From Rhodospirillaceae bacterium (lineage in GTDB: Bacteria; Pseudomonadota; Alphaproteobacteria; GCA-2731375), in NCBI GenBank assembly GCA_018667855.1, contig JABIRL010000332.1, positions 1 through 35,402 of the forward strand: DNA of 35,402 nt. The letters are read 5' to 3'. Positions 1-35,402 of this stretch are shown here, piece after piece (within the stretch, counting starts at the first letter, position 1; every line of letters begins with the position of its first letter). Position numbers and translations under genes: made by a program. Under the pieces are notes generated by a model. It was not told where the DNA came from, made no database searches, and worked only from the letters and a program-made list of their open reading frames with translations.

Positions 1-2
1 GG

Positions 3-701
3 CGGGAAGGGGAGGAAAACCTATGGGTCATGGATCATGGCCCCTTGGGCTATCTATCCATCGCGGCCCATGGCCATGCCGACACGCTTTCATTGTGGCT
101 GCATATCGCCGGCCGCCCGGTGTTGGTGGATGCAGGCACCTACCTGTATCATTCGGGCGGTCCCTGGCGGGAACATTTCCGCGCCACCACCGCGCACAAC
201 ACCTTGAGCATCATGGGGGTGAATTCCTCGACTATTGCCGGCGCCTTCAACTGGTCCCACAAGGCCCAGGGCCGCCTGCTGAACACGGTGGTGGGGACCG
301 ATCACTGGCTGATCGAAGGCGAACATGACGGCTATGAAAGCCTTACCGGATACCACCATCGCCGCCGCCTTGAACGTCTGGGGAACGATGGCGTGCAGTT
401 GACCGACAGCCTGCACGGCAGCGGCTTGGAAGAACCGGTCGAAGTCGGCTTTCTGGTGGCCCCCGGCCTGGAAATTCATCGCGACGCCGATGGCTGGCTG
501 GTGACCGAGAATGGCCGCCGCCTGTTGCTGATCGCCCATATGGGCCGCTTGCACGGCTGGGTCGAGGATGCCTTGGAAAAACCCATGCGCAGCTGGCATT
601 CCCCCAGTTTTGGCCACCGCCTGCCGGCGAAGCGCCTGGTCTTCACGGGCCGCATGGGCGCGGGCGATGCCGCCGTCTTTAATTTCAAGACCCGGTTTTG
701 A
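3..701 (+). CDS. Heparinase II/III-like polysaccharide lyase domain protein, 5' end cut by window
   Basis: The frame is open through the left edge, so the ATG at 30 is internal and the N-terminal part of the protein is missing. The visible 230 or so residues match the C-terminal beta-sandwich half of heparinase II/III-family proteins. They begin with DHGPLGY and the HGHAD motif typical of this family, then a long beta-rich stretch. Family members either cleave acidic polysaccharides or, in exopolysaccharide loci, trim or process the polymer in the periplasm. The next three genes (two sugar transferases and a VanZ-like protein) favour the second role here. The stop TGA (699-701) overlaps the possible TTG start of the next gene, suggesting one operon. 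Substrate cannot be told from sequence. Confidence 0.85.
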   Translation, partial: REGEENLWVMDHGPLGYLSIAAHGHADTLSLWLHIAGRPVLVDAGTYLYHSGGPWREHFRATTAHNTLSIMGVNSSTIAGAFNWSHKAQGRLLNTVVGTDHWLIEGEHDGYESLTGYHHRRRLERLGNDGVQLTDSLHGSGLEEPVEVGFLVAPGLEIHRDADGWLVTENGRRLLLIAHMGRLHGWVEDALEKPMRSWHSPSFGHRLPAKRLVFTGRMGAGDAAVFNFKTRF

Positions 702-703
702 GC

Positions 704-1465
704 ATGGGCGGACAACGCATCACGTTGCTGGGCGCGCCGCTGGATCTGTTGAGCATGAGCGAGACGGTGGCCCGGGCCGAAGCGGCCATGCAATCAGGTC
801 AACGTCTGCAGCAAGTGGTGATCAATGTGGCGAAACTGGTGCATATGCGCAGCGACGCCGATTTGCGCCGGGACGTGATGGAAAGCGATATCATCAATAT
901 CGACGGCATGGGCGTCCTGTGGGCCGTACGTTTGCTGGGCTATAAGGCGCCCGAGCGCGTTGCCGGGATCGATCTGATGATGGCCCTGATCGCCAGTTGC
1001 GCCCGGCGAGATTTTAAGCCCTATTTCCTGGGCGCCCGCCTGGACGTGTTGGAGGCGGCGATGTCGCGGCTGCGTGCCGAGCATCCCGGATTAACGATCG
1101 CCGGTTACCGCAACGGCTATTTCGGGGTGGAGGATGAGGCGGAGGTGGTCGCGGACATTCATGCCTCGGGCGCCCATTGTCTGTTTGTCGCGATCTCCTC
1201 TCCTCTGAAGGAGCGTTTTCTGCATCAATACCGGGATCAATTGGGCGTGCCTTATTTGATGGGCGTGGGCGGCTCTCTCGATGTTGTCTCGGGCCGGGTC
1301 AGCCGGGCGCCTTTGTGGATGCGCCAGTTGGGCTTTGAATGGCTGTATCGTCTATGCCAGGAACCGCGCCGGATGTGGCGGCGCTATCTGGTGACAAATA
1401 CGATTTTCTTTTTTCTGCTGCTGGGTGAATTGGCACGCACATGGTTGAGCGGCAAACGGCAATAG
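704..1465 (+). CDS. WecG/TagA/CpsF family glycosyltransferase
   Basis: This 253-residue protein has the features of the WecG/TagA/CpsF family (GT26), which adds an N-acetyl-hexosaminuronic acid or similar sugar to a lipid-linked intermediate at the inner membrane face. Visible landmarks are the early Asn in VVINVAKLV (about residue 41), the INIDGMGVLW segment with Asp68, the VAGIDLM block (87-93), and a hydrophobic Phe/Leu-rich C-terminal segment (about 228-246) that could anchor it to the membrane. I chose ATG 704; a TTG at 698 would add two residues and overlap the previous stop. Neither has a clear Shine-Dalgarno, consistent with translational coupling. The 3' end overlaps the next gene by 25 bases, so it belongs to the polysaccharide operon. 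Confidence 0.9.
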   Translation: MGGQRITLLGAPLDLLSMSETVARAEAAMQSGQRLQQVVINVAKLVHMRSDADLRRDVMESDIINIDGMGVLWAVRLLGYKAPERVAGIDLMMALIASCARRDFKPYFLGARLDVLEAAMSRLRAEHPGLTIAGYRNGYFGVEDEAEVVADIHASGAHCLFVAISSPLKERFLHQYRDQLGVPYLMGVGGSLDVVSGRVSRAPLWMRQLGFEWLYRLCQEPRRMWRRYLVTNTIFFFLLLGELARTWLSGKRQ

Positions 1466-2670
1466 ACGATAAATCACTGGCGGGACGGCGGGTGTTGTTC
1501 CTGGCCGAGAATTTGCCCTGCCCCTTTCATACCCGCGTCTGGCAGGAGGCCCGCACCATCCATGACGCCGGCGCCACGGTCTCCATCATCTGCCCCACCG
1601 GGCCGGGGTTCGAGGCCCGTTATGAAGTGGTCGACGGCATTCATATTCACCGCCATCCCTTGCCGCTGGAGGCACGGCGGGCGGCCGGCTTTCTGGTGGA
1701 ATACAGCGCCGCCATGTTCTGGCAATTCACCCTTACCTGGCGGGTCTTTCTGGGCCGGGGCTTCGATGTCATTCACGCCGCCAATCCGCCCGATCTGCTG
1801 TTTCTGGTGGGCGGTTTCTTCAAATTGCTGTTCGGCCGCAAGTTCATCTATGACCAGCACGATATCAACCCGGAACTCTACGAAGCCAAATTCGGACGCC
1901 GGGATTTCTTCTATCATCTGTTGCTGCGCTGCGAGAAGCTGAGCTTCCGCCTGGCGGATATTTCCATCGCCACCAATGAAAGCTACCGCCAAATCGCCCA
2001 GACCCGCGGCGGACGGTCGCCGGACGGCGTTTTCGTGGTTCGAAACGCGCCCGACCTGGAACGCATGCGACCGCGCCCGGAAAACGGCGACTGGAAAAAG
2101 GGCCGCCCTTACGGCGTCGGCTATGTCGGCGTCATGGGACGCCAGGAAGGTCTGCACCATCTGCTGGCGGCCGTGGATCATCTGGTGCATGAGCAAGGGC
2201 GCGGGGACATCCAGTTCATCTGTATCGGTGATGGGCCGGAACGGTCGCACCTGATGCGACAGGCCGAGGATCTGGGCATCGCCGATTATGTGACGTTTCC
2301 CGGCCGCTTGAACGATGACGACATGGTCGCCGCCCTTTGCGCCGCTGATCTGTGCGTCAATCCCGACGACTTCAACGAAATGAATGATAAATCAACCATG
2401 CTGAAGATCGTGGAATACATGGCCCTGGGCAAGCCCATCGTACAGTTCGATCTGACCGAGGGGCGGGTCTCGGCCCGGGATGCCGCCCTCTATGCCAGAC
2501 CCAATGATGCGGTGGATCTGGCCGAGAAAATTACCGATCTTCTGGCTGACGCGGAGGCAAGGCAACGCATGGGATCTCGCGGGCGCGAGCGGGTCGAGGC
2601 CGAGCTGGCCTGGAAGTATGAAACGCCCAAGCTGCTGGCGGCCTATGCTGCCCTGTGGCCGAAACAATGA
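1441..2670 (+). CDS. GT4-type glycosyltransferase
   Basis: A 409-residue GT-B fold glycosyltransferase. The N-terminal half (15-200) starts with RRVLFLAENLPCPFHTRVW and includes the FDVIHAANPPDLL strand seen in many capsule and EPS transferases. The C-terminal half (222-409) has the nucleotide-sugar binding segment GYVGVMGRQEGL (227-238), GDGPE (263-267), and the acidic EX7E-like region around FNEMNDKSTMLKIVEYM (311-327) followed by GKPIV. The likely role is transfer of a sugar from a nucleotide donor onto a growing exopolysaccharide repeat unit. It overlaps the preceding gene by 25 bases and the next by ATGA, so all are probably cotranscribed. Donor and acceptor sugars are unknown. Confidence 0.92.
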   Translation: MVERQTAIDDKSLAGRRVLFLAENLPCPFHTRVWQEARTIHDAGATVSIICPTGPGFEARYEVVDGIHIHRHPLPLEARRAAGFLVEYSAAMFWQFTLTWRVFLGRGFDVIHAANPPDLLFLVGGFFKLLFGRKFIYDQHDINPELYEAKFGRRDFFYHLLLRCEKLSFRLADISIATNESYRQIAQTRGGRSPDGVFVVRNAPDLERMRPRPENGDWKKGRPYGVGYVGVMGRQEGLHHLLAAVDHLVHEQGRGDIQFICIGDGPERSHLMRQAEDLGIADYVTFPGRLNDDDMVAALCAADLCVNPDDFNEMNDKSTMLKIVEYMALGKPIVQFDLTEGRVSARDAALYARPNDAVDLAEKITDLLADAEARQRMGSRGRERVEAELAWKYETPKLLAAYAALWPKQ

Positions 2671-3845
2671 TGGCCCGCCATATACGCCTTATCGGCGCGA
2701 TGGCCCTGACGGTTGTTACATTGGCGATATTCAGTCTGCTGGATCGCTATGATTTGGTCCAGGCGCAGATCCTGCGCAACGCGAATTTCGCCAACGGCGT
2801 TTCGGATTGGACAGTCAGCGGCAAGGCGGAACAACTACGGCCGATGCCCGGCGGCTTAGTGGTCGAGGGCATGGGCAAGGGGCATGCAACGGGCGTCCGA
2901 CAAATCGTTCCCCGACCCGAAGGCGCCGAAGTCCTGCGTCTGACGGCCACCGTCCGGCACACTGGCATACCCGAGGGCCTACGCGTTTGGCATGCCATGC
3001 GCCTATTGATGGTGCAGCGGGATGGGGCAGGAAAACTGTTGTGGGAGCTGCCCCATGTGGTTGAACAAGAACATGGGGACAGCCCCTGGCGGGCGGTCAG
3101 CCTTATCGTCCGGCTGCCCCAGCGTGTCGCCTCGGTGGAGGTGATTGCGGTTTTGAATCAGGTCCCCGGCACCATGGAAGTGCGGGATTTGACCTTGGAC
3201 GTCATGGCGGAATCCGGGCTGTTCCTGGTCCTGCGCTATTGCCTGTCGGCGGCCTGGATACTGGCGTTTGCCTGGTTGATCTGGCCTCTGCTTCGGGCCG
3301 GACCGATGCGCCTGGGCCGGTTGGCGGTCGCTGCTTTGGCCACGATCATACTTGTTGGTGTCATGACACCCCATACTGTGAAGTTGGAGCTGCGCCGGAT
3401 CGCGCAGGACCTCACCCGCCCTGAAAGCGTTCCGCGCAAAGAAGCCGTGACCACGAAAATCAAGCCGCCGCAGGTCGTGGTCAAGACTGCCAAACCTGTT
3501 AAAGCCGCCAAAGCTACTGCGGAGTCCGCAATTCCGATCAGTGAAATCTGGCGCATTGTTCACAAATTCGGCCATGTCAGCATGTTCGCCGTGTTGGCCT
3601 TCATTGTCGCCATAACCTGGCGCGGTCTGGCTTGGTGGCAATTGGGATCTTATGTTGCCGTCTTTGCGCTGACAGCCGAGACCCTGCAACTACTTTCACT
3701 GGATCGCACAGCGTATCTATTGGACGCGGGGCTCAACCTATTGGGTGCCGGCGCCGGTCTTGCTCTGGCGACTTTTCTGATCCGCTATCGCGAAAAGGCT
3801 AGAGCAATTCCGATCAATTGTGAATCGCAGAGCGATTCTAAGTGA
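2667..3845 (+). CDS. Membrane protein with a carbohydrate-binding-like domain and C-terminal VanZ-like domain
   Basis: About 392 residues. Order of parts: N-terminal membrane anchor (about 8-24); a periplasmic beta-rich region (about 34-170, opening LRNANFANGVSDWTVSG) that resembles carbohydrate-binding modules; two membrane helices (about 180-230); a Lys/Pro-rich linker (about 247-288); and a VanZ-like four-helix region (about 295-375, with FGHVSMFAVLAFI and DAGLNLLGAGAGL). VanZ-like domains are common at the ends of EPS loci, but their function is not settled. ATG 2667 overlaps the previous stop as ATGA; a GTG at 2655 is an alternative. The last 14 or so codons and the stop lie inside a palindromic repeat (3799-3903), so the native C-terminus has probably been replaced. 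Confidence 0.8.
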   Translation: MMARHIRLIGAMALTVVTLAIFSLLDRYDLVQAQILRNANFANGVSDWTVSGKAEQLRPMPGGLVVEGMGKGHATGVRQIVPRPEGAEVLRLTATVRHTGIPEGLRVWHAMRLLMVQRDGAGKLLWELPHVVEQEHGDSPWRAVSLIVRLPQRVASVEVIAVLNQVPGTMEVRDLTLDVMAESGLFLVLRYCLSAAWILAFAWLIWPLLRAGPMRLGRLAVAALATIILVGVMTPHTVKLELRRIAQDLTRPESVPRKEAVTTKIKPPQVVVKTAKPVKAAKATAESAIPISEIWRIVHKFGHVSMFAVLAFIVAITWRGLAWWQLGSYVAVFALTAETLQLLSLDRTAYLLDAGLNLLGAGAGLALATFLIRYREKARAIPINCESQSDSK

Positions 3846-3903
3846 TTGGAAAAATTGCTCTATTCTCAAAGATCGGAGTATTTCAAATTTGGAAATGCTC
3901 TAG
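3799..3903. repeat. 105-bp MITE/REP-like palindromic element between convergent genes
   Basis: The ends form a 13-bp terminal inverted repeat with one mismatch: CTAGAGCAATTCC at 3799-3811 against GGAAATGCTCTAG at 3891-3903. Inside are a 9-bp perfect pair (AGAGCAATT 3801-3809 with AATTGCTCT 3853-3861) and a 7-bp hairpin (GAATCGC 3822-3828 with GCGATTC 3832-3838). The element is AT-richer than its surroundings and fills the entire gap between two convergent genes. It supplies the TGA that ends the VanZ-like gene and, through its CTAG terminus, the TAG that ends the MmcB-like gene on the other strand. The nested hairpins could also act as a bidirectional transcription stop or mRNA stabiliser. 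Mobility is inferred from the structure only; no transposase is in the window. Confidence 0.75.
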
Positions 3904-4340
3904 GGCCCCGGATCTTCCCACCGTCTAAGGCGCTTGGCCGCTGCGCGGGCAAACCTCAATGTGACCTCTCGCCGCCGGCTGGCATGTAGCGGCGTCGGGT
4001 TGTCGGGCGCGGGTCGGGCGATATCGCCGGAATAGGCATCGGCCAGGATCAGGCCCGGTTCGTCGGGCAGGATTTCCACCGGAAAATCCACCGGCACGGC
4101 GAAATAGAACAAATCGCAATAGTCCAGATATTCCGGCCATTTCTGATCGGCGCGAAAATCCGCGACGCTGCTTTTTATTTCAACAATCGCGATGCGCCCC
4201 TTGCGGTCGATCCCGGCCAGGTCAGCCCGCCGGCCCGAGCGCAGGGTAAATTCCGTCAGACTGTCATAGCCGAGATGGCCCAGAAGGCGCCCCACGCCCC
4301 GGGCCAATTGCTGCGCCGTATCATCCCGCGGCGCGGCCAT
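3900..4340 (-). CDS. mmcB: MmcB-family DNA repair protein (PD-(D/E)XK-like fold)
   Basis: 146 residues. The pattern Glu30, the SGRRAD segment (35-40, Asp40) and IVEIKSS (52-58, Glu54 and Lys56) fits the MmcB family (COG5321). These are small restriction-nuclease-fold proteins of Alphaproteobacteria, induced by DNA damage in Caulobacter and linked to mutagenic repair. The RADQKWPEYLDYCD stretch after the core is also typical of the family. The protein should act in the cytoplasm on DNA. The stop codon lies in the palindromic element at its 3' end. The gene starts directly after the stop of the upstream DUF6285-like gene (4341), so it is probably read from the same transcript, although the two functions look unrelated. 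Confidence 0.85.
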   Translation of the reverse strand: MAAPRDDTAQQLARGVGRLLGHLGYDSLTEFTLRSGRRADLAGIDRKGRIAIVEIKSSVADFRADQKWPEYLDYCDLFYFAVPVDFPVEILPDEPGLILADAYSGDIARPAPDNPTPLHASRRREVTLRFARAAAKRLRRWEDPGP

Positions 4341-4703
4341 CTAGCCGCGCTTGGTCAAATATCGAGGGTTCGCCAAGGCGATCTTGTCCTCTGACGTTTG
4401 CCGCAGATGGGCCAACAGAGCCTCCTTTCGGTCATCCATTTCACCGGCCCGAATGGCTCTGGACAGCTCTTCGTTCAGATCTTCCAAATTGCCATCTCGA
4501 TCCAACAGGTCCTTCAGGCGATCCAGTTCAGCCGCATCCATGGCGCCGCCCTGGGCGATGGTGCGTTCGACGATAGCCAGGGCGTTGATGGCGACGCGGG
4601 TATGGAAGGCCAGTTGACCCTCCACATTGGGTGCTATGTGATCCGAGAGGAATTCGCGCACGGCCTCCACCAGTTCCGCCGCGTTCGGTCGATCGGTTGG
4701 CAT
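4341..4703 (-). CDS. DUF6285-like protein, partner of the phosphotransferases
   Basis: A 120-residue, mostly alpha-helical, acidic cytoplasmic protein with no signal peptide or membrane segment. The sequence (PNAAELVEAVREFL, FHTRVAINALAIVERTI, LNEELSRAIRAGEMD) fits the DUF6285 family, which from memory is usually encoded next to aminoglycoside-phosphotransferase-like kinases and acyl-CoA dehydrogenases. That is the arrangement here: two kinases lie directly upstream in the same direction, with 10 bases between. A role as an accessory subunit of the kinase is inferred from conserved neighbourhood; no catalytic motif is visible. Confidence 0.75.
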   Translation of the reverse strand: MPTDRPNAAELVEAVREFLSDHIAPNVEGQLAFHTRVAINALAIVERTIAQGGAMDAAELDRLKDLLDRDGNLEDLNEELSRAIRAGEMDDRKEALLAHLRQTSEDKIALANPRYLTKRG

Positions 4704-4713
4704 CTGCCTCTCC

Positions 4714-5760
4714 TTAGTCCAGCAACAGCATCAGATCGTGTTCGGTTTCCGCGGCCCGGCGGCCAATGGCGGCATATTCGACGCTTCGTTGCTCCCCATC
4801 AAGGTGGGTAAAGCCCAGGATCATGCACAGAATGCCCCAACGCAAAGTGCCAAAAACCTGCCAGAAGTGAATTTCATCCGGGCTGATCCGGCCGCCGCCG
4901 CCCGCCTCGTAGCCGTCCAGCAACTCCGTGACATCGCCGAAGCCGCCCACCACCTTGTCGTGATAGCCGTAGCGCCAGGACCTAACGCACATCCAGCCCA
5001 GATCGGCGCTGGGGTTGCCCAGGTGGGCTGATTCCCAGTCCAACACGCCGGCCAGGCCGTTTTCATCGACCAGAATGTTGCCGTTGCGAAAATCCCCGTG
5101 GTTCAGGGTATAGCGATTGCCCGCCGCCTCCAGACGTTCCCGCAGCCAGCGGAAGCCATATTCGAAACCGGCGTGCGGCTGTTGAAAGGAATCCATGATG
5201 GTGCGGTAGTGCAGCAACTCCTCCGCCGCCGGCAGCCCCCGCATTTCCGGCAGGGTATCCAGATCAAGCCCATGGAAACAGGCCGCCGCGTGACCGATCT
5301 GAAAGGCCAGCTTGGGCCGGGCGTTGGCATAGGCGTCTTCGCGCAGGATGCGGCGGCCCAGGGCTTCGCCCTCCAGGCGATGGGTGAAAAATCCCGGTGT
5401 GGTGTGTTCATCGGCTGATAGGAAAAACGGTACCGTGGGCGCCGGTGTTCCGGCGGCGCCGGCCAACTGGATCAACCGCCCCTCGGTCAACCGGTCCACG
5501 GCCAGACGGCCTTCGGGGACACCTTCGAATGTTTTGTCCACCTGGCGGTCCATGGGGTCGCGTTTGAGTATGAGGGGCTGGCGTCCGCCGTCCGGTTTCA
5601 GGGCGTCGAACGACCAGGTTTCCCGGCTGGCGCCGCCCGACAGGCGGACCAGACCCTCTATCTCCGTACCGTCGCCATATTCCGACGCCAAACGGTCCCG
5701 CAGCACGTCCGCCAATTGCTGGTCCGCCGTCAGATCAGGGTTTTGTACCGCTTCCACCAT
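4714..5760 (-). CDS. Aminoglycoside-phosphotransferase-like kinase (copy 2 of tandem pair)
   Basis: A 348-residue APH/choline-kinase fold protein of the ACAD10/11-kinase-like group. Visible motifs: LVRLSGGASRETWSF (37-51), the ATP-binding lysine in LILKR (Lys66), the Brenner motif NHGDFRNGN (220-228; Asp223 base, Asn228) and the metal-binding Asp241 in GVLDWE. Its true substrate is unknown; related eukaryotic and bacterial kinase domains act on 4-hydroxyacyl-CoA species, so a small hydroxylated metabolite is more likely than an antibiotic. The ATG (5758-5760) follows immediately after the TAG of the upstream paralogue, so translation should be coupled. Length is identical to that paralogue, pointing to a tandem duplication. 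Confidence 0.85.
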   Translation of the reverse strand: MVEAVQNPDLTADQQLADVLRDRLASEYGDGTEIEGLVRLSGGASRETWSFDALKPDGGRQPLILKRDPMDRQVDKTFEGVPEGRLAVDRLTEGRLIQLAGAAGTPAPTVPFFLSADEHTTPGFFTHRLEGEALGRRILREDAYANARPKLAFQIGHAAACFHGLDLDTLPEMRGLPAAEELLHYRTIMDSFQQPHAGFEYGFRWLRERLEAAGNRYTLNHGDFRNGNILVDENGLAGVLDWESAHLGNPSADLGWMCVRSWRYGYHDKVVGGFGDVTELLDGYEAGGGGRISPDEIHFWQVFGTLRWGILCMILGFTHLDGEQRSVEYAAIGRRAAETEHDLMLLLD

Positions 5761-6807
5761 CTAGTCCACCAACTGCAACAGATCATACTCACCTTCCACC
5801 GCCCGGCGGCCGATGGAGACTTTTTCGACGGAACGTTCCTTGCCGCTGATATGGGTAAAGGCCAAGGTCATGCAGATCACGCCCCAGCGCATGCAGCCGA
5901 AGACCTCCCAGAAATGCAGCGCCTCCCGCGACACGCGACCGCCGCCGCCCGCCTCATAGCCGTCCAGCAGATCATCAACTTCGCCGAAGCCGCCCACCGG
6001 CTTGTCGTAATAGCCATAGCGCCAGGCCCGGATGCAGATCCAGCCCAGATCATTCAAAGGATTGCCCAGGTGGCCCAGTTCCCAATCCAGTACGCCGGCC
6101 AGGCCGTCGCCATCGACCAGCAAATTACCGTTGCGGTAGTCACCATGCACCAGACCGACACGATCGCCGGCCAATTCCAGCCGTTCACGCAACCAATGGA
6201 AGGCGTATTCGAAACCGGCATGGGGCTGGTGGAAGGAATCCACCACGTTTCTGTTGTAATCCAGGGCCTCCGCCACCGGCAGGCGCGGCAGGGCGGGCAA
6301 ACGGTCGGTGGGAATGTTGTGAAACCGGGCCGCGGCCTCGCCGCATTGAAAAGCCAGCTTGGGGCGGGCCTTGGCATAGGCGTCTTCGCGCAGGATCCGG
6401 CGGCCCAGCGCTTCGCCCTCCAGGCGCTGCATGACAAACCCGGCGGATGTGCGTTCGTCGGCATCCAGAAAGAACGGCACCTCCGGCACCGGCACGCCCA
6501 CTTCGCCGGCCAATTGCATCAGCCGCCCCTCGGTCCAGCGGTCAACGCCCAATTGCACCTCGCCCTCGATCAACTGGGTATCGGTCTGCTCGTCCAGGGG
6601 ATCGCGTTTCAGGATCAGCGGTTTACGTTCGCCGTCGGGCAACAGGGCATCGAAGGACCAGGTCTCCCGGCTGGCGCCGCCCGAAAGACGCACCAGACCC
6701 TCGATCCCGGTGCCGGGGCCGTAAACTTGGGCCACGCGGTCGTGCATGACAGCGGCCAGAATCTCGGTCTGGATTTCGGCCTTGTTCTTTGTGGTGTCAG
6801 CCGTCAT
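5761..6807 (-). CDS. Aminoglycoside-phosphotransferase-like kinase (copy 1 of tandem pair)
   Basis: Second member of the tandem kinase pair. It shares nearly every landmark with the downstream copy: the GIEGLVRLSGGASRETWSF block, LILKRDPLD, EGEALGRRILREDAYA, the catalytic HGDYRNGN and the GVLDWE aspartate. I chose ATG 6807, which gives exactly 348 residues and aligns with the other copy. An ATG at 6819 or a longer frame to 6879 is possible, but the latter would overlap the divergent UxaA gene. The two copies differ mainly in the region before the Brenner motif, so they may serve related but different substrates. A short divergent promoter region (6808-6872) should serve both directions. Confidence 0.85.
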   Translation of the reverse strand: MTADTTKNKAEIQTEILAAVMHDRVAQVYGPGTGIEGLVRLSGGASRETWSFDALLPDGERKPLILKRDPLDEQTDTQLIEGEVQLGVDRWTEGRLMQLAGEVGVPVPEVPFFLDADERTSAGFVMQRLEGEALGRRILREDAYAKARPKLAFQCGEAAARFHNIPTDRLPALPRLPVAEALDYNRNVVDSFHQPHAGFEYAFHWLRERLELAGDRVGLVHGDYRNGNLLVDGDGLAGVLDWELGHLGNPLNDLGWICIRAWRYGYYDKPVGGFGEVDDLLDGYEAGGGGRVSREALHFWEVFGCMRWGVICMTLAFTHISGKERSVEKVSIGRRAVEGEYDLLQLVD

Positions 6808-6872
6808 CGTCTGAAACATACCCGCCACGTCACGCTGAAACAGGTGTACAGGATAAAGGGAGTGGCCTTGGA

Positions 6873-7199
6873 ATGGCAAATGACAACGGTGACGATGCCC
6901 GGATTTTGCGTCTGTCGGAACAGGACAATGTGGTGGTGCTGATCCAATCCGTGCCGGCGGGCGAGCGGTTGCGGCTAGACGGCCAGGAACTGGTCATGGC
7001 GGCGGGTCTGGATCTGGGGCACAAGCTGGCCTTGCGGGCCGTGCCGGCTGGCGAAACCATCGTCAAATACGGCGCGCCCATCGGCTCGGCCACCGCCGAT
7101 ATCTCGTTCGGCGCCCATGTCCATACCCACAATATGAAAAGCGAATATATCGCCAATTATTCCGAGGATGACCCTTACGAGGCGGAGGACGGATCATGA
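6873..7199 (+). CDS. UxaA-family hydrolase, small (SAF-domain) subunit
   Basis: 108 residues corresponding to the N-terminal SAF domain of altronate/galactarate dehydratases. It contains ILRLSEQDNVVV near the start, the GHKLALRAVPAGETIVKYGAPIG core and the AHVHTHNMKS signature that contributes to the metal and substrate site. In some bacteria this domain is fused to the large subunit; here it is a separate gene overlapping the next by four bases (ATGA). ATG 6873 is preceded by GGGAG about 10 bases upstream. The two proteins together should dehydrate a sugar acid such as altronate, galactarate or a related aldonate to a 2-keto-3-deoxy acid. The exact substrate is not determined. Confidence 0.88.
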   Translation: MANDNGDDARILRLSEQDNVVVLIQSVPAGERLRLDGQELVMAAGLDLGHKLALRAVPAGETIVKYGAPIGSATADISFGAHVHTHNMKSEYIANYSEDDPYEAEDGS

Positions 7200-8395
7200 T
7201 CAACTCTTATCTGCGCCAGGACGGGCGCAAGGGCATCCGCAATGTGGTGGTGGTCGCCTATCTGGTGGAATGCGGCCACCATGTAGCGCGCAAGATCGCA
7301 CAGCCGTTCGAGGACCGGGAAGAGCATGACGTGCATGTGATCGGCTTTCCGGGCTGCTTTCCCAACGCCTATGCCGACCGCATGATGCGGGCCCTGACCA
7401 CCCACCCCAATGTGGGCGCCGCGCTGTTGGTTTCCCTGGGTTGCGAAAGTTTCGACGGCCAGGGCCTGAAGGCTCATGTCCAGGCCTCCGGCCGGCCCGG
7501 TGAATTGATGATCATTCAACGGGACGGCGGCACGCGCAGCACGGTCGAGGCCGGGCGGGCCTGGGTGGAAGAGGCATTGACGACGTTGCAAGGCACGCCG
7601 CGCGTCGATATGAAACCAAACGAGCTTGTCGTCGGTACCATTTGTGGCGGTTCGGACGCCACATCCGGCCTGACCGCAAATCCGGCCATGGGGCGGGCGT
7701 TCGACATGCTGGTGGACCTGGGTGCGGCCTGCATATTCGAGGAAACGGGCGAGCTGATCGGCTGCGAACAATACATGGCGGATCGCGCCGTGACGCCGGA
7801 GTTGGGCCAGGCTATCGTTGACAGCGTGGCCAAGGCGCACCGCCACTATCACACCCTTGGACATGCCTCGATCTCCGTGGGCAATGCTTTTGGCGGTCTG
7901 ACCACGATCGAGGAGAAATCAATGGGCGCCTACGCCAAATCAGGCTCGGCGCCAATTTCGGGGCTTCTGAAACCCGGCGATATTCCGCCCAAGGGCGGGC
8001 TATATCTGTTGGACATGGTGCCCGACGGCGATGTGCGCTTCGGCTTTCCCTCCATCAACGATACGGAGGAAATTGGCGAGCTGATCGCCTGCGGCGCCCA
8101 TGTGGTGATGTTTTCCACCGGCCGCGGCTCCGTCGTCGGCTCCGCCATTTCGCCGGTGATCAAGGTCTGCGCCAATCCCGAAACGTTCGAGCTGTTATGG
8201 GACGATATGGACATCGATGCCGGCCGGATCCTGCAAGGCGAGGCGAGCTTGGAAGAGGTCGGCAAGGAAATTCGCAACAATGTCCTGGCCGTGGCTCAGG
8301 GCACGTTGACCAACTCCGAGGACCTGGGCCATCAGGAATTCTGCATGAAATACAAACGGTTCGAGCCGATTGGCCCGGAGTGTTTGCCGGCATAG
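7196..8395 (+). CDS. UxaA-family hydrolase, large subunit (altronate/galactarate dehydratase-like)
   Basis: 399 residues matching the catalytic C-terminal domain of UxaA/GarD dehydratases. Motifs include GFPGCFPN (50-57, Cys54), SLGCES (80-85, Cys83), the GTICGGSDATSGLTANP block (147-163, Cys150) and STGRGSVVGSAISPVIKVCANP-like sequence near residue 310. These form the metal site and active-site lid in the family. The gene begins inside the last codons of the small subunit, so the two are made together. It ends 15 bases before a strong hairpin (8410-8442). The substrate is probably an acid sugar; the family also covers non-sugar hydroxyacids. Confidence 0.88.
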   Translation: MINSYLRQDGRKGIRNVVVVAYLVECGHHVARKIAQPFEDREEHDVHVIGFPGCFPNAYADRMMRALTTHPNVGAALLVSLGCESFDGQGLKAHVQASGRPGELMIIQRDGGTRSTVEAGRAWVEEALTTLQGTPRVDMKPNELVVGTICGGSDATSGLTANPAMGRAFDMLVDLGAACIFEETGELIGCEQYMADRAVTPELGQAIVDSVAKAHRHYHTLGHASISVGNAFGGLTTIEEKSMGAYAKSGSAPISGLLKPGDIPPKGGLYLLDMVPDGDVRFGFPSINDTEEIGELIACGAHVVMFSTGRGSVVGSAISPVIKVCANPETFELLWDDMDIDAGRILQGEASLEEVGKEIRNNVLAVAQGTLTNSEDLGHQEFCMKYKRFEPIGPECLPA

Positions 8396-8401
8396 GTGGC
8401 G

Positions 8402-8442
8402 CAAAAAAAGAGTGGCCGGCGCCAATGGCAAACCGGCCACTC
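8402..8442 (-). terminator. Rho-independent terminator for the peroxiredoxin unit, possibly bidirectional
   Basis: A perfect 10-bp stem (GAGTGGCCGG 8410-8419 with CCGGCCACTC 8433-8442) encloses a 13-base loop. Read on the minus strand the hairpin runs into a seven-base T tract (the complement of 8403-8409), giving a textbook intrinsic terminator just after the stop at 8461. On the plus strand the hairpin follows the UxaA stop by 14 bases but lacks a good T tract, so it would work less well in that direction. Confidence 0.88.
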
Positions 8443-8460
8443 AATTCGATAGTTTGTCGG

Positions 8461-8904
8461 TTAGCCTAGATCGGCCAACACTTGATCGGGATGTTCCGCC
8501 GGCACCACGGTGTCATACACCTTGGCGATCTTGCCGTCAGGGTCGATCAGGAAACTGAAGCGGGCCGGGTACGGCTTATCCGCCTGGATAACGCCATAGG
8601 CGGCGCCCGCGACCTGATCGGGATCGCTCAACAGGTCAAACGGAAAACTGAACTTTTCCTGAAAAGCGCGGTTGTCCTCGGGCGTATCGAACGAGGCCCC
8701 CAGGATCACGGCATTCTTGGCTGTAAAGTCTTGGATTCGATCACGGAACCCTTTGCCTTCAACGGTTCAGCCAGGTGTGTCGGCCTTGGGGTACCACCAC
8801 AAGACCACATGGTGCCCCTTGTACTGTTCCAGGGTGGTATCGGCCCCCTGTTGATTTCGCATGGAGAAGGCAGGTGCCAAATCCCCCACTTTCGGTAATG
8901 CCAT
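8461..8904 (-). CDS. Probable selenocysteine-containing peroxiredoxin (Bcp/AhpC-TSA type)
   Basis: Read through one in-frame TGA, this is a complete 147-residue thioredoxin-fold peroxiredoxin. It has KVGDLAPAFSM near the N-terminus, VVLWWYPKADTPG (33-45), TGA as codon 46, then TVEGKGFRDRIQDF and a normal C-terminal half with GASFDTPEDN and SFLIDPDGKIAKVYD. In Bcp-type peroxiredoxins the residue after DTPG is the peroxidatic cysteine, so the TGA sits exactly where selenocysteine would replace cysteine. There is no other cysteine, so reduction would need an external thiol. ATG 8904 has AGGAG eight bases upstream. A SECIS-like hairpin follows the TGA at 8724-8761. It would reduce peroxides in the cytoplasm. 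The alternative is a recent nonsense mutation, which I think less likely. Confidence 0.83.
8724..8761 (-). promoter_or_regulatory. Candidate bacterial SECIS hairpin
   Basis: Starting six bases after the TGA, the minus-strand mRNA can fold into a two-part stem. The upper stem has six pairs (GGGUUC with GAAUCC, including one G-U). The apical loop is seven bases, CGUGAUC, with G in second position. An internal loop of AAA/AA follows, then a lower stem of six pairs with one G-A mismatch (UGAAGGC with GACUUUA). The apical loop begins 21 bases after the TGA, within the range known for SelB-binding elements in bacterial coding regions. The fold was done by eye; no energy was calculated. Confidence 0.6.
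8767..8769 (-). other. In-frame TGA at the peroxidatic Cys codon (putative Sec46)
   Basis: The codon reads TGA on the minus strand. It interrupts an otherwise intact peroxiredoxin frame between DTPG and TVEGKGFRD. TGA differs from the cysteine codons TGC and TGT by one base, so cysteine/selenocysteine exchange and a nonsense mutation are both one step away. The catalytic position and the downstream hairpin favour recoding. Confidence 0.75.
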
Positions 8905-8934
8905 TACAGTCTCTCCTTTATTGTCATGGCTGTC

Positions 8935-9141
8935 TCAAACTTCGAAGGTAAATTCCTGGCCGTCCATGCGCCCGGACCGGCGCTTGCCGGTTACCGATGG
9001 CGGCACAGGAGTCGCTGTGGACGTTGCAGTGGACGCCGTCGCACGCGGCGCGCCGCCATATAAGTCGTTCATGCGCTGGCGGTTCTGGTTCAACAAACCA
9101 TCAAAGGCCGCCGAAAATTCGGATCTTTCGTTCCCTGCCAT
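8935..9141 (-). CDS. Small hypothetical protein between amidase and peroxiredoxin
   Basis: A possible 68-residue protein that I do not recognise. It has a charged N-terminal helix-like part (MAGNERSEFSAAFDGLLNQN), a low-complexity Ala/Thr/Pro middle (about 32-49) and a basic tail ending in GQEFTFEV. No signal peptide or membrane helix is visible. It fits the 250-base gap between the isochorismatase-family gene (13 bases upstream) and the peroxiredoxin (30 bases downstream) in the same direction. No convincing Shine-Dalgarno precedes ATG 9141. The spacing argues for a real gene; the composition leaves doubt. Confidence 0.5.
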   Translation of the reverse strand: MAGNERSEFSAAFDGLLNQNRQRMNDLYGGAPRATASTATSTATPVPPSVTGKRRSGRMDGQEFTFEV

Positions 9142-9154
9142 TGTCGGTGATCCG

Positions 9155-9865
9155 TCAGGCCGGGGCCTTGCGGCCCTCGTTCCACCAGGTTTCGAACTCT
9201 TCCCGCGCGGCGCCGGAAAATCCGGACTCGGCCAGGCCGCGCAAATAGTTCAGCACATCATCGCCGGTGATCACGTCGCCGTACTTGGCTTCGATATCGA
9301 ACAGGTTAGCCTCGTGCGGGCCCTCCGCCCGATCGCCGACCCCGTCGCGCACCACAATGGTGTAATAGGCATATTGCAGGGAATCCACGGCCGACGCGCG
9401 CACGCAACCGGATGTGGTGGCGCCCGTAATGACCAGGGTATCCACATTCTGGCCGCGCAGATAGCTGTCCAGATCGGTGCCGAAGAAGGACGAAGCATAG
9501 TTCTTGGAAATCACCAACTCGCCCGGCAGTGGCTTGATCCGCTCATCCACCACGCAGTTGGGCGAGCCCTTGCGCAGAATGCCCAAAGACGGCACCTTTT
9601 TCACGAAGACGCCGCCGTCAGACAGGTCCTCCTTGTATTCCACCGTTGTGTAGACGATGGGCAGGCCCGATTTGCGAAAGGCCGTCTGCAATTGCGCCGT
9701 CACCTCTAATTGGGAGGAGAAATCGCCGCCCAATGGTGAGCTGGGGTCCGTGAAGCCGACTATGAAGTCGACCACCAGCAAGGCCGGTTTCTTACCGAAG
9801 CCGGAAGAAACGCCAAAGCCCTTGCTCTCATAGTCCGCCCGTGTTTCCCGTTCCCAATCCGCCAT
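9155..9865 (-). CDS. Isochorismatase-family amidohydrolase (N-carbamoylsarcosine amidase-like)
   Basis: 236 residues with the full cysteine-hydrolase triad: Asp33 in LLVVDF, Lys121 in VISKNYAS, and nucleophile Cys154 in GATTSGCVRA, which also carries the cis-peptide segment before the cysteine. The N-terminal WERETRADYESKGFG and the length resemble N-carbamoylsarcosine amidase and related carbamoyl or nicotinamide-type amidases rather than true isochorismatase. It is cytoplasmic. ATG 9865 is preceded by GGGGAGG about six bases upstream. Given the HyuA/HyuB genes elsewhere in the window, hydrolysis of an N-carbamoyl or ring-opened amide is plausible, but they lie 12 kb apart. Three 9-bp repeats sit just upstream of the ribosome binding site. 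Confidence 0.87.
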   Translation of the reverse strand: MADWERETRADYESKGFGVSSGFGKKPALLVVDFIVGFTDPSSPLGGDFSSQLEVTAQLQTAFRKSGLPIVYTTVEYKEDLSDGGVFVKKVPSLGILRKGSPNCVVDERIKPLPGELVISKNYASSFFGTDLDSYLRGQNVDTLVITGATTSGCVRASAVDSLQYAYYTIVVRDGVGDRAEGPHEANLFDIEAKYGDVITGDDVLNYLRGLAESGFSGAAREEFETWWNEGRKAPA

Positions 9866-9880
9866 GTCGGCCTCCCCAAA

Positions 9881-9907
9881 TTCGCCAATTTCGCCAATTT
9901 CGGCAAT
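9881..9907. repeat. Three tandem 9-bp repeats upstream of the amidase gene
   Basis: TTCGCCAAT occurs at 9881-9889 and 9890-9898, followed by TTCGGCAAT at 9899-9907 (one mismatch). The array lies 16-42 bases before the amidase ATG on the minus strand, in the divergent region shared with the MFS gene. It could be a regulator binding site in the 5' leader or a replication-slippage repeat; nothing else in the window matches it. Confidence 0.6.
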
Positions 9908-9961
9908 AGTATCAGCTATGCCGTTGACGGCTAGTCACATTATCGCATTGGGCGGGATTTC

Positions 9962-11194
9962 ATGGGCGAAGGGCGAAAATTCACTTCGGTCGCGGCGGCG
10001 GGCATAACCTTTCAGGCCGGTTCGGCGGCGGTGGATTCGGCCACCATCATTTCAGCCCTGGTTTTTCAGCTAACGGGCAGTCCCATTCTGGTGGGCGCCG
10101 TCACGGCCATTCTGCGGTTCGGCTGGCTGTTTCCCCAACTGTTTGTCGGCTTCCTCGCCCAGCGCGACGGCGCCAGCATGCGCTATTACAAAATCGGCGC
10201 CTTTGGCCGGGCCGGCTGCATGGCCCTGTTGGCGCTGGTCCTGGCCACGGGCGCGTATTGGAGCCAGGGGCTGCTGGCGGTTGCCGTCATGGTTTTGTGG
10301 ACCGCCTACGCTTTCATTTCCGGCATCGTCGCCGTGCCCTACAACGACATCGTGGCCCGCACCATCCCATCCGAGCGCCGAAGCCGCCTGCTGGCGACAC
10401 GGTTTTTCGGCGGTGGCCTGCTGGCCCTGGCGATCGTCGCGCTGGCCGACCGCTTGGTCGTCGATATGGCATTCCCTCAATCCTATGCCGCCATTATCGC
10501 CATGGCCGCTGTATTGATGTTCCTGTCATCGGGGGTTTTCGCCAGCCTGGGCGGGCCCGAAGGGGCATCAAAGCCATCCGCCAAACCGACATTTTTCCAA
10601 TATCTGCGCGACGGGATTGAAGTATTTCATACAGACCGCCGCTTTCGCCTGTTCGTCTTCGCCCAATGGTGTGGCGGCGCCGTTCTCATGGCCATGCCGT
10701 TCTACGTGGTGCAGGCATACGCCAGCGGCTTCGACTTGACCCGGGTTGCGGTCCTGCTGGGCGCGCAGACGGCCGGCGCCCTCGCCTCGAACGCCTTGTG
10801 GGGCTGGTGGGGAGACAAACTGGGCAAGGCAAGCTTGCTTCGCGCCGTCGCGTTTGGCCGCATATTCCCGCCGGCTGTAATTCTGTTTCTGGCCTTCGAG
10901 CCGATCCGAGAGCAAACCGAGGCTTTGTTTATTTTCGCGGCCGTGTTCTTTGTCCTTGGCGCTTTGGCGAACGGCCTGACCATCGCCGTGATCGGCTACT
11001 TGATGGAAATATCCCCCGACGACCAGCGCCCGGCCTACAGCGGGTATTTCAACGCCATCACGGCGCCGGCCTTCCTATTGCCCCTGCTGGCGGGCTTTTT
11101 TGCGGCCTTTTTCGGTCTATGGCCCATATTCGCCCTATCGGCGCTGGCGGCCGTATTGCAGGTCTTCTTTGTTAGCTCCATCGGGCGCCATTAG
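9962..11194 (+). CDS. MFS-family transporter
   Basis: A 410-residue protein made almost wholly of hydrophobic segments, consistent with 12 transmembrane helices in two bundles separated by a cytoplasmic loop (about 195-215, rich in Lys, Pro and Ser). The segment FLAQRDGASMRYYKIGAFGRA between helices 2 and 3 corresponds to the conserved cytoplasmic loop of the superfamily, and RTIPSERRSRLLATRFF lies in the following loops. Energy source should be the proton or sodium gradient. The substrate is not evident. The divergent amidase gene shares its upstream region, so one regulator may control both. The start ATG 9962 has only a weak purine stretch (GGGCGGGA) before it. Confidence 0.85.
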   Translation: MGEGRKFTSVAAAGITFQAGSAAVDSATIISALVFQLTGSPILVGAVTAILRFGWLFPQLFVGFLAQRDGASMRYYKIGAFGRAGCMALLALVLATGAYWSQGLLAVAVMVLWTAYAFISGIVAVPYNDIVARTIPSERRSRLLATRFFGGGLLALAIVALADRLVVDMAFPQSYAAIIAMAAVLMFLSSGVFASLGGPEGASKPSAKPTFFQYLRDGIEVFHTDRRFRLFVFAQWCGGAVLMAMPFYVVQAYASGFDLTRVAVLLGAQTAGALASNALWGWWGDKLGKASLLRAVAFGRIFPPAVILFLAFEPIREQTEALFIFAAVFFVLGALANGLTIAVIGYLMEISPDDQRPAYSGYFNAITAPAFLLPLLAGFFAAFFGLWPIFALSALAAVLQVFFVSSIGRH

Positions 11195-11305
11195 CCGCTG
11201 CTTACCGGGTCCAGCCCGGCAATGACAAAAAAGAGGGCATATATCGAGAAGTGTGGGTATGTTGGGAGAAACCGTCAAAAGAGTACCGTTAGGAAGGATG
11301 CCGTC

Positions 11306-12505
11306 ATGGATTTGGTTCTTAATGCCGAGGAGCAGGCGTTTCAGACCCAGGTGCGGGAATTTCTCGCCACCAAAATGCCCCCTGAAATTCAGGAGCGGGT
11401 ACGCTTGGCGCCGTCCTACGTGCCGAAGGAATATACCGGCAGATGGCAGCAGCTATTGTACGAACAAGGCTGGGGCGCGCCGGGCTGGCCGGTCGAATAC
11501 GGCGGCACCGGCTGGAACGCCATGCAGAAATATATCTACGACGCGGAGTACCAGGCTGCCGATTGTCCCCGGCAGAGCCCGTTCGGCATTTCCATGGTCG
11601 GCCCGGTGATCTGCGCCTTTGGTACCGATGCGCAAAAGGAACAGCACCTGGGCCCCATCATCCGGGGTGAGAAATTCTGGTGCCAGGGCTATTCGGAACC
11701 GGACTCCGGCTCCGATCTGGCCTCGCTTTCCACCCGCGCCGTGGCGAATGGTGATGATTACGTGATCAACGGCCACAAGATCTGGACCTCCCATGCCCAT
11801 CATGCGGACTGGATGTTCTGCCTGACCCGCACCGATCCCGATTGCAAGCCCCAGGAAGGCATCTCGTTCATATTGATCGATATGAGCACGCCGGGCATCA
11901 CCGTGAAGCCGATCATCTCCATCGACGGCCATCATTACCTGAACGAAGTGTTCTTCGATGACGTGCGCGTACCCGTTGCCAACCGCATCGGCGAGGAAAA
12001 CAAGGGCTGGACCTACGCCAAATTCCTGCTGGGCCATGAGCGCACGGGCATTGCCGGGGTGGGCAAGTCAAAGCGTAAGGTCGAGAGATTGAAGGACATT
12101 GCCGGTGTGGAACTGGACGGCGGCCAAAGCGTGCTGTCGGATCCCTCGTTCCGGGCCAGAATTTCCCAGGCCGAGGTCGCCCTGCAGGCGGTTGAATTTA
12201 CCCAACTGCGTATCCTGGCCCAGGAAAAGGCGGGCCAGCCGCCGGGACCGGAAGCTTCCACCCTGAAGATCGGCGGCACCCAGGTGGAGCAGACCCTGAA
12301 CGAATTGATGATCGAGGCTATCGGTAATTACGCCGCGCCTTTCCCCGCCGACGCCCAGGATATGGAGCGTAACGAGCCGCCCATTGGGCCCGCCCACGGT
12401 GTCGGCCTGATGCAGGAACGCCTGCTGCGCCGCGCCGCCACCATCTACGGCGGCAGCAACGAAATCCAACGCAACATCATCGCCAAGGCGGTGCTGGAGC
12501 TTTGA
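11306..12505 (+). CDS. Acyl-CoA dehydrogenase
   Basis: 399 residues with the FAD-dependent acyl-CoA dehydrogenase layout: an alpha-helical N-terminal domain, a beta domain with WCQGYSEPDSGSDLASLSTR and WTSHAHHADWMF, and a C-terminal helical domain ending in RRAATIYGGSNEIQRNIIAK, the FAD/CoA-binding signature. The mid-length form with the YGGTGWNAMQKYI segment resembles dehydrogenases used on branched, aromatic-derived or steroid-derived acyl-CoAs more than short-chain fatty acid enzymes. It should introduce an alpha-beta double bond and pass electrons to ETF. ATG 11306 was chosen because AGGAAGGA lies about eight bases upstream and the family N-terminus aligns there; the frame extends to 11222 without support. 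Confidence 0.9.
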   Translation: MDLVLNAEEQAFQTQVREFLATKMPPEIQERVRLAPSYVPKEYTGRWQQLLYEQGWGAPGWPVEYGGTGWNAMQKYIYDAEYQAADCPRQSPFGISMVGPVICAFGTDAQKEQHLGPIIRGEKFWCQGYSEPDSGSDLASLSTRAVANGDDYVINGHKIWTSHAHHADWMFCLTRTDPDCKPQEGISFILIDMSTPGITVKPIISIDGHHYLNEVFFDDVRVPVANRIGEENKGWTYAKFLLGHERTGIAGVGKSKRKVERLKDIAGVELDGGQSVLSDPSFRARISQAEVALQAVEFTQLRILAQEKAGQPPGPEASTLKIGGTQVEQTLNELMIEAIGNYAAPFPADAQDMERNEPPIGPAHGVGLMQERLLRRAATIYGGSNEIQRNIIAKAVLEL

Positions 12506-12597
12506 GTCGGGGTTATTGAGTCTAAATTTCCCAATCAAATCCGGAAATCGCCGATTTAGCATTGAAAAATCATGCCGGAATAGTTAGGTGCGGGGCT

Positions 12598-13248
12598 ATG
12601 AAAGCGTTCCCATCAGCCCTTCTGAAGGGCTACCACGAATTCAAGAAGTCGAGGTTCCCGCGCGAGAACCAACGCTATCGCGATCTCGCCATCCAGGGAC
12701 AAACACCGGAAACGCTTGTCATTGCCTGTTGCGATTCACGGGCCGCGCCGGAGATTATATTCGACGCTGTTCCGGGCGAGATTTTCGTTGTCCGCAATGT
12801 CGCCAATCTTGTGCCGTCGTACGAGCCGGACGGGGAGTATCATTCCACGTCAGCCGCTCTGGAGTTCGCCGTGCAAAGCCTGCGGGTCAAGCATATCGTG
12901 GTCTTGGGCCACGGCCGGTGCGGCGGCATCATGGCGGCATTGGATCCGGCCGCCGAACCGCTGTCACCCGGCGATTTTATCGGCAAATGGATGGGACTGC
13001 TGGCGCCGGTGGCCGAGGCCATCGCCACCAAACAGGGCTTGAGCAAGGCGGAGCGGCAAACCGCGCTTGAGCATCAATCCATCGCCAATTCGATCGCCAA
13101 TCTGCGTACATTTCCCTGTGTCTCCATACTTGAAGGAAGAGGACGTTTGGATATTTATGGCGCGTGGTTCGATATATCGAACGGCGAGTTGTTAGTGATG
13201 GATCCGGACACAAACGAATTTTTCGAACCGATCGAAGAGCGGCTCTGA
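12598..13248 (+). CDS. Beta-class carbonic anhydrase
   Basis: 216 residues with all the zinc-site landmarks of beta-carbonic anhydrases: CCDSR (44-48; zinc ligand Cys44, Asp46/Arg48 dyad) and HGRCGG (105-110; His105 and Cys108). VVRNVANLVP and the conserved SAALEFAVQSL helix are also present. It interconverts CO2 and bicarbonate in the cytoplasm and could supply bicarbonate for carboxylases or pH balance. ATG 12598 is preceded by a GGTGCGGGG purine stretch; a TTG at 12562 would add 12 unlikely residues. It stands alone, with about 90 bases before it and 160 bases after it free of genes. Confidence 0.93.
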   Translation: MKAFPSALLKGYHEFKKSRFPRENQRYRDLAIQGQTPETLVIACCDSRAAPEIIFDAVPGEIFVVRNVANLVPSYEPDGEYHSTSAALEFAVQSLRVKHIVVLGHGRCGGIMAALDPAAEPLSPGDFIGKWMGLLAPVAEAIATKQGLSKAERQTALEHQSIANSIANLRTFPCVSILEGRGRLDIYGAWFDISNGELLVMDPDTNEFFEPIEERL

Positions 13249-13410
13249 TTAGACAAACCGGTCAGACCTCGCGGCCGCCGGCGGATACGGCAATATGACG
13301 ACGAGGCTTCAATCCGCCTATTCCCTGTGGTATGCTTTTCAATACTGAGAAAAATGGGGACCCGGATCGCGCTCCGGACGGTCCGCATGGGATAACAAAG
13401 CGGGACAGGA

Positions 13411-14205
13411 ATGGTTTCTCGAGTTGCTTCATCCGGCGCGCGCGCAACTGCGTTGATCATTGCGGTCTGCACGCTGTTGTCTTGGGGTATGGCATTGGCG
13501 CAGCCCCTGGGGCAGCCGTTGGAGCCGGTATATTGTTCGATCGCCAAGAAACCCGGTCTCTGCATGGCCGGAGAGTCCGCCTGCACGGTGGGCCGGAGCG
13601 CTGCAAGACCACCGCGAACCGCCCTGCCGCGCCATGGATCGGAAGCTCGCTCGGACATCACCAAGTCATGCCTTTGCATGGCCGGCGACGTTTCCTGTGC
13701 CACGGGCCGGGAGTACGAAATCGGCATACCGAATGAATCGCTGTCCCTCTACAAAACCATCAGCTATGTGACCGGCGCCACGGTTACCGACCAGCTCTGG
13801 TATCTGGCAATCGCCTCGGAGGCGGCAACGACGGGAGGCGTTTTCTTTGTCGTCAATGCGACGACATCGTCATTGATGACCTATAACTACGAATACTTCT
13901 GGAACCTGTGCTGCCGGGCCCCACCGGACGAGGACGGCATCGTGCCGGTCAGCGCCACCAAGGCCATCATCTATCGGGGCCTCAGCATTATCAGGGTCGG
14001 CGCCCTGGCTCTTATCTTCGGCAATACCCTGCCGTCCGCCGCGCTCGTGACTTTCGCGATCACGGTGAGCCGCACGGCCGTCTATGTCACCAATGATTAT
14101 GTCTGGAACCGCATCGACGTGAAGAAGCGCACCGGTCCGCCGGCCACTGAGGACATGATCGTGGTCCCGCCGATTGCCCAGTTGAGCATCCGCCCGCGGG
14201 CCTGA
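13411..14205 (+). CDS. Hypothetical membrane protein with duplicated CMAG-x3-C motif and DUF2061-like region
   Basis: 264 residues. The N-terminal 30 residues are a signal peptide or anchor (hydrophobic ALIIAVCTLLSWGMALA, then Ala-Gln). Two short copies of a Cys motif follow: CMAGESACTVGR (51-62) and CMAGDVSCATGR (89-100). The C-terminal half contains two related stretches, LYKTISYVTGATVTD (113-127) and TKAIIYRGLSIIRVG (183-197), each followed by hydrophobic segments and then an aromatic YNYEYFWN or TNDYVWNRID motif. That arrangement resembles two copies of the small DUF2061 membrane domain. The function is unknown. The paired cysteines in the exported part suggest disulfides or a metal or lipid attachment. 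ATG 13411 has AGGA very close upstream, so the start is uncertain. Confidence 0.7.
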   Translation: MVSRVASSGARATALIIAVCTLLSWGMALAQPLGQPLEPVYCSIAKKPGLCMAGESACTVGRSAARPPRTALPRHGSEARSDITKSCLCMAGDVSCATGREYEIGIPNESLSLYKTISYVTGATVTDQLWYLAIASEAATTGGVFFVVNATTSSLMTYNYEYFWNLCCRAPPDEDGIVPVSATKAIIYRGLSIIRVGALALIFGNTLPSAALVTFAITVSRTAVYVTNDYVWNRIDVKKRTGPPATEDMIVVPPIAQLSIRPRA

Positions 14206-14223
14206 CCAGCTGGACCAACCGTC

Positions 14224-15858
14224 CTAACCCTCCGCCTCGGCGCGCAGTTCGACGCGGCGGATCTTTCCCGAGATGGTCTTGGGCAGGGCCTCGCGATATT
14301 CGATTTCGCGCGGGTATTTGTAGGGCGCGGTCAAATTCTTGACGAAGTCCTGGATTTCCACGGTCAGCTCGTCCGAGCCCTCATGGCCGGCGGCCAGGAC
14401 TACATAGGCCTTGACGATTTCGCCGCGCAGGTCGTCCGGTTTGCCGACCACGGCGGATTCCATCACCGCCGGATGTTCAACCAGGGCGCTTTCCACCTCG
14501 AACGGGCTGATGCGGTAGCCGGCGGACGAGATTATGTCGTCCGAACGGCCGACGAACCAGATATAGCCGTCTCCGTCTCGGGTCGCCGTGTCGCCGGTAT
14601 AGTACCAGCCGTGGCGGAAGGACTTGGCGGTGGCGTCCGGGTCCTGAAAATAGCCATCGAACAAACCGGGCGGATAAGGATCCGTGATCTTCACCGCGAT
14701 ATGGCCCACCGTGTCGTCATCGACGATATTGCCGTCGTCATCGATGATGCCGATGTCGATGCCCGGCACCGGCTTACCCATGGAGCCGGGACGAATTTCC
14801 ATGCCAGGGTAATTGGCGACGATATTTACCGTCTCGGTCTGGCCATAGCCGTCATGGATATCGCAGCCCGTGGCCGCCTTCCAACTGCGCATGGCCTCCG
14901 GGTTTAGGGGCTCGCCGGCGCCGATACAATGGCGGATCGAGCCGAGGTCATAGCCGGAAACATCCATCTGCGCGAACAGGCGGTAAACCGTGGGCGGGGC
15001 GCAAAAGGTGGTGACCTTGTATTTTTCGATCAGCTTCAGATGCATCTCGGCATCGAAGCCCGGCGCGTCATAGAGCACGATCGCCGCGCCCGCGATGACG
15101 GGCGGAAAGATTATGCCCCAGGCCGCCTTGGCCCAGCCGGTGTCCGTCAGGGTCCAGTGGATATCTTCGCGGCGCAGGCCCTGCCAATAATTGCAGGTGA
15201 TGGTGTGGGCCAGGCCATAGCTGTGATCACGGGCCACCATCTTGGGCATCGAAGTGGTGCCGGAGGTGAAATAGATCAACATCATGTCGTCCGCCTTGGT
15301 CGGCGGTACTTTCGAGCGGTCAAAGACATCCGATGCGGCGGCGGAGGCTGTTTCCTTGCAGGTCCAGCCGTCCCGCTCCTCGCCAATGATGATCAGATGC
15401 TCCAGCGTCGGGCATTGGTCCCGCACGGCCTCGACCTTTTCGGCATGTTCCGCCGTGACGATGACGATCTTGGCACCGGAGCGGTTGACCCGGTATTCGA
15501 TGTCATGAGCGGTTAACAGATTAGTTCCCGGCATGGCCACAACGCCGGTTTTCATGCAGCCGTACAGCACATGGTAGAACGCCGGCACACGGGTGATCAT
15601 GACGAAGGCGAAATCGCCTTTTTCCGTGCCCAGATCCTGCAACACGTTCGCGAACCTGTTCGAGGCCCGCTCCAGATCGCCAAAGGAATGCTCTTCCGCG
15701 CTTTCGCCATCCGTGGCGACGGCGATCAGCGCCGTCTTGTCCGCCTCCGCCGCCTGTTTCGAAAGCACGTCGAAGGCAAAATTAAAGTCGTCTGGAATAT
15801 CCAGCTTGAAATCCGCCCGCGCCGCCTCGTAGTCGAATGTCGCTGCCTCACCGCCCAT
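14224..15858 (-). CDS. Acyl-CoA synthetase (AMP-forming, benzoate/medium-chain type)
   Basis: 544 residues with the ANL-superfamily motifs in order: the P-loop TSGTTSMPK (198-206), the DTGWAKAAWG segment, GAGEPLNPE, GYGQTET, the YYTGDTATRDGDGYIWFVGRSDD hinge region and the C-terminal catalytic lysine in LPKTISGKIRR. The order and the WAKAAWG segment resemble medium-chain (ACSM-like) and benzoate-CoA ligases. It would activate a carboxylic acid to its CoA thioester via an acyl-adenylate. ATG 15858 was chosen over the upstream frame start (15891) because GGGAGG lies about nine bases before it. It is convergent with the DUF2061-like gene and divergent from the deacetylase gene. Confidence 0.9.
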   Translation of the reverse strand: MGGEAATFDYEAARADFKLDIPDDFNFAFDVLSKQAAEADKTALIAVATDGESAEEHSFGDLERASNRFANVLQDLGTEKGDFAFVMITRVPAFYHVLYGCMKTGVVAMPGTNLLTAHDIEYRVNRSGAKIVIVTAEHAEKVEAVRDQCPTLEHLIIIGEERDGWTCKETASAAASDVFDRSKVPPTKADDMMLIYFTSGTTSMPKMVARDHSYGLAHTITCNYWQGLRREDIHWTLTDTGWAKAAWGIIFPPVIAGAAIVLYDAPGFDAEMHLKLIEKYKVTTFCAPPTVYRLFAQMDVSGYDLGSIRHCIGAGEPLNPEAMRSWKAATGCDIHDGYGQTETVNIVANYPGMEIRPGSMGKPVPGIDIGIIDDDGNIVDDDTVGHIAVKITDPYPPGLFDGYFQDPDATAKSFRHGWYYTGDTATRDGDGYIWFVGRSDDIISSAGYRISPFEVESALVEHPAVMESAVVGKPDDLRGEIVKAYVVLAAGHEGSDELTVEIQDFVKNLTAPYKYPREIEYREALPKTISGKIRRVELRAEAEG

Positions 15859-16025
15859 GATCGATGACCTCCCGTCCGCAAATATTGCCACGGGGGCAGT
15901 CTAAACCGTCATCTTCCAAGTGTCTTGCCCGACGGAAATTAGTTTCGGGGAAATCTTTGCCCTTGTCGTATGGCGCTGGGCAGTGAAAACTGGCGCCAAT
16001 TATTTCCAGCGCGGGAGGGGAGAGC

Positions 16026-17051
16026 ATGAGCCCGAATAATAGTGGAAGACCGACACGGCCGGGCGAGCGTTACCGGCCCCGTCCCTTGGTGACACCCGGC
16101 GGCGGCGTGGCCCCGCTAGGGCATAGCGGGCCGCGGGCGGGAACATCGGGCAAGAAAGAAATCCTCTGTGCCTTTGGCGTGGATGTGGATGCGGTCGCCG
16201 GCTGGCTGGGATCTTACGGCGGCGAAGACAGCCCCTGCGATATCTCACGTGGTTTGTTCGCGGGCGAGGTCGGCGTGCCGCGCCTGGTCAATCTGTTCGA
16301 CCGCTACGACATTCCTACCACCTGGTTCATTCCCGGCCATTCCATCGAGACCTTTCCCGAACAATGCAAGCTGGTGGTCGATGCGGGGCACGAGATCGGC
16401 ATGCACGGCTATTCCCATGAAAACCCCATCGCCATGACGCCCGAACAGGAAATCGCGGTTCTGGACAAATGCATTGATCTGATTGACCGCATTTCCGGCC
16501 GCCGGCCAACGGGCTATGTGGCGCCGTGGTGGGAATTCAGCCCCGTGACCAACGAATTACTGCTGGCGCGCGGTATCAAATACGACCACAGCCTGATGAA
16601 CGACGATTTCCACCCCTTCTATGTGCGGGTGGGCGATAGCTGGACGCCGATTGACTATTCCAAGCATCCGGATGAATGGATGACGCCCCTGGTACGTGGT
16701 CAGGAGACGGACCTGATCGATATTCCCGGCAGCTGGTACCTAGATGACCTGCCGCCCATGATGTTCATCAAGTCGGCGCCGAACAGCTTTGGTTTCGTCA
16801 ATCCCCGGGATATCGAGGAATTGTGGCGGGACCAGTTCGATTGGGTTTATCGGGAATACGATTACGCGGTTTTCACCATGACCATCCACCCGGATGTCTC
16901 CGGCCGGCCCCAGGTCTTGTTGATGCTGGAGCGGATGATCGAATATATTACGGCCCATACGGGGGTGAAGTTCTGCACCTTCGATCAGATCGCCGATGAT
17001 TTCGCCCAGCGCTGCCCTCGCCAGGCGGGCGCCACCACCGCTCCGGCCTAA
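16026..17051 (+). CDS. Polysaccharide deacetylase-family amidohydrolase (NodB homology)
   Basis: 341 residues. The first 45 or so are Pro/Gly/Arg-rich and without clear homology; the NodB-type domain follows. Catalytic landmarks: [10 protein letters not shown] (51-60, metal-binding Asp region), [13 protein letters not shown] (122-134; metal ligands His127 and His131), [14 protein letters not shown] and the late [10 protein letters not shown] histidine. The lack of a signal peptide and the length suggest the cytoplasmic subgroup (PuuE/HpPgdA-like) that can act on small cyclic amides rather than cell-wall polymers. GGAGGGGAGAG directly precedes ATG 16026, a very strong ribosome binding site. 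It is followed within 20 bases by the CxxC protein and the CobW GTPase, so metal delivery may be coupled to it. Confidence 0.87.
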
Positions 17052-17069
17052 GTTCATGTGCGTGCCATA

Positions 17070-17393
17070 ATGTGTGCCTTGTGCGGCGTTCTGGGCGGCC
17101 GTGGTCATTGGACCGAAAGCGCGGCGGCGCCGGAGGCTTTCGCCTCCCGGGCGGAGGCCCACACGCGGGCCCGGGAACGCCAGGAGAGAACCCGTCTGGT
17201 CAATCGGATCCTGGGTCATTACGGCCTGCGTCTGGGTGATTGGTCGGCGGGCGCCCATGCCCTGCGGGGACCAACGGGGCGCACGGCGCTGGTCAATAAT
17301 CTGTCCGAGATGTGGGCCGCGGCGGATGATCTGGGCCGCCGGGACTGCGATCCCCTGGATCCGGACCTGCTGCGCCACCTGGAGGGGCGGTAG
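17070..17393 (+). CDS. Small conserved-looking CxxC protein preceding CobW gene
   Basis: 107 residues beginning MCALCGVLGGRGHWTES, with a CxxC pair (Cys2, Cys5) at the very N-terminus. The middle is Arg-rich (RARERQERTRLVNRILGHYG), and the C-terminal part is LVNNLSEMWAAADDLGRR followed by CDPLDPDLLRHLE. I recall similar short proteins next to CobW-type GTPases in Alphaproteobacteria but know no function. A location between a metal-dependent hydrolase and a CobW metallochaperone, together with the CxxC pair, suggests metal or redox handling. ATG 17070 was preferred to GTG 17058. It lies 18 bases after the deacetylase stop and two bases before the CobW start. Confidence 0.78.
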   Translation: MCALCGVLGGRGHWTESAAAPEAFASRAEAHTRARERQERTRLVNRILGHYGLRLGDWSAGAHALRGPTGRTALVNNLSEMWAAADDLGRRDCDPLDPDLLRHLEGR

Positions 17394-17395
17394 TC

Positions 17396-18433
17396 TTGGG
17401 CGAATATTCCGAACAGACGCCGATCAATATCATCACCGGCTTTCTGGGCAGCGGCAAGACGACCCTGTTGAAGGGCCTGCTGGCGGCGCCGGATTTGTCG
17501 GACACTGCCGTTTTGATCAACGAATTCGGCGCCGTGGGCCTGGATCATGAATTGGTCCAGAATGTCACAGAAAGCACGCTGCTGCTGGACAACGGCTGTG
17601 TCTGCTGTGCCATTCGCGGCGATCTGCAAGGCGCCCTGCGCGATCTGCTTTCGCAACGGCAAAGCGGTGCGGTGCCGTATTTTCGCCGCGTGGTGATCGA
17701 AACTTCCGGTCTGGCAGACCCGGCCCCCATCGCCTACACCCTTTTGGCGGAGCCGGTCTTGCAGCATCACTTTCGCCTGGGCGGGATCATCACGACGGTT
17801 GATGCGGTCAACGGCGCCAGCCAATTGCAACGTTTTCCCGAATCCGTGAAGCAGGCCGCCATGGCGGACCGCCTGATCGTCACCAAGACCGATCTTGCAA
17901 CGCCCGAGGAACGAGATGCCCTGCAAACCAGCCTGCGCGGTTTGAATAAATCCGCCCCAATCATGGAAGTTGGCGAGGGGCAAAGCCAGCCGCCAACCCT
18001 TTTGACCGACGATATGTACGATGAAGGCGGCCGACAGCGGGAAATCGAGCATTGGCTGGACGCGGCACCTGGCGATGATGCCCTGGTCCATGACCATGCC
18101 GACCATATTCATTCCTTCGCCCTGACCTATGATGTGCCCTTGGATTGGACCGCGTTTGGCATCTGGATGACCATGCTGCTGCACCGCCACGGCGACAACG
18201 TTCTGCGCATCAAGGGCTTGTTGAATGTCTCGGGCGTGCCGACCCCCGTATTGATCAACGGTGTGCAACACATCGTCCATCCGCCGTCGCACCTTCCGGC
18301 CTGGCCGAACGAAAACCGGCAGTCCCGCATTATTTTTATTGTCCGCGATATGCCCCAGGCGCAAATCGAGCGCTCCCTGGCCGCGTTCAACAAACTGGCC
18401 AATCCCGTGGCCGCGCCGGGCCAAGCGGCCTGA
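17396..18433 (+). CDS. CobW/COG0523-family GTPase (metallochaperone)
   Basis: 345 residues. The N-terminal G domain shows Walker A GFLGSGKTT (15-23), the INEFG segment (41-45), the metal-binding GCVCC motif (67-71; Cys68, Cys70, Cys71), the ETSGLADP switch and VTKTD as guanine-specificity motif. The C-terminal CobW_C domain includes the W-rich and GLLNVSG segment typical of the family. Members use GTP hydrolysis to insert Zn, Co or other metals into client proteins. The start is TTG 17396: no ATG precedes Walker A, and GGAGGGGCGG lies 8-15 bases upstream. The nearby deacetylase is a natural candidate client (inference). Confidence 0.92.
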   Translation: MGEYSEQTPINIITGFLGSGKTTLLKGLLAAPDLSDTAVLINEFGAVGLDHELVQNVTESTLLLDNGCVCCAIRGDLQGALRDLLSQRQSGAVPYFRRVVIETSGLADPAPIAYTLLAEPVLQHHFRLGGIITTVDAVNGASQLQRFPESVKQAAMADRLIVTKTDLATPEERDALQTSLRGLNKSAPIMEVGEGQSQPPTLLTDDMYDEGGRQREIEHWLDAAPGDDALVHDHADHIHSFALTYDVPLDWTAFGIWMTMLLHRHGDNVLRIKGLLNVSGVPTPVLINGVQHIVHPPSHLPAWPNENRQSRIIFIVRDMPQAQIERSLAAFNKLANPVAAPGQAA

Positions 18434-18455
18434 GACACGCTGGCGACCGGAATTC

Positions 18456-19340
18456 ATGAAAAACCTGAATGACCATCAGCGCGGGTTGTTAATGACCATC
18501 TTCGGTGTTCTTGTCCTGACGCCGGATGCCCTGCTTGTGCGCCTCATCGAAACCGACCATTGGTCGTTGGTGTATTGGCGCAGTCTGTTCATGGCATTCA
18601 GCCTTTTCGCGCTCAACGGGTTCATCGAAAAGAAAAATCCCCTAGTTGCAATTCGCGGGCTGTTTAGGAACGGTCTGTTTTGCGCGCTGTTGTTCGCGGG
18701 CAGCAATATCTGCTTTGTATTTTCCATCACTCATACCATCGCCGCGAACACCCTTGTCATTCTGGCCTGCATGCCTTTCATCGCCGCAGTTCTGACCGTT
18801 GTTCTGATGCGCCGAAATCTGGAATTAAGAACCTGGATGACCATTGTTCTGGCCATGCTGGGCATCGTCATGGTTTTTTGGGGAAGATTTGGCGATGGCA
18901 ATATCCTTGGCGACGGGGTCGCGGTATTGGCCGCCCTGTTCATGGCGACGACTTTGGTATCCATCAGCCGGAACCCTAAGATCAATTCCCTAGCCGCCAT
19001 TGGTTTGGGCTCACTGTTGGCGGCACTATTCAGCCTGTTCATGGGTGCGAGCCCCGGCTTGCCATTGCCCGGAGATTTCTTTTACCTCGCCATCAATGGC
19101 GGGATCGTGCTGCCCATTTCCATGGGGCTGATTACCTATGGGCCGAAATTAATATCGGCGCCGGAAGTCAGCCTCATCCTGTTGCTGGAAACGGCGTTGG
19201 GACCATTGTGGGTGTGGTTGGTATTGAGCGAGCAGCCGCCACAGCAAACCTTTTTCGGTGGCGGCCTGGTGATTGCCGCAATCCTGGTAAATGCGTGGCT
19301 GGGATTTCGAAGCAGACCTCCCACCAGGGCGGTGTCATGA
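18456..19340 (+). CDS. DMT-superfamily (EamA-type) transporter
   Basis: 294 residues with about ten hydrophobic segments arranged as two EamA-like halves. The first half begins at RGLLMTIFGVLVLTPDALLVRL and the second after residue 150 with GDGVAVLAALFMATTLV; each ends in a glutamate or alanine-rich helix, and LLLETALGPLWVWL near the end is characteristic. These proteins usually export amino acids, nucleosides or sugars, or flip lipid-linked sugars. ATG 18456 lies 22 bases after the CobW stop; the longer open frame upstream is only the shadow of CobW. The next gene starts at the ATGA of this stop codon, so the two are coupled. Confidence 0.87.
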   Translation: MKNLNDHQRGLLMTIFGVLVLTPDALLVRLIETDHWSLVYWRSLFMAFSLFALNGFIEKKNPLVAIRGLFRNGLFCALLFAGSNICFVFSITHTIAANTLVILACMPFIAAVLTVVLMRRNLELRTWMTIVLAMLGIVMVFWGRFGDGNILGDGVAVLAALFMATTLVSISRNPKINSLAAIGLGSLLAALFSLFMGASPGLPLPGDFFYLAINGGIVLPISMGLITYGPKLISAPEVSLILLLETALGPLWVWLVLSEQPPQQTFFGGGLVIAAILVNAWLGFRSRPPTRAVS

Positions 19341-19885
19341 TCAGGGTGATCAAAAGGCCGCCCCTGGTCGGCCGTCCCGACTTGGACAGATTACCGATCG
19401 AGGTCGGTAATGATCCGACCCGGGCCTACCGAATAGGGCAAATCATAGGTGCCGTGATAGGCGGGACAATCGGCGGCGTGCTCTATTTTCCCGCCAATGA
19501 ACCCCTGTTTGCGATCGCGCCGTTGTTCATCGGCGGTTGGTCATTGGTTTTCGGGGAAATCCAAGTGCGTTTTTTCGCGCCAAGAAAAAAAACCACCTAC
19601 ACGGTCGATGCCCGACAGGTTAGTTGTATTCGAGGCGCGGGCACCGACGTCGAAGAGGCATGGACGGAACCCATATCAAACTACGTGCTCGAACACCGGC
19701 AGGATTTCAAGGGCGGAGGGCAGCAAGGCGGCACGAACAGATATTATGTCTTGGAACTGAAACATCTCGTCGACGATACCCGATCCGTAATCGTCAGTAT
19801 GGAATCCAAGGTCGAAGTCAGCCTCGAGAACCATGAAGCTGTCGCTAAAAAACTCGGCATTCCAGCGACAACGCTCCCCTATTGA
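19337..19885 (+). CDS. Small membrane protein of unknown function
   Basis: 182 residues. After a short polar N-terminus there are two hydrophobic segments (about 32-50, IGQIIGAVIGGTIGGVLYF, and 54-74) and then a soluble beta-rich region (about 80-182) with TTYTVDARQVSCIRG, YYVLELKHLVDDTRSVIVSME and a final Ala/Lys-rich helix. The layout of paired helices followed by a compact beta domain is like bacterial PH-type membrane proteins, but I do not recognise the family. ATG 19337 overlaps the transporter stop as ATGA. Translation is therefore coupled to the DMT exporter, and a shared role at the membrane is possible. Confidence 0.75.
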   Translation: MIRVIKRPPLVGRPDLDRLPIEVGNDPTRAYRIGQIIGAVIGGTIGGVLYFPANEPLFAIAPLFIGGWSLVFGEIQVRFFAPRKKTTYTVDARQVSCIRGAGTDVEEAWTEPISNYVLEHRQDFKGGGQQGGTNRYYVLELKHLVDDTRSVIVSMESKVEVSLENHEAVAKKLGIPATTLPY

Positions 19886-19944
19886 TCAGGCTTTCGTACC
19901 GATGATCTACCAGTCGTTTAGGTGCGGCAGCTTGTTCCAGTGAA

Positions 19945-20700
19945 TCAATTCAGCATTAGTTTGCCAAGGGTGCGATCAAATATCCGTTTGTAACTGCCAT
20001 CATTCTTCATCGCCCTCAGCGCCACGCTCGCACGGGATGCCAGCGCGCGGTGTTTCTTGTGCAAATAGAAATACCGTTTCCGGGTGGCCAATGGCGGCAT
20101 TAAGGCGCGAACATCATGCAGCCCGCGCTGATAGGCGATTTGCAGTCCGGAATATTTGGAAAAGACCGCGATATCGATCCGATCGAACTCCAGCAAACTG
20201 AATAATGCCTTGGCGTTTTTTACTTTCGTGAGTTCCTTGGCGTTCGTGATATTTTCCTCGAGGATTTTCCAACCTGTGATTATTCCCACATGATAGGGCT
20301 TCAAGCTGTCCCAACCCGCAACGCGAATATTCTTTTTTCGCGAAAATGCGACATAGTCGGCCTTGAACAAGCTCTCTTCGAATTGCACTAAATTCGGATA
20401 TTTTTTTGCCATGCCACCAACCCGGGACAGCAGGCCGTCATCAATACCCATGTTGGCGTTGTATAGAACCCGTTCCGAGGGAAGAAAATTGAGCCTGATT
20501 TCATAACCAACACGCCGATACATCTCGCGGGCAACCAAATCTTCGAACCCAGTTTCCTTTGTCGTGGAAAGAGGAGGAAAGTGTTCCGTATTGATAATAA
20601 GCGTCTTGGCGGATTCCGACAGGACTGTTTGGACCAGTAGCGCCTGCGAGGCGACAACAAATAAAAGGTATACCGTCGCCACATTTCGAAATTTTGCCAT
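19945..20700 (-). CDS. Family-3 extracellular solute-binding-like protein
   Basis: 251 residues. An N-terminal signal peptide (VYLLFVVASQALLVQTVLS, then SESA) precedes a bilobed periplasmic domain of SBP_bac_3 type: TLIINTEHFPPLST opens lobe 1, GFEDLVAREMYRRVGYEI and the SERVLYNANMGIDDGLLSRV segment follow, and KPYHVGIITGWKI begins lobe 2. Single-gene proteins of this type without adjacent ABC components often act as sensors or orphan binding proteins, and none is adjacent here. ATG 20700 was chosen because GGAGAG lies about ten bases upstream; the frame extends to 20790 without support. Base composition is less GC-rich than that of neighbouring genes, a mild sign of a different origin. Confidence 0.83.
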   Translation of the reverse strand: MAKFRNVATVYLLFVVASQALLVQTVLSESAKTLIINTEHFPPLSTTKETGFEDLVAREMYRRVGYEIRLNFLPSERVLYNANMGIDDGLLSRVGGMAKKYPNLVQFEESLFKADYVAFSRKKNIRVAGWDSLKPYHVGIITGWKILEENITNAKELTKVKNAKALFSLLEFDRIDIAVFSKYSGLQIAYQRGLHDVRALMPPLATRKRYFYLHKKHRALASRASVALRAMKNDGSYKRIFDRTLGKLMLN

Positions 20701-20923
20701 AACGCTAGGCTCTCCAGTATGCCGCGAGTTCCGATACGAACCGGCAATTGCTGGCTCGCCAATGCATAAGCTAGATCGAATTAGCGCCAAAACAATCGTG
20801 GCTATCGACCCTTACTGAGGAATAACAATAACTGATCAATGCCATGCGGATGCACCGTTGGCCGGCCAACCACCCGTGTCGTTTGACCGGCGTCCTGTTA
20901 CGGACGCCTATTGTCGGCGCCTT

Positions 20924-21442
20924 CTAATCCGAGAGCGAGCCCCGCGGCGGGGCGCTGCGGGTGGTCCAGCCGTCGCGGAAGGCGCGGACCACGTGGTGCA
21001 GCAGATAGAACAGAATGGCCAGGATCACCATGAGGATGATTGCCAGCAATTTTTCACCGAAGGCGCCGCCGACGATGGCGCCCCTGCCCACCAGATGCTC
21101 GCCCAACATGGCCACCGCCTGCAAGGTGCCGCCGGCGCAGAAAATCACCGCCACCAGGATCGCCACTTGCAGGCTGTCAAACAACAGCGTTTCCACATTC
21201 AACACCGCGCCATCGCGGCCGAATTGGCCGCGAAAACTCTGCCAGTGGGAAATGACATAACCGACGATACCCACCAACGAGGCAAACCAGAACACGACGT
21301 TGGAGAAATGCACCTGGGGAATATGGGCCACCAGATAAGTTTCAAACGGCTTATAAAAATACAGGAAAATCAGCAATATGATGATCGCGAGCAGGCCAAT
21401 CCAGAATCTCGGCCGTCGCCCTGCCATTGTTTCTTCCGCCAT
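20924..21442 (-). CDS. Hypothetical integral membrane protein
   Basis: 172 residues with about four hydrophobic segments: FWIGLLAIIILLIFLYFY (13-30), VVFWFASLVGIVGYVISHW (about 49-67), LQVAILVAVIFCAGGTLQAV (about 91-110) and LLAIILMVILAILFYLLHHVV (about 132-152). It has a short charged C-terminal tail. No family or motif is recognised. It stands alone, divergent from HyuA and separated by about 220 bases from the solute-binding protein gene in the same direction. ATG 21442 follows GGAGCGAA, a fair ribosome binding site. Confidence 0.72.
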   Translation of the reverse strand: MAEETMAGRRPRFWIGLLAIIILLIFLYFYKPFETYLVAHIPQVHFSNVVFWFASLVGIVGYVISHWQSFRGQFGRDGAVLNVETLLFDSLQVAILVAVIFCAGGTLQAVAMLGEHLVGRGAIVGGAFGEKLLAIILMVILAILFYLLHHVVRAFRDGWTTRSAPPRGSLSD

Positions 21443-21603
21443 TTCGCTCCAGCCACGCGGTTATGGGTCCAATTGCGGCGGATGGTACCCGAAAGACAGG
21501 GTTTGTCAAAACGCAACTGCGCTAGATTAATTTTGAGGTGAATTCGGGGGCGCAATTGCTGAACAAACCGTATAAAATGCGGCAACAAAAATGGGGAGGC
21601 ATA

Positions 21604-23661
21604 ATGAGTAGCCGTTTGGGCGTGGATGTCGGTGGCACTTTCACCGATTTGTTGCTGTTCAACGAACAGAATAGTGAATTGCGCCTTTTGAAGACGCCGT
21701 CGACACCGCAAGATCAGTCCATCGGCATCATGAACGGCATCTCGCAGTTGATTGCCGAGACGGGCATCAGCCCGTCCGAGATCAATGCATTGCTGCATGG
21801 CACCACGGTCTCCACCAACATCGTGCTGGAGGAAAAGGGCGCCAAGGTGGGCTTGCTGGTCACCAAGGATTTCGAACAGGTTCTGCATCTGGCCCGCAGT
21901 CAGACACCGGGGCCCCTGGCCGGCTGGATGATCATGGAAAAGCCGGATCCACTGGCGGATCTGGAATTGACCCGCGGCATCCCCGAACGGGTCGATGCCC
22001 ATGGCGATGTACTGACCCCCCTGGACGAAAATGCCGCCCGCCAGGCGGTGCGGGAGTTGATCGATGCGGGCGTCGAGGCCATTACCATCTCGTTACTGCA
22101 TTCCTATGCCAACCCGGATCACGAGCGGCGCCTGCGCACGATTGTCGAGGAGACCGGAGCGGATATCCCGATCTCGCTGTCGTCGGATATCCTGCCGGAG
22201 TTTCGGGAGTATGAACGCACCCTGGTAACCGTGATGAATGCCTATGTGGGACCGTCCATGCGGCGATATCTGGCAAATTTTGAGGAAAAACTGAAAAGCA
22301 TTCAGTTTTCGCCGCACGTGAATATCGTTCGCTCCGACGGTGGTTTGATGTCGGTGCGCCGCGCCTCCGATACGCCAGTCCATACCATGTTGTCGGGGCC
22401 GGCGGGCGGTGTCTCGGGCGCGGCGTTTCTGGCCACCCTGGCGGGTTACGAGGATGCGTTGGGCTTCGACATGGGCGGTACTTCCACCGATGTCTCGTTG
22501 ATTCAGAACGGCGAACCGTTGATTTCGCGGCAGACATCCCTGGGTTATTACCCCCTCAAGGTGCCTTCCGTGGAAGTTCATTCCGTGGGCGCGGGCGGCG
22601 GTTCGATCGCCCATGTGCCCATGACCGGCGCCCTGCGCGTGGGCCCTGAAAGCGCGGGGGCGGCACCCGGTCCTGCCTGTTACGGCCATGGCGGCGATCA
22701 ACCAACCGTCACCGACGCCAATCTGCTGCTGGGACGGCTTCCCGCCCGATTGCTGGATGGCAAGATGAGCCTGGATGTAAAGGCGGCCGAGGACGCGGTG
22801 GGCAAGATCGCCCGCGCCCTGGGCCTGGATCTGCATCAGGCGGCCCAGGGTATTCTGGATATCGTCAACGAAAACATGTTCGGCGCCCTGCGCCTGGTCA
22901 GTGTGCAAAAAGGTCTGGACCCGCGGGATTTCGCCCTGGTGGCGTTTGGCGGCGCCGGTCCTTTGCATGGCAACGCCATGGCCATGCTGGGCAATTGCTA
23001 TCCGGTTATTGTCCCGCCGACGCCGGGCGTGCTGTCGGCATTGGGCTTTCTGTATTCGGACGTGAAGAACGAATTCGCCCAGACCTATGTGCGCAACGTA
23101 GCCGACGCCGATGGCGCCCAGTTGGCCGAAATCTATGCCCGTCTGGGCCGCGAGGCCCGCGGCTGGCTGCGCGAGGAGGGCATTGACGAGGGGCGCCAGG
23201 AGCTCAGCTATCAGGCCGATGTGCGTTACTTCCGCCAAGGCTATGAATTCGCCTTGAAAATTAATCCGGAGAGCCTGAGCAACGGCGGTCTGGCCGATCT
23301 GGAGGCCCGCTTTGGCGCGGCTCACGAAAGATTGTACGGCTTCCGCCTGGAACAGCCCGTCGAACTGGTTAACCTGCGCGCGGTTGGCGCCGGCCAGGTC
23401 GAAAAGGTGCAGTTGCCCAGTTTTGATTTAGAAGCTCCCGATGCCTCGGCGGCGGTGTATGAACAACACCGGGTTTATTTCGACGGCGGCTTTTTGAATG
23501 CCAACATTTATGACCGTAAGCAGCTGCGCGCCGGCCATCGCTTGGTCGGACCGGCGGTGGTCACCCAAGCGGATTCGACAACCGTCATCCATCCAGGTCA
23601 TGTTGGCGTCGTGGACCGGTATCTCAATATTCTGATCTCTCTCGAAGGTAGGCAGGACTAG
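21604..23661 (+). CDS. hyuA: Hydantoinase/oxoprolinase subunit A (HyuA)
   Basis: 685 residues. The N-terminal Hydant_A_N domain opens with LGVDVGGTFTDLLLF, a phosphate-binding loop of the ASKHA ATPase fold. The Hydantoinase_A core includes NIVRSDGGLMSV, LSGPAGGVSGAAFLA and GFDMGGTSTDVSL (adenosine and metal sites) with HSVGAGGGSIAHV. The C-terminal region has NLRAVGAGQVEK. With HyuB it forms an ATP-dependent hydrolase or carboxylase that opens cyclic amides (N-methylhydantoin, 5-oxoproline) or acts on ketones. GGGGAGG precedes ATG 21604, and only three bases separate its stop from the hyuB start. The substrate is undetermined. Confidence 0.93.
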   Translation: MSSRLGVDVGGTFTDLLLFNEQNSELRLLKTPSTPQDQSIGIMNGISQLIAETGISPSEINALLHGTTVSTNIVLEEKGAKVGLLVTKDFEQVLHLARSQTPGPLAGWMIMEKPDPLADLELTRGIPERVDAHGDVLTPLDENAARQAVRELIDAGVEAITISLLHSYANPDHERRLRTIVEETGADIPISLSSDILPEFREYERTLVTVMNAYVGPSMRRYLANFEEKLKSIQFSPHVNIVRSDGGLMSVRRASDTPVHTMLSGPAGGVSGAAFLATLAGYEDALGFDMGGTSTDVSLIQNGEPLISRQTSLGYYPLKVPSVEVHSVGAGGGSIAHVPMTGALRVGPESAGAAPGPACYGHGGDQPTVTDANLLLGRLPARLLDGKMSLDVKAAEDAVGKIARALGLDLHQAAQGILDIVNENMFGALRLVSVQKGLDPRDFALVAFGGAGPLHGNAMAMLGNCYPVIVPPTPGVLSALGFLYSDVKNEFAQTYVRNVADADGAQLAEIYARLGREARGWLREEGIDEGRQELSYQADVRYFRQGYEFALKINPESLSNGGLADLEARFGAAHERLYGFRLEQPVELVNLRAVGAGQVEKVQLPSFDLEAPDASAAVYEQHRVYFDGGFLNANIYDRKQLRAGHRLVGPAVVTQADSTTVIHPGHVGVVDRYLNILISLEGRQD

Positions 23662-23664
23662 GCC

Positions 23665-25971
23665 ATGAACGAACAAAATCCAGAGCGCGGGCGGATGTCC
23701 CTGGACGATTTGTTGCAGTCCAACAAAGCGCAGTTCGACAAGGTTTTCGCCACTCAGATGGATGAGACAGGCCTGTTGTCTTCCAACCACCGCCCCACCA
23801 CCGCGGCCGATCTGGAATCCGCCAGCATGGCCGCATCGCCCACTGCCTCGATCAATGTCGATGATGTGACCGCACACCTGAATGCCCGCTATGGCGGCGC
23901 CTGGTCCTCGGAAATTCTGGAACACAAGGCCGAACGCGGCGGCGTCAGCGTGTTGGTCAAATTGACCGTCGATGGTGTCTCGAAAATGCAATTTGGCAGT
24001 GCCCGGGCCAATGGCGACACGGGTAAGGCCCTGCAACGGGCGACCGACGATGCCCTGGCTAAATGCGCCGCCATGCTGGGGGACGAAATACCCGGCACAT
24101 CGGACGCGGCGGTGGAGGCGGCAACGCCACGACAGCGTCCCGCGCCGCAGGCGGCCCCCGCCAACCCCACTGCCCGGGCCGCCCCGGGTGGCGGTAAGCT
24201 GGATGTTGTCAGCCTAGATCTGATCGAAAATTCCCTGCGTAACGCCCGCCATGAAATGGACGCGGTGCTGTTCCGCTCCGCCATGTCGCCGGTGATCCGC
24301 GAACAACACGATGAATATCCCATGATCACCGACCCCAAGGGCCGCATGATTGTCGGACAGTTCGGTTCCTACGTTCCGGAAATGCTGAAGTCTCAGAGCT
24401 TCGATCTGGTGCCGGGCGATGTGATTCTACAGAACGACCCCTTTCAGTGCGGCGGCGCGGTCAGCCATATCAACGACTGGATTATCCTGGTGCCGGTGTT
24501 CTTCCAGGGCGGGTTGGTCGGCTTCACCTCCATGTTCGGGCATATGATGGACGTGGGCGGCCCGGTGCCCGGTTCCATGCCGACGGCGGCGACCTCGATC
24601 TTTGGCGAGGGGTTGCGCATTCCGCCGATCAAACTGTACGAGGCGGGCGTGTTGAATCAGGCCGCGCTTGACCTGATCATGACCAACACGCGCACGCCGG
24701 AGATGAATTACAGCGACTTGATGGCGATCATCGCCGGGTGCCGGGCCGGCGAACGCCGCGTTATTGAACTGTGCGAGCGGTTCGGCGCCGATATCTACGC
24801 CCAGGCCTGCGATGCGCTGCTGGAGCGGACCGAGCGGGCCATGCGCACCCTGATCGTGCAGAACCTGCCGACCGAGCCGCAATCGTTCGAGGATTATGTC
24901 GACGACGACGGCTGCGGCAACGGTCCCTTCAAGATGAAGCTGACGGTCTGGCGCGAAGGGGAACACGCCTTTTTCGACTGGACCGGCACCGCCGCGCAGG
25001 CACCGGGACCGATTAATTTCTATCTGCACGACGGCATGTTCAAGATGTTTATTGGCGTCTACATGATCATGGTGTTCGATCCGCAGATCCTGTTCAACGA
25101 CGGCTTTTACGACCTGATCCACGTCACCCTGCCCAAGGGCACATTGGTCCAGCCGGATTTTCCCGCGCCCCTTGGCTGTCGCACTCACACGCTTTCACGG
25201 CAGTTCGATGTGCTGGGCGGCGCCTTGAGCCACAATGCCCCCGACATGGCGACGGCCGCCGGCTATGGCTCCAGCCCGCATTTCCTCTATTCCGGCACGG
25301 ACCGGAACGGGCGCGGCTTCCAGCTGATGGAAATTCTTTATGGCGGCATTCCCGGCCGCCCCATCGGTGACGGCATGGACGGCCATTCCTGGTGGCCGCT
25401 GTTTGAGAATATCCCGACCGAGTATCTGGAAACCTACTACCCGCTGGTGATTGAGGGGTACAATTCGGTCATGGACACGGGCGGGGCCGGTCTGCATCGG
25501 GGCGGCAACGGCATCGAAAAGGTCTATCATGTGCTGGCGGAGGGCGATGTCTCGATCCACGATGACCGCCATGAAAGTCAGCCCTGGGGCATTCTGGGCG
25601 GCAAGCCCGGCGCGGTGTCGGCAAAATGGCTCATTCGCAAGGGCGGCGAAAAATCACCGCTGCCTTCGAAAATTGACAACGTCCGCGTGCAGCCCGGCGA
25701 CCGCGTGGTTTTCCGCACCGCCGGCGGCGGCGGCTGGGGTGATCCGTTGGAGCGGGAACCGGGCAAGGTCCGCAAGGACGTTGCCCGCCGCCTGCTGACG
25801 TCGGGCTCCGCACGGGATGATTACGGCGTGGTTTTGCAGGGTGCGGAGCTGACGGTTGATCTTCGCGCGACCCAGGAATTGCGTGAAGGTACGAAACGAA
25901 ACCGCCGGCCGCTGCCAATGTTTGACTTCGGCGCGCGGCGCGGTGGCGTTACGAATGGTTCGAGTGGTTAA
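23665..25971 (+). CDS. hyuB: Hydantoinase/oxoprolinase subunit B (HyuB) with extra N-terminal domain
   Basis: 768 residues, about 180 longer at the N-terminus than a usual HyuB. The catalytic Hydantoinase_B domain starts near residue 179 (LDVVSLDLIENSLRNARHEM) with FRSAMSPVIREQHDE, GDVILQNDPFQCGGAVSHINDW, DWTGTAAQAPGP and TGGAGLHRGGNGIE as typical blocks. Before it lie a Ser/Asp-rich lead (1-60), a compact domain (61-140: VDDVTAHLNARYGGAWSSEI, GVSVLVKLTVDGV, KALQRATDDALAKCAAMLG) and a Pro/Ala linker (141-177). The compact domain looks Rad52- or dsRBD-like (inference). It should complex with HyuA in the cytoplasm. Confidence 0.9.
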   Translation: MNEQNPERGRMSLDDLLQSNKAQFDKVFATQMDETGLLSSNHRPTTAADLESASMAASPTASINVDDVTAHLNARYGGAWSSEILEHKAERGGVSVLVKLTVDGVSKMQFGSARANGDTGKALQRATDDALAKCAAMLGDEIPGTSDAAVEAATPRQRPAPQAAPANPTARAAPGGGKLDVVSLDLIENSLRNARHEMDAVLFRSAMSPVIREQHDEYPMITDPKGRMIVGQFGSYVPEMLKSQSFDLVPGDVILQNDPFQCGGAVSHINDWIILVPVFFQGGLVGFTSMFGHMMDVGGPVPGSMPTAATSIFGEGLRIPPIKLYEAGVLNQAALDLIMTNTRTPEMNYSDLMAIIAGCRAGERRVIELCERFGADIYAQACDALLERTERAMRTLIVQNLPTEPQSFEDYVDDDGCGNGPFKMKLTVWREGEHAFFDWTGTAAQAPGPINFYLHDGMFKMFIGVYMIMVFDPQILFNDGFYDLIHVTLPKGTLVQPDFPAPLGCRTHTLSRQFDVLGGALSHNAPDMATAAGYGSSPHFLYSGTDRNGRGFQLMEILYGGIPGRPIGDGMDGHSWWPLFENIPTEYLETYYPLVIEGYNSVMDTGGAGLHRGGNGIEKVYHVLAEGDVSIHDDRHESQPWGILGGKPGAVSAKWLIRKGGEKSPLPSKIDNVRVQPGDRVVFRTAGGGGWGDPLEREPGKVRKDVARRLLTSGSARDDYGVVLQGAELTVDLRATQELREGTKRNRRPLPMFDFGARRGGVTNGSSG

Positions 25972-26057
25972 TTGCATACGGCGGCCGGATAGGTTGATCT
26001 GAAACCAACCATGCGGCCAGCAGGGAATACGAACACAAAAACAAGGGTGTCTGCACG

Positions 26058-28874
26058 ATGTTAGAAGTTGGAATTGCGCTGCTGATCACGGCCATCGTCG
26101 TCATCGCGATCCTCTATATAATTTCCATTTGGATCTACAAGCGGGCGCCGTCGAACATGTGCTTCATCCGCACCGGGTTTCGCGGCACCAAGGTTTGCCT
26201 GGGCAAGGGCGCCCTGGTTCTGCCGGTGTTCCATGAAGTCAGTTGGGTATCCCTGGAAACCTTAAAATTGATCATTTCCCGGTCCCGGGATCAAGCCATC
26301 CTGACATCGGACAATATCCGGATTGATGTGGCGGTGGAACTATATACCCATGTGGGCCACACGGATAACGCGGTGCTGGTCGCGTCGCGCAGTCTGGGCG
26401 AAAAGACGTTCGATTCCGATCAGGTACGCAACCTGCTTGAAGCCAAGGTGGTCGGCGCCCTGCGCAGCTATGCCGCGACCAAGACCTTGAAGGAATTGCA
26501 TCAGCACCGGGACGATTTCGCGACCGACATTCGCAGTGGCGTGACCGAAAGCTTCACCGCCAACGGGTTGGTATTGGAAGAGGTCTCCATCGTCACCCTG
26601 GAACAGTCGGGCAAGGAGTTTTTCCGCACTGACAACGTCTTTGACGCCGAAGGTTTGAAGGTGATCACCGAGATAACTTCGGATGCCCGGCGCAAGGTGC
26701 ATGACACGGAAAAACGCACTACGGTGTCGATCCGGCAAAAGGATTTGGATACCCAGCTGGAACTGTTGGAAATCGAACGCCACGAGGCCGTGGCGCGGGC
26801 CAATCAGGACAAGGAAGTCGCCAACGAGCAGGCCAAGCAGCTGGGCGAGAAGCAGATCTATGTCCTGGATCAGCGCATGGGCGTGGAAGAAAAGGAAATC
26901 GACAACGAAAAGACCCTCGAGCGCATGCGTACCGAACGTGATCTGGCCATCACGGAGGAGGCAAAGCGCCGCGAAACCGCCGAAATTCAGAAAGAGCTGG
27001 CGCTAGAGAAGGAACGCCGGGACCGGGAGATTGATCTGATCGCCAAGGCGCGGGAAGAAGAACTTGCCAATATCGCCCGTAACCTGACCTTGGAAAAGGC
27101 CGAGCGGGACCGCCAGATCGAGCTGGTCGCCAAGGCCAAGGAATCCGAGCTGGCGGAAATTGACCGTTCCCTGGTCCGGGAACAGGCGGAAAAGCAGCGG
27201 GAGATCGAACTGTCGCAAAAAGAGCGGGAACGTCAGCAGACCGAAATTGCCCGCGTCACCGCCGTCATGGCGGAAGAAGAAGCCGCCCGCGATGCCCGTC
27301 ATGCTGCAGCGGAGGAGGCCAGCCTGGCCGTCCGTAAGCGGGCGCTGGAAACCCGCCTGGAGATGCTGGATCTGGACAAGGCAGAAAGCTTCGCGGCCGT
27401 CAAGCAGGAACAGGAAGTGGCCAATGAGAAGGCCAGGGTATTGAGCGAACAGCAACGCTTTATTCTGGATCGCCGCTGGGAAGTGGAGCAAGAAGAAATT
27501 CAAAAGGCCGAGTCCCTGGAGAAAGCGCAGATCGAAAAAGAAGCCGCCGTCATCCGCCAGGGCGGCGCAACGCACGCGGCCGAGATCTCGCGCAGCCTGG
27601 CCCGGCAAAAGGCGGAACGGGATAGCGAAATTGAACTGATCGGCAAGGCGGAGGAGCTGGAACGCGCCGAAATCCGCCGTACCCTGGCCCGGGAACAGGA
27701 AGAGCGCGACCGGCAGATCGCCCTGGTGGCCAAGGCCAAGGAGCTGGAAGAGGTCGAGGTACAGAAGGATCTGGCGATCGAGCTGGAACAGCGCCAGCGC
27801 GATATCACCCTGATCGAAAAGGACAAGGAGCGGGAGGCTGCCGATATCCGTCGCCTGGAAGCCCGGGAGGTGGAGGAACGCAACCGGGAAATCGCCATTG
27901 TGCAGAAGACCCGGGAACTGGAAGCGGCCGAGGTCGAGCGTCTTTCGACAACGGCCGAGAAGGAAGGCGCGCAGCATCGTGTCGAATCCGTACGCTTGGT
28001 GGCCGATGCGGAACGGGCCAAGGACATCGAGCAGATCGATGCCGAGATGCTGGCCGAAATCCGCCGCATCGACGAGGAGAGCAAGGCGGCCATCACCCGC
28101 ATGCATATGATCACCCAATCGGAGGCCCGCAAGCTTTCGGCGGAACAGGAATCGGACGCCACCATGATCCGGGCCCGCGCCTCGGCCGAGGCGCAGAAGA
28201 TCGCTGCCGAGGGGATCGAGAAAGAGGCCGCCGCGGCCGGCCGGGCGGAGGCGGAGGTCGAAAGCCTGCGCGTCGCCAATACCCAGCGCATGTTGCAGGC
28301 CGAGGCCAGCGGGATGGAGGCCAAGGCGGATGCACTGAAGAAATACAACGAGGCCGCAACCTTCCTGGAGCTGGCCAAACTGTCCATCGAGGCGGACCGG
28401 GATGTTCACATCGATCAGGCCAAGGCCATGGGTAACGCCCTGGAGGGCGCCCAGATCCGTATGTATGGCGGCGGCGACGGCACCGTGGATACCATTCGCG
28501 GCCTGTTTACCCAGGGCTTCGGTGTTGGCGAGGTATTGGAAGGTTTCGCCCAGTCCATGCCCGACGGCCTGCGCCAGCGCTTCAACGCCAACGGCCTGCG
28601 CGGCCTGTTCGGGCGCCCCTATGGCCAAGGCAGCCTGCGCGAGGCGGCGGATCATCTGGCCGCGCTCGTGGATAAGACTTTGAGCTCTAAGAAATCCCGG
28701 GAGGCCAATTTTCCGGAAGCCCTGGACAAACTGGTTGAGGCCGCGGGCGATGACGAGACCATGGCCCAGACCTTGGGAATGCTGCGGGAGTTGAACAGCC
28801 GCGGCGGGTTTGATGATGTGCCGTTCGAAAGCGTCTGGAATATCATGCAGGCCGTGGCCAAGAGCGCCGACTAG
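26058..28874 (+). CDS. Giant flotillin-like SPFH coiled-coil membrane protein
   Basis: 938 residues, nearly twice normal flotillin length. A membrane helix (about 5-26) precedes a flotillin-type SPFH region (about 30-215, CFIRTGFRGTKVCLGKGALV, then LLEAKVVGALRSYAA). Residues 216-790 are highly charged heptad/hendecad coiled coil. Within it residues 229-428 and 429-628 align without gaps at an offset of exactly 200, sharing for example VANEQAK/VANEKAR and RDRQIELVAKAKE/RDRQIALVAKAKE. A shorter 29-residue period is also clear (units starting at 321, 350, 379 and 521, 550, 579, 608). A globular C-terminus follows. Flotillins oligomerise and organise membrane domains. The gene has no obvious operon partner. 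Confidence 0.88.
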   Translation: MLEVGIALLITAIVVIAILYIISIWIYKRAPSNMCFIRTGFRGTKVCLGKGALVLPVFHEVSWVSLETLKLIISRSRDQAILTSDNIRIDVAVELYTHVGHTDNAVLVASRSLGEKTFDSDQVRNLLEAKVVGALRSYAATKTLKELHQHRDDFATDIRSGVTESFTANGLVLEEVSIVTLEQSGKEFFRTDNVFDAEGLKVITEITSDARRKVHDTEKRTTVSIRQKDLDTQLELLEIERHEAVARANQDKEVANEQAKQLGEKQIYVLDQRMGVEEKEIDNEKTLERMRTERDLAITEEAKRRETAEIQKELALEKERRDREIDLIAKAREEELANIARNLTLEKAERDRQIELVAKAKESELAEIDRSLVREQAEKQREIELSQKERERQQTEIARVTAVMAEEEAARDARHAAAEEASLAVRKRALETRLEMLDLDKAESFAAVKQEQEVANEKARVLSEQQRFILDRRWEVEQEEIQKAESLEKAQIEKEAAVIRQGGATHAAEISRSLARQKAERDSEIELIGKAEELERAEIRRTLAREQEERDRQIALVAKAKELEEVEVQKDLAIELEQRQRDITLIEKDKEREAADIRRLEAREVEERNREIAIVQKTRELEAAEVERLSTTAEKEGAQHRVESVRLVADAERAKDIEQIDAEMLAEIRRIDEESKAAITRMHMITQSEARKLSAEQESDATMIRARASAEAQKIAAEGIEKEAAAAGRAEAEVESLRVANTQRMLQAEASGMEAKADALKKYNEAATFLELAKLSIEADRDVHIDQAKAMGNALEGAQIRMYGGGDGTVDTIRGLFTQGFGVGEVLEGFAQSMPDGLRQRFNANGLRGLFGRPYGQGSLREAADHLAALVDKTLSSKKSREANFPEALDKLVEAAGDDETMAQTLGMLRELNSRGGFDDVPFESVWNIMQAVAKSAD
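26742..27941 (+). repeat. Two tandem 600-bp in-frame repeat units in the flotillin-like gene
   Basis: Unit A (26742-27341) encodes residues 229-428 and unit B (27342-27941) residues 429-628. They align at the protein level without any insertion or deletion, indicating an internal duplication that preserved coiled-coil phase. Divergence is considerable, so the event is old. The DNA copies are no longer closely identical by eye. Confidence 0.7.
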
Positions 28875-28886
28875 GTCTGGCACCGT

Positions 28887-28947
28887 GGTGAATTCACCAG
28901 AACCGTCATGCCCGGACTTGTTCCGGGTATCCAGGGGTACTTCTGGT
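28887..28947. repeat. REP-like nested palindrome before the ABC ATPase gene
   Basis: The core CCCGGACTTGTTCCGGG (28911-28927) is a 6-bp stem with a five-base loop. It sits in the context CGTCATGCCCGGACTTGTTC, which matches a repeat I know as widespread in alphaproteobacterial genomes. It is enclosed by a 7-bp pair, ACCAGAA (28896-28902) with TTCTGGT (28941-28947), and preceded by the 12-bp palindrome GGTGAATTCACC (28887-28898). The whole fills the 80-base gap between the flotillin-like gene and the ATPase gene, so it may terminate one transcript or affect translation of the next. Confidence 0.7.
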
Positions 28948-28954
28948 TAGCGCA

Positions 28955-30067
28955 ATGGCCGAATTCGACGTCATCATAGAGCATGTGGACAAGACCTTTC
29001 CGGGCGATACCCGGGCGGTGATCGACTTCAATGCTGAAATCGAACATGGTGAATTCGTCTCCATGCTGGGGCCGTCGGGCTGTGGCAAGACCACGTTGTT
29101 GCGTATGGTTGGTGGGCTGGAGGAAGTTACCAAGGGGCGAATATTCATCTCCGGCCAGGATGTCACGGACCTGCCCCCCTCGCAGCGGGACACCTCAATG
29201 ATGTTCCAGAGTTTCGCGCTATTTCCCCACCGCACGGTGTTTCAGAATGTGGAATTCAGTCTGAAGATGCGCGGCATGGACAAGGACATGCGCGGCCGAC
29301 GGGTATGGGAAATGCTGGAAACCGTCGGTCTTGACGAACTTGCCACGCGCCGGCCGTCGGACCTTTCAGGCGGCCAGCAACAGCGCGTCGCCCTGGCCCG
29401 CGCCCTGATCAGCGAGCCCACGGTGCTGTTGCTGGATGAACCCCTGGGCGCCCTGGACTACAACCTGCGGCAAACCATGATGGTCGAATTGAAAAAGATC
29501 CAGCAGGAAACCGGCATCACCTTCATCATGGTTACCCATTCCCAGCAGGAAGCCATGTCCATGGCGGACAAGGTGATCGTCATGTCCGATGCCGTGGTGC
29601 AGCAGATCGGTTCATCCAGGGAAATTCACGAAAATCCCCGCAATCGCTTCGTCGCCGACTTCATCGGCAACAACAACATGTTCAAGGGGGTGATCCGCTC
29701 CCGCAGCGGCTCCATGGTTTTTGTCGAGGCTGGCGACCAACTTTTCTACATTCGGGTGCCCGAACATATCCGCCATGTACCCATTGGTCAGGAAGCCCAT
29801 TTTTCGGTCCGGGCCGATTTGATGCACACGGGCGACAACCCGGAAATGGCCAACAAGGTCGAGGGCACTTACGTGGCGACGGAGTTTCTGGGAACCTTGG
29901 AGACGGATGTGTTTGAAGTGGGACCGGGGCATTTTGTGCACGTGGAACAGCATCGCCACCTCTCGGACAGTTCCTACCGTGTGGGCGAGCGGGAAATCCT
30001 CTGTTTTGCCGCCGACAGCGGCATGCTGTTGGAGGAGACCCGGCGCGCCGAAGACATTGGAGCTTAG
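28955..30067 (+). CDS. PotA-type ABC transporter ATP-binding protein
   Basis: 370 residues. The ATPase domain has Walker A GPSGCGKTT (39-47), the Q-loop in MMFQSFALFPHRTV, signature LSGGQQQR (137-144), Walker B VLLLDEPLGALD (157-168) and the switch His in VTHSQQEA. A C-terminal TOBE-type domain (about 235-370) follows, as in spermidine/putrescine and iron importers of the MalK/PotA group. It should power import through the two permeases encoded 3 kb downstream on the opposite strand, with three enzyme genes in between. No Shine-Dalgarno precedes ATG 28955; a nested palindrome ends only eight bases upstream. This is probably the first gene of a plus-strand operon that runs to 33350. Confidence 0.9.
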   Translation: MAEFDVIIEHVDKTFPGDTRAVIDFNAEIEHGEFVSMLGPSGCGKTTLLRMVGGLEEVTKGRIFISGQDVTDLPPSQRDTSMMFQSFALFPHRTVFQNVEFSLKMRGMDKDMRGRRVWEMLETVGLDELATRRPSDLSGGQQQRVALARALISEPTVLLLDEPLGALDYNLRQTMMVELKKIQQETGITFIMVTHSQQEAMSMADKVIVMSDAVVQQIGSSREIHENPRNRFVADFIGNNNMFKGVIRSRSGSMVFVEAGDQLFYIRVPEHIRHVPIGQEAHFSVRADLMHTGDNPEMANKVEGTYVATEFLGTLETDVFEVGPGHFVHVEQHRHLSDSSYRVGEREILCFAADSGMLLEETRRAEDIGA

Positions 30068-30072
30068 GGCCC

Positions 30073-31353
30073 ATGGATCGCACGGCGGATGTTGTTGTTA
30101 TCGGCGCGGGCATTGCCGGCACCGCCACCGCCTATTATCTCGCCAAGGGCGGCGCATCGGTGATTGTTTGCGAAAAGGGCGAAATCGCCGGCGAGCAATC
30201 CAGCCGCAATTGGGGCTTTGTCCGCCAACAGGGCCGGGACCCGGCGGAAATTCCCCTGATGATGGAAGCCAATAAAATCTGGCGCGGCCTGGAACGGGAC
30301 CTGAACGCCGATATTGAATGGCTCTCCGCCGGCAACATGGTCACCTTCGCCGATGCCGAGGAGGGTGCGGGCTGGGAAACCTGGCGCCAGACAGCGGCGG
30401 AATTCGGACTGGATGCCAAAATTCTGACCCGTGCGGAGGCCGAGGCGGTGGTGCCCGGCAACGCCTTTGATTGCCACGGTGCCATCTTCACGGAAAGTGA
30501 CGGCCAGGCGGAGCCGCGAAAAGCTACCGCCGCACTGGCCCGGGCCGCCGAGGGGCGCGGCGCGGAATTCCTGACCAATTGCGCGGTGTTCGAAGTTGAG
30601 AAAACCGCCGGCGTCGTCTCGGGCGTGGTTACGGAACAGGGCGTGATCCGGGCGCCCGTGGTGGTTTGCGCCGCCGGTGCCTGGTCGGGCCGCATGCTGC
30701 GCACCCTGGGCCTGAAATTGCCGCAGATGTGGATCAAGGGATCGGTCGCACGCACCACGCCGGGTCCCATCGTCAGCCACACCGCGACCTGGACCGGGGT
30801 CGCCTTTCGCCAGCGCCGGGACGGGACGTTCAATATTGCCAAACGTTCCGCTGACCACGATCTGACTTTGGAAAGCCTTTTGAATCTGCCGTCCTTTCTG
30901 GGCAGCTTCGCCTCCAACCGGCGGGATGTGAAACTGCACCTGAACCGCCTGGCTTTTGATCTGATGGGCGGCAGTTTCTCGAAAGCGGCATTGGCGAAAG
31001 AATTAGTCACGCACCGCATCCTTGATCCCGAACCCAATCACAAGGTTCTGAATGAGGCACTGGGCACATTGCACCAACTGCTGCCGCAAACGGCTGAAGT
31101 CAAAATCGATTTCAGCTGGGCCGGTTATATCGATATGGCCCCCGACATGCTGCCCACACTGGATGCGGTCGATAACCCATCCGGCCTAATCCTGGCCACG
31201 GGCTTCTCGGGCCATGGGTTCGGCATGGGCCCCATCGTGGGACGCCTGATATCGGAGTTGATCCTGAAGGGTGAGCCGTCCCTGAAGCTGGACGCCTTCC
31301 GCTTCAGCCGCTTCTCCGACGGCACCAAATTGACACCTCACAGCGTGGTTTGA
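30073..31353 (+). CDS. FAD-dependent oxidoreductase, DadA/glycine oxidase-like
   Basis: 426 residues. The N-terminal Rossmann motif VVVIGAGIAGTATAYYLAKGG is followed by the FAD-stabilising Glu in VIVCEKGEIAGEQSSRN. VVVCAAGAWSGRML marks the second FAD contact, and the C-terminal GLILATGFSGHGFGMGP completes the DAO fold typical of DadA-type amine oxidases. It should oxidise a D-amino acid, N-methylated amino acid or similar amine, passing electrons to oxygen or the respiratory chain. The gene follows the PotA-type ATPase by five bases and precedes the dehydrogenase-like gene by three, so it is in the same operon. A nitrogenous solute imported by the transporter is a sensible substrate (inference). 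Confidence 0.88.
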   Translation: MDRTADVVVIGAGIAGTATAYYLAKGGASVIVCEKGEIAGEQSSRNWGFVRQQGRDPAEIPLMMEANKIWRGLERDLNADIEWLSAGNMVTFADAEEGAGWETWRQTAAEFGLDAKILTRAEAEAVVPGNAFDCHGAIFTESDGQAEPRKATAALARAAEGRGAEFLTNCAVFEVEKTAGVVSGVVTEQGVIRAPVVVCAAGAWSGRMLRTLGLKLPQMWIKGSVARTTPGPIVSHTATWTGVAFRQRRDGTFNIAKRSADHDLTLESLLNLPSFLGSFASNRRDVKLHLNRLAFDLMGGSFSKAALAKELVTHRILDPEPNHKVLNEALGTLHQLLPQTAEVKIDFSWAGYIDMAPDMLPTLDAVDNPSGLILATGFSGHGFGMGPIVGRLISELILKGEPSLKLDAFRFSRFSDGTKLTPHSVV

Positions 31354-31356
31354 AAC

Positions 31357-32169
31357 ATGGAAACCGTTTTGATTACCGGCGCGGCGGGCGGCATTGGCGG
31401 CCGCATGCGGCAATTGTTAAAGGGCGTCTATCCGCGCCTGATCCTTAGTGACCGGGAGACACCTAAAAATCTAACCAACGAAGAAGAATTCATCGCCGCC
31501 GATCTGGCCGACATGGCGGCGATGACGAATCTTTTGCAAGGCGTCGATGGTGTCCTGCATCTGGGTGGCCAGGCAATGGAGGCCAGCTGGGACATTATCC
31601 ATCAGGCCAACATCGTCGGCTGCCACAATCTGTTCGAAGCGGCGCGGATCAACGGCACACGGCGCGTGGTCTTTGCCTCGTCGAACCACGCCATCGGCTT
31701 CTACCCCCGCCATGCCCGCATCGGCGTTGATCACAAGGTTCGCCCCGACAGCCTTTATGGCGTTTCCAAGGCCTTTGGCGAAGCGGTCGGCAGCTACTAC
31801 GCGGATAATTTCGGCCTTGGCGTCATGGCGATCCGCATCGGCAATATCGATGACCATCCCGTGGACGAGCGGCGACTTTCCATCTGGATCAGCCCCCGCG
31901 ATCTGACGCAATTGGTCCGCATCGGCCTGGAGCATCCGGATTTGGTCTATGAAGTTGTCTGGGGTATTTCCGACAATGCCCGCTCCTGGTGGGACAACGA
32001 GGCGGCGCGGCGCCTGGGCTATCGGCCCCAGGACAAGGCTGAGGACCACCGGGATCACGCCCTGGCGGCGGAAACAGGGCGCGCGCCAAATTCGGTTGGA
32101 GATTATTACCAGGGCGGCGACATCTGCGCCGAGGGATACTCGGGCCGGCCGATCCCTGAAGAGAGCTGA
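31357..32169 (+). CDS. NAD-dependent uronate dehydrogenase-like protein (SDR epimerase fold)
   Basis: 270 residues of the extended short-chain dehydrogenase fold. Dinucleotide motif TGAAGGIG (7-14), the SSNHAIGFYP catalytic-Ser region (108-117), and YGVSK with Tyr134 and Lys138. The GDICAEGYSG tail and the SSNHAIGFY and RPDSLYGVSKAFGE segments closely match uronate dehydrogenases, which oxidise galacturonate or glucuronate to the aldarolactone. It therefore fits upstream of an enolase-superfamily sugar-acid enzyme, encoded two bases downstream. I am fairly sure of the fold and less sure of the substrate, so no symbol is given. Confidence 0.85.
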   Translation: METVLITGAAGGIGGRMRQLLKGVYPRLILSDRETPKNLTNEEEFIAADLADMAAMTNLLQGVDGVLHLGGQAMEASWDIIHQANIVGCHNLFEAARINGTRRVVFASSNHAIGFYPRHARIGVDHKVRPDSLYGVSKAFGEAVGSYYADNFGLGVMAIRIGNIDDHPVDERRLSIWISPRDLTQLVRIGLEHPDLVYEVVWGISDNARSWWDNEAARRLGYRPQDKAEDHRDHALAAETGRAPNSVGDYYQGGDICAEGYSGRPIPEES

Positions 32170-32171
32170 TC

Positions 32172-33350
32172 ATGGCAACCGTCGAGGTGGTGGATTTCTT
32201 CTATCTGCGCATGCCGGAGGTCGAGGCGATTGCCGACAACAGCCAGGATTCCCTGTTGGTGCGGGTATCCTCTGGCGGTGATGTCGGCTGGGGCGAGTGC
32301 GATGCCGCGCCCTTGGTTTCCATCGCCGCTTTCGTCGCGCCCATGTCCCACGGCATCTGCCAACCGGTGGGAAATTCCGTGTTGGGCCAACGTCTGGACG
32401 ACAGCGCCGATATCGCCCGTATCAACCGCGAAGTACGGGCCAACAGCCTGGACCTGCTGCAAACCTCCCATACCCTGGCCGGTATCGACATGGCGTTATG
32501 GGATCTGCTGGGCCGGCGCCGGGGGGAGCCGGTCTGGCGCCTGTTGGGCCACGACAGCAGTACGGCCAAGACGCCCTATGCCTCGCAGCTATTCGGTGAC
32601 GATCCGCAGGAGACTTTGGACAAGGGTAGAGCCCAGCGCGCCGCCGGCTTCCGCGCCGTCAAATTCGGCTGGGGGCCCTACGGGCAAGGCGATGCCGCCA
32701 CGGATGCCGCCCATATTGCCGCCGCCCGCGAAGGCCTGGGCCAGGACGGCATCCTGTTGGTCGATGCGGGCACGGTCTGGGTCGATGATGTGGAGGCCGC
32801 CGCGACCCGGCTGGAGGCCTTGCTGACCCACAAGGCCACATGGCTGGAGGAGCCGTTTATATCAGCCGCCCTGGGGGCCTATAGCCAATTGGCGGCGCGG
32901 GCCGCGCCGTTGCGCCTTGCGGGCGGGGAAGGGGCGCATAATTTTCACATGGCGCAGCAGATGATCGACCATGCCGGCATCGGTTACGTGCAGATCGACG
33001 CCGGGCGCATGGGGATTTCCGATGCCAAACAGGTCGCCGATTACGCCGCCCAACGGGATGTGCGCTTCGTCAATCATACATTTAACTCGCACATCGCCCT
33101 CAGCGCGTCATTGCAGGCCTTTGCCGGTCACGCACAGGATGACATTTGCGAATACCCGGTGGAAGCCAAGCCCCTGGCCCGCGAAATCACGCAAAGCCTG
33201 ATCGAGCGGGACGGCGACGGCCTGGTCCGCGCTCCCGATGCGCCCGGTCTGGGCCTGGAGGTCGATATGGCGGCCCTCGCCCGATACCTGGTTCAGGTGG
33301 AGATCACGATTGATGGCAAGACAGTCTATGCCACCCCAACGCTAACGTGA
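32172..33350 (+). CDS. Mandelate racemase/muconate lactonizing enzyme-family protein
   Basis: 392 residues of the enolase superfamily. The N-terminal capping domain (1-130) is followed by a TIM-like barrel with catalytic Lys164 in KFGWGP, metal ligands Asp198 (LLVDAG), Glu226/227 (WLEEP) and Glu253 (GGEG), and a His302-containing NHTFNSHIALSAS. A KxxxGP lysine with a barrel His suggests a dehydratase or epimerase of acid sugars. Together with the uronate-dehydrogenase-like gene it forms a plausible hexuronate or aldarate route. The last nine bases overlap the 3' end of the convergent permease gene, so the two transcripts collide here. Confidence 0.88.
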   Translation: MATVEVVDFFYLRMPEVEAIADNSQDSLLVRVSSGGDVGWGECDAAPLVSIAAFVAPMSHGICQPVGNSVLGQRLDDSADIARINREVRANSLDLLQTSHTLAGIDMALWDLLGRRRGEPVWRLLGHDSSTAKTPYASQLFGDDPQETLDKGRAQRAAGFRAVKFGWGPYGQGDAATDAAHIAAAREGLGQDGILLVDAGTVWVDDVEAAATRLEALLTHKATWLEEPFISAALGAYSQLAARAAPLRLAGGEGAHNFHMAQQMIDHAGIGYVQIDAGRMGISDAKQVADYAAQRDVRFVNHTFNSHIALSASLQAFAGHAQDDICEYPVEAKPLAREITQSLIERDGDGLVRAPDAPGLGLEVDMAALARYLVQVEITIDGKTVYATPTLT

Positions 33351-34169
33351 GCGTCGATACAGAATCGTATAGATGCCCAGGAACACCGAGATCATCAGCA
33401 ATGAAAACAGCGTCGAGGCCGTGCCCAGGGCGAACAGCGTTGGTCTGATCCGCTGGGTCATGGAGGCGTTGATATCCAGGGGCAGGGTGTTCTCGGCACC
33501 CGAGAGCAATGTCATGCGGGCAAACTCGTCATAGGACAGCGTGAAGCCGAACAGGCCGGCGGCGACCACGCCCGGCGTGATCAAGGGCAGGGTGATCTCC
33601 TTGAACACGGTCCATTCATCGGCGCCCATGTCACGGGCAGCTTCTTCCAATCGGGAATCGAAGCGATTAAAGACGGCCATCATAACCAGATAACTGAACG
33701 GCAGGGACCAGATCACATGCACCGCCAGGCCGGAGGTATACCAGGCGGGCGATATACCCAATTGCCGCATCAGGATCGCCATGCCCAGGCTTAACAAGAC
33801 GCCCGGCACCATCAGGCCGGTCAGGATGGTGTAGAACAACACGTTGGAGAAAAAGAATTTCTTGCGGAATGCCATGGCCAGCATGGTCGCGAACAGGCCC
33901 GTGATGACCATGACCATCAGGGCCAAAATTATGGACCGCCCCATGGCGCCCTGCATGTCGCCCACCGTGGAAGGTTCCAGTAATTTATTCCACCAATAAA
34001 GCGAAACCCCCCGCATGGGAAATGAGGTGCCGCCCCGCCGGCCCTGAAACGACAGCACGAACATGGCGAACATGGGACCGTAAATGAACAGCAGGAAGAT
34101 CACATAATAGATCGAGAAGCCGGTCTTCACCCGCAACTTGCGCCAGCGCTCCGGCGTCCAACGGGCCAT
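33342..34169 (-). CDS. ABC transporter permease, PotC-like
   Basis: 275 residues with six likely membrane helices. The binding-protein-dependent permease signature (EAA loop) is visible as EEAARDMGADEWTVFKEITLPLITPGVVAAG. The N-terminus IYYVIFLLFIYGPMFAMFVLSF is typical of the PotC subunit. It is the second membrane component for the importer whose other permease precedes it by three bases. Substrate class (polyamine, opine or similar small cation or acid) is inferred only from family. The 3' end overlaps the convergent mandelate racemase-like gene by nine bases. Confidence 0.88.
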   Translation of the reverse strand: MARWTPERWRKLRVKTGFSIYYVIFLLFIYGPMFAMFVLSFQGRRGGTSFPMRGVSLYWWNKLLEPSTVGDMQGAMGRSIILALMVMVITGLFATMLAMAFRKKFFFSNVLFYTILTGLMVPGVLLSLGMAILMRQLGISPAWYTSGLAVHVIWSLPFSYLVMMAVFNRFDSRLEEAARDMGADEWTVFKEITLPLITPGVVAAGLFGFTLSYDEFARMTLLSGAENTLPLDINASMTQRIRPTLFALGTASTLFSLLMISVFLGIYTILYRRSR

Positions 34170-34172
34170 GGT

Positions 34173-35153
34173 CTAAAGCTCCTTGCGGATATCGACGATC
34201 CGCAAAATCACCACAATGCCGATCACCATGGCCAGCATCAGCATCAGCGCATTGACGGCGGCAAAGGGATAGTTGGCGATGCCGTAATAGTTCAATATCA
34301 CTGTGCCGGCGGTGGAGGTCTTGCCGCCATAGACCACCACGGCGGTGGCGAATTCCCCCATGATGACGACGAAAATAAAGATCATGCCAATGGCCACGCC
34401 GGGCAGGGACATCGGGCCAATAATCTCGCGGAAAATCTGAAACGGCGTGGCGCCCATGTCCAGGGCGGCTTCCAGGATGGCCTTGTCGATCTTGGCCAGG
34501 GAAAAGAAGATCGGTCCGATCCCCAGCACCACATATATTTGCACCAAAGCAAGGGTGTAGCCGAACTCTGAATAGAACAGAAAGCTGACCGGCTTATCCA
34601 CGATGCCCATGCCGATCAGGGCCTGATTGATCAAGCCCCGGCGCCCCAACATGGGCAGCCAAGCCACGGCGCGGATCAAATACGAGGTCCAGAACGGCAC
34701 CATGCACAGCAAAAACAACGCCAACTGCCATTTGAAGGCTTGCACCTGCATGGCCAGGAAATAAGCGATGGGGTAACCAACGATCAAGCACAACACCATG
34801 GTGACCAGGGTGAAATAGATCGTCGAGCCGAGGGTGCGCAAAAACACGCTTGGCAAAAGGAATCGATCGGCCTCGGGGTCGAAGAAACCCTTGGTATAAA
34901 AATACTCCCCATAGAAATCCAAGGAGAAGGCCGGCTCTAAACCCTTGGGCGTATTTTCCCAAAAGCTGAAGACGATGATCGATACCAGGGGGATAACCAA
35001 AAACAGGATCAGCCATATGGTCGCCGGCGTGATCAGCCAGGCGGTGGGGAAGCCTTCCTCCGTATGAGCGATCTTGGCCTGCGCGGCAGCATGGGCCGGC
35101 GGCGGTTGGCTGCCGATCAGGCCTGAATGATGTATGTCGTCGACTTTGGACAT
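34173..35153 (-). CDS. ABC transporter permease, PotB-like
   Basis: 326 residues. A cytoplasmic lead of about 35 residues precedes TAWLITPATIWLILFLVIP, the first helix. The core carries the loop ILEAALDMGATPFQIFREIIGPM that docks onto the ATPase, and the final helices lie in ALMLMLAMVIGIVVILRI. I chose ATG 35153; a TTG at 35183 would lie inside the T tract of the upstream hairpin and is less likely. No good Shine-Dalgarno is seen. The ATPase gene (28955) is on the opposite strand, and the solute-binding protein is not in the window; it may lie beyond the right edge. Confidence 0.88.
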   Translation of the reverse strand: MSKVDDIHHSGLIGSQPPPAHAAAQAKIAHTEEGFPTAWLITPATIWLILFLVIPLVSIIVFSFWENTPKGLEPAFSLDFYGEYFYTKGFFDPEADRFLLPSVFLRTLGSTIYFTLVTMVLCLIVGYPIAYFLAMQVQAFKWQLALFLLCMVPFWTSYLIRAVAWLPMLGRRGLINQALIGMGIVDKPVSFLFYSEFGYTLALVQIYVVLGIGPIFFSLAKIDKAILEAALDMGATPFQIFREIIGPMSLPGVAIGMIFIFVVIMGEFATAVVVYGGKTSTAGTVILNYYGIANYPFAAVNALMLMLAMVIGIVVILRIVDIRKEL

Positions 35154-35181
35154 TCGATAATGGGTCGGTTCGCTATTATGC

Positions 35182-35220
35182 AAAAATTGGGGCCGACATG
35201 ACTATCGCCACGCCGGCCCC
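35182..35220 (-). terminator. Terminator-like hairpin upstream of the permease genes
   Basis: GGGGCCG (35189-35195) pairs perfectly with CGGCCCC (35214-35220). On the minus strand the hairpin is followed by AATTTTTG, a usable T tract. It lies about 30 bases before the permease start, so it may partly end transcription arriving from a minus-strand gene further right, as often found between a binding-protein gene and its permeases. Confidence 0.6.
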
Positions 35221-35259
35221 TATTATTTCACGGCTGTTCCAAATACGGAACGGCCATGA

Positions 35260-35402
35260 TTACGCCGTCAGGAATTCCGTCCCTGGTTGAAAGCCCACGC
35301 GTTCGACATTGTGCAGCCAGACGTTACGAAAGTCGGCGGCATCAGTGAGGAACGCCGCATTGCCTGGATGGCACAAGAACAGGGAATCCGCTTTATCCCC
35401 CA
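35260..35402 (+). pseudogene. Fragment of a second mandelate racemase/enolase-superfamily gene
   Basis: The frame from 35260 to the right edge reads as the C-terminal barrel part of an MR/MLE enzyme: EFRPWLKAHAFDIVQPDVTK followed by GGISEERRIAWMAQEQGIRF. A TGA stands at 35257-35259, no start is present, and the N-terminal two thirds are absent. The preceding frame (NGHDYAVR) may be a frame-shifted continuation of the same gene. It is therefore probably a remnant left after deletion or insertion. The window ends before its 3' end, so the downstream part cannot be judged. Confidence 0.6.

Follow-up and report, generated by a model that had tools for sequence, protein, structure and literature searches.

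Selenocysteine (Sec)-containing peroxiredoxins (Prx; COG1225/PF00578, with a TxxU motif) are among the established selenoprotein families, being listed in Table 1 of PMC9312934 and in the relevant section of PMC13188914. In the passages of PMC1088965 that describe the Sargasso Sea set, Prx, with 43 genes, is the second most abundant selenoprotein family, and the corresponding passages of PMC2398784 report 253 Prx selenoprotein genes in GOS. A 2006 genome survey (PMC1794560), in the part that deals with this group, describes Alphaproteobacteria with a single selenoprotein family. The class is therefore known, as the initial annotation of the present locus had recognized, and was in the literature by 2005 at the latest; the gene described here is a well-supported, ordinary member of it. 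A literature search that combined selenoprotein, Rhodospirillaceae and peroxiredoxin found no paper.

The gene lies in a window of 35,402 nucleotides, the whole stretch of DNA that was analyzed, which is contig C241 of a draft genome of 5.3 Mb in 371 contigs with a completeness of 94.2%. It is almost certainly a selenoprotein gene, in which UGA at codon 46 would be decoded as Sec through SelB and a hairpin to give a 147-residue Bcp/PrxQ peroxiredoxin with a presumed one-Sec catalytic cycle. The observations that support this are a conserved TGA, codon-level conservation of the hairpin, purifying selection on both sides of the TGA, three of the four decoding genes, and a predicted Bcp fold.

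The initial annotation, made from the sequence alone, described a Bcp-type peroxiredoxin of 147 residues broken only by a TGA at codon 46, and the read-through frame bears this out. It runs from the ATG at 8904-8902 to the TAA at 8463-8461 on the minus strand and matches the Pfam AhpC-TSA model (PF00578) with 115.5 bits; its translation, MALPKVGDLAPAF...WWYPKADTPGUTVEGKGFRDRIQDF..., has 147 residues and, as had been stated, no Cys. Under the standard code the locus holds a single open reading frame, from the GTG at 8709 to 8461, which is the 82-residue fragment that standard gene calling had been expected to return. This frame could be taken to mean that the UGA is a true stop and that the GTG starts a separate 82-residue protein, but a start at codon 66 would leave out the active site, and the stretch that separates the TGA from the GTG, codons 47-60, ranks with the best-conserved parts of the gene; such a two-product arrangement is extremely improbable. 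The Shine-Dalgarno sequence and the intrinsic terminator had been called intact, and both are (Table 1). A simple consensus terminator scan of the window listed nothing at this terminator, perhaps because a 2-base bulge interrupts the stem. Convergent to the peroxiredoxin gene, positions 7196-8395 (+) of the window encode altronate/galactarate dehydratase domains (second and C-terminal); adjoining hydantoinase/oxoprolinase A and B genes occupy 21538-25971 (+), and after them comes a frame of 938 codons (26058-28874) that includes a Band 7 domain.

Table 1. Coordinates of the peroxiredoxin locus in the window and of related features elsewhere
Feature	Location	Strand	Evidence
Predicted Sec-containing Bcp/PrxQ-type peroxiredoxin gene	8461..8904	minus	147 codons + TAA; PF00578 115.5 bits; AlphaFold2 model resembles Bcp structures, e.g. 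3drn
In-frame TGA, codon 46, peroxidatic Cys position	8767..8769	minus	TGA in 79/80 homologous loci, TGC in 1
Shine-Dalgarno AAGGAG	8913..8918	minus	sequence; 8 nt upstream of ATG
Intrinsic terminator, stem-loop 8442-8410 + seven T	8403..8442	minus	folding: -26.2 kcal/mol, z -6.5
Putative SECIS upper stem-loop GGGTTC-CGTGATC-GAATCC	8733..8751	minus	6/6 pairs in 75/80 Sec copies, 0/27 Cys forms
Apical loop of putative SECIS, CGTGATC (second base G, then U)	8739..8745	minus	CGTGA as first five bases in 80/80 Sec copies
Whole predicted hairpin including lower helix	8720..8763	minus	poor conservation of lower helix (60.2% paired cells)
Cys46 copy titled Caenispirillum bisanense	L131 4001-4450		two extra Cys (positions 9, 85), no SECIS stem
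Further AhpC-TSA-type TGA matches, other contigs of the MAG	L002 1156-1548; L004 1501-1836; L005 1501-1869	plus; plus; minus	

A homologue search of named genomes found 152 relatives, of which the best 80 were kept; with the window these make 81 alignment rows, and the 80 Sec copies referred to below are the 79 TGA-form loci together with the window. Of these 80 loci, 79 have TGA at codon 46, which had been placed at the catalytic Cys position directly after DTPG; a lack of homologues with UGA at this site, one of the outcomes named in the initial annotation as refuting, is thus not what was found. The remaining locus, titled Caenispirillum bisanense, has TGC, encoding Cys. Measured against ten close copies, dN/dS ranges from 0.029 to 0.103 upstream of the TGA and from 0.022 to 0.112 over codons 61-147, and the region 3' of the TGA is therefore maintained as protein. 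These results bear on the possibility that a Cys codon was mutated, or misread in assembly, to TGA in a decaying peroxiredoxin gene. In-frame stops in draft MAGs often have such an origin, and selA was not found in this assembly, but a pseudogene or an error is difficult to reconcile with an identical TGA in 79 of 80 loci, purifying selection beyond it, and an intact Shine-Dalgarno sequence and terminator. The annotation's argument against decay thus holds, and the probability left to this alternative is negligible; a sequencing read error, in particular, is very unlikely because the same TGA recurs across many separate assemblies.

The full-length TGA form is present in 13 of 15 genomes of the same order, and the two that do not have it, G010 (84% complete) and G014 (100% complete), both have SelA and SelB; nine assemblies are common to this survey and that of the named genomes, so that their counts are not independent. 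In a sample of the class, at least 12 of 385 genomes, four of them from the order of the window, have the TGA form as a close match (at least 53% identity) among the matches listed, and in two further genomes the best match among those listed is a diverged TGA paralogue. In a sample of 398 genomes from the phylum, a search at E 1e-30 gives matches in 4, and TGA is found only in the window's own genome. The TGA form is thus uncommon in the class and phylum samples. Most locus titles are those of Alphaproteobacteria or Rhodospirillaceae MAGs, and some are of Gammaproteobacteria, including a contig of Thioalkalivibrio sp. HK1; a few name SAR324, Gemmatimonadetes, Phycisphaerae, or Flavobacteriales, and some of the loci with outlying titles may be mis-binned. 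No relative was confirmed in the viral contigs searched.

A hairpin with a 7-base apical loop and G in its second position had been reported to start six bases after the TGA. The loop and its G are as described, but the start is not, since the upper stem begins 15 nt and the poorly conserved lower helix 3 nt past the TGA. The predicted hairpin has an MFE of -10.8 kcal/mol, a 6-bp upper stem (GGGUUC/GAAUCC), and a 7-base loop (CGUGAUC). According to the section of PMC13188914 that sets out rules for bacterial SECIS elements, these have a loop of 3-9 nt, a stem of 4-16 bp, a G as first or second base of the loop, a spacing of 16-37 nt, and an MFE of at most -7.5; the hairpin of the window passes with 7 nt, 6 bp, G2, 21 nt, and -10.8, respectively. 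As coded, however, the same rules are passed by 137 of the window's 970 TGA triplets, this one among them, versus 70 of the 80 Sec copies, the other 10 failing the MFE rules, and when a 59-nt stretch with at least 7 nt of upstream sequence is folded, z is +0.71 and the MFE fold differs. Minimum-energy folding, which had been put forward as a check on the SECIS, was consequently set aside as too weak to serve as proof: a hairpin is present, but its fold by itself is no better than chance, and it is conservation that exceeds chance. A search of the whole window against Rfam at gathering scores gave zero matches. Covariation was also dropped as evidence; the upper stem has zero two-sided pair changes and no measure clearly above shuffles, and the analysis is uninformative because the stem is near-invariant. 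All six pairs are present in 75 Sec copies and five of six in the other 5, and over 76 distinct sequences 98.9% of the cells of the upper stem are paired versus 60.2% of those of the lower helix.

The signal is found in the choice of synonymous codons. A scan of 103 codon columns (those with the majority residue in at least 40 copies, Met and Trp excluded) across the 80 Sec copies, including the window, identified as most over-conserved the codons of Phe53 (TTC in 80/80), Arg54 (CGT in 80/80), Ile57 (ATC in 72/72), and Gly52 (GGG in 74 and GGA in 6). Excess synonymous conservation averages 0.512 over codons 47-59 (n = 13) versus 0.084 elsewhere (n = 87), and the top eight ten-codon windows begin at codons 46-53. 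In a control set of 27 Cys homologues, by comparison, only 1 of the 14 that have Arg54 encodes it by CGT, 13 of the 27 use TTC at Phe53, and none has the six-pair stem, whereas all six stem pairs are present in four of four diverged Sec paralogues that are 39-42% identical. This conservation is regarded as the decisive evidence, at the level of sequence, that the hairpin is a SECIS element. A diverged Sec clade (L039, L052, L153, and L155) retains the SECIS stem-loop but has an active site of the form FGxxUT replacing DTPGUT.

Conservation of the downstream frame would likewise be expected if the UGA were read through as an amino acid other than Sec, such as Trp or Cys, whether through suppression by a near-cognate tRNA or through an altered genetic code. 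However, the residue at position 46 of the 27 Cys homologues is Cys, not Trp, the TGA copies retain the SECIS-type stem, which no Cys copy among the 27 has, and the genome encodes SelB and a tRNA-Sec with a UCA anticodon. Furthermore, 39 of the 79 loci with the TGA form also use TGA to terminate the peroxiredoxin frame, and therefore TGA remains a stop in those genomes. Non-Sec decoding is accordingly given almost no weight, and Sec insertion at codon 46 is the predicted outcome.

It had been suggested that the rest of the genome be searched for selA, selB, selC, and selD, and the search succeeded for all except the first. The tRNA-Sec scores 68.2 bits and SelB 361 bits, and SelD is encoded twice, with scores of 388 and 316 bits; the higher-scoring gene has an in-frame TGA. 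These two SelD genes are at L020 1501-2424 (+) and in L021; one has a Sec-like TGA (GGGUGC) and the other is in a 777-codon frame that may represent the fused type reported from GOS. Two models did not find selA in the MAG. All 14 other genomes that represent the order have SelA, selA directly adjoins selB in the two relatives that were compared (G010 and G014), and the selB of the window's genome runs off the end of its 9893-base contig. Since that contig ends inside selB, the neighbor of selA in both relatives, selA was most likely lost to an assembly gap, and its absence was not accepted as a refutation of the selenoprotein. SelB scores above cut-off in 10 of 10 genomes with the TGA form versus 7 of 22 others (Fisher p 0.0003), but the 32 genomes were hand-picked and are not a random sample, and two of the ten (G126 and G317) have, among the matches listed, the diverged paralogue only. 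Three more AhpC-TSA-type matches in the same MAG each have one in-frame TGA in a redox motif (VWUPPC, SWUGC, and HWUPYC), and the MAG seems, from these sequences, to encode several selenoproteins.

The history of the Sec/Cys exchange was followed in a maximum-likelihood tree built from 111 rows (84 of the Sec family, 26 Cys-type Bcp, and the Caenispirillum Cys copy), which omitted 12 loci that repeat family members (L033-L035, L038, and L145-L152) and four distant ones (L048-L051), and for which the over-long N-termini of L091 and L102 were trimmed. The Sec/Cys label changes twice on this tree, once between the Sec family and the 26 Cys-type Bcp and once at Caenispirillum. The Caenispirillum copy groups with 56 Sec rows in a clade that has support (100/98), but it has a long branch and its exact place is unsure. 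It has Thr52, His56, and Tyr57, and no SelB above cut-off was found in the Caenispirillum genome. From its sequence this copy looks like a Sec-to-Cys reversion. For Prx, the relevant portion of the 2006 survey (PMC1794560) gives 5 Cys-to-Sec events and zero Sec-to-Cys events.

The lack of a resolving Cys had been presented as a feature that makes the window copy worth describing. In two-Cys Bcp, such as the E. coli enzyme, the resolving Cys is five residues past the peroxidatic Cys. The corresponding residue in the window protein is Lys51, and Cys is found at this position in none of the 80 Sec copies versus 11 of the 27 Cys homologues; 39 of the Sec copies have no other Cys at all, and the scattered Cys of the others are commonest at positions 93 (14 of 81 rows), 70 (12), and 72 (9). 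The resolving Cys is therefore absent as described, but across the sequences compared the absence at +5 is a trait of the family and not peculiar to the window copy.

The residues that follow are also unusual in their constancy. Residues 52-56 are Gly, Phe, Arg, Asp, and Arg in all 80 Sec copies; Arg56 is in none of the 27 Cys homologues, and Gly52 in 8 of them. One interpretation, for and against which the balance is about even, is that the peptide following the active site is set by the SECIS hairpin rather than by the enzyme; the RNA may have kept the protein at a constant helix sequence, from which reversion to Cys frees it. Apart from the Caenispirillum copy, however, the 26 Cys comparators are distant (∼35-45% identical), and a protein trait of the clade may instead explain the residues. 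The general idea that a SECIS element within a coding region constrains the encoded protein is not a new one.

The best NCBIfam model for the peroxiredoxin is the Cys-type thiol peroxidase NF006960, with a score of 110.9 bits that is below the curated cut-off of 140; by sequence, the protein is Bcp-like, yet outside this equivalog. An AlphaFold2 model generated from an alignment of 40 sequences has a mean pLDDT of 92.1, although the active-site loop (residues 41-50) is of low confidence (pLDDT 63), and the top PDB matches in a Foldseek search include Bcp1, BcpB, and Bcp4. The predicted fold is thus that of Bcp/PrxQ, and the window protein has the P/T/C(U)/R active-site set of this group, its AhpC-TSA/Bcp domain containing the T-x-x-U motif as T43-P-G-U46. 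Pro39, Thr43, and Arg115, each kept in at least 80 of the 81 alignment rows, presumably form with Sec46 the usual peroxiredoxin active site, the roles of the residues being those generally assigned to them in the family.

In the mechanism proposed, SelB, bound to the hairpin with its conserved stem 15 nt past the UGA, would bring Sec-tRNA-Sec to codon 46, and the ribosome would pass the UGA to complete a Bcp/PrxQ-type peroxiredoxin of 147 residues. If the product is a peroxidase, as presumed, the selenolate of Sec46, positioned by Pro39, Thr43, and Arg115, would attack H2O2 or an organic hydroperoxide and be converted to a selenenic acid, which an external thiol (thioredoxin, glutaredoxin, or glutathione) would then resolve in a one-Sec cycle. 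Resolution by an external thiol is proposed because the window peroxiredoxin is without Cys; if active as a peroxidase, this copy could use no other kind of cycle, and the one-Sec cycle is the likeliest for the whole clade. Among the 80 loci, no cluster of neighboring genes (ORFs of at least 90 aa in fetched flanks of up to 4 kb per side, some ending at contig ends) recurs in more than 8, and those that recur do so chiefly among near relatives; the reductant could therefore not be inferred from the flanking genes.

The conceptual gain is modest, as the class is known; the slight advance is the contrast between Sec and Cys forms at residues 52-57, which suggests a peptide dictated by the hairpin. 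The locus is nevertheless a clean and checkable example of a gene that is halved by standard callers, in a lineage of uncultured Alphaproteobacteria that appears to use several selenoproteins. The comparison of codons in Sec and Cys copies (80 versus 27) offers a simple means of distinguishing functional SECIS elements from hairpins that arise by chance. The apparent reversion is a natural test of the cost of the hairpin to the protein.

With respect to known systems, the closest is the selenoprotein Prx family itself, which, in the parts of PMC9312934, PMC1088965, and PMC2398784 that describe it, is of the same Bcp/AhpC-TSA type, with Thr-x-x-Sec and marine sources. The present loci differ from the Sargasso Sea and GOS genes in being, by title, largely from alphaproteobacterial MAGs, and the likeness is one of description in those passages and not of alignment. 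PrxU of Eubacterium acidaminophilum, to which the reviews refer, likewise has Sec at the peroxidatic site of a peroxiredoxin. Against NF040737, which from its name we take to be the PrxU model, the window protein scores 45.6 bits with a cut-off of 270, and the profile has 233 positions, which places the protein in another subfamily than PrxU. The Cys-type Bcp/PrxQ enzymes (NF006960; PDB 3drn, 5epf, and 3ixr) have the same predicted fold (Foldseek TM 0.85-0.87) and the same active-site residues, but have Cys where the window peroxiredoxin is predicted to have Sec46. AhpE of Mycobacterium tuberculosis (PDB 1xxu, titled 1-Cys peroxiredoxin) has a similar fold (TM 0.86), but it has Cys instead of Sec, belongs to another subfamily, and is 28% identical to the window model in the structural alignment.
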